From: Nitrosopumilus sp.
GTDB taxonomy: Archaea > Thermoproteota > Nitrososphaeria > Nitrososphaerales > Nitrosopumilaceae
Length of the DNA: 64,000 nt
Direction of reading: 5' to 3'
Assembly (NCBI RefSeq): GCF_025698945.1
Contig: NZ_JAILWM010000001.1
Coordinates: forward strand, 558,001-622,000
Shown here: in pieces, positions 1 through 64,000 of the stretch
How positions within the stretch are numbered: the first letter of the stretch is position 1
Layout of the letters: every line of letters starts with the position of its first letter
Notes under the pieces: model-generated
Told to the model about the DNA's origin: nothing
Databases searched by the model: none
Seen by the model: only the letters and a program-made list of their open reading frames with translations
Program-made: the position numbers and the translations under genes

Positions 1-1
1 A

Positions 2-460
2 AGGGTTGCAAGACGTGTTACAGTACTATTAGAAATGGCAATGAAAATAGGTGGAGATGTTACTGAAAACCTAGAAATGATTCAAAAACATGTATCTGAA
101 ATGCAAAATATTGAGAAGAGTAGAAAATCGGCTCTTCAACCATATACATATACAATTTACATCTCCTTTGGAGTCTTTTTGGCAGTAGCAGTTTTACTTA
201 CAACTAGTTTCTTCACAGAGATTGAAAAAGTACAGGATGGGTTATTGGCCTCAGGTAGTGGAACTGAAGGACTGTTTGGATCATTGGCAAGCATGGAAAT
301 TGAAAAATTAGAATCGGCACTCTTCAACATGGCAATAATTGAAGCTGTCTTTGGCGGTCTTGCAGCTGGAAAAATAGGTTCAGGATCATATGTTGCAGGT
401 ACAAAGCATGTAGTTGTAATGATAATCATCTCAGTAATTGCATTTAACGTGCCACTCTAG
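2..460 (+). CDS. FlaJ/TadC-like membrane assembly protein, C-terminal part
   Basis: The frame is open from the left edge of the window, so the gene starts outside it and only about 152 C-terminal codons are seen. Two hydrophobic stretches (one around 150-220 nt, one near the C-terminus with many small residues, 'FGGLAAGKIGSGS') match the end of the archaeal type II secretion F / FlaJ / TadC family, the polytopic platform protein of pilus or archaellum machines. An ATPase partner would be expected upstream but is not visible. The family call rests on topology and the Gly-rich last helices, so it is probable rather than certain. Confidence 0.65.
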   Translation, partial: RVARRVTVLLEMAMKIGGDVTENLEMIQKHVSEMQNIEKSRKSALQPYTYTIYISFGVFLAVAVLLTTSFFTEIEKVQDGLLASGSGTEGLFGSLASMEIEKLESALFNMAIIEAVFGGLAAGKIGSGSYVAGTKHVVVMIIISVIAFNVPL

Positions 461-518
461 TAATCAATTTAGACATTTTTTGAAAGAAATTGTTCAAAGT
501 AATATCATAATATTTGAT

Positions 519-577
519 TAACATGGTATTTTTGTTATAATCAGAATAACATGGTTGTTTGTTTTTTACCTAACATG
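519..577. repeat. Three TAACATG repeats upstream of the TrmB-like gene
   Basis: TAACATG occurs at 519, 547 and 571 in the 250-nt AT-rich spacer before the regulator. The spacing (28 and 24 nt) is not exactly helical. They could be operator half-sites for the downstream regulator, but AT-rich sequence makes chance repeats likely. I see no small gene in this spacer. Confidence 0.2.
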
Positions 578-713
578 CAGATCTTTTAGTTCTCAGTGAT
601 CAATAATTTTCAGAGTACAAACATGAAAGAAAATAATGAACTAAGAATTTGTACGAAACTACTAAATGGTATCAAACAAAATGACCCTAGGTTAAGGAGA
701 ATGAAAACGTAAA

Positions 714-1565
714 ATGATGTCATATCAGGATCAAGTAAGTGGGATTGCAGCAGAGTTAGAAGAGATTTTAGATCTTGATGATTTAGAAGCTAAAGTATAT
801 CTTAATTTACTAAGAGCAGGTCCAATTACTGCAAGTGCACTTGCAAAAGAGTTAGACATTGACAGAGCAAGAATGTACAGAACAGTAGACAAGTTAGTTA
901 GCAGAAACATAATATCAACTACATTATCTAGTCCAAAATTATGTATTGCATCTGATCCTCATGATGCACTAAAAATTGCATTAAGTAAAAAAGAAGATGA
1001 GGTAAACAAAATTAAAAAATCAGGTGAAGCAATTATCCATAAAATAAATAATGAAATTACTACCAATCAATCAAGCAATGTCCCAACATTCAGAATAGTC
1101 CAAGGACGACAAAACATCTATGCAGACATTGCACAAATTATTGAGAATGCGACAGATGTAATCTATATCGCAACCACATTAGATGATGTATCTCGAATGT
1201 ATCATAGTACAATTCCTGAAAAAATCAGCATATGTGAGAAAAATGGTGGTAGGGTGAGATTACTTGTAGATATGAATGATCCAAAACTAGCACCATTTGT
1301 TAAGCGATTTAATGCTACTGAAACAAGGGTTGGTAATTTACCATCAAAAGGAAGGATGGTGGTACAAAAAAGTCAAAAAATGATAATGTCAGATTCGGCA
1401 GTTTCTGCTAAAAACTCAAATTCGGATTCAGACTTTTCATTGTGTACAAATTCAAGTGAAATGGTAGATAACATCTTTACATTATGCACATATTTGTGGG
1501 AATCCTCAAAACCATTAAAAACTATTGACGTCAAAAATTTTGTTAAAAAATCTAGAGTGGTATAA
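714..1565 (+). CDS. TrmB-family transcriptional regulator
   Basis: Residues 15-75 form the winged helix typical of TrmB proteins ('LDDLEAKVYLNLLRAGPITA' leading to a recognition helix with 'DRARMYRTVDKL'), followed by a short coiled coil and a C-terminal phospholipase-D-like TrmB effector domain ('DVIYIATTLDDV', about residue 145 on). The length of 283 aa is normal for the family. TrmB proteins bind sugars or other metabolites and repress or activate promoters; the ligand here cannot be told. Two ATGs open the frame (714 and 717). The gene stands alone. A second TrmB-like gene lies at 5912, but the two differ greatly outside the HTH. Confidence 0.88.
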   Translation: MMSYQDQVSGIAAELEEILDLDDLEAKVYLNLLRAGPITASALAKELDIDRARMYRTVDKLVSRNIISTTLSSPKLCIASDPHDALKIALSKKEDEVNKIKKSGEAIIHKINNEITTNQSSNVPTFRIVQGRQNIYADIAQIIENATDVIYIATTLDDVSRMYHSTIPEKISICEKNGGRVRLLVDMNDPKLAPFVKRFNATETRVGNLPSKGRMVVQKSQKMIMSDSAVSAKNSNSDSDFSLCTNSSEMVDNIFTLCTYLWESSKPLKTIDVKNFVKKSRVV

Positions 1566-1763
1566 TTCTCTATTCCAAATACAGTGAAGATAAATTAGCA
1601 AAAAATATTTTTTAAAAATTAATTTGTAATTGTAGAATCATCTAAGGAATCTTCATCCCATTTTTGTGCTAATCTAAGCAGGTATGTTTTTCTCAACAAT
1701 GTAAAAATGAAAAATAGATTCAATAATTGCTGTATGTTATTCAAATAACAAGCTACTTTGATG

Positions 1764-2717
1764 CTAATCTCTAGCAAGTCTATCTCTGAGGATATATGTT
1801 CCTGCGATAACCATAGCAATTGCACCTATATTTGCAAAAGAGATTTCCTCTCCAAGTAAAATATTTGAGAACAATACACCAAATACAGTAGTGGTTGAAA
1901 ATACCATAATTGTTCTAACGGCCCCAATATACCTCAATGCAATTAATACAAAAAACACAGGTATTCCAACACCAATCACACCTGTGATCAATATCACTGG
2001 AAGATGAGCAGGATCAAGCTCAAAAGGCATTCCCATTATTAGAATACCTGTCATCGCTACGGCAGCGCCTATAAATGAAGTATATTGTATGATTCGTTTT
2101 GAATCAAATTCATCACCCATTCTCTTGTACATAGTCATCACTATTCCCAGGAAAAGGCCAGACATCAAGATCATAATATCACCCACCACAAAATTTGTCA
2201 TGAATCCATATTCAGAAATATCAGCTCCAACAGGAATTAAAATTGCACCAATTCCAATGAGTAAAAATGGTAATACTTCTTTACGCTTAATTCGCTCACC
2301 TAAAACAATCATCGCAATAATTATTCCAAATACAATTTCACTATTTCCCAAAATAGAGGCATTAACTGCAGTTGTATCTTTTAGTCCGTATAGGAAAAAA
2401 ATTGTACTTAGAACTTCAACAACCCCAAGTACAGTCAACAGATAGAGTGGTTTTATTGGGAATTTTGAGAGCGGTTTTGATTTTGTGGTAAATGGAGTAA
2501 AGATTGCACCGTTTACAATGTAAATTATAAAAACAATCAATAGGGGATTGGCAGGAGACATTTGAGTATCTGCCATAAGTGGTTTTGGAATAACATCAGC
2601 TAATGCTTCCATAGCAGCTGCTGCCAAAGTAAACAAAACACCCAAAGCAATCTTTCCTTTGTGAGAAGCAAAAGATTGTCGATTAAACCCATAAAATGAC
2701 TCATTAACAATTTTCAT
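1764..2717 (-). CDS. EamA/DMT-family permease
   Basis: The 317-aa protein has about ten hydrophobic segments in two halves, the layout of the drug/metabolite transporter (EamA) superfamily. The second half carries the family's Gly-rich helices ('ITGVIGVGIPVFFVLIALRY') and ends with a glutamate-containing last repeat ('LLGEEISFANIGAIAMVIAG'). Such proteins export or import amino acids, nucleosides or other small solutes across the cytoplasmic membrane; no substrate can be assigned. Its promoter faces the spacer at 2718-2889, where I see no other gene. Confidence 0.85.
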   Translation of the reverse strand: MKIVNESFYGFNRQSFASHKGKIALGVLFTLAAAAMEALADVIPKPLMADTQMSPANPLLIVFIIYIVNGAIFTPFTTKSKPLSKFPIKPLYLLTVLGVVEVLSTIFFLYGLKDTTAVNASILGNSEIVFGIIIAMIVLGERIKRKEVLPFLLIGIGAILIPVGADISEYGFMTNFVVGDIMILMSGLFLGIVMTMYKRMGDEFDSKRIIQYTSFIGAAVAMTGILIMGMPFELDPAHLPVILITGVIGVGIPVFFVLIALRYIGAVRTIMVFSTTTVFGVLFSNILLGEEISFANIGAIAMVIAGTYILRDRLARD

Positions 2718-2889
2718 GAACTATTGCCAATTTTGGAAATAACATCATCATTATTATCATTATTTGTACTATTTTGAGCCTGGAATTCTAAAAGTTGGAA
2801 ATAACAGGATTTTCAAGAAAATCAATGTGTGAAATAATTCTTGTCAGATATGAAAAGAAGAAATTAATTTTAAAAAATAAATTGATTTT

Positions 2890-3465
2890 CTATGCTACTT
2901 GAACCAGTAAGGTGGTTCCTTTTTGAGAAAAATCCACCTGCACTTTGGAAAATGTTGGCCTATACATTGGAACCTTCCTACCTTCAACAATTTTTTCTCC
3001 ATCCTGTAAAAGTAATCCAGATTTAATCATCGAATTGATTTTTCTATATGCAGATGTCTGAGGCAAAGTACTATTTTGAATTGCATCAACACAAAGTAAA
3101 GGGTGAGTCCATAATTGCAATAGTTGGCGCAATTCACTATCCCCATAACCAGATAGTATTTTCTTTACAAGCAATTCATCTTGAATTTTTAATGAATCAC
3201 CACTTTTAACAGATTTTATTTCATTAAATGGTGTTGCTTCAGAAATTACTTTAGATCTAATTTCTTCTAACAATTTATCAGAAGCAGGACCAAATTGTCT
3301 TTTTAGAACCTCGTGGAATTGATCAAAATCCATAATAGCATATTTCATACTTGTCTTCCATATTTTCTCCAAATCAGACTCTAACTTTGCATATACTTTT
3401 TTACCCAAAATTGATGTTAGAACATCAACACTAGCCTGATACACTAACTGATTATAGATTTCCAC
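2890..3465 (-). CDS. Winged-helix regulator, paralogue of the gene at 5183
   Basis: The N-terminal 110 residues are a helical domain of no recognised family. The C-terminal part is a winged helix with a recognition helix reading 'LPQTSAYRKINSMIKSGLL', followed by a beta wing. The protein at 5183 has the near-identical block 'IPQTSGYRKINSMIKEGIL' at the same place and the same overall length, so the two are paralogues on opposite strands of one regulator cluster. The helical part may be a sensor or dimer domain; no ligand motif is visible. A DNA-binding role is inferred from the winged helix alone. Confidence 0.7.
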   Translation of the reverse strand: MEIYNQLVYQASVDVLTSILGKKVYAKLESDLEKIWKTSMKYAIMDFDQFHEVLKRQFGPASDKLLEEIRSKVISEATPFNEIKSVKSGDSLKIQDELLVKKILSGYGDSELRQLLQLWTHPLLCVDAIQNSTLPQTSAYRKINSMIKSGLLLQDGEKIVEGRKVPMYRPTFSKVQVDFSQKGTTLLVQVA

Positions 3466-3485
3466 AAAAAATGTTACACAATGGC

Positions 3486-3517
3486 ATATTTCAAAAGGTG
3501 TCTGTTATTTTTTGAAA
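3486..3517. terminator. Inverted repeat between two minus-strand genes
   Basis: ATTTCAAAA and TTTTGAAAT form 9-bp arms around a 13-14 nt loop just after the stop of the membrane-protein gene and before the start of the winged-helix gene. It could end the upstream RHH/membrane transcript or act as an operator. AT-only arms are weak evidence. Confidence 0.3.
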
Positions 3518-3524
3518 TAATAAG

Positions 3525-4328
3525 TCACAGTGAATAACGGTAATGCCTGTAAAGGCCATAAAATATCACCATCCAAGTGGTAAGATAAAGGGTATCAATA
3601 GTATCAAGCGGCTCATATCCTTCAAAGAGTTCAAGATGATAATACCAAATATCCCCCACTGCATTGATTAATAGACTAGCAAGAATCAACGCCCAAACCA
3701 ATCCCTGTAAACTATTCTTAAAACTGATAATTCCCAGTGTTGCCAATCCAACTGTAAAAGCAGCAGAACTAACAAAAATCATTCCATATGCAAAATCAAA
3801 ATTAAAAATATCACCTTCAAAAACATCGTAAGAAATTCCAGTATAGGCTAAAATCAGTCCAGCAGTAATTATGCTAATCAATGTTACTTTAGGCTTGGAT
3901 AATGGGAATGCAAAAAATTTCAATGCGTAAACGATGAACCCAATTACAAATGGATAGAATAACCAGTAAAACAAATCGCCAATTGACGGATAAGGATCCT
4001 CACCTAATACTACATCATAATATAGATAAGTTACATCTCCAAGCATGAAAAATAATATTCCAACTGACAGGGCCATAAATGGCTTGAAATACATTGAATC
4101 TTTTCCACTCTTTGCAGCAATTGAAAAACCTAATGTCATGGCACCAATTGGACCTATAAAAAAGAATGAATCAGCTATATTGAAAATAGAAGTATCAAAT
4201 TCCACATATAAGACATAAAATTCAAAGAGTATTGCAAGACCAGCAATTAATAGTAAAACACGATTATCAAAACCAAATTTAGATTGGATAGATTCTTCTT
4301 CTTTATCCAGAGGATTAGATTTATGCAT
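3525..4328 (-). CDS. Polytopic membrane protein of unknown function
   Basis: The protein has 267 aa with seven to eight hydrophobic helices after a short charged N-terminus rich in Glu and Lys. I do not recognise a family. The start chosen is the ATG at 4328, which overlaps the end of the upstream RHH gene by 8 nt; a longer reading to 4385 would bury 19 unusual residues inside that gene. The overlap means the two genes are co-translated, so the membrane protein may be the sensor or the target of the DNA-binding partner. Periplasmic loops carry acidic and aromatic residues, but no catalytic motif stands out. Confidence 0.65.
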   Translation of the reverse strand: MHKSNPLDKEEESIQSKFGFDNRVLLLIAGLAILFEFYVLYVEFDTSIFNIADSFFFIGPIGAMTLGFSIAAKSGKDSMYFKPFMALSVGILFFMLGDVTYLYYDVVLGEDPYPSIGDLFYWLFYPFVIGFIVYALKFFAFPLSKPKVTLISIITAGLILAYTGISYDVFEGDIFNFDFAYGMIFVSSAAFTVGLATLGIISFKNSLQGLVWALILASLLINAVGDIWYYHLELFEGYEPLDTIDTLYLTTWMVIFYGLYRHYRYSL

Positions 4329-4896
4329 GGTTTTCCTCCACAGATACAATTTCAAACGAAAAACCACTCTTGTTATATTGATCATTAATTATTCTATGAC
4401 CAACATCATTGAGCACTGTATTCATCTGAGTTACAACAAGATATGGCCAGTTTTTACCTAAATCATGCTGAATTATAATTTTTTTAGATCCGTCTGATTC
4501 AATCATTCTAAATTGAATGTTCATGCTTTGTAGACGCTTTTTGAACAAATCTAAAATTGTTTCAAGAGATATATTTCCATAAAAATAGTTCAAGGAATTT
4601 TTAAAATCATTGGTTCCTGTAGATGAGGCAATCTGTTGAATTGATTCTATGGAGGAAGAGTCAAGTAGATCTTTGAATGTTGAACGAAATATAGTTATCC
4701 ATCCCATTTCATTGCCTAGATCATTCCAGTTTACCTGTTTTTCCAGAATGTGATTAATTAGAGTATTAAGGCTAATTTTTTGTTCAATACATTTTTCATG
4801 CAATTTATTGCTTAACTCAGAATCAATTCTAATTGACACATTATCTGTTTTTTTTAGGATTCTATTTTCCTGTAATGTCAATTTGCAAGACCCCAA
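4321..4896 (-). CDS. Ribbon-helix-helix protein with conserved C-terminal domain
   Basis: Residues about 18-55 resemble a ribbon-helix-helix DNA-binding fold ('NVSIRIDSELSNKLHEKC'), after which comes a 130-residue domain ending in 'IIQHDLGKNWPYLVVTQMN'. The protein at 30354 has the same layout and the matching block 'IIQHELGANWSMFTEQLLK', so this is a two-domain family present twice in the window. The shared C-terminal block (I-I-Q-H-[DE]-L-G-x-N-W) looks like a ligand or dimer domain of no family I can name. It is translationally coupled to the membrane protein downstream. The inverted repeats at 4920-4993 lie directly upstream. Confidence 0.65.
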   Translation of the reverse strand: MGSCKLTLQENRILKKTDNVSIRIDSELSNKLHEKCIEQKISLNTLINHILEKQVNWNDLGNEMGWITIFRSTFKDLLDSSSIESIQQIASSTGTNDFKNSLNYFYGNISLETILDLFKKRLQSMNIQFRMIESDGSKKIIIQHDLGKNWPYLVVTQMNTVLNDVGHRIINDQYNKSGFSFEIVSVEENHA

Positions 4897-4919
4897 TATT
4901 CATTGATTTGATTCATGTT

Positions 4920-4993
4920 ACTGTACAAAATAGCGGATTTTTGTATAAAATAGAGTAGTATGTTAGATTACAACACGTACAACTTTGTACAGT
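4920..4993. promoter_or_regulatory. Inverted repeats in the spacer between two regulator genes
   Basis: ACTGTACAAA at 4920-4929 recurs inverted as TTTGTACAGT at 4984-4993, and GTACAACTTTGTAC at 4977-4990 is itself a palindrome with a 2-nt centre. They lie between the start of the RHH gene (minus) and the TTG start of the winged-helix gene (plus), where an operator for either would sit. The rest of the 286-nt spacer (4897-5182) holds nothing else I can support. Confidence 0.4.
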
Positions 4994-5182
4994 TAAACAC
5001 TTTGTAGTAATATAGATAGTAATAGAAATTTATGCCTAAAAATTAAAAAATATGCCCAAAAATACAGCATTATCTAAATTTGGATTTTTAATGTTTAAGA
5101 AAAAATCTTATTATAAAAAGAAATGTCAATATGAAAAATTAATCCATCCTTCTTATTTATCAATAATTTATCATACTTTCTA

Positions 5183-5785
5183 TTGGAAAACAGTATAGAT
5201 AATTTACTAGTATCTTCTCTTCGAAAACAAATTGAACAAAATCTAGGAACTGAAAAATTAGAAAAAATTCAGAAAAGATTGATTGAAAGACATGGAATGA
5301 ACATGGTTCAGGCGGTAAAAGATTTTTACAAGATGGATAGTGTACTCAGAGAATTTTTTGGTGCAAATGCTGATGAGATTGAATTAAAATCACTAAAAAA
5401 AGTAATTAAATTAAAGAATACTAAAGATTGGATTTCAATTCAAGATAAAGAACTATCAAAAATATTTCTCAATACATTAGGAGATGAAGATAAAAAGAAG
5501 ATAATAGGCACAGTATTAAAAAAACCACTAACGATAGCAAGTATTTTAAATGAATCAAATATTCCTCAAACTTCAGGATATAGAAAAATTAATTCAATGA
5601 TAAAAGAAGGGATTTTAGTCAATAACGGTTATGATTTATCAAATGATGGCAAAAAAATTAAAAAATACGAAACAGTTTTTGAAAATATCAAGATGGACAT
5701 AAATGATTCAGGCATGGTTGTAAAAATTCAATTTAAAAATTATTTATTATCAAATAGTACAATTTTTCAAATCATACAAATCTAA
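5183..5785 (+). CDS. Winged-helix regulator, paralogue of the gene at 2890
   Basis: The protein has 200 aa with a helical N-terminal domain ('LRKQIEQNLGTEKLEKIQ') and a C-terminal winged helix whose recognition helix reads 'IPQTSGYRKINSMIKEGIL', nearly the same as in the protein at 2890. The start is TTG at 5183; no in-frame ATG gives a complete N-terminus. The gene is very Lys-rich. It is followed 7 nt later by a perfect 24-bp palindrome. Likely a DNA-binding regulator; its signal is unknown. Confidence 0.65.
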   Translation: MENSIDNLLVSSLRKQIEQNLGTEKLEKIQKRLIERHGMNMVQAVKDFYKMDSVLREFFGANADEIELKSLKKVIKLKNTKDWISIQDKELSKIFLNTLGDEDKKKIIGTVLKKPLTIASILNESNIPQTSGYRKINSMIKEGILVNNGYDLSNDGKKIKKYETVFENIKMDINDSGMVVKIQFKNYLLSNSTIFQIIQI

Positions 5786-5791
5786 AGTATG

Positions 5792-5815
5792 ATGATACTA
5801 TCATGATAGTATCAT
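5792..5815. promoter_or_regulatory. Perfect 24-bp palindrome
   Basis: The 24 nt from ATGATACTATCA to its mirrored half have 12-bp arms and no spacer. The palindrome lies 7 nt after the winged-helix stop codon and about 95 nt before the start of the next regulator gene. A hairpin without a loop is a poor terminator and there is no T-run, so a dimer-binding operator is the better reading. Confidence 0.45.
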
Positions 5816-5862
5816 ATAGGCACAATACAAACATGATTTGTATTCATTTGTAATGATCTGTG

Positions 5863-5876
5863 TACAATTACACGAT
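5863..5876. promoter_or_regulatory. Small palindrome upstream of the second TrmB-like gene
   Basis: GTGTACAATTACAC is a palindrome with 5-bp arms and a 4-nt centre, about 40 nt upstream of the ATG at 5912, close to where the promoter should be. It may be an operator; the arms are short. Confidence 0.3.
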
Positions 5877-5911
5877 CAGTCTTTTAAAGAAAAAAACTAC
5901 TATTTCCATTA

Positions 5912-6760
5912 ATGGAAACAGCATCAAACACACTACAATTAGGCATGTATCCAGTTGATAGAAGCGATTATGAGGAAATTAAAGAATATCTCACAACTTT
6001 TGGACTCACTCCAAATCAGATCAAGGTATTTTTCTATTTAGGTAAGATCGGAGCAAAAACAGCCTCAGACATTGCAAAAGCAGTTTCCGTTCCAAGAAGT
6101 GAAACATATCATCTTCTAACTGCACTTCAAAACAAAGGAATAGTAGAAGCATCATTTGAGCATCCAATCAAATTCTCAGCATTGCCAATCAAAAAAGCGG
6201 TGAATGTTCTAATCACTACAGAAACTGAGCGTCTAAATAAACTAAAAAAATCGGGCCCACAATTAGAAAAAATTTGGCAAAAAATTCCAGGTGCAGAAAC
6301 ACCTATTGAAGATGATGAGGAAGAAAAATTCAAAGTACTTCAAGGAGGAAACCAAGTAAATAGTAAAATTTTTGACATGATACTAAATACAAAAACAGAA
6401 TGCAGAATTTTAGGATCTGAAAAAGATTTCTTAAAATTCTATCATGCAAACTTTCTTGATGCATTAGATGAACGCCAAATTGATTTTAAATTATTAACAC
6501 CAATTACCAAAAAATCAAAATATATTTTTGATGGTATTGATAAAACTAAAATTAAGAAATTATGCTCATCAGTAAAAGAAAATCTATGCTTTTTGATAAA
6601 AGACGATGACGAGGTATTATTTTTTATCAAAAATGAAGGAAATAACAAAGAGATGAGAGCAATATGGACAAACTCTGAAACAATAATTTACTCCAAATCA
6701 TTATTGTTTAACAACATATGGAGTAAAACAGATTCTAGCGAGGTTGACTTTGATGAGTAG
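5912..6760 (+). CDS. TrmB-family transcriptional regulator
   Basis: Residues 20-85 form a TrmB winged helix ('LTPNQIKVFFYLGKIGAKTA' then 'VPRSETYHLLTALQNKGIV'). A linker helix and an effector-like C-terminal domain follow. The family acts as metabolite-responsive repressor or activator. The protein is 282 aa, close to the TrmB at 714, but with an acidic insert (EDDEEE near residue 133) and no clear sugar-binding residues. Its stop overlaps the start of a 37-aa Cys-rich protein by 8 nt, so the two are probably translated together. Confidence 0.85.
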   Translation: METASNTLQLGMYPVDRSDYEEIKEYLTTFGLTPNQIKVFFYLGKIGAKTASDIAKAVSVPRSETYHLLTALQNKGIVEASFEHPIKFSALPIKKAVNVLITTETERLNKLKKSGPQLEKIWQKIPGAETPIEDDEEEKFKVLQGGNQVNSKIFDMILNTKTECRILGSEKDFLKFYHANFLDALDERQIDFKLLTPITKKSKYIFDGIDKTKIKKLCSSVKENLCFLIKDDDEVLFFIKNEGNNKEMRAIWTNSETIIYSKSLLFNNIWSKTDSSEVDFDE

Positions 6761-6866
6761 ATGCAGTTGTGGTTATGCTACAAAATGTCAAGATGAATTT
6801 GCACATCACTTAGCAAATAGCTGGAAAGATTATAGAACAGATCATAGTGTGAATCAATTAAACTAA
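6753..6866 (+). CDS. 37-aa Cys-rich protein coupled to the TrmB-like gene
   Basis: A 37-codon frame starts at an ATG inside the last codons of the TrmB-like gene. The peptide begins 'MSRCSCGYATKC', with Cys at 4, 6 and 12 and His at 18 and 19, enough to bind one zinc. Overlap with the upstream stop supports real translation. It ends by overlapping the stop of the convergent DUF2203 gene by 9 nt. Function unknown; it belongs to a set of tiny zinc-type proteins scattered through the window. Confidence 0.55.
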   Translation: MSRCSCGYATKCQDEFAHHLANSWKDYRTDHSVNQLN

Positions 6867-7259
6867 AGACTCATCACTAACTTCAATAGGTTTTCGGCCC
6901 ATAAAACCTGAATCCTTTTCATGCCAAAATTTAATTTCAGTCTCACCATATTTCCAGCAGAGCCATACTTCCTCATCAAATCTCTTGGAAGGAAAATCCA
7001 GAAGGCCTTGGTCAATACTTTTTACAACAACTCCAGTATTTTCTAAAATTTCAACGGATTCATAAAATTTTGTTATTGCAGAATTTAGTTTCTGTTTTAA
7101 ATTAACATATTCTTCAAATGAATTTGTAGAAGAAACAGTGATCTGTAATTGTTGTTCAATTTTTGCTATTTCGTTTTTTTTCCCTAATGCAGATTCAAAT
7201 TTTTTAATAACATCTGGAAGAGCAGCATTTGCTTCATTGGTTGTAAAATAAGAGAACAT
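6858..7259 (-). CDS. DUF2203 family protein
   Basis: The protein has 133 aa. The N-terminus 'FTTNEANAALPDVIKKFE' and the C-terminal block with 'VWLCWKYGE' and 'FWHEKDSGFMGRKPI' are the two conserved ends of DUF2203, a small soluble family of bacteria and archaea. A helical middle joins them. The role is unknown; the conserved W/H-rich end may form a binding site. It is divergent from the gene at 7331, with 71 nt between the starts. Confidence 0.8.
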   Translation of the reverse strand: MFSYFTTNEANAALPDVIKKFESALGKKNEIAKIEQQLQITVSSTNSFEEYVNLKQKLNSAITKFYESVEILENTGVVVKSIDQGLLDFPSKRFDEEVWLCWKYGETEIKFWHEKDSGFMGRKPIEVSDESLV

Positions 7260-7301
7260 GGGTTATATCAAAGGGTCTTGATTAAAAATCTTAGGCACAG
7301 A

Positions 7302-7309
7302 TTTATTAA
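7302..7309 (+). promoter_or_regulatory. TATA-like box of the gene at 7331
   Basis: TTTATTAA lies 22-29 nt before the ATG, the distance expected for a leaderless archaeal mRNA. Confidence 0.4.
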
Positions 7310-7330
7310 GAAATTCAAATTCAAAATATC

Positions 7331-7609
7331 ATGAGTGATGATCAATTAGAGATGCTAATCGTTCAAACTATTAATGCTGCAGTATCAACCATTCCATCAT
7401 ATCTTGAAGAAATTAAAGAGAATAAAGAGACACTTAAAGTTGAAAATCCAAAAGAGTTTGTTTATGGAATTGTTATGGGGATGGCACTTGGGATGAGTGG
7501 AGCTATTATTAGTGCACAAAAAGAGATGCCAACTGCCGAGGATCAAATGAGAGTCAGAGATATTGTTTACAAGCACATTCCAGAAATACGAGAACGAATA
7601 TTCAATTGA
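7331..7609 (+). CDS. Small conserved-looking protein of unknown function
   Basis: The protein has 92 aa. An acidic N-terminal helix is followed by one moderately hydrophobic segment, 'FVYGIVMGMALGMSGAIISA', and a charged C-terminal helix. The segment is amphipathic enough to be either a helix hairpin of a soluble protein or a weak membrane anchor. The stop overlaps the TTG start of the flavin-type protein by 4 nt, so the two form an operon. I recognise no family. Confidence 0.6.
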   Translation: MSDDQLEMLIVQTINAAVSTIPSYLEEIKENKETLKVENPKEFVYGIVMGMALGMSGAIISAQKEMPTAEDQMRVRDIVYKHIPEIRERIFN

Positions 7610-8004
7610 AAGAATTCACTAAAAAAGAAATCAGTTTTCTAGAATCTTTAGAAGAGGCAAGAATTGCGACAGCGCATGACAATATCCCACATGTAAAACC
7701 TGTCTCATATTTACAACATGAAAATTCAATCATTGTTGCAACAGATTACAACACTAGAACATTTGAGAACATAAAATTAAACCCTAGAACCGCCATCGTG
7801 GTGGATATTTACAAATCAGGAGAACATAAAGCAGTAAGTGTTCAAGGAATTACAGAAATTGTAGAAAATGGAACAGAGTTTAAAAAATTCTACACTATGT
7901 TTTATGAGAAATTTGAATGGGTCAGAAAAGAACCGTGGGGTGAAAATGAGGCACCATTTTTAAAGATAATTCCAAAGAATATCAAAAGTTGGGGATTAAT
8001 TTAG
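7606..8004 (+). CDS. Pyridoxamine-phosphate-oxidase-like flavin/F420-binding protein
   Basis: The 132-aa protein follows the split-barrel PPOX pattern: 'ARIATAHDNIPHVKPVSYL' (first strands), 'TRTFENIKLNPRTAIVVDIY' (cofactor loop) and a C-terminal half that closes the barrel with 'FEWV' and 'LKIIPKNIKSWG'. Members bind FMN, F420 or haem and reduce small substrates; ammonia-oxidising archaea make F420, so F420 is a fair guess. The start is TTG at 7606, overlapping the stop of the upstream gene. It ends 4 nt into the convergent receiver gene. Confidence 0.75.
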   Translation: MKEFTKKEISFLESLEEARIATAHDNIPHVKPVSYLQHENSIIVATDYNTRTFENIKLNPRTAIVVDIYKSGEHKAVSVQGITEIVENGTEFKKFYTMFYEKFEWVRKEPWGENEAPFLKIIPKNIKSWGLI

Positions 8005-8366
8005 AAAATAATCTCTTTTTCTACTTGAGCTAAAAGTGCTTGTACGGATATGGGTTTTTTGAGAATGGATCGAATTCCTAATTTTAATATCTCTTGTTCT
8101 TGAGTAGTAGTCATTTCTAAAGCACTAACAATTACAACTTTTGATAGTTCTGAAGGTCGTCTGTGTTTCAGATCTAAAAGAAAATCAACGCCACTGTATT
8201 TTGGCATGCACATATCTAACAAGATTAAATCATAATCTTTGTTAACAACTAATTCTAATCCTGCTCGTCCATCAGAGATGCTTTGGAATTCGTGATTTTT
8301 ATTGGATAAAATATCTGCAAACACCATACTTATTTCTTGTATATCTTCTACGTGAAGAATTCGCAT
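8001..8366 (-). CDS. Stand-alone CheY-like receiver domain protein
   Basis: The 121-aa protein is a complete receiver domain and nothing else: acidic pocket 'HVEDIQE' near residue 7, phospho-acceptor Asp in 'DLILLDMCMP' (about residue 51), the switch Ser in 'VVIVSALE' and the conserved Lys-Pro in 'ILKKPIS' near residue 103. Such proteins take phosphate from a histidine kinase and act by protein contact. No kinase lies in the window. Confidence 0.88.
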   Translation of the reverse strand: MRILHVEDIQEISMVFADILSNKNHEFQSISDGRAGLELVVNKDYDLILLDMCMPKYSGVDFLLDLKHRRPSELSKVVIVSALEMTTTQEQEILKLGIRSILKKPISVQALLAQVEKEIIF

Positions 8367-8560
8367 ACAATTAAAAAAGACAAAGAATTGATAAAATCAA
8401 GTTTGCCCATTTGAACAAACTAGAATATTTATCATTTTGATAAAACCGACTTATTTGATTCATTATAATGAATTCTGCATTAAAAAATCAGTATATTTCC
8501 ATATGAAAATGAAAATTTCTCGCAAAAACTAAAAATATTCCTTTAGTAAATATTGGCAAA

Positions 8561-8671
8561 ATGGCCGAGGGGCAAGGTTGTAAAACATGTAATGGGGAAC
8601 ATGACGGAAATTTTTACAGATTTTGTAAATGTTCATGTCATGATAAAATTGCAAGGCAAATTGTAGGTTAA
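8561..8671 (+). CDS. 36-aa Cys-rich zinc-type protein
   Basis: The frame gives 'MAEGQGCKTCNGEHDGNFYR' followed by 'FCKCSCHDK'. A C-x2-C pair and a C-x-C-x-C-H cluster could bind one zinc. It sits alone in a spacer of nearly 350 nt with an AT-rich upstream region. The compact motif layout argues for a real gene despite the length. Confidence 0.55.
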   Translation: MAEGQGCKTCNGEHDGNFYRFCKCSCHDKIARQIVG

Positions 8672-8764
8672 TTTTTTTAACATTTTTTATTTTTTCAAAA
8701 GTCAAATGTTTCTTTGTACGAGTACAAAAAAACTAATAAAGATATGAAGAATTCAAAGATACAA

Positions 8765-9043
8765 ATGAGCAATAAGATAAAATGTTCTCATATTCTTGTG
8801 GAAAAACAAAGTGAAGCACTTGCAATTTTGGAGAGAATTAAAAATGGAGAGAAATTTGGCAACCTTGCAAAGGAGTTATCAACAGACACAGGTAGTGGTA
8901 AAAAAGATGGAAATTTAGGGTATTTTACAAAAGGGATGATGGTAAAACCATTTGAAGAAGCTGCTTTCAAACTCCAGATAGGACAAATATCAGAGCCTGT
9001 CAAAAGTGAATTTGGATATCACATAATCAAAAGATTCGCCTAA
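8765..9043 (+). CDS. Parvulin-type peptidyl-prolyl cis-trans isomerase
   Basis: The protein is a bare parvulin (PpiC) domain of 92 aa: 'IKCSHILVEKQSEALAILER', 'FGNLAKELSTDTGSGKKDGN', 'LGYFTKGMMVKPFEEAAF' and the closing 'SEPVKSEFGYHIIKR'. The two active-site histidines (CSHI and GYHI) are present. Single-domain parvulins of this kind are known from marine Thaumarchaeota such as Cenarchaeum and Nitrosopumilus. The frame extends upstream to a TTG at 8714, but the ATG at 8765 gives the family's normal 'M-S-N-K-I-K-C' start. It likely helps protein folding in the cytoplasm or at the membrane surface. Confidence 0.9.
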   Translation: MSNKIKCSHILVEKQSEALAILERIKNGEKFGNLAKELSTDTGSGKKDGNLGYFTKGMMVKPFEEAAFKLQIGQISEPVKSEFGYHIIKRFA

Positions 9044-9045
9044 AA

Positions 9046-9198
9046 TCATTTTATCGATTTAGATTTTTTGACAAATTCAATATCTTCAGTAATTTTACTA
9101 CTGATTTTTTTAAAATCAGTACTAATTTCTTTGTGAAGTTTTTTTTCTTTTTCCATCAAGTCTTTCATTTCCTTGGATTTGCTAATTTCAGTAGACAT
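9046..9198 (-). CDS. 50-aa Lys/Glu-rich helical protein
   Basis: A complete 50-codon frame with an ATG start lies convergent to the parvulin gene, ending 2 nt from it. The peptide is almost wholly charged helix ('KEMKDLMEKEKKLHKEIS') and could form a coiled coil. No family is recognised. A frame that fills the space so exactly supports a real gene. Confidence 0.45.
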   Translation of the reverse strand: MSTEISKSKEMKDLMEKEKKLHKEISTDFKKISSKITEDIEFVKKSKSIK

Positions 9199-9307
9199 TC
9201 AAACATACTTTTCTCATAATATTTTAGAGGTTGCTTATCAATTTCCACATCTAAAAAAACCAAATAAAATACACAACATTTTATTCAGATTGACATAGGA
9301 TGCATTT

Positions 9308-9577
9308 ATGGTGCTCTCAGATGAGATAATAAATGAGATCCTGATTTATTTAGAAAAATCAATCAAGAATTTAGCTAAAGAGTCACTTGAGAATTTAGAA
9401 ATTCAAGGAGGAAATGAGGAACTAGAGGAGTTTCTTCAAAGTCAATTTGATATAAGACTGGAGAATTTGCTTGTTTCAAAAAATAGCAGCATCCATCATT
9501 TAGAATCAGGAATGAAAAACAAAGTAATTCAGCAAAAAAAGAAAATCATCGATAGAATTTTAAAAAACACTAGATAA
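9308..9577 (+). CDS. Small acidic helical protein, unknown
   Basis: The 89-aa soluble protein is predicted all-helical, acidic in the N-terminal two-thirds ('GGNEELEEFLQSQFDIRLEN') and basic at the end. The 3' end overlaps the convergent helicase gene by 8 nt. Function unknown. Confidence 0.5.
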   Translation: MVLSDEIINEILIYLEKSIKNLAKESLENLEIQGGNEELEEFLQSQFDIRLENLLVSKNSSIHHLESGMKNKVIQQKKKIIDRILKNTR

Positions 9578-11078
9578 AAGCATCAAGCCCTCTTTTCTGT
9601 GAATAAGGTTCTTGATTTTTCTCCAAAAATTTTGACATTTTATCACCCATGGATTTTGCACTAGTCATCTTTCTTTTGCCAATCCAATAATATGTCTCAT
9701 CTATGGTATTTTTTGCAATTAAAACCACAAGTTTTCCAGTATCTTTTCTTCCGGTTCTTCCGCGTCTTTGAATAAAACGAATCGAGCTTGGGACATTGTC
9801 ATAAAAAATAACTTGATTAACTTCGGCAATATCCAACCCTTCTTCACCTACACGAGTTGCAATCAATACTTGAAATTGATTATCACGGAATTTTTGGACA
9901 GTTTCTATTTGCTTTTTTTGTTTTAGTCCTGCTTCTCCTGCTTTACCAATAAGTATCCCAGCAGAAATTCCAAGTTCAGTTAATTTATTGAATATCATAT
10001 CAACAGAATCCCTATAACTTGTAAAGATCAATGCTTTTCCAGGAACAGATGCCAAGATTTCTTTTAGTTTGAGAATTTTTGAGTGTTCAATTCCTCTAGA
10101 TTGTGCTTCTTTGGCAAGATGAATTGCGCGAGTAAAATTTGAATCAACCTCAAATAATTCTTTTACACCAGCCCCTTTTTTTTCACGTGCCCTCTCACAA
10201 AATTTTAGAAAGGGTGTAATTCCATGTGCTTCTAATATGTTCAAAGCATAATGAATTCGAATTGCAGTAAATAGAGGTTTTGCAGAACGTCTATTTTGAT
10301 TTAAAACAAATTGTCTAATTCGCAGTAATGCCGATAGCGATTGCTGCTCAGCAAGACGGATTCCATTTTTTCGAAGTGTGTCATATCTATCATCTAATGC
10401 TAATTTTAATAATTTTTGAATTGCCTTAAGTTCAGATGGTAATTCTACCTTAATCCACTCAGTATTAGTTTCCTGTGTATATGGTTTTACATCAGGACTA
10501 TCTTCTGTTCTTTCGGCAACACTTGATATTCTAAGTCTAGTTAAAATTTCAGTGGCTTTATCTTTTTCACTAGGCAAAGTAGCAGTCATTCCAATGAGTC
10601 TAGCTGAAGAATTTTCAAATCTCTCAGCAATTCCAGAATATGCATAATCACCTATAGTTCTGTGCACTTCATCAAAAATTACTAGACTAAATTGATCAGC
10701 AGAAACAATTTTTCTGTCCAAATCATTTTTTGTTATTTCAGGGGTTGCACAAATCACACTATTACCCCATAACTTTGATCGTTTTTGAATTGCATCTTCA
10801 CCAGTAATTAATGCAATGTCATCAATTGTCAGATTATTTTTTAAAAATTCATAATGCTGATTAACTAGAACGCGTGTTGGTGCAACAAATAAAATCCCCC
10901 CAGTTCCTTTTGAGAGATATTCAGCAATTACCTGTAAAGCTATAGCAGTTTTTCCAAGACCAGTAGGCAATACAACAATACAGTTTTCTTGAATGGCTTG
11001 ATTTGCAAGATTTACCTGATAATCTCGTTTTTCTATCGAGTTTTTTTGGATGTATTTTTTTTCAATGAATGGGATCAA
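9570..11078 (-). CDS. hef: Hef-like superfamily 2 helicase (helicase-only)
   Basis: The 502-aa DEAH-type SF2 helicase has Walker A 'PTGLGKT' (K43), DEVH at 136-139, motif III 'TAT' at 165-167 and motif VI 'QRRGRTGR'. The order and the helical insert after residue 200 match Hef/FANCM helicases, which remodel stalled forks. Euryarchaeal Hef carries a C-terminal XPF nuclease; here the protein stops after the helicase, as in other Thaumarchaeota with separate XPF. The last residues 'KRGLDAFI' resemble a PCNA-binding PIP box with Lys in place of Gln. Replication and repair role inferred from the family. Confidence 0.88.
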   Translation of the reverse strand: MIPFIEKKYIQKNSIEKRDYQVNLANQAIQENCIVVLPTGLGKTAIALQVIAEYLSKGTGGILFVAPTRVLVNQHYEFLKNNLTIDDIALITGEDAIQKRSKLWGNSVICATPEITKNDLDRKIVSADQFSLVIFDEVHRTIGDYAYSGIAERFENSSARLIGMTATLPSEKDKATEILTRLRISSVAERTEDSPDVKPYTQETNTEWIKVELPSELKAIQKLLKLALDDRYDTLRKNGIRLAEQQSLSALLRIRQFVLNQNRRSAKPLFTAIRIHYALNILEAHGITPFLKFCERAREKKGAGVKELFEVDSNFTRAIHLAKEAQSRGIEHSKILKLKEILASVPGKALIFTSYRDSVDMIFNKLTELGISAGILIGKAGEAGLKQKKQIETVQKFRDNQFQVLIATRVGEEGLDIAEVNQVIFYDNVPSSIRFIQRRGRTGRKDTGKLVVLIAKNTIDETYYWIGKRKMTSAKSMGDKMSKFLEKNQEPYSQKRGLDAFI

Positions 11079-11242
11079 TTATGATTAAAAAGAAGAAATT
11101 ATTGATTTTATGCTTTCGTATAGCAAAATACTATCCATTACTCAACTACACATGTCAAAAGTAGAAATTTATGCATATTTTTTCCAGATTTGGGAAATTC
11201 TAGTCATGGTTATATGTCAAAAATCCAATTTTATATTAAAAT

Positions 11243-11479
11243 ATGATAGTGGAACAAAAAAAGCCACTGCAAAAACGTGAAATTCAAGAGGTAGGAAAAG
11301 AAGAAAGAATGGCAGTGGAACTTGAATTACTAGTAAAAAAAGAGCAATTCAAAAAAAGCATTCATGCCAAAAAGGATTTGTTAAAGGAAGAAAAACAAAT
11401 AGTGAATTTAGAACTAGCAATAAAAAAAGAAGAATTCAAAATTAAAAGCAAAAATAGAAAAATAAGAGTAGAATTATAA
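11243..11479 (+). CDS. Lys/Glu-rich coiled-coil protein
   Basis: The 78-aa protein consists of two similar charged helices: 'ELELLVKKEQFKKSIHAKK' and 'NLELAIKKEEFKIKSKNRK' repeat about 37 residues apart, so it arose by internal duplication. It is highly basic. A TATA-like TTATATTA lies just before the ATG. Function unknown; a nucleic-acid or membrane-surface role is possible but not shown. Confidence 0.45.
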   Translation: MIVEQKKPLQKREIQEVGKEERMAVELELLVKKEQFKKSIHAKKDLLKEEKQIVNLELAIKKEEFKIKSKNRKIRVEL

Positions 11480-11504
11480 AAAAAGGAATTTTAGAGAATT
11501 AGGT

Positions 11505-11693
11505 TTAACCCAATTTCTTCTTAGCTTTGTTTATCATAGCAGTCTCTTCACGAAGATGACTTTTCAAAAGGCGTTCATGATCTTTTTTGTGAACGCTGTA
11601 TGCCTTGTTTAGGGCTTGTTTTGATTTAGCCTTTTTTACAGCATTTTGAAATTTTTTGTGAATGACGTTAACTTGAGCTGAATAACTTGCCAT
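11505..11693 (-). CDS. Small basic helical protein
   Basis: The 62-aa protein is rich in Lys, His and Ala ('FQNAVKKAKSKQALNKAYSV') and predicted all-helical. The ATG at 11693 is preferred over the one at 11726, which would add eleven hydrophobic residues upstream. Such basic short proteins may bind nucleic acid; no family is recognised. It is convergent to the coiled-coil gene. Confidence 0.5.
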   Translation of the reverse strand: MASYSAQVNVIHKKFQNAVKKAKSKQALNKAYSVHKKDHERLLKSHLREETAMINKAKKKLG

Positions 11694-11823
11694 CAGATCT
11701 ATAATATTTGTTAAGTAAAAGAACATTATGTAGTATAATCTACAAAATGATTTTATCCTGAATTGATCGCAAAAAATGATCTTTTAACGTGATCCATATA
11801 TTGAACAGACAAACAAGATTCGT

Positions 11824-12351
11824 GTGAGCAGTTCTTTTGAGAGACCCAATTGGGATGAATATTTTATGCTTCAGGCAGAATTGGCTAAACTTCGGTCAAA
11901 TTGTCTTACAAGACAGGTAGGTGCTGTTATTGTTAGAAAAAACAGGCAATTAGCAACAGGCTATAACGGAACTCCGCCTGGAATAAAAAATTGTTTTGAA
12001 GGCGGGTGTAAACGATGTCAGTTACGAATGGAGGGGAAAATTGAATCCGGAGCATCACTGGACAGATGTCTTTGCAATCATGCAGAAGCTAATGCAATAA
12101 TGCATTGTGCAATATTAGGAATTGAGGCTGGAATTGAAGGTGCAATGTTATACACAACTTTTGTTCCGTGTCTTGAATGTACAAAAATGGCAATTACAAT
12201 AGGAATTAAAAAATTCATTTGTCTTGATTCGTATCCTGAAACTGATTTTGATTTACTCAAAGAGGCAGGAGTTGAAGTAGTTCAATTAGATAAAGAAAGA
12301 ATTGCAAGATGGGCAAAAGAGCTAATAGGGAAATACGAAAAACCCGTGTAA
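11824..12351 (+). CDS. dCMP deaminase-like zinc deaminase
   Basis: The 175-aa protein has the cytidine/deoxycytidylate deaminase zinc site: 'CNHAEANAI' gives the His and catalytic Glu, and 'PCLECTKM' gives the two Cys. 'RQVGAVIVRKNRQLATGYNG' is the usual substrate-side start, and the Cys-rich insert ('NCFEGGCKRCQLR') is typical of ComE/dCMP deaminases. It converts dCMP to dUMP for dTTP synthesis. The start is GTG. PolB follows after 4 nt, so dNTP supply and DNA synthesis share an operon. Confidence 0.9.
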   Translation: MSSSFERPNWDEYFMLQAELAKLRSNCLTRQVGAVIVRKNRQLATGYNGTPPGIKNCFEGGCKRCQLRMEGKIESGASLDRCLCNHAEANAIMHCAILGIEAGIEGAMLYTTFVPCLECTKMAITIGIKKFICLDSYPETDFDLLKEAGVEVVQLDKERIARWAKELIGKYEKPV

Positions 12352-12355
12352 GAAA

Positions 12356-14911
12356 ATGCAAATTAACATAAAAACAGATAATATTGATTCGATGCCACCA
12401 TCAATGTTAGTATCTGCAGCATATGATAATAATTCAAAATCAGCAGTTTTAAAATTCTATGAACCAAAATCAGAGAAATTAATTATTTGGAAAGATGAAA
12501 CAGGACACAAACCTTATTGTTATTCAAGATTAGCACCAGATGAATTAGAATTTCTCCAGGAAAGAGACGATGTTCTTGAAATTAAAACGGTTCAGAGATA
12601 TGATCTCATGAAGGATAAAGAGATCGATATGTCAAAGATCACAGTAGCTGATCCTTTAGCTATTGGTGGAACTACAGGAGACAAAAGTATCAGAAATGTA
12701 ATTGAGACATGGGAATCAGATATCAAATATTATGAAAATTATCTATATGATAGACTACTAATCGTTGGAAAGTATTACGAGGTAATTGATGGGAAAATAA
12801 AACCACACGATATGGACATATCTGATGAGGTCAAACTTGCTCTGAAGAGTCTACTGTGGGATAAAGTAGATAGCGAAAACATGGTAGACGCTGAAGGATT
12901 CAAAAAATTCATTTCTGAATGGGCAGATTTACTCAATCAACCCATTCCAAAAATTAGAAGGTTAAGTGTAGACATTGAAGTAGAAGCAGAGATTGGAAGA
13001 ATACCGGATCCAAAAATTGCAGAAAAAAAAGTTACTGCAATTGGATTAAAGGGCTCAAATGGATTTGATCAAATTTTTGTTCTAAAAATAGAAGACACAG
13101 ATCTAGGAGTAAATGAATTAGAGAAAAACATCCAAGTTACATTTTATGATAAAGATAAAGAAAAAGAGATGATCCAGGATGCATTTGATATCATCAAAGA
13201 TTTTCCATTTGTCTTAACATATAACGGAGATGAATTTGATTTGCCATATCTATACAATAGAGCAGAGAGATTAGGAATTCCCAATTCAAACAACCCACTT
13301 TACATGATGCGAGATTCTGCAACACTTAAACAAGGCGTACATTTAGATTTGTATAGGACATTATCTAACAGATCATTTCAAATCTATGCTTTTAGTCAAA
13401 AGTATACTGATTTTTCACTAAATAGTGTCTCAAAGGCATTACTTGGAAAAGAAAAGATAGATTACGGATTAGAATTTGATCAATTTTCACTTTATCAAAC
13501 TGCAAATTATTGTTACAATGATGCACTTCTAACATATGAGCTTACAAGTTTTAACAATGATTTGTTGATGGATCTTCTGGTAATCATTGCACGGATAGGA
13601 AGAATGCCAATTGACGATATTGCAAGGATGGGGGTGTCTCAATGGATTAGAAGTTTGTTATATTATGAACATAGACACAGAAATTGTTTAATTCCAAAAA
13701 GAGAAGAGCTCGAAAGAAGATCAGAGGGTGTTATGTCTGATGCAGTCATCAAAGATAAAAAATACAGAGGCGGTTTAGTTGTAGAACCGAAAGTAGGGAT
13801 TCATTTTGATGTAGTAGTTATGGATTTTGCAAGTCTATACCCAAGCATTATCAAAGTTAGAAATTTGTCATATGAGACTGTTAGATGTCCACATGAAGAA
13901 TGCAAGAAGAACACGATTCCTCAAACAAATCATTGGGCATGCTCTAAGAGAAACGGATTAACATCAATGATAATTGGATCACTAAGAGATTTGAGAGTGA
14001 ATTACTACAAGAGTCTTTCAAAAAAAGAGACTTTAACTGATGAACAAAGGCAACAATATACAGTAGTCAGTCAAGCCCTCAAAGTAATTCTTAATGCAAG
14101 TTACGGTGTAATGGGGGCAGAAATATTTCCACTTTATTTTCTGCCAGTAGCTGAAGCAACTACAGCTATTGGAAGATACACAATTCTAGAGACTATAAAA
14201 AAATGTGAAGCAACAGGTATTGAAGTTTTGTATGGAGATACAGATTCACTGTTTATCAAAAATCCAACAAAGGAACAAATTCAAAAAGTAATAGAGCAGG
14301 CAAAAAAAGACCATGGAGTTGATTTGGAAATTGATAAAACATATAGATATTGTGTGTTAAGCAATAGAAAGAAAAACTATCTAGGTGTTACAAATGATGG
14401 TAAAGTTGATGTTAAGGGGCTAACAGGAAAAAAATCACACACACCACCATTTATCAAAAAATTATTTTATGAATTGTTAGACATATTATCAAATGTTCAA
14501 ACAGTAGAAGATTTTGTTAAAGCAAAACAACAAATTTCAGAAAAAATTTCAACATGTGGGAAAAAAGTAATAGCAAAAGAAATACCGCTAGAGGATTTAA
14601 CATTCAATGTTATGCTAAGTAAGGCTCCATCAGAATATACCAAAACTATCCCTCAACACATACGTGCTGCAAAGCAATTAGAAGCAATTAGAGAAGTAAA
14701 GAAAGGAGATAAAATTTCATTTATTAAAATTCTAAATAAACCAGGTGTGAAACCAGTCGAGTTAGCTAAAAAAGAAGAGATTGATTCAAACAAATACATG
14801 GAGTTTATGGAATCAACATTGGAACAAATCACATCATCAATGGGTTTAGATTTTGATACAATGTTGGGAAAGCCAAAACAAACAGGACTAGATGAGTTTT
14901 TCTGGAATTAG
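12356..14911 (+). CDS. polB: Family B DNA polymerase
   Basis: The 851-aa replicative-type polymerase has an N-terminal domain, then the 3'-5' exonuclease (Exo I 'LSVDIEVEAE' near residue 205, Exo II 'TYNGDEFDLPYL' and a later 'YCYNDALLTYEL'), and a polymerase domain with motif A 'DFASLYPSI', motif B 'KVILNASYG' and motif C 'YGDTDSLF'. The C-terminus 'QTGLDEFF' is a textbook PIP box for binding the PCNA clamp. All catalytic residues are present. Archaea of this group also have PolD; this gene supplies the PolB. Confidence 0.97.
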   Translation: MQINIKTDNIDSMPPSMLVSAAYDNNSKSAVLKFYEPKSEKLIIWKDETGHKPYCYSRLAPDELEFLQERDDVLEIKTVQRYDLMKDKEIDMSKITVADPLAIGGTTGDKSIRNVIETWESDIKYYENYLYDRLLIVGKYYEVIDGKIKPHDMDISDEVKLALKSLLWDKVDSENMVDAEGFKKFISEWADLLNQPIPKIRRLSVDIEVEAEIGRIPDPKIAEKKVTAIGLKGSNGFDQIFVLKIEDTDLGVNELEKNIQVTFYDKDKEKEMIQDAFDIIKDFPFVLTYNGDEFDLPYLYNRAERLGIPNSNNPLYMMRDSATLKQGVHLDLYRTLSNRSFQIYAFSQKYTDFSLNSVSKALLGKEKIDYGLEFDQFSLYQTANYCYNDALLTYELTSFNNDLLMDLLVIIARIGRMPIDDIARMGVSQWIRSLLYYEHRHRNCLIPKREELERRSEGVMSDAVIKDKKYRGGLVVEPKVGIHFDVVVMDFASLYPSIIKVRNLSYETVRCPHEECKKNTIPQTNHWACSKRNGLTSMIIGSLRDLRVNYYKSLSKKETLTDEQRQQYTVVSQALKVILNASYGVMGAEIFPLYFLPVAEATTAIGRYTILETIKKCEATGIEVLYGDTDSLFIKNPTKEQIQKVIEQAKKDHGVDLEIDKTYRYCVLSNRKKNYLGVTNDGKVDVKGLTGKKSHTPPFIKKLFYELLDILSNVQTVEDFVKAKQQISEKISTCGKKVIAKEIPLEDLTFNVMLSKAPSEYTKTIPQHIRAAKQLEAIREVKKGDKISFIKILNKPGVKPVELAKKEEIDSNKYMEFMESTLEQITSSMGLDFDTMLGKPKQTGLDEFFWN

Positions 14912-14920
14912 TGAATTCTA

Positions 14921-15202
14921 ATGGAAGTTGATGGAACACTACTAACTATTCTAGGAATTGCTGCAGGCATTTTGATTTTATCAGGATGGGTTGAGCAGAT
15001 ATACAAAGGATATAAAACCAAAAGTCTAAAAGATGTTTCAAAATTTCTCATGATCTTTATTTCTGCAGGTGCAATATTGTGGTTGATTTACGGGATCATA
15101 GTCTCAGATGTATATATCATAGGCACAAATAATGCTGCAATCGTTTTAATGATAATTGTTCTTTTAATGAAACGAAGATATGACAGACAATTGCTGAGCT
15201 AA
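14921..15202 (+). CDS. SemiSWEET/PQ-loop-like small membrane protein
   Basis: The 93-aa protein has three helices. 'GWVEQIYKGYKTKSLKDVSK' matches the first-helix and loop signature of SemiSWEET sugar transporters and PQ-loop proteins (with E-Q in place of P-Q), and the third helix holds the conserved Asn ('IGTNNAAIV'). SemiSWEETs work as dimers that move sugars or other solutes. It follows PolB by 9 nt and precedes TPI by 38 nt; the link to either is not evident. Confidence 0.72.
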   Translation: MEVDGTLLTILGIAAGILILSGWVEQIYKGYKTKSLKDVSKFLMIFISAGAILWLIYGIIVSDVYIIGTNNAAIVLMIIVLLMKRRYDRQLLS

Positions 15203-15240
15203 TCAAGAATTAAATACAATGCAGAAATTTTCAAAGAAAG

Positions 15241-15894
15241 ATGTTTGTAATTAATTGTAAAAATTATGAAGAGATTGCAGGAGATAACATCATAAAATTT
15301 ATCAAAATTGCAGAAAAAGTTTCTAAAAAATTTAATGTAAAAATTGCAATTGCACCACCCCAACATCTCATTGGATTAGTATCAAATAGTTCAATTCCAA
15401 TTTTAGCTCAACATATTGATGTTTCAAAAGTTGGGAGTACTACAGGGTTTATTATTCCTGAACTATTAAAAAAATCCAAAGTCAAAGGGTCTTTAATAAA
15501 TCACAGCGAACATAGGATTAGTTCAGATGAAATTAAAAAACTAGTAATAAAACTAAAAGAATTGAAAATGCTATCAATTGTTTGTGTAAAAGATGTTGCA
15601 GAGGCAAAAAAATATGCTAAACTAAATCCAGATTACATTGCAATAGAGCCTCCAGAATTAATTGGTTCAGGAAAAGCAGTATCAAAAGAAAGACCAGAAT
15701 TAATCAAAAAAGCTGCAGATGCAATTAAGAATGCTACAAAAACAAAACTTCTTTGTGGTGCTGGAATAGTATCAGGTCAAGATGTGGCAAAAGCAAAAGA
15801 GTTAGGATCAAAAGGTATTCTGGTTGCCAGTGGGATTGTTAAGGCAAAAGATTGGAATGCTATAATGTCCGAATTTGCCAAGTCAATGGTTTAA
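15241..15894 (+). CDS. tpiA: Triosephosphate isomerase
   Basis: The 217-aa archaeal short-form TIM barrel has catalytic Lys in 'INCKNY', His in 'NHSEHR', Glu in 'AIEPPELIGSG' and the phosphate loop 'GAGIVSG'. It interconverts dihydroxyacetone phosphate and glyceraldehyde 3-phosphate. In ammonia-oxidising archaea this serves gluconeogenesis. The downstream pyruvate phosphate dikinase (33-nt gap) feeds the same route, so the pair is a gluconeogenic unit. Confidence 0.97.
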   Translation: MFVINCKNYEEIAGDNIIKFIKIAEKVSKKFNVKIAIAPPQHLIGLVSNSSIPILAQHIDVSKVGSTTGFIIPELLKKSKVKGSLINHSEHRISSDEIKKLVIKLKELKMLSIVCVKDVAEAKKYAKLNPDYIAIEPPELIGSGKAVSKERPELIKKAADAIKNATKTKLLCGAGIVSGQDVAKAKELGSKGILVASGIVKAKDWNAIMSEFAKSMV

Positions 15895-15912
15895 TACCCC
15901 CTTTTTGGGATT
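15893..15912 (+). terminator. Weak hairpin between tpiA and ppdK
   Basis: CCCC and GGG flank a T-run right after the tpiA stop. It could slow transcription before ppdK, but the stem is only 3-4 bp. Confidence 0.2.
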
Positions 15913-15927
15913 GGTTAATCGTAAAAA

Positions 15928-18687
15928 ATGAAACAAGTTTACTTTTATGATGAAGAAGACGGAAAAAACAAGAAACTCCTAGGAGGAAAAGGAGCTGGTC
16001 TGTGTGAGATGACCCGACTAAAGTTACCGGTCCCACCTGGATTTACCATTACTACTGAGGTTTGTAAAAAATACTATGAAAACAACAAAAAACTTCCAAA
16101 AACACTCATGGCTGAAGTTAAAAAAAATATTGCCAAAATTGAAAAGAAAACAGGTAAAAAATGGAATAATAAATCCAATCCACTTCTAGTATCAGTTAGA
16201 TCAGGTGCAGCAATATCCATGCCTGGTATGATGGATACAATTCTAAATTTAGGATTAAATGATCAAACAGTATTAGGATTAGCTGAGAAGAGTCAAAACC
16301 CAAGATTTGCATGGGATTCCTATAGAAGATTTGTTCAATTGTTTGGCAAAGTTGTTTTTGGTGTTGAAGATAAAAAATTTGATGAGGTTTTAGATGCTGC
16401 AAAGAAAAAACAAAATGTAGAGATAGATAGTGATCTAAACGAAACATCCCTTAAAGAAATTGTAACACAATACAAACAAATTTGTGATAATCACACAGGA
16501 AGAAAATTCCCATCAGATCCCACTGAGCAATTAGAATTAGCAATAAAGGCAGTGTTTGGAAGCTGGATGGGGGAGAGGGCAATTGTATATAGAGAGAAAA
16601 ACAACATTACAAAAGATATTGCGGATGGTACTGCGGTAAACGTAGTTTCCATGGCTTTTGGAAATATGGGAAACGATAGTGCAACCGGAGTTGTATTTAC
16701 AAGAAATCCTGGAGATGGAACACGTACAATTTATGGAGAGTATCTAATTAATGCACAGGGAGAAGATGTTGTTGCAGGAGTAAGAACAGGCAAACAAGTA
16801 GATGAAATGAAAAAGGATCTTCCTAAATCATATGAACAACTTGCAAAAACATGTGAGAAATTAGAAAAGCACTACAAAGAACCACAAGATATTGAATTTA
16901 CAATTGAACAGGGACGTTTCTATTTGTTGCAAACAAGAAATGCAAAAATGAATGCAGTTGGAATGATAAAGACTTCAGTAGACATGGTAAAAGAAAAGCT
17001 AATTGATAAAAATAGAGCACTTACAAGACTTCAAGCAGAGCAATTAGAGCAACTACTACACAGAACCATTGACACTAATGAAATTAAAAACTATACAAAA
17101 CTAGCAAAAGGAATCGCAGCTTCGCCAGGAGCTGCTAGTGGAATTGCAGTGTTTGATGTCAAACGTGCTACTATTATGGGTGAAAACGGGGCAAAAGTAA
17201 TTTTAATCAGAGAAGAAACAAAGCCTGAAGACGTACCAGCATTTTTTGAATCAACTGGAATTCTTACAAGTAGAGGAGGAAAAACATCTCATGCAGCAGT
17301 AGTAGCAAGAGGAATGGGTAAACCATGCATCGTAGGATGTTCTGATTTGAAAATAGATTATAATAATAAACAATGTGCAGTTGATGGTAAAGTAGTACAT
17401 GAAGGAGATGCAATTACAATTGACGGTAGTTCTGGTCTTGTATACATTGGAGACATTCCAACTATAGAACCAAAAATAACATCAGATTTTAAGACAATCC
17501 TAGAGTGGGCCAAGCAAGCAAAGAAAATAGGAATCAGGGCAAATGCAGATACACCAGAAGGGGCAAAACTTGCAAGAGAGTTTGGAGGGCAAGGAATTGG
17601 ATTGTGTAGAACTGAAAGAATGTTCAATGGGAGGGACAGAATTGGAATGTTTGTTGATATGATAATGGCTGAAAACATCGATGAGAGAACCAGAGTTCTA
17701 AAGAAATTAGGCGAACTTCAGAAGAGTGATTTTATCGAGATACTACAAGCAATGGAAGGGTATGAAGTAACAATCAGATTACTAGATCCACCACTACATG
17801 AATTCTTACCAAATCCTGAAGAATTAGCAGAGAAGATTCACAAATTAGAATCACAAAACGCAATTGAGGAAGTCAAAAAGGCGAAAATAATTCTAAAACG
17901 TGCAAGAGAGCTTGCTGAAATTAATCCAATGATGGGGCATAGAGGAGTCAGGGTTGGAGTCACATATCCTGAAATTTATGAAATGCAAATTCGCGCCGTC
18001 TTTGAAGCACTAGTTGAATTAACAAAGAGAAAAGTAAATGCACATCCACAAATCATGATCCCTCAAATTAGTAGCATTGCAGAATTAAACCATATTAAGC
18101 GAATCTACGATTCAATCAAAAAAGAAATGGAAACAACACACAATATGAAACTAAAGATTAACTTTGGAACCATGATTGAGGTAGTAAGGGCAGCACTGAC
18201 TGCAAATGAACTTGCCACTACTGCTGAATTTTTCAGTTTTGGAACAAATGATTTGACACAGGGAACATTTAGTTTCAGTAGAGAAGATGTGGAAGGTAAA
18301 TTCCTTCCAGAATATATGGAAAAAGAACTTCTTGAGAGAAATCCATTCCAATCAATTGATGTAAACGGTGTAGGGAGTTTAATGAAAATAGGCATATCAT
18401 TAGGGCGTGGAATTAGACCAAACATGGAGATAGGAATTTGTGGAGAACATGGTGGAGATCCAAGTTCGATAAAATTCTGTCATAAACAAAATCTTAGTTA
18501 TGTTAGTGCATCACCTCATAGAATTCCAATAGCGATTGTTGCAGCAGCACAAGCAGCAATAGAGCAACCAAAGATAAAATCTAAATCAAAAACCAAGGCA
18601 AAACCAAAACCTAAAGCAAAATCCAAACCAAAGGCTAAAACAAAATCTAAAAAATCAAAGTCAAACCTCAAAAAGAAAAAGAAATAA
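15928..18687 (+). CDS. ppdK: Pyruvate, phosphate dikinase with Lys/Pro-rich tail
   Basis: The 919-aa enzyme converts pyruvate, ATP and phosphate to PEP, AMP and PPi for gluconeogenesis. An N-terminal ATP-grasp domain begins with 'LLGGKGAGLCEM'; the phosphohistidine site is 'TSRGGKTSHAAVVARGMGKP' near residue 450; the PEP-binding barrel ends with 'GICGEHGG'. All three domains are complete. The last 40 or so residues after 'AAIEQPKIK' are a low-complexity Lys/Pro/Ala/Ser tail that ordinary PPDKs lack. It may bind nucleic acid, polyphosphate or membranes, or be a solubility tag; this is guesswork. Confidence 0.96.
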   Translation: MKQVYFYDEEDGKNKKLLGGKGAGLCEMTRLKLPVPPGFTITTEVCKKYYENNKKLPKTLMAEVKKNIAKIEKKTGKKWNNKSNPLLVSVRSGAAISMPGMMDTILNLGLNDQTVLGLAEKSQNPRFAWDSYRRFVQLFGKVVFGVEDKKFDEVLDAAKKKQNVEIDSDLNETSLKEIVTQYKQICDNHTGRKFPSDPTEQLELAIKAVFGSWMGERAIVYREKNNITKDIADGTAVNVVSMAFGNMGNDSATGVVFTRNPGDGTRTIYGEYLINAQGEDVVAGVRTGKQVDEMKKDLPKSYEQLAKTCEKLEKHYKEPQDIEFTIEQGRFYLLQTRNAKMNAVGMIKTSVDMVKEKLIDKNRALTRLQAEQLEQLLHRTIDTNEIKNYTKLAKGIAASPGAASGIAVFDVKRATIMGENGAKVILIREETKPEDVPAFFESTGILTSRGGKTSHAAVVARGMGKPCIVGCSDLKIDYNNKQCAVDGKVVHEGDAITIDGSSGLVYIGDIPTIEPKITSDFKTILEWAKQAKKIGIRANADTPEGAKLAREFGGQGIGLCRTERMFNGRDRIGMFVDMIMAENIDERTRVLKKLGELQKSDFIEILQAMEGYEVTIRLLDPPLHEFLPNPEELAEKIHKLESQNAIEEVKKAKIILKRARELAEINPMMGHRGVRVGVTYPEIYEMQIRAVFEALVELTKRKVNAHPQIMIPQISSIAELNHIKRIYDSIKKEMETTHNMKLKINFGTMIEVVRAALTANELATTAEFFSFGTNDLTQGTFSFSREDVEGKFLPEYMEKELLERNPFQSIDVNGVGSLMKIGISLGRGIRPNMEIGICGEHGGDPSSIKFCHKQNLSYVSASPHRIPIAIVAAAQAAIEQPKIKSKSKTKAKPKPKAKSKPKAKTKSKKSKSNLKKKKK

Positions 18688-18741
18688 TTGATTCCACAAT
18701 ACCCTAGACCTTTAAACTAAATCAATACAATTCTTCATTCT

Positions 18742-18846
18742 ATGAATTATCGTTGTTTGATATGTAATGTAATTGTGGACACTCCCAAAAAATTAGAAAT
18801 GCATTTGCAAACAGATCATAAATGGGGAGTAAAAAAATCAAAATAA
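18742..18846 (+). CDS. 34-aa C2H2 zinc-finger protein
   Basis: The protein is one C2H2-like finger: 'YRCLICNVIVDTPKKLEMHL' followed by Q-T-D-H, giving C-x2-C then H-x4-H. A TATA-like stretch 'TTTAAACTAA' lies 21-30 nt upstream. Single-finger proteins of this size are common in archaea and may bind DNA, RNA or protein. Not linked to a neighbour by overlap. Confidence 0.6.
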   Translation: MNYRCLICNVIVDTPKKLEMHLQTDHKWGVKKSK

Positions 18847-18908
18847 CAATATTTCCAACCTTAAATCTTAGAAATGAATAGTGATGCTTATAGATCATTG
18901 TTGAATAA

Positions 18909-19136
18909 ATGGATCAAATGGGAGATTGTGTCCAAACTTGGAGAAAAAAGATAAAACTTCAAGAACTCACAGAAATAGCAAAACAGGAACTAAAAACAGA
19001 GAACGACATCAATCAAGTGTACAAAAAACTTGATTTGGAAATGCAGATACGTTGGAGGTTTGTAAGCAGTACCAGAAAACAATACATTGAAGATATTAAG
19101 AAGATTTTAGCAAATCAATATGTTCTAGTTATTTAA
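18909..19136 (+). CDS. Small basic helical protein, unknown
   Basis: The 75-aa soluble protein contains 'WRKKIKLQELTEIAKQELK' and 'RWRFVSSTRKQYIEDIKKIL'; a helix-turn-helix-like fold is possible but not clear. Convergent with the phasin-like gene, 8 nt apart. No family recognised. Confidence 0.5.
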   Translation: MDQMGDCVQTWRKKIKLQELTEIAKQELKTENDINQVYKKLDLEMQIRWRFVSSTRKQYIEDIKKILANQYVLVI

Positions 19137-19144
19137 TTTCTGAT

Positions 19145-19543
19145 TCACTTTGGAGAAAATACAGATAGCCAATAATGCATAATTTTTCGATTCAATTCAA
19201 TAAACATATCAGCATTATCATTAATTACTTTGGCATTATTTTTGCTGGCCTCAATTGTAGTAATAGTAATTTTGTTTACAGTGGTCCTATATTTTAAAGC
19301 CTCTTCACTTAGATTCTCAAGTATAGATTTTGCAGTATCAGGAATCTTAAAATCATATCCAGAATTTTCTTGAAATTCTTTTTGCATAGATAAACTTGCA
19401 TTAATTGTATTTTTCCATGCCTTGTACCATTCATTTTGCAGATCAAATAATGTTTGTTGAATATGGGGCACAGATGTTTCAAGTTCTAAAAAATATTTTT
19501 GATTGATTTTATCTAATACATCAATATTCTTGGTTTGAGTCAT
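19145..19543 (-). CDS. Phasin-like protein, paralogue of the PHA-locus protein at 60734
   Basis: The protein has 132 aa, helical, with no Cys. It resembles the protein at 60734 along its full length: 'VPHIQQTLFDLQNEWYKAW' against 'VPQYHQSITNVQQEYLQAY', and near the C-terminus 'NDNADMFIELNRKIMHYWLS' against 'NDNAKSFADLNRNILQSWIT'. The other copy sits next to phaC/phaE, so this one probably also coats PHA granules or binds PHA synthase. It is 40 kb away and stands alone. Confidence 0.65.
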   Translation of the reverse strand: MTQTKNIDVLDKINQKYFLELETSVPHIQQTLFDLQNEWYKAWKNTINASLSMQKEFQENSGYDFKIPDTAKSILENLSEEALKYRTTVNKITITTIEASKNNAKVINDNADMFIELNRKIMHYWLSVFSPK

Positions 19544-19670
19544 AATTTAGATGTAAAATATACAGACTTAAGCTTTTGGAAATATCATTTTTGTTCTAAA
19601 TGGCTTCAATTAAAAATCAAATTAATGCTCAAATGACTTTGTTTTTTAAAGAGAATTTTGTGATAACATC

Positions 19671-20663
19671 ATGACATTAGAGAGAGCAAATCTTGCCAAA
19701 GATTTAGAGATTTGTAGAATTCTAAATGGGATGTGGCAAGTTGCAGGAGGACACGGTCAGATTAATTTTGAGTTGGCAATATCAGAAATGTTGCAATACC
19801 ATAAAGATGGATTTACTACTTGGGATTTGGCAGATATTTATGGACCAGCAGAGTCATTGATTGGAAATTTTAGAGAAACCCTAGGTAATGAGAAAGAAAA
19901 GTCTCAAGCATTTACAAAATTTGTTCCAAATCCAGGTCCAATGAGTAAGAGTATTGTAACTCACTATATAGAACAGTCATTAAAGAAAATGAAAACAAAT
20001 TGTATTGATTTACTGCAATTTCATTGGTGGGATTATAATAATTCAAGTTATATTGATGCTTTGCACCATTTATCAAACTTACAAAGAGAACAAAAAATAA
20101 AGCATTTGGGACTGACTAATTTTGATACTGAACGAGTCAAAATCTTGATAGAAAATAATTTTGAGATCATTTCAAATCAAGTTCAGTATTCAATTTTAGA
20201 TCAGAGACCTGAAAAAATTATGACATCATATTTTGCAAAGCATGGAATAAAAATTTTAACATATGGAACTTTGTTAGGAGGGTTTTTTTCAGAAAAATAT
20301 CTAGATCAAGATGAACCACATAGAGGAAATTTGATTACAGCAAGTTTACAGAAATACAAAAACATGATAGATGTGTGGGGTGGGTGGTCATTATTCCAAG
20401 AATTACTACACATATTAGATAACATTGCAAAAAAACATAACTGCAGCATTGCCAATATTGCTACAAGATACATTTTAGATAAACCTCAAGTAGCAGGAGT
20501 AATAATTGGTGCAAGATTAGGAATAAGCAATCACAGAGAAGATAACTCTAATGTGTTCAATTTCAAATTAGAACAAGAAGACATATCTTCTATTAAATCA
20601 ATTACTGAAAAATCAAATGATTTGTTTGAAGTTATTGGAGATTGTGGTGATGAATACAGATAA
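19671..20663 (+). CDS. Aldo/keto reductase family protein
   Basis: The 330-aa (alpha/beta)8 oxidoreductase has the active-site strand 'TTWDLADIYGPAESLIG' with Asp and Tyr, then 'DLLQFHWWDY' where the His/Trp line the pocket, 'LGLTNFDTERV', 'SNQVQYSILDQRP' and the NADP-binding end with 'IIGARLGISN'. It reduces carbonyls with NADPH; the substrate is unknown. Transcribed alone. Confidence 0.88.
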   Translation: MTLERANLAKDLEICRILNGMWQVAGGHGQINFELAISEMLQYHKDGFTTWDLADIYGPAESLIGNFRETLGNEKEKSQAFTKFVPNPGPMSKSIVTHYIEQSLKKMKTNCIDLLQFHWWDYNNSSYIDALHHLSNLQREQKIKHLGLTNFDTERVKILIENNFEIISNQVQYSILDQRPEKIMTSYFAKHGIKILTYGTLLGGFFSEKYLDQDEPHRGNLITASLQKYKNMIDVWGGWSLFQELLHILDNIAKKHNCSIANIATRYILDKPQVAGVIIGARLGISNHREDNSNVFNFKLEQEDISSIKSITEKSNDLFEVIGDCGDEYR

Positions 20664-20705
20664 TTTATCACAAATTTTGATATTAAGGTTCAGGGGCATA
20701 TTGGC

Positions 20706-20783
20706 ATGAAATTAGGAATAAAACTTTTGATTATTGGAGTAATTGCCATTATTGCTCAAATCTTTGGAAGTCTTTTATTCTAA
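20706..20783 (+). CDS. Possible 25-aa single-helix membrane peptide
   Basis: The frame gives 'MKLGIKLLIIGVIAIIAQIF' plus five residues, one complete membrane helix with a basic N-terminus. It ends 3 nt before the convergent Lrp-type gene. So short a hydrophobic frame can occur by chance in AT-rich DNA, so confidence is low. Confidence 0.35.
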   Translation: MKLGIKLLIIGVIAIIAQIFGSLLF

Positions 20784-20786
20784 TAT

Positions 20787-21035
20787 TCAATCATCTATAG
20801 TTCCACCTTGACCAAACAGGATGGGCATAGTGTAAGAACTTGTGACGTTTTCAATTTGTCTTAAAGTTTCGATAATTCTATCTAAACCAGATTCTATATC
20901 ATGTTTAACTTTAAGAAAAATATCGTACTTTCCCCAAATACCATTTACCTCTAATACAAAATCCATACTTTTTAGAAGAGTGATTATTTCTTTTTCATGT
21001 CCAGGATTGCATGTAAGTAGAATGTATGTTTGCAT
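20787..21035 (-). CDS. Stand-alone Lrp/AsnC ligand-binding (RAM) domain protein
   Basis: The 82-aa protein consists of one RAM domain: 'YILLTCNPGHEKEIITLLK', 'GIWGKYDIFLKVK' and a closing 'NVTSSYTMPIL'. It lacks the HTH of Lrp regulators. Such small RAM proteins form dimers/octamers and can modulate full-length Lrp proteins by binding amino acids. Similar domains occur at 22935 (two in tandem) and 23473. Confidence 0.82.
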   Translation of the reverse strand: MQTYILLTCNPGHEKEIITLLKSMDFVLEVNGIWGKYDIFLKVKHDIESGLDRIIETLRQIENVTSSYTMPILFGQGGTIDD

Positions 21036-21134
21036 AGTTAGAATATGCAGTTTCTCAAATATAACCAGATTGGGATCTTAGATCCCTAAGAACAGAATAG
21101 TGGTGCTTTTAGGTCATTATTGTAAATTTTAGGC

Positions 21135-21263
21135 ATGTCGGAGTTAATTATAGAATATTTACATGTAAAAAATATCAAGAGAACTACCCAATTTCTTATT
21201 GAGTTGTATGACAAATCAATTACATGTAATTTATGTAGATTGAAAATGCACGTCAAGACATGA
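21135..21263 (+). CDS. Possible 42-aa protein with one CxxC
   Basis: The frame gives an N-terminal helix and a C-terminal 'ITCNLCRLKMHVKT', a C-x2-C followed by His. The opposite strand is also open here (21086-21280) but gives an unconvincing hydrophobic peptide. Either could be chance; the Cys pair favours the plus strand. Confidence 0.35.
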   Translation: MSELIIEYLHVKNIKRTTQFLIELYDKSITCNLCRLKMHVKT

Positions 21264-21309
21264 AAGTTGAATTTCAACACCCTTAAGTTCTCACAATATC
21301 TGAAAAGTC

Positions 21310-21432
21310 ATGCCAGAACCTAAAGAGTCATGTCTTGATTGTGAGACACCATTAGAATTAACTATTCAAGGTCAGAAAAAAAAGCCATGTCCTAAATGTG
21401 GTGCCTATAGAAGAAAACGAGAATTTGTTTAA
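21310..21432 (+). CDS. 40-aa zinc-ribbon protein
   Basis: The frame reads 'MPEPKESCLDCETPLELTIQ' then 'KPCPKCGAYRRKR'. Two C-x2-C pairs about 19 residues apart form a complete zinc ribbon with a basic tail, typical of small nucleic-acid-binding or ribosome-associated proteins. It sits alone between AT-rich spacers. Confidence 0.65.
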   Translation: MPEPKESCLDCETPLELTIQGQKKKPCPKCGAYRRKREFV

Positions 21433-21577
21433 ATGTAGAATTAGACAGTTTTCTCAATTATACATAAAAGAAAAATTCCAATAACATGGATGAAATTAAT
21501 ACAAGCAATGAAATGTTAAGAGATCTCATAGGATAGATACATAGTTTTTAAAACTAATTAGATTAATTCTAATCAAA

Positions 21578-22135
21578 TTGCTACCTAGAATTGATTCAAT
21601 AAAGCAGATAAGGCAAAAAATAGGAATTACCCAAAAAAAACTGGCTGCCATGACAGGAGTCAGTACATCAATGATCAATCAGATAGAATCAGGAAGAAGT
21701 CAGCCTAGTTATGAGACTGCAAAAAAAATTTTTGAGAGTTTGGCAAAACTAGAAGGAGAATCATCATCCCATACTGCTGGAGATTTTTGCAGCAAGGACA
21801 TTGTAAAGTTAAAACCAACTAACACACTTCATGATGCAATTAAAAAAATGCATCAATTGTCAATTAGTCAGATTCCAGTTTTTAGTAATTCTGAAATTGT
21901 AGGAGTTGTGTCTGAAGATGGAATTGTAAAACATTTAGCAGATCTTGGAGAAGCTGAATTAAAAAATGCAAAACTTGCAGATACAATGGATCCAGTTCCA
22001 CCTATTGTAGATTATGACACACCAGCAAATGTTCTAGTTCCATTAATTAGATATTCAAAATGCATTTTAGTATCAAAGAAATCAAAGATTGTTGGAATCA
22101 TTACAGCTTCGGATACTTTGAAAATGATGGAGTAA
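21578..22135 (+). CDS. HTH (XRE) regulator fused to a CBS-domain pair
   Basis: The protein has 185 aa. Residues 6-60 are an XRE/Cro-type helix-turn-helix ('ITQKKLAAMTGVSTSMINQI' with 'ESGRSQPSYETAKKI'). Residues 70-185 are two CBS motifs ('IVKLKPTNTLHDAIKKMHQL' and 'MDPVPPIVDYDTPANVLVPL'). CBS pairs bind adenosyl compounds such as AMP or SAM. This fusion is widespread in archaea and likely tunes transcription to energy charge. The start is TTG. Confidence 0.9.
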   Translation: MLPRIDSIKQIRQKIGITQKKLAAMTGVSTSMINQIESGRSQPSYETAKKIFESLAKLEGESSSHTAGDFCSKDIVKLKPTNTLHDAIKKMHQLSISQIPVFSNSEIVGVVSEDGIVKHLADLGEAELKNAKLADTMDPVPPIVDYDTPANVLVPLIRYSKCILVSKKSKIVGIITASDTLKMME

Positions 22136-22139
22136 ATTA

Positions 22140-22535
22140 TTACTTAGGATGTGAACATAATTCTGCTAAAACACCATGAAGTGATTTTGGATGAATGAAA
22201 GTTACTTTGGTTCCTGCAGAGCCAGGTCTAATTTTTCCCAAAAACTGAATACCACATCCTTCCATTCGCTGAACTTCACCTTCAATATCATCAGTTTCTA
22301 AGGCCATGTGATGCAATCCTTGTCCTTTTTTATCAAGAAATTTTTTAATTGGACTTTCATCATTTGTTGGCTGCATTAGTTCCACTCGACCATTTTCTAA
22401 ATGAATGATTGCAACTTTAACACCTTCAGTCGCCACTGTTTCAAATTCAACATTTTCAACACCCAGAGCTTGTTGGTATACTTTAGCTGATTCCTCCACA
22501 TCATTTACTGCAATAGCAATGTGATCAATTTTCAT
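22140..22535 (-). CDS. Methylmalonyl-CoA epimerase
   Basis: The protein has 131 aa. Vicinal-oxygen-chelate fold: 'KIDHIAIAVNDVEESAKVYQ' opens the first module with a metal His, 'GLHHMALETDDIEGEV' the second, and 'GVLAELC' brings the metal Glu. It interconverts the (R) and (S) forms of methylmalonyl-CoA. With the mutase at 24525/31012 it turns propionyl-CoA-derived methylmalonyl-CoA into succinyl-CoA in the 3-hydroxypropionate/4-hydroxybutyrate carbon fixation cycle. Confidence 0.93.
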   Translation of the reverse strand: MKIDHIAIAVNDVEESAKVYQQALGVENVEFETVATEGVKVAIIHLENGRVELMQPTNDESPIKKFLDKKGQGLHHMALETDDIEGEVQRMEGCGIQFLGKIRPGSAGTKVTFIHPKSLHGVLAELCSHPK

Positions 22536-22601
22536 CTAAATTAGTCCTGAAATGACAGTATTAATGAGTTTTTTAAAAATTTATCATAAAAAGGAAAGGG
22601 T

Positions 22602-22708
22602 TCAATATGGCTGAACCCAACCACCACAAGATACGCAGATAGTCATGCCATCATCATTCTCATAGGTTTCTGAGCCTGGAGGGCATTACATTGACGTATT
22701 TCATCCAT
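22602..22708 (-). pseudogene. Broken or frameshifted zinc-ribbon small gene
   Basis: On the minus strand an ATG at 22708 opens 'MDEIRQC', which leaves the frame. One frame over, the sequence reads 'CPPGSETYENDDGMTICVSC' then 'GGWVQPY' and a stop at 22602. That second part looks like a zinc ribbon but has a TAA immediately before its first Cys and no start. The two parts together span 107 nt, one short of a whole number of codons. A small indel (the junction has a repeated AATG) would explain it. Sequencing error, a decayed gene and recoding are all possible. Confidence 0.4.
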
Positions 22709-22843
22709 GAAATTACTAAGAAATCAAGGTATTAGAATCCAAAATTAAAAAAATGAATAAATGTTTGTTTTTTGAATTTTTTTCATACAAATTTTTGGAA
22801 ATGATACAATCAGGAATAAATCACAGAATAGATTACATAGTAC

Positions 22844-22927
22844 ATGTCAAAAAAGTTAGAAACAAAAGAAGACAAAGAAAAATTTAGAGAAAAAATCGCC
22901 AAGGGCGAAGTTTTAGAATTTACCTAG
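22844..22927 (+). CDS. Possible 27-aa Lys/Glu-rich peptide
   Basis: A 27-codon frame from ATG codes for a charged helix ('KLETKEDKEKFREKIAKGEV'). It ends 7 nt before the convergent RAM gene. The filling of the space is suggestive, the length is not. With the broken zinc-ribbon frame it accounts for the 399-nt stretch 22536-22934. Confidence 0.35.
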   Translation: MSKKLETKEDKEKFREKIAKGEVLEFT

Positions 22928-22934
22928 ACTGAAA

Positions 22935-23465
22935 TCACCTACTAAATCCCTGTTTATTTATTAAATTGATTGTGTTAGTAGATTTTATTCCAGGTATCTT
23001 TCTTATTTTTTTGCTAATTATTTCAGAGATTTCATTGTATGTAGGAGCTACAATTTTACAAATAATTTCATAGTTACCAATTAGTAAATCAGCTTCTACT
23101 ACTGTAGGAATATTTTTTAGTTCATTCATAATGCTATCCTCATCAGACTTTGAGCAATGAATCGCAATGTAAGCTTGTGCCATATGCTCATCTAAAACTT
23201 GCTGTTCAGATTCAGTTGTTTTTTGTAGTCCTGGTTTTTTATCCACAAGTAATGTAAGTGTTGATCTAATCTTTGAGATTTTTCTAATTCCTTGTGAGAT
23301 ATCATGTAGAATTGAATCTTCGCTTGGAGATTCAAGTTTTGCCAACACATCAAAGCTTCCAAATGTACCATGTGCACTCTTTATACTTCCAATATTTCTC
23401 AAATTAGATATTACAGAATCCTCAGAGCCAGAATCGTTAACAATTAAAACAAAAGCTTTTGCCAT
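22935..23465 (-). CDS. Tandem Lrp/AsnC-type RAM domain protein
   Basis: The 176-aa protein has two RAM domains and no HTH: 'FVLIVNDSGSEDSVISNLRN' with 'HGTFGSFDVLAKLE', and 'AYIAIHCSKSDEDSIMNELK' with 'DLLIGNYEIICKI'. It probably binds a small ligand and forms higher oligomers. It follows another RAM gene (23473) by 7 nt on the same strand, so they are an operon. Confidence 0.82.
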   Translation of the reverse strand: MAKAFVLIVNDSGSEDSVISNLRNIGSIKSAHGTFGSFDVLAKLESPSEDSILHDISQGIRKISKIRSTLTLLVDKKPGLQKTTESEQQVLDEHMAQAYIAIHCSKSDEDSIMNELKNIPTVVEADLLIGNYEIICKIVAPTYNEISEIISKKIRKIPGIKSTNTINLINKQGFSR

Positions 23466-23472
23466 TTTTCTC

Positions 23473-23712
23473 CTAACATTGTCCTGGGATTCCCATTAAT
23501 GTAAGTGTAGAGCGAACATGAGGTATTTTTCTAATATTCCAAGTAATAGTTTCTCTGACCTTTTCTCTATCAGAGTTTTCAATCTTTGCGATGATATCAT
23601 AAGCCCCAAAAGTACCATGAACCTCATGTACAGATTCGATATGTTTTAGCTCATCAATTACCGATTCTTCAGAACCAAGATCACAATTTACCAAGACAAA
23701 AGCAGTTTCCAT
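23473..23712 (-). CDS. Single Lrp/AsnC-type RAM domain protein
   Basis: The 79-aa RAM domain begins 'METAFVLVNCDLGSEESVID' and has the loop 'HGTFGAYDIIAKIE', very similar to the first domain of the next gene. The start is the ATG at 23712; the ATG at 23733 would add seven residues ('MYVCTHR') not seen in its relatives. It opens a two-gene operon of HTH-less ligand-binding proteins. Confidence 0.8.
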   Translation of the reverse strand: METAFVLVNCDLGSEESVIDELKHIESVHEVHGTFGAYDIIAKIENSDREKVRETITWNIRKIPHVRSTLTLMGIPGQC

Positions 23713-23873
23713 ACGATGGGTACATACATACAATATTTAAGTAAAAACATCAGAATTACTCATAATTATAAAGAAGAATCTTCAAATATCAAACATATTT
23801 TTAATAAATTTTTGTTCTTTGATCATTCAGAATTACTTCTAAGATTAATCAGACAGACAGACAACTCAAAAAT

Positions 23874-24524
23874 ATGGTAATTCAATATTTTGTAGAGATT
23901 GCAAGTTTTCTTGATTTTGCTAGATATACATGTGCGTTAAGAGAGAATCCATTAAGAGTATACAAATTCTCTTACAAAAACAAGAATATTTTCTCAACTA
24001 GAAAACTGCTAGCAAATTCAATTTTACATTTTTTCGTAGTATCTGAAAAAGATGGAAGATACATCTCTTATGACCCATTAGGGGGGAAAGAGACAGCATC
24101 AATAGTAAATCAAATAACAAAGACAGGAAATTATGCACCCATAGTAGAACTAGATTCTTTACCATTTCCAATAAAGCTTACAAAAAATGTCAAAGATAAA
24201 TTCAAAACAATAAAAATTCATGATTTAGGTGATCTTGCAAGACTTACTTATGATCCAGAGTGGCCTGAGAATTATGAATTTACATTGCTTGCAATGCCAT
24301 ACAAGAAGAAATGGTTGATAGGATACATTACAAGAATAGATTTAGAAAATACATTTTTTTGTTTTAACTATGTAACATTAGATGATGAACCTACATTACC
24401 ATTTCTAAAGTATACCGAACATGTAGGAGGGCAAGCTGAATTTACAAATAAATTTCAACATGGATTTCCTTATTTACCTGTAGTGAAGTTAAAATCAGCA
24501 CACCCAATTTTTGGATTAAAATAA
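23874..24524 (+). CDS. Unknown 216-aa protein
   Basis: A soluble protein rich in aromatic residues. Two parts can be seen: an N-terminal one with 'ILHFFVVSEKDGRYISYDPL' and a central one with 'DLARLTYDPEWPENYEFTLL'. It could be alpha/beta or beta-barrel in fold; I recognise no family. It ends 1 nt before the convergent mutase gene. The ATG follows 'CTCAAAAAT' with no clear ribosome site. Confidence 0.6.
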   Translation: MVIQYFVEIASFLDFARYTCALRENPLRVYKFSYKNKNIFSTRKLLANSILHFFVVSEKDGRYISYDPLGGKETASIVNQITKTGNYAPIVELDSLPFPIKLTKNVKDKFKTIKIHDLGDLARLTYDPEWPENYEFTLLAMPYKKKWLIGYITRIDLENTFFCFNYVTLDDEPTLPFLKYTEHVGGQAEFTNKFQHGFPYLPVVKLKSAHPIFGLK

Positions 24525-26126
24525 CTAAAAAACTTCTTTTGGGCGATACTCGCCAAAAACTTCTCTGAAAGTATTACTTATCTCACCAGTTGTAGCAAAT
24601 GCTTTAGCAGCAGTTATTATGTAAGGCATAAGATTCTCTTCAGTATCAGCTGCACTCTTCATTGCAGACAAGGAATTTTCCCATTTCTTTTTGTCACGAG
24701 ATGAACGTAGTGCTTTTAGAGCCTTCTTTTGTTGGATTTCAATTTTTCCTCCAATTCTTAGCAAATCAGGTTGAACTTCTTCTTCAACATACTTGTTTAC
24801 TCCAACTAGAATTCTCTCTCCATCATCAGCTTCTTTCTTTAAACGATACGCATTTTGTCTAATTTCAGATTGGAAAAACCCCTTCTCAATTGCTTTTACA
24901 GAACCGCCCATTTTCTGAATTTTCTTCAAATATTTCCATACACCCTCTTCAATTTGATCAGATAGTTCTTCCAAATAGTATGATCCCCCTAGTGGGTCAG
25001 CAGTCTTTGTAATACCGCTCTCATGAGCTACAATTTGCTGGGTTCTCAGAGCAATTTTAGCAGATTCTTGTGTTGGTAATGCAAGTGCCTCATCTCGAGA
25101 GTTTGTATGAAGTGACTGTGTTCCTCCAGCAACAGCAGCCATCGTCTGAATTGCAACACGAACAATGTTATTATCAGGTTGCTGAGCAGTTAATGATTCA
25201 CCGCTTGTTTGAGTATGGAATTTTAATTGTAATGAACGAGGATTTTTTGCATGAAACATTTCTTTTAGAATTTTTGCATAGACTTTTCTTGCAACTCTAA
25301 ACTTTGCAACTTCTTCAAAGAATTCAATTGTACAACAAAAGAAGAAAGATAATCTCGGAGCAAACTCATCAATTTTTAATCCTTTATCTAAACAAGTTTG
25401 AATGTATGCAATTGCATTTGCCAATGTAAATGCAACCTCCTGTGTTGCAGTACAACCAGCCTCTCTCATATGATAACCAGAAATTGAAACAGGATACCAT
25501 GAAGGAACTTTTTGTGCACAATACTCAATCATATCACCAATTAATCTCATTGAGGGTTGTGGGGGATAGATGTAGGTATTTCTTGCAATGTATTCTTTTA
25601 AGATATCATTTTGAGTTGTTCCACGAAGTTCATGGCTTTTGAATCCCTGAGACTCACCAACTGCAATGTAGTAAGCAAGAAGCGTGGATGCAGTAGAATT
25701 GATGGTCATCGATGAACTAACCTTACCTAATGGAATTCCTTCAAAAGCAGTCATCATATCTTTAATGGATGTAATTGAGACTCCAACTTTGCCAACTTCT
25801 CCTTCAGCTTGCGGAGCATCAGAATCATATCCTATCTGAGTAGGCAAATCAAATGCCATACTAAGACCAGTTTGTCCTTTTTCAAGCATAAACTTGAATC
25901 TCTCATTCGTGAGCTTTGCATCACCAAAACCAGAGTATTGCCTCATTGTCCAAAATCTATCACGGAACATTCCAGGATGAATCCCACGTGTGTATGGATA
26001 AACTCCTGCATCTTCTACAGGTCTTTTCTTTGAAGATTTTTGGTAAATTCTCTTTACTTCAAAATTAGAATCTGTAAAAATTTTCTTTTCAGGTTCTTTT
26101 GATTTTGATGATTTTTTTGCAGCCAT
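24525..26126 (-). CDS. Methylmalonyl-CoA mutase, large (catalytic) subunit
   Basis: The 533-aa TIM-barrel part of the B12-dependent mutase ('YPYTRGIHPGMFRDRFWTMR', 'DLPTQIGYDSD', 'ELRGTTQNDILKEY'). The cobalamin-binding domain is missing because it is a separate gene at 31012, as usual in archaea. It converts (R)-methylmalonyl-CoA to succinyl-CoA in carbon fixation. The N-terminal 20 residues are Lys/Ser-rich. MeaB lies 4 nt upstream on the same strand, so mutase and chaperone are co-expressed. Confidence 0.96.
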   Translation of the reverse strand: MAAKKSSKSKEPEKKIFTDSNFEVKRIYQKSSKKRPVEDAGVYPYTRGIHPGMFRDRFWTMRQYSGFGDAKLTNERFKFMLEKGQTGLSMAFDLPTQIGYDSDAPQAEGEVGKVGVSITSIKDMMTAFEGIPLGKVSSSMTINSTASTLLAYYIAVGESQGFKSHELRGTTQNDILKEYIARNTYIYPPQPSMRLIGDMIEYCAQKVPSWYPVSISGYHMREAGCTATQEVAFTLANAIAYIQTCLDKGLKIDEFAPRLSFFFCCTIEFFEEVAKFRVARKVYAKILKEMFHAKNPRSLQLKFHTQTSGESLTAQQPDNNIVRVAIQTMAAVAGGTQSLHTNSRDEALALPTQESAKIALRTQQIVAHESGITKTADPLGGSYYLEELSDQIEEGVWKYLKKIQKMGGSVKAIEKGFFQSEIRQNAYRLKKEADDGERILVGVNKYVEEEVQPDLLRIGGKIEIQQKKALKALRSSRDKKKWENSLSAMKSAADTEENLMPYIITAAKAFATTGEISNTFREVFGEYRPKEVF

Positions 26127-26130
26127 AATA

Positions 26131-27051
26131 TCACTTTATTAGAGATTTTGTAATTTTGTCTCCTGCATCAAATGGATTCATAGTTTTTGATTGTAATTTT
26201 TTAATATATGTTGAAAATGTTTTATTAGAATCTAACATCTCTTCAATCTTTTCATCAATGTTATTTAAAACAATATCTTTGAGCTCTGCAACTAATCGTT
26301 CATGGTCTTTTTCTTTCTTTATTTTCTTTTTTGAAGCCATCATATCTTTGAGAGTTTTTGCAAACTCTGTAATTCCAGTATTTTTCTTTACAGATGTTTT
26401 TAGAATTATTGGATTTCGTTCAGTAGCTCCAATAAAATCTCTCACCGCATCAAAGAGTTGATTTGTACCACTAAGATCACTCTTGTTTACAAGATAGATA
26501 TCGCCAATTTCAGTTAATCCAGCTTTGATTGTTTGAATACTATCCCCAGTATTTGGATTAAAAACTACTACAGTAATGTCTGCAATTGTGGATATTTCTA
26601 CTTCAGTCTGACCAGCTCCAACACTTTCAATAATTATTGGATTAAACCCAGCATATTCTAAAACACGAATACTGTTTCGTAATGAATGAGAAATAGCACC
26701 AGTAGAACCACGAGATGCAATACTTCGAATGTATGTTCCTGAATCAGTAGATTCAGTCATCCTAACCCTATCCCCTAAAATTGCACCACCTGTAACGTGA
26801 CTGGTAGGATCAATTGCAAGTACTGCTGGTTTTGTTCCCAATTTTTTTAATGCAACACTCGTGGTGTTTATCAAAGAACTTTTTCCAGCACCTGCAGGAC
26901 CTGTAATGCCTATAATAATTGAATTTCCAGTATCTTTGAAAATTTTCTTTATGAGAATTTTTGCTTCTTTTGGATCATTTTCCACTAAGGAAATAGCTTT
27001 TGCAATTGCTCCACGTTTTCCTTTCTTTAGATCAGCTAACAAATCCAACAC
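26131..27051 (-). CDS. meaB: MeaB/ArgK-type GTPase, mutase chaperone
   Basis: The 306-aa G3E-family GTPase has Walker A 'GITGPAGAGKSSL', an Asp in 'AIDPTSHVTGGAILGDRVRM', 'ESVGAGQTE' as switch region and 'LVNKSD' as the N-K-x-D base motif. The family loads and protects adenosylcobalamin in methylmalonyl-CoA mutase. Gene order (meaB then mutase large subunit) confirms the role. Confidence 0.95.
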   Translation of the reverse strand: MLDLLADLKKGKRGAIAKAISLVENDPKEAKILIKKIFKDTGNSIIIGITGPAGAGKSSLINTTSVALKKLGTKPAVLAIDPTSHVTGGAILGDRVRMTESTDSGTYIRSIASRGSTGAISHSLRNSIRVLEYAGFNPIIIESVGAGQTEVEISTIADITVVVFNPNTGDSIQTIKAGLTEIGDIYLVNKSDLSGTNQLFDAVRDFIGATERNPIILKTSVKKNTGITEFAKTLKDMMASKKKIKKEKDHERLVAELKDIVLNNIDEKIEEMLDSNKTFSTYIKKLQSKTMNPFDAGDKITKSLIK

Positions 27052-27092
27052 AATGTAAAGTTTGATGGGTGCAATAAAATCTTGTGCTAGAT

Positions 27093-27500
27093 CTACTGTC
27101 TTGAGAAAATTATAGGAGGGGCAGGTTTATCTTGAGAATGCACTTCAGTTTTTAATTGAATGTGTCCTAATTCTTTGTGATCAATCTCTAGAACAATTGG
27201 ATGAATTGCCCAACCATATTTTGGAGGATTTTGAAATGGCACTATTTCAATAAACTCTGAACCAGAAAATGATTTTTGAAATGTTTCATCCATGCCAAGA
27301 ATTTCCATTACAACAGAATTAGTCTGAGAGGATTTATCTAAAAAAGAGACTTCAACATGTCCGGATTCATAGTATACTGCATCAACTTGAAATGTTTGGC
27401 GAAGTACATCCTTATCATCAGTACCTCCCCCAGTAAGAAAGAGTATTGCAAGTATAGTAATAATTCCAAGGACAATTGGAGGACCGAGTTTTTTAGCCAT
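27093..27500 (-). CDS. Membrane-anchored exported protein, unknown
   Basis: The protein has 135 aa. One N-terminal helix ('PIVLGIITILAILFLTGGG') anchors a beta-rich domain of about 105 residues that should face outside. Its start overlaps the end of the aminopeptidase gene by 8 nt, so the two are co-translated. No family is recognised. Confidence 0.65.
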   Translation of the reverse strand: MAKKLGPPIVLGIITILAILFLTGGGTDDKDVLRQTFQVDAVYYESGHVEVSFLDKSSQTNSVVMEILGMDETFQKSFSGSEFIEIVPFQNPPKYGWAIHPIVLEIDHKELGHIQLKTEVHSQDKPAPPIIFSRQ

Positions 27501-29994
27501 CTTTGAATTCTTTTCTCATCCTTCGTAACATTTTTGAATTTATTCTAATTCGTTCCAAAGTTTGAGCTTGGGTTCTCTCGGTTCCAGGAGTTGGATTCTT
27601 TTTGAAAAATGATTTTATTTCATTTTCCATAGAATCATCAGCTACAGAAGATATACTTGCAACAATTCTATTGAAAAGTGGATTTCCATGTCCTACCTTT
27701 TTGTTTAATTTGGTCCAATTTTTCTTGAGCCATGGCCATAAAACCTGTTTCCCATAAGGATTTGCAGCAACTTGTATAATTGGTAATTGCATGTTTTGAG
27801 AGCGCACCTCAGGAGTTTGAGAAAAGTTTAGAGTCTTTATTAGTAATTTTTGATCTTTGAACGCACACATTGCACCCAAGAATCTAAGTTTCTCCTCCAT
27901 GGTCTTTGAGGTCTTGTATAGTTTGGTTAGTTGAGCATGAGTTTTTGCATTTCCATTCCATGCTGCTATTGAGCAAATTGGAGAAATCAAATCAGGAGAT
28001 AGAGATGACGGATATTTTAAAAATTTATCATATCGTCTAAGTGCTTCATCAGTGACTTCATCATCATCCATCTTTCCAAGAGTGAAAATCACAAATGAAC
28101 GTAATAGTGCATCAGTATGTTTGTCGGATTTTCTTGGTTCCCATCCCAAATTATGTAATAATTTTTTAATATAATTTAATGTATAACTTCGAATGTCTTC
28201 AACAAATTTTTCATCAAATGCTCTAAAATACAACGATGCTAAATTGTGAGCAACATTAACTGATGCTAAATAGCTATCCTCATCAAGGTACGCATCTGAA
28301 AAATCAAGATAGTTTCTTATCTGTTCATCTCCTGAAACACATAGTGAGAACAAATCATTTTGAATTGCCCATCTATCAATGGCAGGGATTCTTTTTTCAT
28401 CAACTAACATCTTTAGATCAAGTAAAATTCCTTCATCATATTTGACACGATAAAATCCTTTTCGGCCATAATTTGCAACAAAACCCAGAGTATTTTTTGG
28501 CAGTTTGAGAGATAATGATTTTGTGGAAAATAGTTTTTTAGAAATTTCTTTTTCCAATCCAATTGACAAAGGTATTGACCAAATTCCTTTTCGGAATTTT
28601 TTATCATCTTCAAGCAGATATCGTTTCTGTTTAAGATGGAGATTATTTCCATCCTGATTAATCTCAACTAGAGGAAACCCAGGCTGTTTTAGCCATGTGT
28701 TGACCATAGAGCTTACAGGCATTTTTGAAGCTGCACCAATTGCATCCCATAAATCCTGACCTTTGGCATTTTTGTATTTAAAATCAGATAGATACTTTTT
28801 GAGACCTTTCTGGAAATTTGGCTCACCAACATAATGTTCTAGCATTCTTAAAACACACCCACCTTTGTCATAAGATATCGCATCAAAGATTTCTCGAATT
28901 TCAGCTGGAGAATTTACTTTAACATCAATAGGGTGTGTTGTCTTTAGTGAATCAAGCTCCATTGCAACATTCATTGCATCCTCAACAAATTGATTCCACA
29001 AATCCCAATCTGGATAATACTTGTCAACAAATTTTGTTGCCATAAAGGTTGCAAAACTCTCATTTAGCCACAAATCATTCCACCACTTCATAGTTACAAG
29101 ATTTCCAAACCATTGATGAGCAATCTCGTGAGATATTACCTCAGCAATGAATTGTTTTGTTTTAGTTGAAGATGTTTTTGGATCATATAGCAATATGGTC
29201 TCTCTGAATGTTATTGCACCCCAATTTTCCATGGCTCCTGCTGCAAAATCAGGAACTGCAATTAGATCAAGTTTAGGTAATGGATACTTTATTCCAAAAT
29301 ATTTTTCATATGAGGTTAGTAATTTTTTCCCCAAATCTAATGAGAACTTTCCTTTTGATTTGTTCCCCTTTGTAGTGATTACACGAATCTGAATTTTTCC
29401 AACTTTTCCTGTCAAGTATTCAAATTCTCCAACTCCAAGATAAATCAAATAGGTGGAGACAATAGGAGTCTTAAAGAAGGTGTAAAGAGTTTTGTTTTGA
29501 ATTTTTTTCTTTGATTTGACAGGCATATTTGATATGGCAGTAAATTTGTTATCGGCAATAATCGATATTTCAAATGTAGCTTTTGCTTCAGGTTTATCCC
29601 AACAAGGAAATGCTCTTCTAGCATCAGCTGCCTCAAACTGAGTGGTAGCAAGATATTTTGTCTTGCCATTTTGTGTGTATTTGCTGCGATAAAATCCTAA
29701 TAATCGATCATTTAGAATTCCTTGAAATTCTAGATTAATCGTTGCCTTGCCTTTAATTTTTTCAGACAAGATAATTTGTAACTCTTCTTTTTCATCACTT
29801 GTTTTAGTAGTTGATTTTATTTTTTTATCACCATATATTATATGGCAGGATTTTATCTTTAGTTCTGCACAATCCAGGATAATTTTGTTTGTAGAATTTT
29901 TGCAAATTACAGAGACAGATTCTATTCCTTTAAATGTGAATTTTTTAAGATTTGGTTCAAAGGTAAGATTGTAATTTATCGGAGTAATATCCAC
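27493..29994 (-). CDS. M1-family aminopeptidase
   Basis: The 833-aa zinc aminopeptidase has substrate motif 'GAMENWG', zinc site 'HEIAHQWFGNLVTMKWWNDL' with the third ligand Glu in 'WLNESFA', and a full-length helical C-terminal domain. It trims peptides from the N-terminus; the family is related to tricorn-interacting factors that finish proteasome products. No signal peptide, so it is cytoplasmic. The downstream membrane protein overlaps it by 8 nt. Confidence 0.95.
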   Translation of the reverse strand: MDITPINYNLTFEPNLKKFTFKGIESVSVICKNSTNKIILDCAELKIKSCHIIYGDKKIKSTTKTSDEKEELQIILSEKIKGKATINLEFQGILNDRLLGFYRSKYTQNGKTKYLATTQFEAADARRAFPCWDKPEAKATFEISIIADNKFTAISNMPVKSKKKIQNKTLYTFFKTPIVSTYLIYLGVGEFEYLTGKVGKIQIRVITTKGNKSKGKFSLDLGKKLLTSYEKYFGIKYPLPKLDLIAVPDFAAGAMENWGAITFRETILLYDPKTSSTKTKQFIAEVISHEIAHQWFGNLVTMKWWNDLWLNESFATFMATKFVDKYYPDWDLWNQFVEDAMNVAMELDSLKTTHPIDVKVNSPAEIREIFDAISYDKGGCVLRMLEHYVGEPNFQKGLKKYLSDFKYKNAKGQDLWDAIGAASKMPVSSMVNTWLKQPGFPLVEINQDGNNLHLKQKRYLLEDDKKFRKGIWSIPLSIGLEKEISKKLFSTKSLSLKLPKNTLGFVANYGRKGFYRVKYDEGILLDLKMLVDEKRIPAIDRWAIQNDLFSLCVSGDEQIRNYLDFSDAYLDEDSYLASVNVAHNLASLYFRAFDEKFVEDIRSYTLNYIKKLLHNLGWEPRKSDKHTDALLRSFVIFTLGKMDDDEVTDEALRRYDKFLKYPSSLSPDLISPICSIAAWNGNAKTHAQLTKLYKTSKTMEEKLRFLGAMCAFKDQKLLIKTLNFSQTPEVRSQNMQLPIIQVAANPYGKQVLWPWLKKNWTKLNKKVGHGNPLFNRIVASISSVADDSMENEIKSFFKKNPTPGTERTQAQTLERIRINSKMLRRMRKEFKDG

Positions 29995-30042
29995 GTCGGA
30001 TTTACTTTTGATGCGCTTTAAGAATATTTTCTATTTTTAAAA

Positions 30043-30204
30043 TCAAAGCCAAGGATCTGTTTTATCATCCCAAGACAAGGCATCATTTTGATCATCTTTA
30101 ATTGAAGTGGAATTTGCAATGCTAGCAAGTAAACATTCATCTGAACAGTGAGATACCTCAGAGTTTTTCATTAATTTACCACAGTTTTCACAGTTTTGGC
30201 CCAT
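30043..30204 (-). CDS. 53-aa Cys-rich zinc-type protein
   Basis: The frame starts 'MGQNCENCGKLMKNSEVSHC' and continues 'SDECLL', giving C-x2-C and H-C-x3-C, a likely zinc site, then an acidic tail ending 'SWDDKTDPWL'. The pattern resembles the small zinc-finger at the start of many archaeal one-domain proteins. It lies upstream of the aminopeptidase gene on the same strand with a 48-nt gap. Confidence 0.6.
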   Translation of the reverse strand: MGQNCENCGKLMKNSEVSHCSDECLLASIANSTSIKDDQNDALSWDDKTDPWL

Positions 30205-30353
30205 TTCCAAATGAATTATGCATGTTTAGCAAGTATTCCCTCAAGGTCTGAAAGGGGTTTCTTTTTAATAGAAATATTCTAAATTATCAAAAATGATAAT
30301 GGCATTCAAAGATTAAAGAACTTATAAGCAGATAAATAACTCCAAGAATACAA

Positions 30354-30941
30354 TTGGATTCATCTTCAGTTAAACATCAAAATCACCCATCAAAAAAAGA
30401 AAAAACACGTAGCGTCACTTATCGTCTACCTGTAAAATTAGTAGAAGCAATAGAAACAGAAGCCATGAATCATAATATTTCACACAATGTAATGGCAAGA
30501 CAAATTTTAGAAAAATATGTTCAGTGGGATAGGTTTGCAAATAAAATTGGGATCATTCCAGTTCCAAAAAAGATTCTAGATACATTAGGACTTGAAATGA
30601 GTCCAAAAGATATTGATGAGATAATAAGCTTGATAAAACCAGTCATCAAAGATTCTGTTTTATTTATCAAAGGCAAATATGATCTGAAGAGATGTATTGA
30701 AACTCTAGAAGACTATATGCGAGCATCTGGAATGAAGTCAGATCATAGAGTTGATGGTGCACTTCATCATTTTATAATTCAGCATGAATTGGGTGCTAAT
30801 TGGTCCATGTTCACAGAACAATTACTAAAAGAAATATTTCATGAGTTCATGCCAGAATCAACAATGAAATGTCAAACAACAGAATCAACGGTAATTGCAA
30901 CAATAGCACTTGGTGCAGATTTTAGTGAACATGATTACTAG
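30354..30941 (+). CDS. Ribbon-helix-helix protein with conserved C-terminal domain
   Basis: The protein has 195 aa. Residues 20-60 resemble an RHH DNA-binding fold ('RSVTYRLPVKLVEAIETEAM'); the C-terminal domain ends with 'IIQHELGANWSMFTEQLLK' and a last beta strand. The protein at 4321 has the same two parts. The start is TTG; a TATA-like TTATAAG lies about 30 nt upstream. Here it stands just before the B12-binding mutase subunit, not next to a membrane protein. Confidence 0.65.
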   Translation: MDSSSVKHQNHPSKKEKTRSVTYRLPVKLVEAIETEAMNHNISHNVMARQILEKYVQWDRFANKIGIIPVPKKILDTLGLEMSPKDIDEIISLIKPVIKDSVLFIKGKYDLKRCIETLEDYMRASGMKSDHRVDGALHHFIIQHELGANWSMFTEQLLKEIFHEFMPESTMKCQTTESTVIATIALGADFSEHDY

Positions 30942-30983
30942 TTCTTGAAATAAAATCGCCAGATTGAAAAGCTATGGAAAGCC

Positions 30984-30991
30984 TTTAAAAT
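30984..30991 (+). promoter_or_regulatory. TATA-like box of the mutase small-subunit gene
   Basis: TTTAAAAT lies 21-28 nt before the ATG at 31012, which suggests a leaderless transcript independent of the RHH gene upstream. Confidence 0.4.
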
Positions 30992-31011
30992 AATATAATT
31001 TACAAACAGTC

Positions 31012-31434
31012 ATGAAGCAAAAAGCTGCATCGCGTAGTATCAAAATTTTAGTTGCTAAACTGGGACTTGATGGTCACGATAGAGGAGCTCTAGTTCTTTG
31101 TAGGGCTTTTAGAGATGCAGGAATGGAGGTTATTTACTCAGGACTTTTTGCAACACCAGAAAGAGTTGCACAGATTGCAGAAGATGAAGATGTTGATGCA
31201 ATTGCAATGAGTTTACTAAATGGTGCACATGGTACACTTTTTCCCAGAGTAGTAAAGGCTGTAAAAAAGAAAGGCATTAACGATGTACTGATTGTAGGAG
31301 GAGGGGTAATTCCAGATATTGATCATAAAGATTTGATGAAAGCAGGTGTTGATCATGTCTTTGGGCCAGGAACCCCACTATCAACAATTATTGATCACAT
31401 CACCAATGGTGTATCTAAATTAAGAAAAATATAA
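31012..31434 (+). CDS. Methylmalonyl-CoA mutase, cobalamin-binding subunit
   Basis: The 140-aa B12-binding domain has the D-x-H-x2-G motif in 'LGLDGHDRGALVL' (lower-ligand His), 'AIAMSLLNGAH' as the S-x-L part and 'VGGGVIPD' as the GG part. It pairs with the catalytic subunit encoded 5 kb away on the other strand. The split but unlinked arrangement is common in archaea. Confidence 0.95.
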   Translation: MKQKAASRSIKILVAKLGLDGHDRGALVLCRAFRDAGMEVIYSGLFATPERVAQIAEDEDVDAIAMSLLNGAHGTLFPRVVKAVKKKGINDVLIVGGGVIPDIDHKDLMKAGVDHVFGPGTPLSTIIDHITNGVSKLRKI

Positions 31435-31443
31435 GAAAAAAGA

Positions 31444-32442
31444 TTATTCTGTGGAATCAGGCCACATCATTTTTCGCATTTGTTTACCAACTTTTTCAAT
31501 TTGGTGTGCGTCATATTCTTTCATGTATTTATCAAATGCTTCTTTACCATTTTTCTGATACTCAGAAATCCACTCACGGTTGAATGTTCCATCTTGAATC
31601 ATGGTTAGAACTTTTTTCATGTTCTCTTTATTTGCGGAATCCATAACCATTGGTCCACGTGTAAGACCACCATATCGTGCAGTCTCACTAACACGTCTCC
31701 ACATTCCATTAATACCATATCTCTGAATCATATCTACAATGAGTTTTAGTTCATGTAAAACTTCAAAGTATGCAATTTCTGGTTGATATCCAGCTTCAAC
31801 GAGAGTTTCAAATGCATTTGTTATCATAGAAGCAGCACCACCACAAAGGTCAGCTTGCTCACCAAACCAATCAGTTTCTACTTCCTCTTTAAAAGTAGTT
31901 TGAATTAGTCCAGCTCTTGCACTTCCAATTGCTTTTGCAATTCCCAATGTTCTATCCCAAGCTTTTCCTGTAAAATCTTGTTCAACTGCAACAATAGAAG
32001 GAGTACCAAAATTATCAAGATATGTTTCTCGAACTTTGGAACCGGGTCCTTTTGGAGCAATCATTATGAGATCAACATTGTTTGGAGCTTCAATCCATTT
32101 CCAATAGATTGCAGCTGCATGAGAAAACGACAATGCTTTTCCTTCAGAAAGATTTGGTCCGATTTCATCTTTGTAAATTTGACCTTGAATCATGTCTGGG
32201 ATTAGTATGTGAATAATGTCTGCTTGTTTTGTTGCATCTACAACGGACATTACTTTGTGACCGTCAGCTTGTGCCTTTTTCCAGCTATTACCACCTTCCT
32301 TAAGACCAATTATTACATTAAGACCAGAATCTTTCATGTTATTTGCTTGTGCATCACCTTGGATTCCATAGCCAATCACAGCAATAGTTTGATCCTTTAT
32401 TGGGTCAAGACTAATATCGTTATCTTTCCATGTTTTTGCCAT
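31444..32442 (-). CDS. ilvC: Ketol-acid reductoisomerase
   Basis: The 332-aa class I enzyme of valine/isoleucine synthesis has the NADPH site 'VIGYGIQGDAQANNMKDSG', 'APKGPG' and, in the helical domain, 'GEQADLCGG' and 'EVLHELKLIVDMI', which hold the magnesium-binding Asp/Glu. It converts acetolactate to dihydroxyisovalerate. Convergent with the mutase subunit gene. Transcribed alone. Confidence 0.97.
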   Translation of the reverse strand: MAKTWKDNDISLDPIKDQTIAVIGYGIQGDAQANNMKDSGLNVIIGLKEGGNSWKKAQADGHKVMSVVDATKQADIIHILIPDMIQGQIYKDEIGPNLSEGKALSFSHAAAIYWKWIEAPNNVDLIMIAPKGPGSKVRETYLDNFGTPSIVAVEQDFTGKAWDRTLGIAKAIGSARAGLIQTTFKEEVETDWFGEQADLCGGAASMITNAFETLVEAGYQPEIAYFEVLHELKLIVDMIQRYGINGMWRRVSETARYGGLTRGPMVMDSANKENMKKVLTMIQDGTFNREWISEYQKNGKEAFDKYMKEYDAHQIEKVGKQMRKMMWPDSTE

Positions 32443-32523
32443 AATTCTATCTGAAATATTGCAAATATTAACTATGAAAATTGTTTAATAAAGATACTAA
32501 AATTGGACTAAATTTATTGAGTT

Positions 32524-32700
32524 CTAGAATTTGTAAATTTTCTGAAGGATAAATGCATCAGAAATTTCTGTCATTATTATATTGTCATAGTCAGGATCAC
32601 CTATACATCCATAGCAAAATTACGTTGAAAAAATAACTAATGTTGTGTTTGACGGAGGATGTATTATTCTCACATTCAAAATTGAACCAAAATTAGGCAT
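32524..32700 (-). pseudogene. Possible interrupted small gene
   Basis: An ATG at 32700 opens 26 codons, then one TAA, then 31 more in the same frame, with 'CYGCIGDPDYDNIIMTEISD' and a final TAG. The second half has a C-x2-C and looks protein-like. One stop in a 59-codon frame could mark a decayed small gene, or the whole may be chance. Confidence 0.2.
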
Positions 32701-32712
32701 AAAGCATTAAAA

Positions 32713-32832
32713 TCAGATTTTGATAATTTTGTTACAAGAACGACATTTGACAGTTACCTGTTCTCCTGGGAGTCTAATGAATCTCTTTGATCCACAGTCA
32801 GGACAGATAGGGCAAGCGCGAATCGGTTCCAT
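32713..32832 (-). CDS. 39-aa zinc-ribbon protein
   Basis: The peptide reads 'MEPIRACPICPDCGSKRFIR' and later 'VKCRSCNKIIKI', two Cys pairs with a basic hairpin between them: a complete zinc ribbon. Its ATG overlaps the stop of the NMN adenylyltransferase gene (TAATG), so it is co-translated. The fold is used by RNA-polymerase, ribosomal and transcription proteins; the partner here is unknown. Confidence 0.65.
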   Translation of the reverse strand: MEPIRACPICPDCGSKRFIRLPGEQVTVKCRSCNKIIKI

Positions 32833-33362
32833 TAGTGTTCAGTGGGTTTGGTATCAGATTTAGAAATTACTTCTAGTCTATTTTTAGCATTAATTTTTAC
32901 AAGTATTTCAGATACAGCATTTGGGACTAGTTCTTTCCAAGAATCATCAGAGATAATCATTGAACGAATTTTTGTGGCATTGTATATACCCCTATTTAAT
33001 AAGGATGGATTTACAACAGAAATTCCAGAATCAGCCAGTAGCATTGAGACATAATCATTTCCACTATACACCTTATCAAAATCAGGCAAGGCAGATTTTA
33101 GATATGAAGCCCATGTTGCTATATTGAATTGGTTTTCAAGGGAAACAAGAAAACACTTTGATAAATCTATTTTTTCATCAAGCAATGAATTATGAATCAT
33201 TTCAATTCTTTCACCAGCAGTAAAAGGATCTTTTTCCAGATAATTAAATTGGGAACTAGTAATTGCAATTATAACTTCATCACATTCTTTAAGAATTTGT
33301 TTTACTAACTCTAAATGACCTAAATGAAAAGGCTGAAACCTTCCCATCATTAATCCGCGCAT
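32832..33362 (-). CDS. nadM: Nicotinamide-nucleotide adenylyltransferase (archaeal type)
   Basis: The 176-aa nucleotidyltransferase has 'GRFQPFHLGHLELV' with the H-x-G-H motif and 'NATKIRSMI' in place of the I-S-x-T-x-x-R motif near residue 145. It joins NMN and ATP to NAD. Its companion nadE lies at 39335. The last codon overlaps the zinc-ribbon gene. Confidence 0.92.
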   Translation of the reverse strand: MRGLMMGRFQPFHLGHLELVKQILKECDEVIIAITSSQFNYLEKDPFTAGERIEMIHNSLLDEKIDLSKCFLVSLENQFNIATWASYLKSALPDFDKVYSGNDYVSMLLADSGISVVNPSLLNRGIYNATKIRSMIISDDSWKELVPNAVSEILVKINAKNRLEVISKSDTKPTEH

Positions 33363-33396
33363 ACAAAAATTATAATTTTGATTTTATTAAATTAGT

Positions 33397-34317
33397 CTAT
33401 TGTATAGAACCACTGCCAAGAATTCTAATGGTGGGAGATTCAGGTTTTAAAATCACTGCAATTTGTCCTTTCTTGAACACTATTGGCTTTTCAAATGTTA
33501 GTGTCAACGGACTAATTGAAGAGAATTTTGCAGCTTTAATTTGTAATCCAATATTTACAAGACAGCCTTGATTTTCTGCAATTTCACTCTTGTAGAAGGG
33601 ACTCTTTTGAAAATCAATAATAATTTCGGTTTTAACATCAACTGCTCCATCCTCAGAAATAATATCACCCCTTCCCACCTCATCAGGTTTTGCACCCTTT
33701 ACTGCCAATCCCACTCTAGCAGGACATGTAGATTCACTTACAGGATCATCATGCATTTGAATTGATTTTATTAAAACATCAATTCCGGCAGGATATAATT
33801 TCAAATTATCATATTGTTTAATTTTTCCACTAGTTACTTTTCCAAGAATCACAGTTCCAACTCCCTTTACATCAAAGCAGTGATCAATTACCATCTCAGA
33901 TTTACCATCAACAATTAATGGCTCCATCTTATCCATTTCTTCTTTAATTTTGTCTTGTTCAACTTTGATATAATTTTCAATGACGGTTCCTTTAATCATA
34001 GATTCAAGTTTTGATTCATCCACATCAAAGGTATGAGATAAAATTCCTTTTTCTTTTTTTAATGAGTCAAGTGCAATAATTTGCTCACCTGTAAATTTGT
34101 CTAATTTATCTACACAAAATATCACATATTCTGCTAAATTGATTGCCTGAAATAGAGGTTGAATTTTTTCTGGAAAACCTGATGGAGTAACCCATGTTTT
34201 GATAATATCAGATTCTTTTCTATCATAAAGAGAGAGATCAGTAGCTGTTCCTTTCTTTCCAAACTCAGAAGCAATATCTTGTTTTCCCAAGATTACAAAG
34301 TTTACCGATTTAACCAA
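33397..34317 (-). CDS. Translational-GTPase-like protein without nucleotide-binding motifs
   Basis: The protein has 306 aa. The C-terminal two-thirds follow EF-Tu/SelB domains 2 and 3 ('IDHCFDVKGVGTVILGKVTS', 'VGLAVKGAKPDEVGRGDIIS'). The N-terminus keeps the G-domain layout but G1 is replaced by 'ASEFGKKGTATDLSLYD', the D-x-x-G motif is absent and N-K-x-D appears as 'CVDKLDKF'. GTP binding therefore looks lost. Similar SelB-related pseudo-GTPases occur in archaea. It may act in translation or as a chaperone of tRNA or EF-1A; unknown. Confidence 0.75.
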   Translation of the reverse strand: MVKSVNFVILGKQDIASEFGKKGTATDLSLYDRKESDIIKTWVTPSGFPEKIQPLFQAINLAEYVIFCVDKLDKFTGEQIIALDSLKKEKGILSHTFDVDESKLESMIKGTVIENYIKVEQDKIKEEMDKMEPLIVDGKSEMVIDHCFDVKGVGTVILGKVTSGKIKQYDNLKLYPAGIDVLIKSIQMHDDPVSESTCPARVGLAVKGAKPDEVGRGDIISEDGAVDVKTEIIIDFQKSPFYKSEIAENQGCLVNIGLQIKAAKFSSISPLTLTFEKPIVFKKGQIAVILKPESPTIRILGSGSIQ

Positions 34318-34362
34318 TGGACAAAGTTGTAGATTAGGTTCTAAAAACCATACTAGTAAACA

Positions 34363-34464
34363 CTAACAAGGATACTCTGAAAGTTCTGTTAAATTATCAG
34401 GAGTCTCATCAAGTACTCCAAGATGATAGAGTATTGACTTTTGATATGATGGGATTGAAGTCAT
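34363..34464 (-). CDS. Possible 33-aa peptide
   Basis: The frame reads 'MTSIPSYQKSILYHLGVLDE' and ends with 'SEYPC'. Composition is protein-like and the frame sits between two minus-strand genes. No family is seen. Confidence 0.35.
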   Translation of the reverse strand: MTSIPSYQKSILYHLGVLDETPDNLTELSEYPC

Positions 34465-34538
34465 TATAATGAGGGCTTTCCGAATTTGTATTAAAGGATA
34501 ATGTATGAATGATACTAGCTATTGATTATCAAAAAATA

Positions 34539-35291
34539 CTATGGAAATGAGGCTAAAACTTGAGCATAGCTAGCAAATCGATGGTTTTTTGGTTTGACTA
34601 GTTTTTGATGGTATTTTTTAATTGGTCTACCAGAAGCCCCATTTAGACCAAGAGGTCCTCGAACATACCTTTTCCCGTCAGCCCATTTTAGAACTTCATC
34701 GGTGGGAGCAAAGTGATTTATTATTTTTTTATCAACTACGATATCCAAGAGTTTTCCATATTTTTTTGAAGATGGAACATCCTCGGTAATAGACGCACCA
34801 AAAAAGTAAACGCTGTCAATAATGGATTTGTTTTTTTTCTTTTTTGATAAATATTCAACAGTACTCAAAATTACCTGTGATCCTAATGAATGACCCATTA
34901 GTCGAATCTTGGTCTTAGGACTAAGCATTTTGAATTCTTCAATGAATTTACCAAGATGTTTTCCATTCTTTTTTGCAATAATTAATCCAACACCCAGAGA
35001 GCGCTTTGCATATTTTTTCAAATGGGCACCAGTAGTGTTAGAGTCATAACTAAAACCAATTACAGGATAAGGGTATCCCAATTTTTTTAATCTGTTTCTT
35101 GCCAATACGACTTTAGCAATTGCTCCAGCATTATCATTTCTCAAACCATGAATCATGATTGTAATTTCCTTAGAGTTTACAAATTTTTTGAAATCTTTTT
35201 TTGGATAAAGATAGTATTTGTTAGTCTTTAGGGTTTTTCCAGTTCCTAGATCATAGTAACCTCTAGTAGAAATTCGGGGAACAATTTTCAT
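34539..35291 (-). CDS. Lipase-like alpha/beta hydrolase
   Basis: The 250-aa protein has an alpha/beta hydrolase core: oxyanion strand 'IMIHGLRNDNAG', nucleophile elbow 'LMGHSLGSQVIL' (Ser), an acidic strand 'NHFAPTDEVLKWADG' and a late His in 'KPKNHRFAS'. The catalytic triad seems complete. The basic composition and lack of a signal peptide suggest a cytoplasmic role. Its start is 3 nt from the end of metG, so it is in the same operon. Confidence 0.72.
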   Translation of the reverse strand: MKIVPRISTRGYYDLGTGKTLKTNKYYLYPKKDFKKFVNSKEITIMIHGLRNDNAGAIAKVVLARNRLKKLGYPYPVIGFSYDSNTTGAHLKKYAKRSLGVGLIIAKKNGKHLGKFIEEFKMLSPKTKIRLMGHSLGSQVILSTVEYLSKKKKNKSIIDSVYFFGASITEDVPSSKKYGKLLDIVVDKKIINHFAPTDEVLKWADGKRYVRGPLGLNGASGRPIKKYHQKLVKPKNHRFASYAQVLASFP

Positions 35292-35294
35292 GAT

Positions 35295-36950
35295 TTATTC
35301 TGAATGTCCAAGTTGTTTTTTGTATTTTTCAATATCAGATGTTTCAACTCTAGCAAATAGTGGAGAGGAATCTCCCAAAATATGGCCTAGAGAAATTCTC
35401 AATTCAGAGATTTCATTCCATTGTGTATCACTTACTTTGCCATCCAATCCTAATTGCATCCAAATTTTTTGGGCAGACTTTGGCATGAATGGGAATATTG
35501 CTATTGCAATTGATCTTACTGCATTGACAGAAAGATAAACACAGTTTGTAGTACCAGGACCATTTTTCCATGGTTCCTTATGCTGGAAATATTGATTAAA
35601 ATAAGATGAAAACTCCATAATTTTTTTCAATGCTCTATCAAGATGATTTTCTTCCATTAGGGAGCCTACGTCGATAGCAAGATTCTTTATTTTAGCCTCC
35701 ACTTCAGAATCTTTTTCATCAAAGGATTCACTTTCAGGGATTTTTCCATCAAATGCTTTTTTTGTAAATCCAAGTGCACGGTTTACAAAATTTCCAAGAT
35801 TCCCAATTAATTCAGAATTAATTCTAGTTGTAAAGTCATCCCAATCAAAATTCAAATCGTCTTGAGAGTACGGATTAATTGAGATTAAATAGTATCTCAA
35901 GTAATCAGATGGATAGTATTCTAAAAATTGTTTAAGGCCAATATACCAATTTCTACTTTTGGAAATCTTTTTTGATTGTAGAGTAAGATGACCGCGAGTT
36001 GGAATGTAATCAGGTAATTTGTATTCACTATTAATCCCCAATCTCATAGCAGGTAAGAAAAGATAATGATGATATACGATATCCTTTCCAATAAAGTGGT
36101 AAATATCAGCAGAATTCCAAAAATCTTTACCGTCTATTCCTTTGTCACTGAAAAATTTCAATGCTGTTGAAATGTATGCCAAATGATTATCAAACCAACC
36201 ATAGAAGACTTTATCATCAGCGTCTGCAAGAGGTACTTTTACACCCCAAGTAATATCTCGTGTGATATCCCAATCTATCAGACCAGATTTAATCCAATTT
36301 TGAACATATTTTTTAACATCCTTTTGAAGATGATCATTTTCATCAAGCCATTTAGTTAATGAATCCCCGAAATTTTTTAATTTAAAAAAATAGTGTGTCG
36401 TCTTTTCTTTGGTTGGGGGCTGTCCACAAATAGAACAAGTAGGGTTTTTGATCTCCTCTGGTACCCGACCACAACTCTCACAAAGATCAGAATACTGATC
36501 TTCAGCACCACAGTAAGGACATTGACCTTTAACATATCTGTCAGGTAAGAATTTTTTATCATTATTACAATAGAATTGAATTATTTCCTTCTCATAGATA
36601 TGTCCTGCATCATTTAGTTTGTTAAAGACATCTTGAACAAATGCTATGTTTTCAGGAGAGCTAGTTTTGTAAAAATAATCAAAATCAATATCAAATGAAG
36701 AGAAATCCTCATAATCACGCTTATTCCAGTGGGCAACATATTCTGCCGGAGTCTTACCTTCCTTTTCAGATTGAATTAGAATGGGAGTTCCAAAATCATC
36801 AGATGCACAAAAATAGTATGCCTCCACACCGTTTTGTTTTAAGAATCTAGTTGTAACATCGGCTGGAAGATAAGTAGATGCAACATGACCCAAATGGATT
36901 TCTCCATTTGCATATGGTAAGGCACTTGTAATGATAGCTTTTTTGTTCAT
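35295..36950 (-). CDS. metG: Methionyl-tRNA synthetase
   Basis: The 551-aa class I synthetase has 'GEIHLGHVAS' (HIGH), zinc knuckles 'CPYCGAEDQYSDLCESCGR' and 'CSICGQPP', and 'SKKISKSRN' (KMSKS). The C-terminal EMAP-II tRNA-binding domain of many MetRS is absent, as in other archaea that have it as a separate protein. It charges initiator and elongator tRNA with methionine. The last codons abut the lipase-like gene. Confidence 0.97.
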   Translation of the reverse strand: MNKKAIITSALPYANGEIHLGHVASTYLPADVTTRFLKQNGVEAYYFCASDDFGTPILIQSEKEGKTPAEYVAHWNKRDYEDFSSFDIDFDYFYKTSSPENIAFVQDVFNKLNDAGHIYEKEIIQFYCNNDKKFLPDRYVKGQCPYCGAEDQYSDLCESCGRVPEEIKNPTCSICGQPPTKEKTTHYFFKLKNFGDSLTKWLDENDHLQKDVKKYVQNWIKSGLIDWDITRDITWGVKVPLADADDKVFYGWFDNHLAYISTALKFFSDKGIDGKDFWNSADIYHFIGKDIVYHHYLFLPAMRLGINSEYKLPDYIPTRGHLTLQSKKISKSRNWYIGLKQFLEYYPSDYLRYYLISINPYSQDDLNFDWDDFTTRINSELIGNLGNFVNRALGFTKKAFDGKIPESESFDEKDSEVEAKIKNLAIDVGSLMEENHLDRALKKIMEFSSYFNQYFQHKEPWKNGPGTTNCVYLSVNAVRSIAIAIFPFMPKSAQKIWMQLGLDGKVSDTQWNEISELRISLGHILGDSSPLFARVETSDIEKYKKQLGHSE

Positions 36951-36987
36951 CAGTTACTGTGAAGAGCTGGATTGAGGTTAAGAAGTT

Positions 36988-38229
36988 TTACCAGCTATTA
37001 GCATATTTGACTTGCTCAGGAGTAAGTTTGTCAATTTTAACATCCATTGCTTTTAGTGCATCAACTGCAACTTGTTTATCAATTTCTTCTGGAACATTGA
37101 TAATTTTGTTTTCCATTTTTTTGTGGTTTTTAAGAATATAGAGAACAGACAGTATTTGGTTTGAGAAGGATTGGGCCATTACTTCTGGCGGATGACCTTC
37201 TGCAGCTACTAAATTTGCAAGACGTCCTTGTCCAATCAAATAAACATGTTTTCCATTTTTTAAAGTACACTCATCAAGATTTGCTCTGACTTCCTTTACG
37301 GATTTTGATTTCTTTAACAAGAATTCACTGTCAATTTCAACATCAAAATGACCTACATTTCCCATTATGGCCCCATCTTTCATTTGTAAAATGTGTTCTT
37401 TTCTAATTACACTGGTCATACCAGTACAAGTGATGAACATATCACCAATTTTTGCAGCTTGAGACATAGGCATCACTTCAAAGCCATCCATGTGAGCTTC
37501 TAATGCTTTGATAGGATCGACTTCAGTAACAATTACTTTGCATCCCATACCATGACATCGGGCTGCAACTCCACGTCCAACCCAACCGTATCCAACAACT
37601 ACTACACGTTTTGAAGCCATAAGTAAATTCATTGCACGAAGATAGCCATCAATGGTACTTTGCCCAGTTCCATATCTATTGTCAAACATGTGTTTAGTGT
37701 ATGCCTCATTAACCAAAATTACAGGATATCTTAATTTTCCTTGATTCTCTACTGCTCTAATTCTAGTAACACCAGCAGTAGTTTCCTCAGTAGCACCAAG
37801 AATTTCCATTTTATTAAAACGCTTATCAAAGTGAGCTTTGATGTTCATATCAGCACCATCATCAGTTAGAATAGTTGGTTTATGTTTCAAAACTTGATCA
37901 ATACACCAATCATAATCTTTGACTGATTGTCCATGCCATGCATATACATGAATTCCTTGAGATGCCAAAAATGCAGCAATGTCATCTTGAGTAGTAAGAG
38001 GATTACCACCGCAACAAGCAACAGTTGCACCTAACTCCTTAGCACCCATTAAGAGAACAGAGGTCTCTTTTGTAATATGTAAACAAAATCCTAATGTAAT
38101 TCCTTTAAGTGGTTTTGATTTTTTAAATCGATTAATAGTATTGTCTAGAATCTGCATATGTGATCTAGCCCATTCATAAGATAATTTACCATCTTTGATC
38201 AGTTTAGAGCTAGACTTTACTTTACTCAT
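36988..38229 (-). CDS. ahcY: Adenosylhomocysteinase (SAH hydrolase)
   Basis: The enzyme has 413 aa from ATG at 38229 ('MSKVKSSSKLIK'); a frame to 38241 adds four residues. NAD-binding 'VVGYGWVGRGVAARCHG', substrate part 'ILTDDGADMN' and 'EETTAGVTRI', and the C-terminal 'VDALKAMDVKIDKLTPEQV' that closes the active site. It removes the methylation by-product S-adenosylhomocysteine. Short by comparison with eukaryotic forms, normal for archaea. Confidence 0.96.
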   Translation of the reverse strand: MSKVKSSSKLIKDGKLSYEWARSHMQILDNTINRFKKSKPLKGITLGFCLHITKETSVLLMGAKELGATVACCGGNPLTTQDDIAAFLASQGIHVYAWHGQSVKDYDWCIDQVLKHKPTILTDDGADMNIKAHFDKRFNKMEILGATEETTAGVTRIRAVENQGKLRYPVILVNEAYTKHMFDNRYGTGQSTIDGYLRAMNLLMASKRVVVVGYGWVGRGVAARCHGMGCKVIVTEVDPIKALEAHMDGFEVMPMSQAAKIGDMFITCTGMTSVIRKEHILQMKDGAIMGNVGHFDVEIDSEFLLKKSKSVKEVRANLDECTLKNGKHVYLIGQGRLANLVAAEGHPPEVMAQSFSNQILSVLYILKNHKKMENKIINVPEEIDKQVAVDALKAMDVKIDKLTPEQVKYANSW

Positions 38230-38303
38230 AAAACAGCCCACTGCTCACACTATAAAATTCTATCATGCGAATGTAAATAAATGACAAAAATATGACAATT
38301 TTA

Positions 38304-38606
38304 ATGGCATGGAAAAAGATTGCAGACAAAGGAGCAGTTGCTGCTGGAAAAGGCAAAGCCTTCAAAATTGAAGATAAACAAATTGCAATTTTTAATCAGG
38401 ATGGATATCATGCCATAGATGATCTATGTGTACATCAAGATGGGTCTATTGCACCAGGAAAACTTGACGGTGATATTGTGGAGTGTCCATTACATTTTTG
38501 GCATTACAACATCAAAACTGGTGAGCTTACAGATTATCTCAAAGATGTAAAATTAGCAACATATCCTGTAGAAGCAAGAGATGACGGCATATACATCGAT
38601 ATTTAA
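38304..38606 (+). CDS. Rieske-type [2Fe-2S] protein
   Basis: The 100-aa soluble Rieske domain of the nitrite-reductase-small-subunit/ferredoxin type has cluster ligands in 'CVHQDG' (C-x-H) and 'CPLHFWHYN' (C-x2-H). The start is the ATG at 38304 ('MAWKKIADKG'); an upstream ATG at 38292 adds four residues. It carries electrons to an oxygenase or reductase; no partner lies next to it. Divergent from ahcY. Confidence 0.88.
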   Translation: MAWKKIADKGAVAAGKGKAFKIEDKQIAIFNQDGYHAIDDLCVHQDGSIAPGKLDGDIVECPLHFWHYNIKTGELTDYLKDVKLATYPVEARDDGIYIDI

Positions 38607-38702
38607 TGATAAAAATTCTGTAAATTTAAAAAAATACAACACATTTATGGTTACAATTTATGTAATGTGAAAATATGACAAAAGAGACTATTTTCCAATT
38701 TC

Positions 38703-38713
38703 GGGATGTTCCC
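38703..38713. promoter_or_regulatory. Short palindrome before the secreted-protein gene
   Basis: GGGATGTTCCC has 4-bp arms and sits 7 nt upstream of a TATA-like box, where a regulator or TFB-recognition site would lie. Weak by itself. Confidence 0.25.
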
Positions 38714-38720
38714 ATGTTTC

Positions 38721-38727
38721 TTTTATA
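38721..38727 (+). promoter_or_regulatory. TATA-like box of the secreted-protein gene
   Basis: TTTTATA stands 22-28 nt upstream of the ATG at 38749, consistent with a leaderless transcript. Confidence 0.45.
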
Positions 38728-38748
38728 CCGAGAATAGATTATCAAAGT

Positions 38749-39135
38749 ATGAAAAGTAAAATTATTTTCTCAGCATTATTAGGAATTGCATTAGTAGGAA
38801 TTTCACAATTTGGGTTTGCAGAAGATATTGAAAATACATCACATGTTGCAGTAGATGAAGAAAAATTTGAACAGCCAGATTCAAAATATAACTATCAGGA
38901 AATTGTTATTTTGGGATATGTTGAAAATTATGAACGAGGTCAGCAAATTACAATTTCCATAGTCTCACCAGATGCATCAGAGAAAGAAATTAACACATAT
39001 GCATCTAAAAAAGGAGAAATCTACACGTTACTTCACATCACACAAGAGTCCCAAATAGGGATTCATCAAGTGATTCTAACATATCATGGTGTAGATATTG
39101 CATCAACAACATTTGAGATTTTAGAAAATCAATAA
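38749..39135 (+). CDS. Small secreted protein, unknown
   Basis: The 128-aa protein starts with a clear signal peptide ('MKSKIIFSALLGIALVGIS' ending near 'GFAED'). The mature part of about 100 residues is beta-rich ('YQEIVILGYVENYERGQQIT', 'GIHQVILTYHG') and resembles an immunoglobulin-like domain as found in archaeal surface proteins. No enzyme motif. It is probably exported to the cell surface. Confidence 0.75.
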   Translation: MKSKIIFSALLGIALVGISQFGFAEDIENTSHVAVDEEKFEQPDSKYNYQEIVILGYVENYERGQQITISIVSPDASEKEINTYASKKGEIYTLLHITQESQIGIHQVILTYHGVDIASTTFEILENQ

Positions 39136-39168
39136 CAGTCACCCATATCCAATAATTACATAATAGAG

Positions 39169-39187
39169 AAGGGAAAACCCTTCCCTT
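39169..39187. terminator. G/C-rich hairpin after the secreted-protein gene
   Basis: AAGGGAA and TTCCCTT form a 7-bp stem around a 5-nt loop, about 34 nt after the stop. It is one of the most stable hairpins in the window. There is no T-run, so it may end or stabilise the mRNA. Confidence 0.4.
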
Positions 39188-39334
39188 GTACTAGGTATGG
39201 GTTATGTTGGGCACAGATTATTCTGTAATTTCTGATAAACAAATTACTATATTGAATAATGTGTGTTCAAAATGAGCTATCTAAATTCATTATAAAGCAC
39301 AATTTTTATTCCAACTTGTTTTCAAAATTAATTA

Positions 39335-40129
39335 TTGAATCAAGAGGTAATTGACGAAATTAAAGATCAAGACTACGAATCAATTATTAAAAAAATTGAA
39401 GAGTTTTTCTCTGAGCAATTACAAAAAAGTCATGCAAAGGGGTTAATCTTAGGTCTTAGTGGGGGGATAGATTCTGCTGTCTTGACATATTTGGCAAAAA
39501 GAAATCTTAAAGAGAAAACCCTCGCCATGGTTATGCCAGATACAGCAATCACTCCAAAATCAGAAACAGAAGATGCTCTGAAAATAATAGCATTAACAGG
39601 AATTGAATACAAACTTGTCGATATCAACCCAATTGTAAATCAATACAGTATGTATTTAGAACCTAATGAATTTGCAAAAGGAAATCTTCGTGCAAGAATT
39701 AGGACAAATATCATCTATTATTATGCAAATCTCAAAAATTATTTGGTTTTAGGTTCAAGTGATAAAAGTGAATATCTCCTAGGATATTTTACAAAACATG
39801 GAGATGGTGCATCAGACATCACACCTATAATTTCATTATACAAGCTTCAGGTAAGAGAGATTGCAAAACATCTTGGAGTTCCAGAATATGTCATTGCAAA
39901 AAAAAGTAGTCCACATCTTTGGAAAGAGCACGATGCTGAAAAAGAATTAGGAGTCTCATATGAAGAGATAGATTCTGTTTTGTATTGCCTAAACGAGAAA
40001 AAATTAACACCTGATGAAACTGCAAAAACAACACAAATTGACCACACAGTTGTAGATAAAATTATTCAGCTAAACAAAAACAGTGAACATAAAAGATCAT
40101 TACCAGATAACCCATTTAAAGATCAATAA
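39335..40129 (+). CDS. nadE: NAD synthetase (ammonia-dependent)
   Basis: The 264-aa N-type ATP pyrophosphatase has the P-loop 'LGLSGGIDSAVL' and 'NLRARIRTNIIYYYANL', 'GSSDKSEYLLGYFTKHGDG' and 'KKSSPHLW', which are the NadE signatures. No glutaminase domain, so it uses free ammonia, which fits an ammonia oxidiser. The start is TTG; the stop overlaps the cysS start by one base (TAATG). Confidence 0.95.
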   Translation: MNQEVIDEIKDQDYESIIKKIEEFFSEQLQKSHAKGLILGLSGGIDSAVLTYLAKRNLKEKTLAMVMPDTAITPKSETEDALKIIALTGIEYKLVDINPIVNQYSMYLEPNEFAKGNLRARIRTNIIYYYANLKNYLVLGSSDKSEYLLGYFTKHGDGASDITPIISLYKLQVREIAKHLGVPEYVIAKKSSPHLWKEHDAEKELGVSYEEIDSVLYCLNEKKLTPDETAKTTQIDHTVVDKIIQLNKNSEHKRSLPDNPFKDQ

Positions 40130-41517
40130 TGAAACTACAAGATACACTATCCAATTTAAGACAAGATCTAGACATTTCTAAAAAAGTGAAAATTTATCTT
40201 TGTGGCGTTACTGTATATGATGAATCCCATATAGGACATGCAAGAACAATCATTGTTTTTGATGTTCTCAGAAAGTATCTAGAGCAAAAAGGAATAGAGA
40301 TAGAATTTATTCAAAATTTCACAGATGTAGATGATAAAATAATCAATCGAGCTGCTGAGGAAAATACCACTGCAGAAAATATTAGCACAAAGTATATTGA
40401 AAATTATTTTAAAGATTTTGATGGATTAAATGTTAAGAGAGCCACAAATTATCCAAAGGCAACAGAGCACATTGAAGACATTATCAAATTCATCGAAGTT
40501 CTTATTTCAAAACAAATTGCATATACTTCTAAAAATGGAGTATACTTTGCAGTTTCAAAATTCCCAGAGTACGGCAAACTCTCAAAAAAGAAAATAGACG
40601 AATTACAATCAGGAGTTAGAATCGAAATAGATGAAGCAAAAAAAAATCCATTAGATTTTGCCGTATGGAAATTTTCTGATACAAATCCAGTTTGGGATAG
40701 TCCTTGGGGAAAAGGAAGACCAGGATGGCATATCGAATGCTCTGCTATGAGTATAAAGTATCTTGGAGAGAATTTTGACATTCATGGTGGAGGAAGAGAT
40801 CTCATTTTTCCTCATCATGAAAATGAAATTGCACAATCTGAATCATGTACAGGTAAAGCATTTGCAAAAATTTGGATGCATGTTGGAATGGTAACAATAG
40901 ATGGCGAGAAAATGTCAAAATCAGTAGGTAATGTAAAATCAATAAAGCACGTATTAGGCAATTGGGGAGCAAATGTCATTAGATTATTTTGTTTATCGGG
41001 TCATTATTCCAAGCCAATTGATTATTCTGAAGAATTACTAAAAGAAAACCTTACAAAATGGAGACAAGTTGAAACTTGCTATTATGAATTAATTCATGCA
41101 AATAATGAAAACAACAACAATCTAGAATCAAGTATTAAAAAAATTAGAACCGATTTTGATTCTGCACTTGAAGATGATTTTAACACACATTTGGCATTGT
41201 CTGCATTTTTTCAATTAGTAAAAGAAACAAACAGATTAGCTGCTGAAGAAAAATTAGGAAAAAATGATGCAGCGATAATAAAAAACGAATTAGTTCAAAT
41301 GACGGATATTTTAGGACTACAAATTCCTGTTATTACAGATGTAGAAAAATTAGAGATAGACAATATGATTATGAATAGAGAAAATCTCAGAAAAGAAAAA
41401 AAATTCCAAGAAGCAGATAAAATTAGAGATAAACTCAATGAAATGAATATAGAATTAATTGATCATAAAGATAGAACGATATGGATGAAAAAAGAGTTCA
41501 TCAAAGCAGAAAAATAA
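40129..41517 (+). CDS. cysS: Cysteinyl-tRNA synthetase
   Basis: The 462-aa class I synthetase has the zinc Cys in 'YLCGVTVYD', HIGH motif 'SHIGHARTI', 'WHIECSAMS' and KMSKS 'DGEKMSKSVGN'. It attaches cysteine to tRNA(Cys). Translationally coupled to nadE. Confidence 0.97.
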   Translation: MKLQDTLSNLRQDLDISKKVKIYLCGVTVYDESHIGHARTIIVFDVLRKYLEQKGIEIEFIQNFTDVDDKIINRAAEENTTAENISTKYIENYFKDFDGLNVKRATNYPKATEHIEDIIKFIEVLISKQIAYTSKNGVYFAVSKFPEYGKLSKKKIDELQSGVRIEIDEAKKNPLDFAVWKFSDTNPVWDSPWGKGRPGWHIECSAMSIKYLGENFDIHGGGRDLIFPHHENEIAQSESCTGKAFAKIWMHVGMVTIDGEKMSKSVGNVKSIKHVLGNWGANVIRLFCLSGHYSKPIDYSEELLKENLTKWRQVETCYYELIHANNENNNNLESSIKKIRTDFDSALEDDFNTHLALSAFFQLVKETNRLAAEEKLGKNDAAIIKNELVQMTDILGLQIPVITDVEKLEIDNMIMNRENLRKEKKFQEADKIRDKLNEMNIELIDHKDRTIWMKKEFIKAEK

Positions 41518-41633
41518 AATCAAAAAAAAATTAGTTTAAACTAACAATACATATGCCTAAAAAAATTAGGAGAGTCTAATTAGTGTAATCTAATTTTAAC
41601 ATACTTTATTAGAATTAGAAGATAAAATACTGT

Positions 41634-41921
41634 ATGAATGCATGGAATAAGTTTTGGAATTGGTATGAAAATAAAATTTTAGGCAGTGTAATCCTTATTG
41701 CAATAATTCAGTTCATTCAAGTTCCACATATGGTTTGGAATGCAGATATAATGTTAGAGGCAGGAATTGTTTCAAGAGTTCATCCAGTTATTGATTGGTT
41801 TCTGTACGGAGTTGATTTGATTGAAATTGTTTCAATAGTTAATGTTGGAATGATAATGTACAGTCTAATCAAGAAAAGACAAGCAAAGAAAAATCAAATA
41901 ACATCTAAAATTTCACAATAA
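41634..41921 (+). CDS. Small two-helix membrane protein
   Basis: The 95-aa protein starts with an aromatic segment ('WNKFWNWYENKILGSVILIA'), then two hydrophobic helices and a basic tail. It lies between two AT-rich spacers. No family recognised; archaea of this group have many such short membrane proteins. Confidence 0.6.
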   Translation: MNAWNKFWNWYENKILGSVILIAIIQFIQVPHMVWNADIMLEAGIVSRVHPVIDWFLYGVDLIEIVSIVNVGMIMYSLIKKRQAKKNQITSKISQ

Positions 41922-41927
41922 ATTTTT

Positions 41928-42752
41928 TTATTCTTTTGATTTCCATATTACACGTTGAGGGAATGGAATTTCTATTCCAGCATCATCAAGTGCTTTTTTA
42001 ACAACCTTGAGTAGTTTTGGACCAACTTCATCCCAGTCTTCACGGGTATGCCATACCAAAATTTCAATATTTACGCCTGAATCGGCCAGTTCCTTAATTC
42101 GAAAATCAGGTTCAGGCAAAATTAAAACAAATGGCATGCTTTTTCGAATTTCTTTTCGGATAACAGATATAGCGCCGTCAATATTTTCTTTGTAGGCAAT
42201 AGAAACCACTGCTTCTGATCTTCGAACTAATGTAGACGTTAGTGATCTAATGTTAGAAGTAAAAAAGGATTCATTAGGAACTCGGATTATAGTACCGTCG
42301 AATCTTCTAATTCGCGTAGAAAACGTGCTTATATCTAATAGAGTGCCAGATATGTCGGATCCAGGAATTTCAATTTTATCACCTTGTTTTACTGGTTTCT
42401 CTATCATTAAAAATACACCAGAAATAAGATTAGAAACTACAGACTGTGTTGCAAATCCAATAATTATTCCAAATATACCACCAGCAACAAGCAAACCAGA
42501 AAAATCAACACCAGTAGTAGATGTAAAAATTAGAAATGATATTATTATTATTCCAAAATACAGTAGTTTGCTGAAATTCTTTGCAACATCCTGTGAAAGT
42601 TTTGGTGCATAATATTTTGTAAAAAGTAATCGAACAGTTCTTGCAACTATAATTCCCACACCAATTATTATTCCACCTATGAGTAAGCTTAGAAGAGTAA
42701 GTCCTTCAGTAATATGAATTTCATCTAAACCATGTAAAAATTCAAAAACCAT
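41928..42752 (-). CDS. MscS-family mechanosensitive channel
   Basis: The 274-aa protein has two to three N-terminal helices, the pore helix 'GLLVAGGIFGIIIGFATQSV' and the beta domain 'MIEKPVKQGDKIEI', ending with the alpha/beta lid ('EIPFPQRVIW'). It opens under membrane tension to release solutes. It is coupled by a 1-nt overlap to DUF432 upstream, an association I recall from other archaea. Confidence 0.93.
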   Translation of the reverse strand: MVFEFLHGLDEIHITEGLTLLSLLIGGIIIGVGIIVARTVRLLFTKYYAPKLSQDVAKNFSKLLYFGIIIISFLIFTSTTGVDFSGLLVAGGIFGIIIGFATQSVVSNLISGVFLMIEKPVKQGDKIEIPGSDISGTLLDISTFSTRIRRFDGTIIRVPNESFFTSNIRSLTSTLVRRSEAVVSIAYKENIDGAISVIRKEIRKSMPFVLILPEPDFRIKELADSGVNIEILVWHTREDWDEVGPKLLKVVKKALDDAGIEIPFPQRVIWKSKE

Positions 42753-43507
42753 TATTCAAGACCCATATCCATTCTCTTTATTGATGTTATATGTTCAAAT
42801 GTAGGTGCAATTTTCCAATCAGTAATAATTGGTTTTGATGCCACGTCAATTATTTCCAAAATAACTTTTTTTCTTAACACCACATCTAATGAATCAATTA
42901 TTGCTTTAGAATGATCATAATAAACTGAATTATCAGAAATAGGAAATATGATTTTTGAAACAAGATAACCTTTATCTAAATTATTTTTCAGATTAACTTC
43001 CATTACAGCATTAAAAAAAGGAATAGAATCATCATAAGATTCGACAATATCAGATTTGGCATATTTACATAAAGTTCCAGATTCAGGATTTCCATATAGC
43101 CCAAATCTGGAATTAAAAGGATCACATGTGAACCAATCTAGTGAATCTTTTCGTTCATCATGTATTAGAAACACGCCTATTTCAATTGGACAACGGACGA
43201 AAATTTTGGCAGCGGAACCTTCAGATAAAAAGACAGGAGTTTCAAAATCCAAGTAAACATAATTGGTTCTACGAGCTGGATAATTAACAGGACGAATGGG
43301 GGTAAATTCAAGAATTAGTTGTTCTTCCTTTGTTGGGATCATTTTTTCAACAAGATTGTTTTCAGAATCTTTTCGATTATAAGAGAATACATTTGGACTA
43401 ATTTTTTCAATTTTAATCTCTACGTTTGGAAACAAGAATTCTTTATTTTGATCAATAACATAAATGCCATAATCATCAAATTTTGATTCTGAATAGTTTT
43501 CAGCCAT
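42752..43507 (-). CDS. DUF432 family protein
   Basis: The 251-aa soluble beta-rich protein is of the archaeal DUF432 type ('YVYLDFETPVFLSEGSAAKI', 'FVRCPIEIGVF', 'YGNPESGTLCKY'). Function unknown; its stop overlaps the MscS start, so it probably works with the channel. Confidence 0.78.
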   Translation of the reverse strand: MAENYSESKFDDYGIYVIDQNKEFLFPNVEIKIEKISPNVFSYNRKDSENNLVEKMIPTKEEQLILEFTPIRPVNYPARRTNYVYLDFETPVFLSEGSAAKIFVRCPIEIGVFLIHDERKDSLDWFTCDPFNSRFGLYGNPESGTLCKYAKSDIVESYDDSIPFFNAVMEVNLKNNLDKGYLVSKIIFPISDNSVYYDHSKAIIDSLDVVLRKKVILEIIDVASKPIITDWKIAPTFEHITSIKRMDMGLE

Positions 43508-43595
43508 CTGTTCACTATAGAATTAGTAACGGGGGATTTATGCCCTTTCATTGAATAAGGATATTTGAATTAAATAAAAATAGAAGAATTGGAAG

Positions 43596-44498
43596 TCACT
43601 CCAAGTCTAATTGAATACTGAGTTTTCCAAAATCCTCATTGATTCTAAACTCGTAACTTTTTGATGGGTCATACTTGAATTCTGTTCCACCATATCCAAT
43701 GTTTGGTCCAAACAAAATATTGAAGACTCTGGCATCACCAGGATTCAAAACAATTTGGCCACTCGTGAAATCCATTCCAGAGTATTTGAATGACTTTGAA
43801 CCATCCCAAACATCATAAGCACATATGGATGGACTGGTACAATTAAGAGATCTTATTTGGGAGTCATTATTTTCTGCCAACATACGTATTGTCAAGATTG
43901 CTTGTCCTGAAGGACTAATTTCAAAGTCATTACCTTGAGAACCCATTCCGACCCAATAGTAGGTGATTGGTCCAACCACAAATGCTTGGGCATCTCTTTT
44001 GTATTCGTATAATTCAATGGCTTTTTTGATTGGTTTTTCACAATCAAGTCTTTTGTATGCTTTAACAATTTCAGAGCATTTTTCAAGTTCTGCTTTAAGT
44101 GAAGCTAATTCAGAATCAACTGCATTAGATGTTGTTTCCATAGTTTTTTCTGATTCAACACTTGATGAGACCGTAATTAATCCAGTTTTAATCAAATGTG
44201 TAATTGCATTTACAAATTCTCCATCAGAAGTAATCCCATCTGCCCACCAGCCTGCGTTATTTTTAACCCAATCTGGTACTCCCTCAGATGACTGAATGGG
44301 TATTGCTGTTGGAGGAACAGTGATAATGCCATCCTTTATTAGAAATTCAATTCCAGTGAGGAATTCAGATTCAGAAATTGTTCCATCTGCCCACCAGCCT
44401 GCGTTATTTTTAACCCAACCAGGTACTTCGGCATATGCAAAAGACACAGATGAGGCAATCAGGATAGCTGCGATGATAGAGGTTATTGCTGCTTTCAT
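43596..44498 (-). CDS. Secreted protein with two WVKNNAGWW repeats
   Basis: The protein has 300 aa. Signal peptide 'MKAAITSIIAAILIASSVSF', then two repeats of about 45 residues, 'VPGWVKNNAGWWADGTISES' and 'VPDWVKNNAGWWADGITSDG', each followed by a helix '[IV]-x-x-L-I-K-[DT]-G-[IL]-I-T-V'. A Cys-bearing helix and a C-terminal beta domain of about 130 residues follow. The repeats recur in proteins at 55399 and 63471. They may anchor to the S-layer or a glycan; unproven. Its promoter region carries GCACTA/CCACTA sites. Confidence 0.75.
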   Translation of the reverse strand: MKAAITSIIAAILIASSVSFAYAEVPGWVKNNAGWWADGTISESEFLTGIEFLIKDGIITVPPTAIPIQSSEGVPDWVKNNAGWWADGITSDGEFVNAITHLIKTGLITVSSSVESEKTMETTSNAVDSELASLKAELEKCSEIVKAYKRLDCEKPIKKAIELYEYKRDAQAFVVGPITYYWVGMGSQGNDFEISPSGQAILTIRMLAENNDSQIRSLNCTSPSICAYDVWDGSKSFKYSGMDFTSGQIVLNPGDARVFNILFGPNIGYGGTEFKYDPSKSYEFRINEDFGKLSIQLDLE

Positions 44499-44520
44499 TA
44501 GTGTATTTTTTCTCTAATCA

Positions 44521-44528
44521 TATTTAAA
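44521..44528 (-). promoter_or_regulatory. TATA-like box of the secreted repeat protein
   Basis: TTTAAATA on the minus strand is 23-30 nt upstream of the ATG at 44498. A CCACTA half-site (44553-44548) lies 19 nt upstream of it and an exact GCACTA (44535-44530) directly upstream. Confidence 0.45.
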
Positions 44529-44529
44529 C

Positions 44530-44589
44530 TAGTGCTAATTTTAAATCTAGTGGTAATACAAAAATCAAAAACAATTTAGAATGGCACTA
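44530..44589. promoter_or_regulatory. GCACTA-type sites in the divergent ybgA-like promoter
   Basis: TAGTGC at 44530-44535 and GCACTA at 44584-44589 face each other, with a third, TAGTGG, at 44548-44553. The GCACTA at 44584 ends exactly 20 nt before the TATA-like box of the DUF1722 gene. Flanking bases (AATTAGCACTAG in one half, TGGCACTAG in the other) repeat those at 48999-49036 and 50046-50096. Probably the binding site of an activator or repressor. Confidence 0.55.
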
Positions 44590-44609
44590 GGAAATACAGC
44601 AGTCTTTCC

Positions 44610-44617
44610 TTATATGC
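44610..44617 (+). promoter_or_regulatory. TATA-like box of the DUF1722 gene
   Basis: TTATATGC is 22-29 nt upstream of the GTG at 44639 but only a few bases before the TTG at 44621. This favours the GTG as start in a leaderless mRNA. Confidence 0.45.
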
Positions 44618-44638
44618 AAATTGAAAAGACATAGTCAA

Positions 44639-45151
44639 GTGAGCAAAAATCTAGAAGCCAATAATAAAATCAAAGTATCAGAGGAAGAGATTAGAGAATT
44701 TGTATTGGAGAGATTTGAAAATATCAAGATCTCAGAAAAAATGAAAGATCTTGTAGAATTTCATACAGCAAACAAGTTCATGTTAATGGCTCATGATCAA
44801 ACCAAATTAAAAATATTAGGAAATATTGTTTCAAACAGCAATAAATCAGAATTAAAAGAAATCATTGATGAGTATGAAAAACATCTCAAAGAGGCATTTA
44901 TCAGTAAACCCACAACAAAATCACATAGTAATGTAATAATGCATATTTTTGGATTTTTTTCTGCAAACCTCAATAAATTTGAAAAAAGAGAGTTTCTAAA
45001 TTTATTACAGCAATTCAGAGAGGAGAAAATTACTATTGGCAATATTTTAGCTGAAATTAATCCAATTATTTATCAATTCAATAAAACATACCTTGCAGGG
45101 CAAACATATTTTTTACTATACACAGATAAAGATTCAGGAAACTTGTTTTAG
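44639..45151 (+). CDS. DUF1722 (YbgA C-terminal-type) protein
   Basis: The protein has 170 aa. 'MLMAHDQTKLKILGNIVSN', 'SHSNVIMHIFGFFSANLNKF' and 'INPIIYQFNKTYLAGQTYFL' are the DUF1722 signature, found in E. coli YbgA next to photolyase and in light-inducible operons of other bacteria. The DUF523 half is absent. Its role is unknown; context elsewhere points to UV/light response. The start is GTG at 44639, chosen from the TATA box; TTG at 44621 adds six residues. The promoter carries the shared GCACTA site. Confidence 0.78.
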   Translation: MSKNLEANNKIKVSEEEIREFVLERFENIKISEKMKDLVEFHTANKFMLMAHDQTKLKILGNIVSNSNKSELKEIIDEYEKHLKEAFISKPTTKSHSNVIMHIFGFFSANLNKFEKREFLNLLQQFREEKITIGNILAEINPIIYQFNKTYLAGQTYFLLYTDKDSGNLF

Positions 45152-45178
45152 AATGAATCCATAAAGAAGAAAAAAGGA

Positions 45179-46336
45179 TTAAAAATAATCAACAATAGAT
45201 TTTTGTCGAATCACATCTAAAATTTTACCATGGGAAATCCATTCTGATTTCCCAATACTCATTTTTTGAGATGCAATCAGTAAAGCATTATCAAAGTTAT
45301 CAGCAGTCAAGGGTTTTTGTTTCATTGCTTCCCGTATTCCTTCTCTAACTTGCCAAACTCCAACAGGAATTGCATACTCGGGTCTTATTTCTCTTAAAAT
45401 CACAACACCGGCCTGAATGTTATTTTTGGACAGATATTCCAAAACTCCAAGTTTTGCAGCAAAATAGGCACCAGCTATTACAGGAGGATGATCAATACCT
45501 CTGGCATCCTCAGAGTCAGAACCAAATCCCAATATTCCATTAGAGTACCATGCCTCAATCATTTCAAAAACCCACCTATGAGGAAATAGCACCACAGAAA
45601 ATTGATTTCCAAGATGCCCATAAGTAAAAACCTTACAGATATCTATCAAACTATAGTCAAGAATATTTTCCACGAGGGAATTTGAAATAATATCATCAGT
45701 GGCAGTAATACTCCACTTTGTTGGAACAATTTTTCTTTTTTGACCAAGCATTCCAATACTAAAGCACTTTTGAATTTTAGAAATTTCAATACCAGAATTA
45801 TATAGATTCAACACAGCATCTTGCGCTTTCAAGTCATGATCGTAGAAAACTTTTTCAACAGATTTTACTGAAGATGTTCCAGAAAATTTAGCCGATTTTA
45901 TTTCACCCATAGGACCAAATGGTGCACTTTCACCATCAAGGGAAATATTGGAGGAAGGAGATTTTGTAAATACTAAATCTGAATCGATTGGTTTTGAGGA
46001 CATTGTAACCTCTTGGAGATTTTCAATGTAACGTCCTTCAGTTGCATCTATGGATATTTTTCGGGTTCCACGAATTAAATTTAATCTAAAATTTACAATT
46101 TCTTCAAGGGATTTTCCAATCCATTTCTCTGGACTGTCAAGAAGGGTTGTATCTCCATGGATGGGCGGAACCATTGGGCCTACAAAGACTTTGGGATAAT
46201 TATAAGAACCCACAAAGACAGAAGGAGGAGTAGTTCCACTAATAGAATCTGAGGAAAAAAGATTTCCATATTTTGAAAGAGTTTCATGCCACTTCATTAA
46301 AATTGAATGTCTAATCTCTTGTGAATCAGAAGGCAC
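45179..46336 (-). CDS. Nre-family (NreA-like) DNA repair protein
   Basis: The 385-aa protein has the archaeal Nre pattern: 'VFVGSYNYPKVFVGPMVPPI' near residue 40, 'IRGTRKISI', 'FGPMGEIKSAKF', and the C-terminal domain with 'GHLGNQFSVVLFPHRWVFEM' and 'VVILREIRPEYAIPVGVWQV'. The N-terminal zinc finger of some Nre proteins is missing. It ends in 'QKSIVDYF', a PIP box for PCNA, as in halophile NreA, which acts in repair of alkylation/crosslink damage. Convergent with the DUF1722 gene. Confidence 0.85.
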   Translation of the reverse strand: MPSDSQEIRHSILMKWHETLSKYGNLFSSDSISGTTPPSVFVGSYNYPKVFVGPMVPPIHGDTTLLDSPEKWIGKSLEEIVNFRLNLIRGTRKISIDATEGRYIENLQEVTMSSKPIDSDLVFTKSPSSNISLDGESAPFGPMGEIKSAKFSGTSSVKSVEKVFYDHDLKAQDAVLNLYNSGIEISKIQKCFSIGMLGQKRKIVPTKWSITATDDIISNSLVENILDYSLIDICKVFTYGHLGNQFSVVLFPHRWVFEMIEAWYSNGILGFGSDSEDARGIDHPPVIAGAYFAAKLGVLEYLSKNNIQAGVVILREIRPEYAIPVGVWQVREGIREAMKQKPLTADNFDNALLIASQKMSIGKSEWISHGKILDVIRQKSIVDYF

Positions 46337-46408
46337 AGTGATTTATGACTGATTTGAGCCTATTAATTATGTCTGATCAATTTATTTGATAATTGGTAAG
46401 CGTATGAT

Positions 46409-46416
46409 GTTTAAGT
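46409..46416 (+). promoter_or_regulatory. TATA-like box of the BtuF-like gene
   Basis: GTTTAAGT is 22-29 nt upstream of the ATG at 46438. No GCACTA site is found in this spacer. Confidence 0.35.
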
Positions 46417-46437
46417 GACTCATCACTACAAAAGATC

Positions 46438-47364
46438 ATGACAATAAAGAGAATTGTCTCTTTTTTGCCCAGCGCTACTGAATTACTATATGAATTCGGA
46501 GTTGAGGAGAATCTTTTTGGAGTAACACATGAATGCAAATATCCTCATGGTGCAAAATCAAAGCCAATTGTAATTAACTCTGTAATAAATTCTGAAAAAT
46601 TATCAAGTAATGAGATCGATAAAATAACTTGTGAACTACTAAATTCAGGGAAGAATATTTTTGTGTTAAATAGAGAGAATCTAAAAAAAGCTGATCCAGA
46701 TCTGATAATAACACAAGAAACTTGTGAAGCCTGTGCAGCTTATACCAATCAAGTTCAAGAATCAATATCTATTCTTAATCGAAAACCAAAATTGCACTCA
46801 ATGGATCCCCACAATATTCAAGAAATACTAAATTCTGTGATGGAGCTGGGAGAAATTCTCAAGAAACAAACACGGGCAAAAGAAATAGTAAATTCTCTTG
46901 AGAAAAGAATACAAAATGTAAAAAAAGAAAACATCACAACACGTCCAAAAGTTTTAGCAATAGAATGGATTGATCCATTTTTTACTGCAGGTCATTGGAT
47001 TTCAGAAATGATCCATATTGCCGGAGGACTAAATCTAATTAGTAAAACAGGAGAACATTCAAGACGATTAAATTTTCAAGTGATTAAAGATTCAGATCCA
47101 GACATCATAGTTTTGATGCCATGTGGTTTTGATGTTAAGCGGACAGTTTTAGAATATAAAAATTCTTTAAAAAATGACAAGGAATGGAATTCACTAAAAG
47201 CAGTAAAGAAAAACCAAGTTTATGCAGTAGATGCAAATTCATTTTTTAGCAAGCCCAGTATCAGAACAATTGAAGGGCTAGAAATATTGGCAAAAATCAT
47301 TCACCCTTCAAAATTTGAAAATCTCAGTATTTCTAAAGACTCATTTTCACAGATTTCTAGGTAG
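46438..47364 (+). CDS. BtuF-like cobalamin/corrinoid-binding protein
   Basis: The 308-aa protein has the two-lobed periplasmic-binding fold of the BtuF/FecB type: 'RIVSFLPSATELLYEFGVEE', 'DLIITQETCEACA', the joining long helix, 'WIDPFFTAGHWISEMIHIAG' and 'DPDIIVLMPCGFDVKRT'. No signal peptide or lipobox is seen, so it may be a cytoplasmic binding protein as reported for some archaeal homologues. It lies two genes from a B12-sensing protein, which suggests a B12 link. Confidence 0.8.
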   Translation: MTIKRIVSFLPSATELLYEFGVEENLFGVTHECKYPHGAKSKPIVINSVINSEKLSSNEIDKITCELLNSGKNIFVLNRENLKKADPDLIITQETCEACAAYTNQVQESISILNRKPKLHSMDPHNIQEILNSVMELGEILKKQTRAKEIVNSLEKRIQNVKKENITTRPKVLAIEWIDPFFTAGHWISEMIHIAGGLNLISKTGEHSRRLNFQVIKDSDPDIIVLMPCGFDVKRTVLEYKNSLKNDKEWNSLKAVKKNQVYAVDANSFFSKPSIRTIEGLEILAKIIHPSKFENLSISKDSFSQISR

Positions 47365-47439
47365 CATAGGCTCAAAAAATAATATTGTAATACAAAATCA
47401 CATACAACTGGTTATGTTAAAAAATTCTCATTATAACTT

Positions 47440-47532
47440 ATGACAAGAGAATTTACAGAAGATCCTAGCATTGATGGTTTGTTAAAAATAACTAACAATG
47501 TTTTGCTTAAATTAAAAAGAGAAGTTCAATAA
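47440..47532 (+). CDS. Possible 30-aa peptide
   Basis: The frame reads 'MTREFTEDPSIDGLLKITNN' plus ten residues, an acidic then basic helix. It sits in the spacer before the convergent SDR gene. Only weak support. Confidence 0.35.
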   Translation: MTREFTEDPSIDGLLKITNNVLLKLKREVQ

Positions 47533-47537
47533 TAAAA

Positions 47538-48935
47538 TTAGATAGGTTTTCCTTTAGACTGATAATCAAAAACCTTGTGAAATAGATTATGAGATGAAAT
47601 AACAGTAATTGCTACCACAAATAACCCTATAAAATTTCTAAGAATCATCAAATCATTGGGTTTGGAAGCAATTAACGAAGTCTGAAAAACAACAAAAAAG
47701 TTATCCATCAACCAAAATGCCAAAGTTATCCAAGACAATACACCTGCAATTAGATATCCCAATCTAGTTTTATTACGAACAAAAATAATTGCTGCAATTA
47801 TTGCGCTGTACCAAAAAAATGAACCAATTAACCACAAAGGATGAAAAACTTCGGGTCTATCATCTAACCAATAGTAAGATGTTCCAATTACTCCCATCGC
47901 AATAAGAAAAATCTGAATTATCTTTTGATTAATTTTAAAGCCGGTCTTTTCTTCTTTAAGTTCTGATTTTGGAGGAGACGATTTCATCTCGTTTGTTGCA
48001 ATATCAATTGCTTCACGTACAGATTTTAATTGCATCGGAATTATCTTTGTTATCGAGTCATTAGTTACAACAGTATCATGAACTAAACTATCAATTAGAG
48101 GTCTTGCTAAAGATGCTTTTACAGGAGTAATAAGATCAACCCAATATGATGACAGACGAGTTGTTAAGAAAGGAATCTGTATTACAAATAAATTCTTGTT
48201 CAGATACGCAGAGTATGTTCTCATTAATTCCTCATATGTCATTTTATCAGGTCCGCCTATTTCAAAAATTTTTCCTATAGTTTCTGGTTTATCAAGACAC
48301 TGAGCCAAATAATTTATCACGTCATCAACAGCTATTGGTTGAGCCAAGGATTTCACCCAAGAGGGGCAAACCATTATTCTTAATCTTTCAACAAGATACC
48401 TTAGCATTGCATAAGAGCCACCTTGTGCTCCAATAATTAATGATGCACGAAATTCAGTTACTGGGATATTTCCGGATGCAAGAATTTCACCGACTTCTTT
48501 TCTACTTTTCATGTGAGGAGATAGTGCGAGGCTATCATTGACAAGCCCCCCAAGGTAAATAATTCTTTTAACACCGGCATCAGTTGATGCCTTTAGAAAA
48601 TTTTGAGCTTGAATTTTTTCTCGTGATGCAAACTCTTTCCATTCTGATTTATGGCCCTCCATAGAATGCAGTAAATAATATGCAACCTCTACGCCCTTTA
48701 AAGCAATTGTGAGTTGCTCAAGATTAAAAACATCTGCCTGAACATATTTTACATTTTTAGCATCAGAGATTTTTTTCCTACTTAATCCCTTTACAGTATA
48801 TCCTAATGAAGATAATCTAGATATCAATCTTGAACCAATAAAGCCAGTAGCACCACTCACAAGAATAGAGTAAGGAGAAGATTGAGATTTCAATTGGCTT
48901 TCTAAGGACTGTTCCACTTTTATCTCAAGCTCCAC
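47538..48935 (-). CDS. NAD(P)-binding SDR protein fused to a membrane domain
   Basis: The protein has 465 aa. Residues 20-300 form an atypical SDR/NmrA-like Rossmann fold ('ILVSGATGFIGSRLISRLSS', 'YYLLHSMEGHKSEW'), close to YbjT-type epimerase-like proteins. The last 120 residues are four membrane helices. The SDR part likely senses or reduces a quinone, lipid or carotenoid-like substrate at the membrane; unproven. It is divergent from the CarH-like gene and shares its operator. Confidence 0.78.
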   Translation of the reverse strand: MELEIKVEQSLESQLKSQSSPYSILVSGATGFIGSRLISRLSSLGYTVKGLSRKKISDAKNVKYVQADVFNLEQLTIALKGVEVAYYLLHSMEGHKSEWKEFASREKIQAQNFLKASTDAGVKRIIYLGGLVNDSLALSPHMKSRKEVGEILASGNIPVTEFRASLIIGAQGGSYAMLRYLVERLRIMVCPSWVKSLAQPIAVDDVINYLAQCLDKPETIGKIFEIGGPDKMTYEELMRTYSAYLNKNLFVIQIPFLTTRLSSYWVDLITPVKASLARPLIDSLVHDTVVTNDSITKIIPMQLKSVREAIDIATNEMKSSPPKSELKEEKTGFKINQKIIQIFLIAMGVIGTSYYWLDDRPEVFHPLWLIGSFFWYSAIIAAIIFVRNKTRLGYLIAGVLSWITLAFWLMDNFFVVFQTSLIASKPNDLMILRNFIGLFVVAITVISSHNLFHKVFDYQSKGKPI

Positions 48936-48969
48936 ATAAAACTATGCATAGAATGATTTTTATTAAAAA

Positions 48970-48977
48970 TTATTTAA
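48970..48977 (-). promoter_or_regulatory. TATA-like box of the SDR gene
   Basis: TTAAATAA on the minus strand lies 21 nt downstream of the GCACTA half-site (49004-48999). The start codon is 35 nt further, so a short leader of about a dozen bases is expected. Confidence 0.4.
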
Positions 48978-48998
48978 GCTAGGGCCAAATAGGTTTTC

Positions 48999-49036
48999 TA
49001 GTGCCAAATTTTTAAAACATTCTCAAATTAGCACTA
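48999..49036. promoter_or_regulatory. Inverted GCACTA operator between SDR and CarH-like genes
   Basis: TAGTGCCAAATTT and AAATTAGCACTA face each other with a 13-nt gap. Each half points to one of the two divergent genes; distance from half-site to TATA-like box is 20 nt on the plus strand and 21 nt on the minus strand. The same halves occur at 44530-44589 and 50046-50096. This is the position of an activator or repressor site upstream of BRE/TATA. Confidence 0.6.
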
Positions 49037-49056
49037 TAAAGCATAGTTAGCATTAG

Positions 49057-49064
49057 TTATATAT
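49057..49064 (+). promoter_or_regulatory. TATA-like box of the CarH-like gene
   Basis: TTATATAT lies 21-28 nt before the ATG at 49085 and 20 nt after the GCACTA half-site. Confidence 0.5.
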
Positions 49065-49084
49065 CAACAATATGGAGAGAAAAC

Positions 49085-49927
49085 ATGGTCTATATCAGAG
49101 CCAAAAAAGTCAAGTCTGATCAATATCTATACTTAGTCAAAAGCGTATGGGATTCAAAAAAAAGCACATCAAAACAAGAGATTTTAAAATATCTAGGAAA
49201 GGCTTCCGAAGTTGTAAAAGATGACATTCCTGAAGATTATCGTGATGATCCAAGAATATTATCGATTTTAGCTTCATACAATCCAAAAGATATTAAAAAA
49301 AGAGAAGATGCTACAAAAAAATCAAAACAACAACTGTACAAAAGATTAACTGAAGGAAATATTGAAGAGACAGTAAAAATTTATGATGAATACACTAAAC
49401 TATTCAGTCCTTCAGATTTTTTTGACAGAATTTTAAAACCAGTAATGTACAAGGTTGGAGAAGATTGGGCTTCTAAAAAAATAAGCATAGCAACTGAGCA
49501 TGTTGCAAGCAATATGGCACAAACCTTAGTAAAAATAATCATGGATCAAGTAACAAGTAAGAATACAAAAAAGAAAGTGTTAATTTGTGTCCCATTAGGG
49601 GAAGAACATCATTTAGGATGTGATGTCCTAGAGACATATCTTTCCATCAAAGGTTGTAAAGTGTTCAACATTGGAACTTCAATTCCATCTGAATCAATTC
49701 TTAGTTTTATAGAATATAAAAAACCTGATGTGATTTTGATTTCAATTACACTAGAAGACAATATTGGAGCAGGACAAAGACTTGTAAAAAAGATAAAAGA
49801 GCAATTCAATATTCCGATATTAGTTGGAGGGTATGTTTTTCATGGAGAAGTAACTCCAAAGTTTGATGTAAAAATAGTTCCGGATTCAGGGCTTGAAGAG
49901 ATTTACAAAATCATAAGAAAAACCTGA
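49085..49927 (+). CDS. CarH/LitR-type B12-binding (photo)sensor with unusual N-terminus
   Basis: The protein has 280 aa. Residues 80-155 are a four-helix B12-binding-2 domain with Trp128-x9-Glu138-His139, the W-x9-EH signature of CarH/LitR photoreceptors. Residues 163-275 are a cobalamin-binding Rossmann domain with E173-x-H175-x2-G178, 41 residues to S220-x-T222, then 25 to G248-G249, matching the full motif. Bacterial CarH has a MerR DNA-binding head; here residues 1-40 ('YIRAKKVKSDQYLYLVKSVW') instead look like the N-terminus of some IS-type transposases. It may bind DNA with it. Corrinoid methyltransferase activity is less likely given W-x9-EH. Confidence 0.82.
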   Translation: MVYIRAKKVKSDQYLYLVKSVWDSKKSTSKQEILKYLGKASEVVKDDIPEDYRDDPRILSILASYNPKDIKKREDATKKSKQQLYKRLTEGNIEETVKIYDEYTKLFSPSDFFDRILKPVMYKVGEDWASKKISIATEHVASNMAQTLVKIIMDQVTSKNTKKKVLICVPLGEEHHLGCDVLETYLSIKGCKVFNIGTSIPSESILSFIEYKKPDVILISITLEDNIGAGQRLVKKIKEQFNIPILVGGYVFHGEVTPKFDVKIVPDSGLEEIYKIIRKT

Positions 49928-49937
49928 GCACGTGATA

Positions 49938-49952
49938 GAAATTTCAAATTTC
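49938..49952. terminator. AT-rich palindrome after the CarH-like gene
   Basis: GAAATTTCAAATTTC has 7-bp arms around one base, 11 nt after the stop. It could end the transcript, with no T-run to confirm it. Confidence 0.25.
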
Positions 49953-50045
49953 AGGATTGCACTAAATCGAGCTGTGATCTGCTGAATCAGTACCTACACC
50001 ATAACTAATTATTGAATCACCTATACTGTGAAGAGAAATTTGTTC

Positions 50046-50096
50046 TAGTGCCAATCATATTTTCTAGAAATATGATTTAGGTATGAATTAGCACTA
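50046..50096. promoter_or_regulatory. GCACTA operator of the TFB gene
   Basis: TAGTGCCAAT at the left and AATTAGCACTA at the right flank a nested palindrome (50053-50077). The right half ends 20 nt before the TATA-like box. The halves repeat those of the SDR/CarH and ybgA promoters. Confidence 0.6.
50053..50077. promoter_or_regulatory. Nested 25-bp palindrome inside the TFB operator
   Basis: AATCATATTT and AAATATGATT form perfect 10-bp arms around TCTAG. It lies between the two GCACTA-type halves, so two different dimeric proteins may compete for this promoter. Confidence 0.45.
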
Positions 50097-50116
50097 GTTT
50101 AGAAATTTTTTCCGCC

Positions 50117-50124
50117 TTAAATAA
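50117..50124 (+). promoter_or_regulatory. TATA-like box of the TFB gene
   Basis: TTAAATAA is 21-28 nt before the ATG at 50145. Confidence 0.45.
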
Positions 50125-50144
50125 CATAATTACATAAACTTGGT

Positions 50145-51062
50145 ATGATGACTGAATTATTGCATCAGAAAAACTGCAAAAAAAATACTTTGATTACAGA
50201 CTATCATACGGGAGAAATTGCATGTAGTAATTGTGGTGCAGTATCTTTTGAAAAAATTGTTGATGCAGGACAAGAATCATCAGGACTAACTGGAGAAGAA
50301 TATAACAAAACAAGCAAAGCGGGTGGAAAAATATCATTGAAAATGATCGATATGGGATTATCCACAATTATTGAAGCCCATGATAAAGACTCAAAAGGAA
50401 ATAGTTTGTCCATAGAAAATCGTAGGATATTTTATCGCCTACGAATGTGGGATAGAAATAGTCGCTCTGCAGTTTCTCTAAAATCATTTCAGAAGGCATT
50501 TACTCTACTTGATGGAATTTCATCAAAACTTGGATTGCCTGATGTTGTTATAGAACAAACAGCTCATTTATTTAGAAAGATTGCTGCAAAAAAAATCCTT
50601 GCAGGAAGGTCTACTGCAGGGATGTTATGTGCAGCAGTTTACATTACATGTAGAACTACAGATACACCAAGAACACTTCAAGATATTGCAGATGCAGGAA
50701 ATGTAAGAAAAAAAACATTGCAAAGAGTTTATAGATATTTGGTAAGAGATCTTGACATCTATCCTGAAATCTTTAATCCATCTGAATTTGTTTCAAGAAT
50801 TTCCAAAGCAGTTGGGATTTCAGAAAAATCAGAGAGATCTGCATATAGAATATTAGAAATTGCTGCAAAAAACAATATTTCAACAAGTAAGAATCCCATG
50901 GCAATGGCTGCAACTGCAATTCATTTAGCAGCTACAATTAACAATGAAAAAATATCTCAAACTAAGATCTCGAAAGTTTCAGGAATTAGTGCTGTAACTA
51001 TTAGAGAAAGAGTAAAAGAAATAAAAAAAATAGGAGGTGAAATCTATGGGCAGAACATGTAG
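50145..51062 (+). CDS. tfb: Transcription factor B with altered zinc ribbon
   Basis: The protein has 305 aa. Two cyclin-fold repeats are intact ('AGRSTAGMLCAAVYITCRTT', 'TPRTLQDIADAGNVRKKTLQ' and 'NPMAMAATAIHLAATINN', 'TKISKVSGISAVTIRERVKE'). The B-reader/linker is present. In the zinc ribbon, Cys27-x2-Cys30 is normal but the first pair has only Cys11; Gln8 stands where the first Cys should be, with His7 next to it. TFB recruits RNA polymerase to TATA/BRE; multiple TFBs give promoter choice. Its own promoter carries the shared operator. A zinc-type protein gene overlaps its end. Confidence 0.9.
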   Translation: MMTELLHQKNCKKNTLITDYHTGEIACSNCGAVSFEKIVDAGQESSGLTGEEYNKTSKAGGKISLKMIDMGLSTIIEAHDKDSKGNSLSIENRRIFYRLRMWDRNSRSAVSLKSFQKAFTLLDGISSKLGLPDVVIEQTAHLFRKIAAKKILAGRSTAGMLCAAVYITCRTTDTPRTLQDIADAGNVRKKTLQRVYRYLVRDLDIYPEIFNPSEFVSRISKAVGISEKSERSAYRILEIAAKNNISTSKNPMAMAATAIHLAATINNEKISQTKISKVSGISAVTIRERVKEIKKIGGEIYGQNM

Positions 51063-51231
51063 AGGAATTTGTGTCATGCACAAGGCTGAACCAGTACCAA
51101 ATAATATAAGATATGAAATTGGACAGAAAAGATGTACATTTTGTGGAATATTTTTGTCATCTGAGGAATCAAGATGCATTTGTTGTAAGGCAGTATTGAG
51201 GACAAAACCACGTAGTAAGAAAAAAGACTAG
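51046..51231 (+). CDS. 61-aa Cys-rich protein coupled to TFB
   Basis: The frame starts 'MGRTCRGICVMHKAEPVPNN' and continues 'QKRCTFCGIF' and 'SRCICCKAVL', giving three Cys clusters and a basic end. The ATG at 51046 follows GGAGGTGA, a rare strong ribosome-binding site here, 5 nt upstream, which decides this start over the GTG at 51037. It overlaps the TFB gene by 17 nt. It probably acts with TFB or binds nucleic acid; unknown. Confidence 0.7.
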   Translation: MGRTCRGICVMHKAEPVPNNIRYEIGQKRCTFCGIFLSSEESRCICCKAVLRTKPRSKKKD

Positions 51232-52443
51232 TTATTTTTTTGAGGCACTAACTAGAGACACTACATCCCTATCTCTTAGCTGATAATCAACTGGGAGTCT
51301 TAGATTGTATCTTAAATCCTTTCCATAAAGTAGTCCTTTTGTCAGATCTGTGTGAATCTCTTTAGCAAGATCATTTATTGTTGCTCCATCTTTTAACAAA
51401 ATTAAATCAGGCAGAACTCTTCCTTTTTTGTCTGCAAGATTTTTCTCATCTGCAACAGGGTATATTGAATTCATTTTAAGAAGTTTGAAAACTGCAACAT
51501 TAATTGCAAATTGAACACCGGTTCTCATGTATTCACCCATTATTCCTTTTTTAATAAAATTCAAAGCATTGATTTGTTTTTCATTTAGTTCATCAGATTT
51601 TATTATTTCAAATTGCTCAGAACCAGGAGAATATTTTATCAATCCCTTTTGTTCAGCTCTTCTTAGGCTAAATTCACTATCTCCACTGACAGGAATTACA
51701 ATAGAATCATTATATCTCTCCCTTAGTCTGGCAAAATTTTTGTCAGCACCTTCCACATCAATTTTATTTGCTACAATCAAGGTGGGTTTTGATATTTTTC
51801 GAATAAATGATGCAAGTTTTTTTGTATCAGCAACATCAAAGTCATCAAATTCTTTTTCAGATAGATTTGTAGCTATTAGTGATTCTTTAACATGAGTCGT
51901 ATTGACTCCAATTCCCCTATAAAGATCCGTTAGCGCATTTACAATATCTGAACCTGTTCTAATGGATTTGGATATTTTATCTCTGTTTCCCTCTAAGATT
52001 TTATGATACCACATAATCAATTCTTCTTCAATATCGGCAAAATCAGAAAGAGGATCACCGGTTCCAACCTCAGATATTTTCCCAGAAGAATCAATTCCAC
52101 CAGATGCGTCAACAACATGAAGAAGTGCATCTGATTGGGCAGCAATGGATAGAAATTGATTGCCTAAACCTTTTCCTTTCCATGCATCCTTGATTAAACC
52201 GGGTAAATCAATTAGTTCAATTGGAATGTATCTCCAACCTTCTAAACATTTTGAGTTATTTGGACTATCTTGAATTTTAAATTCTGGATGAACACACAAA
52301 GTAATCGCATGAGATATACCTGAAATTGGGGATTTTGTAGTAAAAGGATATGAAGATATTTCTTCAGAAGATAATGTTGCAGAATTAAAAAAAGTGGTTT
52401 TACCAGTATTGGTTTTACCAATTAATCCAAGCTTGATTGGCAT
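51232..52443 (-). CDS. Obg/YchF-like GTPase with TGS domain
   Basis: The protein has 403 aa. G1 'GLIGKTNTGKTTFFN', switch 'SSYPFTTKSP', G3 'DLPGLIKDAWKGKGLGNQF', G4 'VANKID', then a helical part and a C-terminal TGS domain ('TINDLAKEIHTDL', 'LPVDYQLRDRDVVSLVSAS'). This is the archaeal/eukaryotic YchF relative (Ygr210-type), a ribosome-associated GTPase. Convergent with the small zinc gene. Confidence 0.92.
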   Translation of the reverse strand: MPIKLGLIGKTNTGKTTFFNSATLSSEEISSYPFTTKSPISGISHAITLCVHPEFKIQDSPNNSKCLEGWRYIPIELIDLPGLIKDAWKGKGLGNQFLSIAAQSDALLHVVDASGGIDSSGKISEVGTGDPLSDFADIEEELIMWYHKILEGNRDKISKSIRTGSDIVNALTDLYRGIGVNTTHVKESLIATNLSEKEFDDFDVADTKKLASFIRKISKPTLIVANKIDVEGADKNFARLRERYNDSIVIPVSGDSEFSLRRAEQKGLIKYSPGSEQFEIIKSDELNEKQINALNFIKKGIMGEYMRTGVQFAINVAVFKLLKMNSIYPVADEKNLADKKGRVLPDLILLKDGATINDLAKEIHTDLTKGLLYGKDLRYNLRLPVDYQLRDRDVVSLVSASKK

Positions 52444-52477
52444 GATATGATTTTGGTTTCAGAATATTTATCTCTGC

Positions 52478-52843
52478 CTAGTATTCACGAGGTTTACTAT
52501 TTTTGATTTTTTCAAGGGATTGATATAGTTCTTTAAGTGACCAATCAATGTCAGAAAAATCTTCTGTAGACAAAGAATCCTTCCATTTATCCAAAATACA
52601 ATTTGTGATTTCAGAACAATGGTATAACAAATTCCAGTACGGATGATGCTCAGCTGTAGCATATGCCAACTCAGAGATATCACGTAACCCATTCTGTGCT
52701 CTAGACAGAGAAGTTATTTTTTCACCAAAGATTTTGATTATATCATTTTCAAGATCTTTTTCAAGTTTTAATGGAATGTTTTTGGATTCATATTTTTTAA
52801 CAAGATTTTCTAAATCAAAGTAAAAACTTTCAAAATCAGTCAT
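52478..52843 (-). CDS. Unknown 121-aa helical protein
   Basis: A helical acidic protein with 'AYATAEHHPYWNLLYHCSEI' in the middle, where two His and a Cys could be ligands. It begins 1 nt after the CoA-binding gene ends on the same strand and is 34 nt from the GTPase. A gene overlapping it in another frame (52468-52692) is its shadow. No family recognised. Confidence 0.6.
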   Translation of the reverse strand: MTDFESFYFDLENLVKKYESKNIPLKLEKDLENDIIKIFGEKITSLSRAQNGLRDISELAYATAEHHPYWNLLYHCSEITNCILDKWKDSLSTEDFSDIDWSLKELYQSLEKIKNSKPREY

Positions 52844-52844
52844 T

Positions 52845-53255
52845 TTAACATAATCTCTGATGCTCTGCCAGCATACATCTGTTAAAAACTACTTGGATAC
52901 CTTCTTTTCTTGCCAACTCTTCAGCTTTAGTATTATGGATTCCTTCTTGCAACCAAATCACTTTTGGTTTTTTTGCAATTGCATCCTCAATTACAGACAT
53001 TACCTCATCAGAAGGTCTAAAGATATCAATTATTTCAACATCATCTTCTACATTCCGAACTGAGTCATAGCATTTTTTTCCTAGAATTTCATCAGTGGTG
53101 GGATTTATTGGAATTACATCATATCCGTTATCAGATAGATATTTTGGGACGTAATGAGCAGCCTTTGATGAATTCTTAGACATTCCAATTACTGCTACTT
53201 TTTTTAGCGACAAGATATTGCGAATTTCATCATCAGTGTGGTCATCCCTTTCCAT
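52845..53255 (-). CDS. CoA-binding domain protein
   Basis: The 136-aa Rossmann-fold protein of the CoA_binding_2 type has 'KVAVIGMSKNSSKAAHYVPK' (nucleotide loop), 'VIPINPTTDEILGKKCYDSV' and 'KVIWLQEGIHNTKAEELARK', ending with 'VVFNRCMLAEH'. The Cys-Met end is conserved in the family. It binds CoA or acts with acyl-CoA synthetases; precise role unknown. Confidence 0.85.
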   Translation of the reverse strand: MERDDHTDDEIRNILSLKKVAVIGMSKNSSKAAHYVPKYLSDNGYDVIPINPTTDEILGKKCYDSVRNVEDDVEIIDIFRPSDEVMSVIEDAIAKKPKVIWLQEGIHNTKAEELARKEGIQVVFNRCMLAEHQRLC

Positions 53256-53336
53256 GTATAGGGTCTTTTAATATGAAGAATATAATTTTTGTATAACAAA
53301 CAAAGTATTTTTTAGACCATAAAACATACCAGATTC

Positions 53337-53855
53337 ATGGAGGAGGAACCTAAAGACATCATTGTTTTAGGAGCAATAAAAAACGGCATCAAAAAGTTTG
53401 ATAAAATTCAAAAAATTACAAACATCAAACCTGAAGAGCTTAATTTGATTCTCGAAAAACTTGAAAAAAGAGAACTAATCAAAGTTGAAGAAAAAAAGGG
53501 ATGGTTAGGGAAAAAAATTGAGTTAAATGTAACTGAAAAGGGCTCACGAGAAGTAGATGAGCGTATCCACGAAATGCAGTCAAAATGGAACCAAATGTCA
53601 CAGATATATCAAACAGAAGATAAAGAGAAATTAAAACAATACATGGATGAGAACAAATCATTTCTTCCAATGATGATGTTTTTTGGAGTAATGGATATCA
53701 TGATGTTTTCAATGATGTTTAGTATGATTGGAATGGCAATGACAGATTATGTTCCTGCAGAGAGCATTCCAGAAGGAATTGGAGAAGGTATGGATGGTGG
53801 CGACACAGATGTGGGAATGGATGATGGTGGATTTGATATTGATATTGGTTTCTAG
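53337..53855 (+). CDS. Winged-helix protein with hydrophobic, acidic C-terminus
   Basis: The protein has 172 aa. Residues 5-75 form a DNA-binding-like winged helix ('AIKNGIKKFDKIQKITN', 'ELNLILEKLEKRELIKVEEK'). A linker is followed by a Met/Phe-rich segment ('MMMFFGVMDIMMFSMMFSMI') that could insert in the membrane, then a Gly/Asp tail. A membrane-tethered regulator is plausible; the tail resembles nothing I know. Confidence 0.6.
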   Translation: MEEEPKDIIVLGAIKNGIKKFDKIQKITNIKPEELNLILEKLEKRELIKVEEKKGWLGKKIELNVTEKGSREVDERIHEMQSKWNQMSQIYQTEDKEKLKQYMDENKSFLPMMMFFGVMDIMMFSMMFSMIGMAMTDYVPAESIPEGIGEGMDGGDTDVGMDDGGFDIDIGF

Positions 53856-53894
53856 TGGGAATTTTATAGTCAAGTAAAAAATGAATTATGATTG

Positions 53895-54899
53895 ATGTAT
53901 AATTCATTTGATAATTCAGGATTGGTAAAAGTCTTAACATTCTTACAAACACACAATACAGAGTATCTTTCAGGTCAGGATCTTAGCGATGTATTAAGAA
54001 TTAGCAGGGTTGCAATTTGGAAGCATATTAAAAAAATTCAAGAGTTAGGATACACAGTAGAATCAAAACAAAAACTAGGTTACAAATTAACTACAAACTC
54101 TAATGCTTTACTCCCATGGGAAATTACACGTGGATTAAAAACTAAAGTGATTGGTCAGCAGGCATATTATTTTGATTCAATAAATTCAACGCAAATTCAG
54201 GCTCTGAAAATGGCAGTAGATTCAAAAACCAATGGGGCAGTGATCGTATCTGAAAAACAGACTGGAGGAAAAGGAAGAGCAGGAAGAAAATGGATTTCTC
54301 CAAAAGGAGGTATTTGGTTTTCAGTAATTTTGCATCCTAAATTTGACATCACCATGACAACATTATTTCCAATTGGAGCGGCACTAGCATTATCAATTGC
54401 GTTGGAAAAGACTTTTAGGATTTCACCTGAATTAAAATGGCCAAACGATGTAACAATTAATGGAAAAAAACTTGCAGGGTTGCTAGTTGATGCATCTTTT
54501 GAATCAAATAGAATCGAAAATCTCGTTTTAGGGATTGGAATTAATTTTGATATAGATGCAAAATTAATTGAAAAAAAATTAAAAGGTACACCAAATTTTT
54601 ACGGAGTTGCATCACTAAGTGAGCAAAAAAACAAAGCTAGACCTGTGGATTTAGTACAAGCATTCTTAGTAGAATTAGAAAAGATTTTTCAAATGCTAAA
54701 CCAAAGACAAACTAAAAAAATTATTTCAGAGTGGACAAAGAGATCTTCAACTATAGGAAGGAATGTAGAGATCAATACGTCTGATGGAAAAATTAATGGG
54801 AAAGCAACAAAAATTGATGATGATGGTGCCTTAGTTATTTCAAAAAATGGCAACACTGTTAAAATAATTGCTGGCGATGTGAATCATTTGTCAAAATAG
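53895..54899 (+). CDS. birA: Biotin protein ligase with HTH (BirA)
   Basis: The protein has 334 aa. N-terminal winged helix ('LSGQDLSDVLRISRVAIWKH') and a catalytic domain with 'QTGGKGRAGRKWISPKGGIW' (the G-R-G-R-x-W adenylation loop) and 'LKWPNDVTINGKKLAGLLVD', followed by the C-terminal SH3-like domain. It biotinylates acetyl/propionyl-CoA carboxylase of the carbon cycle and can repress biotin genes. ATG at 53895; a TTG one codon earlier also opens the frame. Confidence 0.95.
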   Translation: MYNSFDNSGLVKVLTFLQTHNTEYLSGQDLSDVLRISRVAIWKHIKKIQELGYTVESKQKLGYKLTTNSNALLPWEITRGLKTKVIGQQAYYFDSINSTQIQALKMAVDSKTNGAVIVSEKQTGGKGRAGRKWISPKGGIWFSVILHPKFDITMTTLFPIGAALALSIALEKTFRISPELKWPNDVTINGKKLAGLLVDASFESNRIENLVLGIGINFDIDAKLIEKKLKGTPNFYGVASLSEQKNKARPVDLVQAFLVELEKIFQMLNQRQTKKIISEWTKRSSTIGRNVEINTSDGKINGKATKIDDDGALVISKNGNTVKIIAGDVNHLSK

Positions 54900-55259
54900 T
54901 TATCTTTTAGTTTTTTTAGGTGTAGATTTAGTAACTTTTTTGGGTTTTTTGACAGGCTTCTTTTTTGTAGAAAGTAGTTTGGATTGCTCTTTTAGAATTT
55001 CTTTTAATTCGTGCTGAATCTCAAAAATAGAAGATAGTAATTCCTCAAGAGCCGTAGTGTATTGAGAGTATGCAGATATCAAATTGGTTTTGGTTTTGTT
55101 AGCCTTTATCAGGTATTCGTTTGAACGCAATAGATTAGTTGAGGAGACTAATTCAGGGATATCTGATGTTTGTTCTCCCAACTGAGACAGTTCAGATTGT
55201 GCCTCTTGAATTTTTTTTCGTAAATCATAAATAATTTCCCCAGCACCGATCTCCGTCAA
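54900..55259 (-). CDS. Coiled-coil protein with Lys-rich tail
   Basis: The 119-aa protein is predicted as a long helix bundle ('IIYDLRKKIQEAQSELSQLG') with a final 'KKKPVKKPKKVTKSTPKKTK' stretch. The gene abuts the birA stop. The tail is of the same Lys/Pro type as that on PPDK. It may bind DNA or another polyanion. Function unknown. Confidence 0.55.
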   Translation of the reverse strand: MTEIGAGEIIYDLRKKIQEAQSELSQLGEQTSDIPELVSSTNLLRSNEYLIKANKTKTNLISAYSQYTTALEELLSSIFEIQHELKEILKEQSKLLSTKKKPVKKPKKVTKSTPKKTKR

Positions 55260-55398
55260 TACAAAAACTCCAGTTATGAATAAATTAAAGATTTTCTTAT
55301 AGCCTCAACTAATTATTGGATACAAAGAGATAATCGTGACCAGAGTAATATAAAATAGAAATACAGATATCTAAAATTACAATAATAAAAAAAATACT

Positions 55399-56817
55399 AT
55401 GAGAATAAAATATCTAATTGCCATAGTGATGTTAAGTTCTATAATCATTGAGGCAAATGCTCAAAGTGAAGAAAACCCAGAACAAATGTTCAATCAAGCA
55501 AATAATCTATTTGTTAAAGGTGAATACAAAACAGCTATTTCAATTTATGATCAAATTTTAAAAATTGCACCTAATAATATTTCTACGTTAAAAATGAAGG
55601 GAATTGCTCTAAGCAATCTTGAAGAGCATGATAGATCCTTAAAACAATTTTTCAAAGTTCTCCAATACAAACCAAAAGATATTACTGCATTAACTGGAAT
55701 GGGTGTAGGATTTGGTAATTTAGGCGAATATCAAGAATCAATAAAATATTTTGAAATTGCATCAAAAGAAAAACCAGACAGCATAGTAATTAACAACTAT
55801 AAAGAAATTGTTCAAAAAGTAATTAACAAGTTTCCATATACGCCTACCAAGAAACCAATTGGGTTAGAGAGTACAAAAGTTATTTCAATTCCTGATTGGG
55901 TAAAAACAATTTCAAAATGGTGGTCTGATGATTCAATAAAGGATGATGAATTTATCTCAGCGCTACTATACCTCATTGAAAATAATATAGTTCAAGTTCC
56001 CACCACAGAAAATACAAGTAACAATGATGAAAAGATTCCGGATTGGGTAAAAAATAATGCTGGCTGGTGGGCAGATGGGACTATAGAGGATGCAGAATTT
56101 GTTTCAGGCATACAATACATGATAAAAAATGGATTCATTACAATTAGTTTTAAAGAATCTAAACAAAAATCACAAGAACAATTAGATAATGAGTTTTACT
56201 TGTTTGAAAGATATCTTAGAGATATTGTAAATAATATTTCTAAAGAGAAGAGATACATAGAATATCCCAATCCAAGCAAAGACGTAATTAAAAAATTTCT
56301 AAGAGATTATGTTAAATGGAATTTTGAAGAAGAGGTAAAGAAAGCATCAGAGAACTTTCCAAATCCAACATACGAAATTGTTGATGATATCTACATAATT
56401 TACTATAAAGTATACATCAATGAACAACCAACGGGACTTCCATTGGATCATGTAAGTACATTAGAGAATTCATTTGTATTTTGGGAGAAACAGGAATTAA
56501 ATTCAAACAACCAAAAAGCAAAGATAGTTTTCGAGATGACTGAGAAAAAACACGAAGCCAATGTGTGGGTTACATGGGTAGTTCGCAATATTGGAGAGGG
56601 TGTTTTAGGTCATGCTCATCTTGGAAAAGGAGTTGTAGAAGTTACACTTGGCGATTATAATTGTGATGGCAGTTTTCAATTATACGATGTCAAGAGTGTT
56701 GAGACAATTATGACTCATGAGTTAGGACATTCAATTGGTTTAACACATACAGATGAAAAAAACAACATCATGTATCCATCATACACACCATCTTATGCAT
56801 TTTGTTTACTAAGCTAG
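55399..56817 (+). CDS. Secreted TPR / WVKNNAGWW / metzincin protease
   Basis: The protein has 472 aa. Signal peptide 'MRIKYLIAIVMLSSIIIEA', then two to three TPR repeats (residues 25-140), two WVK-type repeats ('IPDWVKTISKWWSDDSIKDD', 'IPDWVKNNAGWWADGTIEDA') and a metalloprotease domain with H440-E-x2-H444-x2-G-x2-H450 and Met-turn M458 ('NIMYPS'), the matrixin/metzincin signature. It is therefore an exported zinc protease, attached by TPR and repeats. The WVK repeats occur in two more secreted proteins of the window. Confidence 0.85.
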   Translation: MRIKYLIAIVMLSSIIIEANAQSEENPEQMFNQANNLFVKGEYKTAISIYDQILKIAPNNISTLKMKGIALSNLEEHDRSLKQFFKVLQYKPKDITALTGMGVGFGNLGEYQESIKYFEIASKEKPDSIVINNYKEIVQKVINKFPYTPTKKPIGLESTKVISIPDWVKTISKWWSDDSIKDDEFISALLYLIENNIVQVPTTENTSNNDEKIPDWVKNNAGWWADGTIEDAEFVSGIQYMIKNGFITISFKESKQKSQEQLDNEFYLFERYLRDIVNNISKEKRYIEYPNPSKDVIKKFLRDYVKWNFEEEVKKASENFPNPTYEIVDDIYIIYYKVYINEQPTGLPLDHVSTLENSFVFWEKQELNSNNQKAKIVFEMTEKKHEANVWVTWVVRNIGEGVLGHAHLGKGVVEVTLGDYNCDGSFQLYDVKSVETIMTHELGHSIGLTHTDEKNNIMYPSYTPSYAFCLLS

Positions 56818-56827
56818 AAAATCAGAT

Positions 56828-56851
56828 CTTATTCTAAAAATTGAGAATAAG
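56828..56851. terminator. Hairpin after the protease gene
   Basis: CTTATTCT and AGAATAAG form an 8-bp perfect stem with an 8-nt loop, about 10 nt after the stop and before the TFB promoter. Confidence 0.4.
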
Positions 56852-56932
56852 TATTAGCTCAACCTACACACCAATAACCCGTTGAAATTAGGTAAAACGG
56901 ATAAAAAGGAATTACAGGTATTTAGTATTATT

Positions 56933-57844
56933 ATGCTCAAAAATGCCATGGTTTCCGGACCAAAGTGTCCCGCATGTGGAGATAAAAAAATGGTCACAGA
57001 TCAAAACACAGGAGAATTGTTCTGTGGGAAATGTGGTTTTGTTGTTACAGATAAAATTACAGATACAGGTGCTGAATGGAGATCTTTTGCAAACGACGAT
57101 ACCAACAGAACAAGGGTTGGTGCAGGAACATCGCTTACAATGCACGATATGGGATTATCAACAGTGATTGGAGCAGTCAACAAGGACTCTACTGGAAAAC
57201 CATTATCGGCAAGTATGAAAAGTTCTATTGAAAGACTTAGAACGTGGGATAGTAGAACACAAGCACATTCATCTGCAGATAGAAATCTAAGACAGGCACT
57301 AAATGAGATGGACAAGCTAAAAGATAAACTTGCTTTAACAGATGCAGTTGTAGAAAAAGCAGCTTACATTTACAGAAAAGCAATGGAGAAAAAACTGGTA
57401 AGAGGTAGATCCATTCAAGGATTAGTGGCAGCATGTCTTTATGCGTCATGTCGAAATACAGAAACACCAAGAACATTAGATGATGTTGCAAAAGGAATTA
57501 ACATCAGAAGAAAAGACGTAGCAAGATGTTATAGATTAATTTTTAGAGAATTAGAATTAAAAATGCCAGTAGTAGATCCGGTTAGAGGTGTATCCAGAAT
57601 TGCAAGTATTGCAGAATTAAGTGAGAAGAGTAAGCGAAAAGCAATTGAAATTTTAGATCAGGCTAAGAAAATAGGCATGGTGGCAGGAAAAGATCCGATG
57701 GGAATTGCAGCTGCTGCATTATATCTAGCATGTATTAGTACAGGAGAAGTAAAATCCCAAAAAGAAATCTCAATTGCATCGGGAGTGACTGAAGTCACTA
57801 TTAGAAACAGATGTGCGGGACTAAGAAAAATGCTAAATGAATAA
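56933..57844 (+). CDS. tfb: Transcription factor B (canonical)
   Basis: The protein has 303 aa from the ATG at 56933; the frame runs to a TTG at 56882 and a second ATG is at 56948, so the start is uncertain. The zinc ribbon is complete ('PKCPACGDKK' and 'LFCGKCGFVV'), followed by the B-reader and two cyclin folds ('VRGRSIQGLVAACLYASCRN', 'DPMGIAAAALYLACISTGEV'). It recruits RNA polymerase at TATA/BRE promoters. It lies 2 nt from the small gene downstream, so they form an operon. Confidence 0.95.
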   Translation: MLKNAMVSGPKCPACGDKKMVTDQNTGELFCGKCGFVVTDKITDTGAEWRSFANDDTNRTRVGAGTSLTMHDMGLSTVIGAVNKDSTGKPLSASMKSSIERLRTWDSRTQAHSSADRNLRQALNEMDKLKDKLALTDAVVEKAAYIYRKAMEKKLVRGRSIQGLVAACLYASCRNTETPRTLDDVAKGINIRRKDVARCYRLIFRELELKMPVVDPVRGVSRIASIAELSEKSKRKAIEILDQAKKIGMVAGKDPMGIAAAALYLACISTGEVKSQKEISIASGVTEVTIRNRCAGLRKMLNE

Positions 57845-57846
57845 AG

Positions 57847-58134
57847 ATGCCAGAAGATAACTGGTCAAATTGGCTAGATTTTAATCAAGAATATTTCAAA
57901 GACATTCCTGAATCTGCAGGTGTGTTTATGATGCATCAGGCAATGAAAATCTTATTTATAGGGGGTTCAGAAAATATCAAAAAAACAATAATTGAATTAT
58001 CAACAAATGATTGTATTAGAAAAGCAACAAGATTCAAGTATAGAAATGAAGAAAATTTTGAAAAGACCAGACTTGAATTAATTGGAGATTTTAAAAAAAG
58101 ACACGAAGGAAACCTTCCTGACTGTATGCAATAA
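57847..58134 (+). CDS. Possible GIY-YIG-like small protein
   Basis: The protein has 95 aa. 'IPESAGVFMMHQAMKILFIG' followed by 'GSENIKKTIIEL' recalls the start of GIY-YIG domains (P-x-x-x-G-V-[YF]...[IL]-[FY]-[IV]-G-x-[ST]-x-N-[IL]), though the second Tyr is Phe and the catalytic Arg/Glu are not evident. The end 'RLELIGDFKKRHEGNLP' is compatible. Possibly a degenerate nucleic-acid-binding version. Same operon as the canonical TFB. Confidence 0.55.
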   Translation: MPEDNWSNWLDFNQEYFKDIPESAGVFMMHQAMKILFIGGSENIKKTIIELSTNDCIRKATRFKYRNEENFEKTRLELIGDFKKRHEGNLPDCMQ

Positions 58135-58138
58135 AAGA

Positions 58139-58549
58139 TTATTTTTTAGATGTTTGAAATTCTAATTTATCCCAAGGAAAAACAACATAATCATCATTTA
58201 TGGTTTTTTTAGCATAAACTAGTTGTTTTGGATATTTTTTACCACGTCTAGCAAATAAAGTAACAAAAACTAATTTTGACGGATCATCAACATTTGAAAT
58301 AATTTTTTTGAAGGTATCTCCTGAATCATAAATATCATCTACAAAAAGAGAGGAAGCGGAAATCTTCTTTTTATCGACAAAAATTTTTTTTATTCCTAAG
58401 TGATCTGCCATTAATCGAGATGGAACCAATCCTCCTCTACTTACGGTAGTAATACTAGAAAAAGATCTTGGCAGTTTTGAAATTTTCTTGGATAAATTCT
58501 CAATCAAATATTCTATGTCATTCCAAGTGATAAATTGTTCAGTAGGCAT
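58139..58549 (-). CDS. Phosphoribosyltransferase family protein
   Basis: The protein has 136 aa. PRPP loop 'LFVDDIYDSGDTFKKII' (two Asp then G-D-T) and 'ITTVSRGGLVPSRLMADHLG' for pyrophosphate binding. Close to xanthine/guanine-type PRTases of archaea. It salvages a purine base or regulates; the base is not determined. Convergent with the GIY-YIG-like gene. Confidence 0.88.
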   Translation of the reverse strand: MPTEQFITWNDIEYLIENLSKKISKLPRSFSSITTVSRGGLVPSRLMADHLGIKKIFVDKKKISASSLFVDDIYDSGDTFKKIISNVDDPSKLVFVTLFARRGKKYPKQLVYAKKTINDDYVVFPWDKLEFQTSKK

Positions 58550-58587
58550 ATTACAAAAATACTAACTCTAGAATTAAGTTGTTATGA

Positions 58588-58980
58588 TTAGAAAGTCTTC
58601 ATAGTAGATTTTTTCAATGAAGCAATCAATTTTAGGATTTTAAAAGGAATCTTTCCAAAATCAACATCTTTCTCACAGGAAACTAACAAGACATTATCAT
58701 CAACCAATGGGAAACTCATGATGATTACTTTGTCCCTATAGGACATTGAAAAATGTACTTCTCCAAATTCATTATCAAACTCATGTCGCATTCTAACGCG
58801 TAAAGCAAGTTCCATGAACATCATCTCATCTTGTTTTTTAGCTTCGAGGGAAAGTAATCCTTCTTTCATGCCTCCCGCCATCAGATGGCCTCTGTTATTG
58901 ATAAAACGTGCAGAGCGTATCTTAGGATCTAAGTTATCAATTTTTTGGCAAATTTTTTCAAGTTTCTCAACATCATCCAT
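58588..58980 (-). CDS. Roadblock-like or related small protein, unknown
   Basis: The 130-aa alpha/beta protein has 'IRSARFINNRGHLMAGGMKE' and 'EVHFSMSYRDKVIIMSFPLV', a pattern like roadblock/LC7 or profilin-fold sensors. Such proteins regulate small GTPases. I cannot confirm the family. Divergent from phaE. Confidence 0.55.
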   Translation of the reverse strand: MDDVEKLEKICQKIDNLDPKIRSARFINNRGHLMAGGMKEGLLSLEAKKQDEMMFMELALRVRMRHEFDNEFGEVHFSMSYRDKVIIMSFPLVDDNVLLVSCEKDVDFGKIPFKILKLIASLKKSTMKTF

Positions 58981-59024
58981 TTGTTTAATTAAACTAGCGA
59001 TCTATTTATTGCGAGCTGTGATAA

Positions 59025-59654
59025 TTGAAATCTGTGCAACCAGAATCACCTAGCAAAGAAAATGAACCAGTGAAAAACGAGACGGATTCAGCAAAAAATG
59101 TTACCGATTACTATAAACATTTGTCACTTTTTTGGACTGATCTTATTCATTTAATGTCTAGTAAACCACAAGCTTTAGCTTCAATTGGGCCAATGAGAGC
59201 ATTTGCAGCAAATTCAAAAAAAGTATCTACAGAATTAATCGAGATTAATGAAAGCCTATTAGAATTTAACAAATATCTTACAGAGTATTACAAACAGCTT
59301 GCAGAAACATGGGGGGTTGCTCAAAAAAAAGTGAATCTGAAATCACCCGAAGTTCCTCAAGATGTAGAACAAATAGAAGCTTTCAAGAGGATATGGATAG
59401 ATATTTTCGATAATGACTTTACAGAATTATTTGACTCCGAAAAGTTTGGAGAAAATTATGGCAAATTAGTATCAAAAGAGTTAGAACTTACAAAGCATTG
59501 GAACAACATCACAAATGTAATTTTGCAATCAGTTAATCTCCCTAGCAAAGAAGAAATAGATGAAGTTTACAAAGAAATGCATTCTCTTAAAAAACGAGTA
59601 GCAAAACTTGAATTAGAATTAAAGAAAAAGGAATCAAAGAACAATGCAAAGTGA
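59025..59654 (+). CDS. phaE: PHA synthase subunit PhaE
   Basis: The 209-aa helical protein contains 'YYKHLSLFWTDLIHLMSSKP' and 'EAFKRIWIDIFDNDFTELFD', typical of the class III PHA synthase helper subunit, and ends in a coiled coil ('LKKRVAKLELELKKKESK'). It binds and activates PhaC at the granule. The start is TTG. It overlaps phaC by 11 nt. Length is shorter than bacterial PhaE (about 350 aa). Confidence 0.85.
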   Translation: MKSVQPESPSKENEPVKNETDSAKNVTDYYKHLSLFWTDLIHLMSSKPQALASIGPMRAFAANSKKVSTELIEINESLLEFNKYLTEYYKQLAETWGVAQKKVNLKSPEVPQDVEQIEAFKRIWIDIFDNDFTELFDSEKFGENYGKLVSKELELTKHWNNITNVILQSVNLPSKEEIDEVYKEMHSLKKRVAKLELELKKKESKNNAK

Positions 59655-60708
59655 ATCAAAAATCGACCCTAAGATAATCGAAGAGATTTTAAAATTTAGT
59701 AAAAATGTTATCAATGCTCCAAAATTAGTTGCAGCCCCTGACGAAATTACTTTAGAAGTTACACCACATGACGTTGTACAAAAAATGGATAAAACAAGAT
59801 TGTTACATTATAGACCTCTAACTGAAACACAACACAAAACTCCCCTACTGATTTCATATGCGTTAATTAATAGATATCATATTCTTGATATCCAACCAGA
59901 AAAAAGTTGGGTTAGAAATCTTCTTCAACAAGGATTTGATGTATACATGTTAGATTGGGGAACGCCAACAAGTATGGACAAATACCTTGATTTTGATGAT
60001 TATGTAAATGGATACTTGGATACTTATGTTGAACACATCAAAAACGAATCATCTGTAGAAAAAATTTCATTGCAAGGTTACTGTACTGGTGCAACTATTG
60101 CAACTGCTTATGCATCATTGCATCCAGAGAGCGTAAAAAACTATATTGCAACAGCCCCTGTAATTGATGGTTGGCGAGATACCACAGTAATCAGTAATCT
60201 TGCAAAACATATGGATGTAGATAAAATGGTGGAAATCATTGGAAATATGCCTCCCGAATTCATGTATTATTGTTTTTCAGTGCTAAAACCATTTGAACAG
60301 GGAATTGAAAAATATGTGAATTTTTTCAAAAACATAGATAATAAAAAATTCGTAGATAATTTTTTGAGAGTTGAAAAATGGTTAGGAGATACACCTCCAA
60401 TTCCAGGAGAGCTTTTTAGACAATGGATCAAGGACATCTATCAAGATAATTTACTAATTCAAAATAAGATGCATATTGAAGGAAAACTTGTGAATCTTAA
60501 AAATATCAACATGCCAATGTTTACTCAAGTTGCAGTTGGAGATCACCTAGTTTCCCCTGAATGCAGTATGCCTCTACATTATGCAATTGGGAGTGAAGAT
60601 AAAACATTGAGAATGTATCCTACGGGTCATGTAGGAATGATTGCCAGTTCATTATCACAAAAGAAGGTACTGCCTGAGCTTGGACAATGGTTATCGGAAA
60701 GATCATAA
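59644..60708 (+). CDS. phaC: Class III poly(3-hydroxyalkanoate) synthase PhaC
   Basis: The 354-aa alpha/beta-hydrolase-type synthase has nucleophile Cys147 in 'LQGYCTGATIA', catalytic Asp in 'VAVGDHLVSPE' and His in 'PTGHVGMIASS'. Length and the G-x-C-x-G box fit class III (with PhaE). It polymerises 3-hydroxyacyl-CoA to storage polyester. 3-hydroxybutyryl-CoA is an intermediate of the 3HP/4HB cycle, giving a direct substrate. Confidence 0.95.
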   Translation: MQSESKIDPKIIEEILKFSKNVINAPKLVAAPDEITLEVTPHDVVQKMDKTRLLHYRPLTETQHKTPLLISYALINRYHILDIQPEKSWVRNLLQQGFDVYMLDWGTPTSMDKYLDFDDYVNGYLDTYVEHIKNESSVEKISLQGYCTGATIATAYASLHPESVKNYIATAPVIDGWRDTTVISNLAKHMDVDKMVEIIGNMPPEFMYYCFSVLKPFEQGIEKYVNFFKNIDNKKFVDNFLRVEKWLGDTPPIPGELFRQWIKDIYQDNLLIQNKMHIEGKLVNLKNINMPMFTQVAVGDHLVSPECSMPLHYAIGSEDKTLRMYPTGHVGMIASSLSQKKVLPELGQWLSERS

Positions 60709-60733
60709 AAAGAAAAAAGGTAAAAAAATACCA

Positions 60734-61162
60734 CTAGTTGTTCTTTGTTGTAAATGCTGTAATCCAGGATTGTAGAATGTTTCTGTTTAGGTCAGCAAAT
60801 GATTTTGCATTATCGTTGAATGTTTTGATGTTTTGTTGTGTTGCATCGATAGTTGCAAGTGCTACTTGATTTTGTATTGAAGCTGCCTTTACAAATTCTT
60901 CTGTAGTATCTCTAATTACTTTAAGAGTTGCCTCTGGTATGTTAGTTGCAACACCTGCTTTCTTTGCATATTCTTTTTGTAGTGTGATTGTTGAATCTAC
61001 AATATTTTCATATGCTTGTAGGTATTCTTGCTGTACGTTAGTAATTGATTGATGATACTGTGGTACGGATTGTTTAATACCAGTAAAGAGTTTGTCTACG
61101 TTTTCCTGATATACTGAAAATACATCTTTTGTATTTCCTGTAGTTGTTTCGTTTTTACTCAT
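60734..61162 (-). CDS. Phasin-like granule protein
   Basis: The 142-aa helical amphipathic protein has no Cys ('YQENVDKLFTGIKQSVPQYH', 'NDNAKSFADLNRNILQSWIT'). It lies next to phaC, convergent, and matches the pattern of phasins, which coat PHA granules. A paralogue lies at 19145. It starts 4 nt inside the end of the AbrB-type gene. Confidence 0.75.
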   Translation of the reverse strand: MSKNETTTGNTKDVFSVYQENVDKLFTGIKQSVPQYHQSITNVQQEYLQAYENIVDSTITLQKEYAKKAGVATNIPEATLKVIRDTTEEFVKAASIQNQVALATIDATQQNIKTFNDNAKSFADLNRNILQSWITAFTTKNN

Positions 61163-61584
61163 TGTTTCACCTCCTTAGTTTTTGATTTTTTTGCAATTGG
61201 AAGGACTATAACTTGAACCAAGTCGCCTTCACTTAATCCGAGTGCATTACGTTCTGCCTCTGGAATTGAAATTCTGCCATTACTGCTGACAGTTGTTTTG
61301 TATGCCCCCCAATTCATAAAAGAGGGAAGCATTTGACCAATACTGAACATTGTTTCCATGCTTTTGTTTTGCATAGATGTCATGTTTTGCATGACAGCAT
61401 TTTGAGCATTCTTTGTTTTTTCAGAAACTTCACGAAGAGTATCTAAAGGGTTGAAATTTTGAGAATTTTGATTTGTCATCAGTGAACCAAAATTTTTCAT
61501 AAATTCGGCTTGTGCTCTTCCACTTTTTTGAATCCATGATTTGAACATTTCAGTAGGATCATACAGGTTTTGATTACCACTCAT
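61159..61584 (-). CDS. Phasin-like N-terminus with AbrB/SpoVT DNA-binding tail
   Basis: The protein has 141 aa. Residues 1-90 are helical and Gln/Asn/Met-rich, like a phasin or PhaR N-part ('FKSWIQKSGRAQAEFMKNFG'); the C-terminal 45 are an AbrB-type swapped-hairpin ('TTVSSNGRISIPEAERNALG' then 'EGDLVQVIVLP'). AbrB folds bind DNA. A protein that can bind both granule and DNA could sense polymer and control the locus. It overlaps the phasin gene by 4 nt. Confidence 0.75.
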   Translation of the reverse strand: MSGNQNLYDPTEMFKSWIQKSGRAQAEFMKNFGSLMTNQNSQNFNPLDTLREVSEKTKNAQNAVMQNMTSMQNKSMETMFSIGQMLPSFMNWGAYKTTVSSNGRISIPEAERNALGLSEGDLVQVIVLPIAKKSKTKEVKQ

Positions 61585-61620
61585 AGGTAATAGTAGGCAA
61601 TATTAGGTATTTAAACTCAT

Positions 61621-62412
61621 CTATGGAGAATCCAAAAATTCTAGAACCTTAGATGCAAATGTGTTAGGATCTTGAACATAAGGTGTGTGACCACACCCAT
61701 CCATTCTAAAAAATCTGCAATCCTTTATAGCAGAAATAAAATCATCAGAATAATTTATCGGGATTACAGGATCATCAGAACCCCATATTATCAAAGTAGG
61801 AACAGAAATTGATGAAAGTTTGGATGTTAGTGATTCAGAGTTTTTTAATCCAAGTAATGTAGACATAAAAGCTAGTTTTGCATTTGGTAATCTCATTCTT
61901 TCAACAAATGCATTAACTAGAGCATCATCAGGGCTTTCTCCAGAAGCTTCCATCATCTCAAAAGCATTTTTAGCACTTTGTTCATTTGGATACAATGCAG
62001 CCATAATGTATGCATCAAGTGCAGGAGTAGATTGTTTCATAATACCAGCTGGAGAAACCAAAATTAGTTTTTCAATATTATCAGAATGAGAAGAGGTATA
62101 CTCTGCAGCAATTTGTCCTCCTAAAGAAGATCCAATAAGATTTGGACGCTTTATTCCAGATTCAATAAAAAATTTTTCCAAAAATTCTGCAAAAAAATCA
62201 GGAGTATAATCAACTAATGGTTTATCACTATATCCAAATCCAATAATATCTGGAACAATTACACGATATTTTTTTGAAAAAAGAGGAATAACTTTTTCCC
62301 ATCTTTCAGCAGAAGCGCCTAACCCATGAATTAACACTAAGGTGTTCCCAGAGTCACCTGATTCAAGATATCGTATCTTATTTTCTTCGATCTGAAGAAA
62401 TTTTTCCTCCAC
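61621..62412 (-). CDS. Alpha/beta hydrolase
   Basis: The protein has 263 aa. 'LVLIHGLGASAERWEKVIPL' (oxyanion), nucleophile 'LIGSSLGGQIAAEY' (Ser), Asp in 'IIWGSDDPVIP' and His in 'DGCGHTPYVQDP'. A complete triad. It lies in the PHA locus and could degrade short PHA or esters; the substrate is not proven. Confidence 0.85.
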   Translation of the reverse strand: MEEKFLQIEENKIRYLESGDSGNTLVLIHGLGASAERWEKVIPLFSKKYRVIVPDIIGFGYSDKPLVDYTPDFFAEFLEKFFIESGIKRPNLIGSSLGGQIAAEYTSSHSDNIEKLILVSPAGIMKQSTPALDAYIMAALYPNEQSAKNAFEMMEASGESPDDALVNAFVERMRLPNAKLAFMSTLLGLKNSESLTSKLSSISVPTLIIWGSDDPVIPINYSDDFISAIKDCRFFRMDGCGHTPYVQDPNTFASKVLEFLDSP

Positions 62413-62540
62413 AGATTTAGCTTCAATGAAGATGACTAGATAAATATTAGTAATTTAGCGATCTTCAGAAGATAAATTACACATATGATAGATAGAGATT
62501 CAGTAACTATCTTTTTTAAGATCATCAAAAAGTTAGATTT

Positions 62541-62972
62541 GTGATCAAAAAGAAAATTTCAAAAATTTTGGTTCCTTTAGATGGATCTAAGAATTCCCTT
62601 AGAGGTTTAGAGATGGCAATTTCATTAGCTAGGAATTGTGGAGCAACACTTACTGGAGTTTACTCACTTTACGCACCACCACATTCAGAGTTTAAAGGAG
62701 TAGGCTCTGTAGAAAAGGCACTCAACACAGAGGTAAAAAAATTCATGGATGAAGCAAAAACTTTGTCTGCACAAAATGGGATAGTTTTTAATCAAAAAAT
62801 CATGAGTGGGGAAATTGGATATAACATTATTAAACTTGCACATGGAAAAGATAATTTTGATATGATAGTTATAGGCTCAAGAGGAAGAAGTGCCACCAAA
62901 GAGATGTTCTTTGGAAGTGTATCAAATTATGTCATACACACATCAAAAATCCCAGTAGTTATTGTAAAATAA
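62541..62972 (+). CDS. Universal stress protein (UspA family)
   Basis: The protein has 143 aa. 'ISKILVPLDGSKNSLRGLEM' and the ATP loop 'VIGSRGRSATKEMFFGSVSN' (G-x2-G-x9-G-S). It is an ATP-binding UspA of stress and starvation. Start GTG. Divergent from the hydrolase. Confidence 0.93.
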   Translation: MIKKKISKILVPLDGSKNSLRGLEMAISLARNCGATLTGVYSLYAPPHSEFKGVGSVEKALNTEVKKFMDEAKTLSAQNGIVFNQKIMSGEIGYNIIKLAHGKDNFDMIVIGSRGRSATKEMFFGSVSNYVIHTSKIPVVIVK

Positions 62973-62974
62973 TT

Positions 62975-63430
62975 TTATGAGAATCCGTGTTTTTTGAAAT
63001 ATTTCTGGTGATATTCTTCAGCTTTATAGAATGTGGGTGCAGGAACAATTTGTGTCACTATAGGCTTATCAAATTGGCCTGATTTTTCAATTTTTTCTTT
63101 AGATTTTTCAGCAATTTCTTTTTGCTCATCATTATGATAAAAAATTGCTGAGCGATATTGAATTCCTACATCTGGGCCTTGTCGATTTAATGTTGTAGGA
63201 TTGTGATTATTCCAAAAAACATCCAATAATTCTTCAAAAGATATTTCATCAGGGTCATATTCTACTTCTACAGCTTCTGCATGTCCAGTCTGATCAGTAC
63301 AAACTTCTTCGTATGTAGGATTAGGTAATTGACCACCAGTGTATCCAACAGTTGTTGATTTCACACCTTTTGTTTTACTAAGTAAATCTTCAACATGCCA
63401 AAAACACCCAGCACCAAAAGTTGCTTTCAT
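62975..63430 (-). CDS. msrA: Peptide-methionine (S)-S-oxide reductase MsrA
   Basis: The 151-aa enzyme has catalytic '[12 protein letters not shown]' near the N-terminus, '[20 protein letters not shown]' and '[12 protein letters not shown]', closing with '[12 protein letters not shown]'. It repairs methionine-S-sulfoxide. ATG at 63430 ('[11 protein letters not shown]') is preferred; ATG at 63445 adds five residues. Convergent with the stress protein. Confidence 0.95.
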
Positions 63431-63470
63431 AAAATAGAAACACAAAGCATAGAATTAAAACTATTCTAAA

Positions 63471-64000
63471 TCATTCAACTAAAATAATATTTTCTTGAAT
63501 AAGATATTTTATTGAGTTTATGAATTCTTGTTGTGAAATTAATTCTTTTGACCACCAGTGAGCAGTATTTCTAAACCAAGAAGGGATTTCGTCTACTGAA
63601 GTTTTTCCATAGTCTAGTCCCGGAATTGTAATAATGTTGTTATCCAACATAAAATCTAATCCAATCATAAACTCATCATCTGAAATTTGACCGGTTGCCC
63701 AATTTTGAGCATATGATTTAATCCATACAGGAATGTATGTATGAAATCCCAATACGTCATAAATGGTTCTTCCTTCAAATTGTGAGTCAAACCAAGAACG
63801 GTATTGGGATTCAGAATTGTATCTATTAATATAGTACTGAGGAGATTTATCAAATGAAGGAAAATTCTCTATATGTGTTGTTTCATATCCAACAACATCA
63901 TCGATTGAAAAGTTTGGAAACTGTGAATCAAACCATATTTTATAATCAGATTCAGAATTGTATCTATCAATATAGTATTGAGGAGATTTATCAAATGAAG
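63471..64000 (-). CDS. Secreted-type protein with WW-type repeats and tandem 47-aa repeats (5' end missing)
   Basis: The frame is open through the right edge, so the N-terminus is outside the window; about 176 codons are seen. Two copies of a 47-residue unit ('SFDKSPQYYI[DN]RYNSES' then a 'WFDSQF' block) precede two degenerate WVK-type repeats ('IPVWIKSYAQNWATGQISDD', 'IPSWFRNTAHWWSKELISQQ'), which end the protein. A TTG at 63752 is not the start; coding continues upstream. It belongs with the repeat proteins at 43596 and 55399, most likely at the cell surface. Confidence 0.7.
   Translation of the reverse strand, partial: SFDKSPQYYIDRYNSESDYKIWFDSQFPNFSIDDVVGYETTHIENFPSFDKSPQYYINRYNSESQYRSWFDSQFEGRTIYDVLGFHTYIPVWIKSYAQNWATGQISDDEFMIGLDFMLDNNIITIPGLDYGKTSVDEIPSWFRNTAHWWSKELISQQEFINSIKYLIQENIILVE
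63811..64000. repeat. Tandem 141-bp coding repeat
   Basis: The block at 63811-63859 recurs at 63952-64000 with two differences in 49 nt, an offset of 141 nt or 47 codons. More copies may lie beyond the edge. Confidence 0.8.

Follow-up and report, generated by a model that had tools for sequence, protein, structure and literature searches.

A gene in a 64,000-nucleotide stretch of a Nitrosopumilus genome (the window) appears to encode a B12 regulator of ammonia-oxidising archaea that responds to light and binds DNA through a new kind of module, a reading to which we assign a probability of about 0.7. A more specific proposal is somewhat better than an even bet: that this is the first archaeal regulator to sense light through adenosylcobalamin (AdoCbl), and that it combines an undescribed beta-sheet DNA-binding domain with a photoprotection regulon that contains a photolyase and with a TFB of its own. 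No paper describing a B12 photoreceptor in ammonia-oxidising archaea was found in the literature searched. The preliminary description saw a CarH-type B12 photoreceptor domain in a regulator that is not of the MerR type and has a DNA module of its own. Domain and fold matches support this core idea, as do a conserved operator array that recurs upstream of SDR, TFB, photolyase and DUF1722 genes and the co-occurrence with photolyase. The coordinates of the features discussed here are collected in Table 1.

Both C-terminal domains score above the Pfam cut-offs (B12-binding_2, residues 82–152, E 2e-11; B12-binding, residues 164–253, E 8e-13). Two motifs had been proposed with exact spacing, W128-x9-E138-H139 and E173-x-H175-x2-G178-x41-S220-x-T222-x25-G248-G249, and both are exact in the translation of 49085–49927 and are not a product of chance. 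The G-x41-S-x-T-x25-GG element is generic to the B12 fold, while E-x-H and W-x9-EH are the CarH-type parts; in the MetH encoded by the window's genome, the ligand motif is D-x-H and the W/EH lid is missing. Of 36 aligned homologues, 35 retain W128, E138 and H139, the lone exception in the lid being a divergent paralogue, and all 36 retain E173, H175, G248 and G249. The residue after W128, equivalent to His132 of Thermus CarH (TtCarH), is alanine in the regulator and histidine in 0 of the 36. On sequence grounds, the domains and the predicted ligand-site residues can be regarded as established.

Searches against families and structures point in the same direction. The top NCBIfam match is CarH (residues 78–227), ahead of MetH and MtgC, with a score of 57.1 bits that lies far below the curated cut-off of 400 bits for this family (NF052513); the regulator also has weak matches to MtgC, MetH and MtbC. 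The closest PDB sequence matches are photocobilin (8j2x, 8j2w) and TtCarH. A full-length AlphaFold model built from a 36-row alignment has a mean pLDDT of 88, and the best 50 listed Foldseek matches to it are all TtCarH/LitR, CtMerR or photocobilin structures.

The regulator is present in 68 of the 151 family genomes sampled. Its close orthologues, on 37 contigs, come from Nitrosopumilus, Nitrosarchaeum and relatives, and more distant members, 36–53% identical to the window protein, are found in further Nitrosopumilaceae genera. Several Nitrosopumilus genomes carry a second, divergent copy near photolyase (L087, at G186:C1:795431-796264, and L117–L121). The L087 copy, the lid exception mentioned above, no longer has W128 or E138/H139, and no operator precedes it; copies of this type bring to mind the B12-independent CarA paralogue in Myxococcus.

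The N-terminal part of the protein is of a different kind. In alignments of homologues, residues 1–44 are near-invariant (MVYxRxKxVK...YLYLVxSxWD...TS.QE..KYLGK), and residues 1–45 are basic, with 11 K/R against 4 D/E. Modelled alone, residues 1–76 form an antiparallel sheet of three strands and a helical linker (pLDDT 84). This 76-residue model has no significant fold match in the PDB, and the N-terminus matches no family of note in Pfam or NCBIfam. A MerR-type winged helix likewise has no Pfam or NCBIfam match in the regulator, and the model has three strands in its place. A resemblance of the N-terminus to IS transposases had also been proposed, and here Pfam, NCBIfam and plasmid tblastn searches gave no match and the fold comparison none of significance. 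An IS-transposase origin is thus without sequence or fold support, the likeness by eye being neither proved nor excluded. The three-stranded sheet is a candidate DNA-binding module; because nothing related to the domain has a known function, we can only infer that it binds DNA.

Table 1. Features of the regulator gene and its putative regulon, in window coordinates.
Feature	Position	Strand	Basis or remark
B12-domain regulator gene ("CBD")	49085..49927	+	280 aa; orthologues 68-88% identity in 37 genome contigs
N-terminal domain, residues 1-44	49085..49216	+	alignments; model pLDDT 84; K+R 11 vs D+E 4
B12-binding_2 four-helix domain, residues 82-152, with W128, E138, H139	49328..49540	+	Pfam and conservation
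B12-binding Rossmann domain, residues 164-253, with E173-x-H175	49574..49843	+	Pfam and conservation
Putative distal operator TTAGCACTAT	49028..49037	+	19 bp upstream of proximal copy
Putative proximal operator TTAGCATTAG	49047..49056	+	touches regulator TATA box
Regulator TATA box TTATATAT	49057-49064		
Putative operator TTGGCACTAG	48998..49007	-	faces divergent SDR gene
Putative SDR-promoter proximal operator TTGGCCCTAG, one mismatch	48979..48988	-	touches SDR TATA (48970-48977)
NmrA/SDR oxidoreductase with C-terminal membrane part	47538..48935	-	divergent partner of regulator
Putative operator TTGGCACTAG	50045..50054	-	left half, inverted pair 43 bp apart
Putative operator TTAGCACTAG	50088..50097	+	right half of pair, precedes TFB gene
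TFB (TFIIB homologue), likely regulon member	50145..51062	+	operator pair upstream
300-aa apparently secreted protein, function unknown	43596..44498	-	promoter operators; conserved linkage
Putative operator TTAGCACTAG	44529..44538	-	proximal, serves gene 43596-44498
Putative operator TTACCACTAG	44547..44556	-	distal, 18 bp from proximal copy
Operator-like ATGGCACTAG	44581..44590	+	faces DUF1722 gene
Stand-alone DUF1722 (YbgA-like) gene	44621..45151	+	PF08349 118.6 bits; operator upstream in relatives

A 10-bp putative operator, TTRSCAYTA(G/T), recurs in the promoter regions of the regulator, the SDR gene divergent from it, the DUF1722 gene and the TFB gene. Seven of the ten TTRSCAYTAK matches in the window fall within three intergenic regions of this module, against 2.87 expected in the entire 64 kb, and of the 17 exact copies of TTRSCACTAG in the genome (1.75 Mb), five lie within 5.6 kb here (Poisson 4e-9). 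The operator layout of the SDR promoter is the mirror image of that in the regulator promoter, and the DNA at 48999–49036 named in the preliminary description is an inverted operator pair within this larger array. All close orthologues are preceded by copies of this operator or of sequences close to it. The operator core occurs in 55 of 59 regulator promoters, some of them possibly from the same species, and in most cases two copies stand in tandem, 19 bp apart, at the TATA box. Counts of the 10-mer per genome are raised in most genomes that bear the regulator, without separating all genomes that have it from those that do not. As far as sequence can establish them, the putative operator array and its conservation are secure, and the regulator protein itself probably reads it.

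The genome-wide scan for further regulon members was a pattern search. Facing operator copies precede the TFB gene at a spacing of 42–44 bp in 24 loci, and the DNA that separates them shows no conservation. Elsewhere in the genome, the gene for a 104-aa membrane protein has the same tandem-operator promoter, an arrangement shared by the orthologues in L026 and L167, and an exact operator (G000:C1:712905-712914; L054) lies about 70–80 bp upstream of uvrB. No photolyase was found in the window's own genome; N. adriaticus and N. piranensis do carry one (PMC6593220). A second TFB gene (56882–57844) lies about 6 kb from the first, among ten TFB-like matches in the genome, and the predicted proteins at 43596–44498 and 55399–56817 both contain repeats like VPxWVKNNAGWWADG.

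In relatives, the genes with operator arrays comprise the regulator, SDR, DUF1722, secreted-protein and TFB genes, together with a three-gene set that is not in the window. This set encodes a FAD-dependent protein like amine oxidases and phytoene desaturases, a small protein possibly of the SRPBCC kind (no Pfam match), and a 122-aa protein. Among Nitrosopumilaceae, an operator lies upstream of the photolyase unit, within about 260 bp, in 26 of 39 loci, which is far above the chance level (about 1.4% per region, estimated from base composition), even when relatedness is allowed for. The operator-bearing photolyase genes stand alone or in the orders DUF1722-photolyase, 184-aa gene-photolyase and regulator-photolyase. 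Ahead of DUF1722, the operator is found in all 27 loci with a placed start. Regulator-photolyase and DUF1722-photolyase pairs in a single orientation are seen in L160 (7249–9500), L177, L181, L184 and L188; the DUF1722-photolyase pair resembles ybgA-phr of Escherichia coli. In L092, 184-aa and 183-aa proteins (910–1464 and 2900–3451) lie beside photolyase with operators. A DICT identity for the gene before photolyase reached 16.4 bits, below the cut-off and in one copy only, and is treated only as a lead.

The regulator also co-occurs with these genes. It is present in 42 of 45 genomes that bear DUF1722 (Fisher 7e-16) and in 30 of 32 that bear photolyase (Fisher 1e-10; for one of the 32, G045, a fragment only), p-values that overstate independence because the genomes are related. 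A full, close SDR orthologue occurs in only 2 of the 24 family genomes where the regulator was not found. Linkage within the module is kept across genera. Read from the genome sequences, the linkage and co-occurrence of the regulator with photolyase and DUF1722 may be taken as established. Photolyase occurs without the regulator in two genomes, G356 (87% complete, in 360 contigs) and G310. In the latter (G310:C89; L200, L205), the regulator has been lost and a PPOX-like gene lies between SDR and TFB instead; SDR retains its operators and the TFB gene is kept, and the photolyase has no operator. The regulator is also absent from the G300 draft, yet one operator precedes DUF1722 there. The operators kept in G310 and G300, and the lack of a photolyase in the window's own genome, speak against the main reading.

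The mechanism we propose begins with the C-terminal half, which would bind adenosylcobalamin in the base-off/His-on form through H175, with W128 and E138/H139 capping the adenosyl group as in CarH. The basic N-terminal sheet would contact the 10-bp operator. In the dark, multimers would occupy the tandem operators with their 19-bp spacing, of which the inner copy touches the TATA box, and would exclude TBP and TFB from the promoters of the regulator itself and of the SDR, DUF1722, TFB and secreted-protein genes. In relatives, photolyase and the operon of the FAD-dependent phytoene-desaturase-like protein would be repressed likewise. Light would break the Co–C bond and loosen the assembly, and the photoprotection genes would be expressed. 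Dark repression, rather than activation by light, is the direction that we presume, and B12 binding and the photochemical response are likewise expected of the protein by inference. AdoCbl should be available, because the window, by our reading of its open reading frames, encodes methylmalonyl-CoA mutase subunits and a MeaB-like protein.

Several known systems share parts of this arrangement. With CarH/LitR, repressors of the MerR type that sense light through AdoCbl, the regulator has in common both B12 domains, the W-x9-EH lid, the E-x-H ligand motif and the fold, as well as putative promoter-overlapping operators at its own gene and at photoprotection genes, and the kinds of target: photolyase, SDR, FAD oxidoreductase and DUF1722. 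Bacterial LitR/CarH regulons contain phrB, SDR, FAD oxidoreductase and RudS (TudS-DUF1722) genes (PMC9758184, PMC11417400). The archaeal gene set is of the same kind, and its function is read by analogy. The regulator differs from CarH/LitR in having an unrelated three-stranded N-terminal domain in place of the MerR head, another operator, archaeal TATA-linked promoters and no His132. Lacking the MerR domain, it falls outside the CarH/LitR family, but it is predicted to function in a CarH-like way.

His132 is the light-state upper ligand in TtCarH, and the step from light to output may differ from that of TtCarH because this residue is absent. The H132A variant of TtCarH binds AdoCbl, loses the adenosyl group in light and remains mostly tetrameric (PMC10442372), although an earlier report on this variant differs (cited in PMC10442372). 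CtMerR, SasPcob and AbDPcob are also without His132 (PMC11796333). The photocobilins (SasPcob, AbPcob) provide the best PDB sequence match, with a close fold and the same lid and ligand motifs; however, the regulator ends after the B12 domain, with no globin or bilin domain, and has a regulator-like N-terminus instead. AerR and LAerR likewise tie a B12 domain to light-related gene control. AerR, however, acts via CrtJ, whereas in the regulator the N-terminal domain is conserved and nothing like CrtJ was seen as a partner or neighbour.

This last comparison underlies one of the two main alternatives, in which the protein, like AerR in its relation to CrtJ, is a photoreceptor co-regulator that makes no DNA contact of its own, and the operator is read by another factor such as the adjacent TFB. 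The lack of a known DNA-binding fold in the N-terminus favours it, as does G310, where operators and the TFB gene persist and the B12 gene is lost. On the other hand, the N-terminus is basic and nearly invariant, and no further regulator gene was seen among the conserved neighbours of the B12 gene. The adjacent TFB in particular is an unlikely operator reader, because no orthologue of it turned up in several genera in which the B12 gene and operators are retained: the best matches in G045, G053, G003, G215 and G284 have about 40% identity, and at least four of these five genomes keep operators. We consider a co-regulator of this kind unlikely. The other main alternative, similarly doubtful, is an AdoCbl-binding protein that acts on the same operators in response to AdoCbl supply, redox state or oxygen, and not to light. 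The domain would be expected to bind AdoCbl for any purpose, the light-state ligand His132 is missing, and a periplasmic-binding (BtuF-like) gene lies nearby (46438–47364). Against this, the promoter of that gene has no operator match, and the operator-linked genes are photolyase, DUF1722, SDR and the phytoene-desaturase-like oxidoreductase, with no B12 uptake, B12 synthesis or B12-dependent enzyme genes among them.

An ordinary corrinoid carrier of a methyltransferase system is very improbable. Such proteins, like MetH, share the B12 fold, and the weak NCBIfam matches noted above include them, but they have D-x-H, no Trp/EH lid and a methyltransferase context. All homologues of the regulator have E-x-H instead, W-x9-EH is conserved, CarH is the best NCBIfam match, photoreceptors fill the top fold matches, and a linked methyltransferase gene is absent in the window and in relatives. 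We reject this reading on motif and gene context. The preliminary description had itself named as a refutation that close relatives should all be corrinoid methyltransferase proteins beside methyltransferase genes; the relatives do not follow that pattern.

A light-responsive B12 regulator in these archaea, if the reading is true, would pair the CarH light-sensing module with a different DNA-binding domain and with archaeal promoters, and would add a previously undescribed DNA-binding fold for study. Marine nitrification is shaped by the inhibition of ammonia-oxidising archaea by light. With a B12-based sensor whose operator and regulon are defined, this inhibition could be tested in culture.
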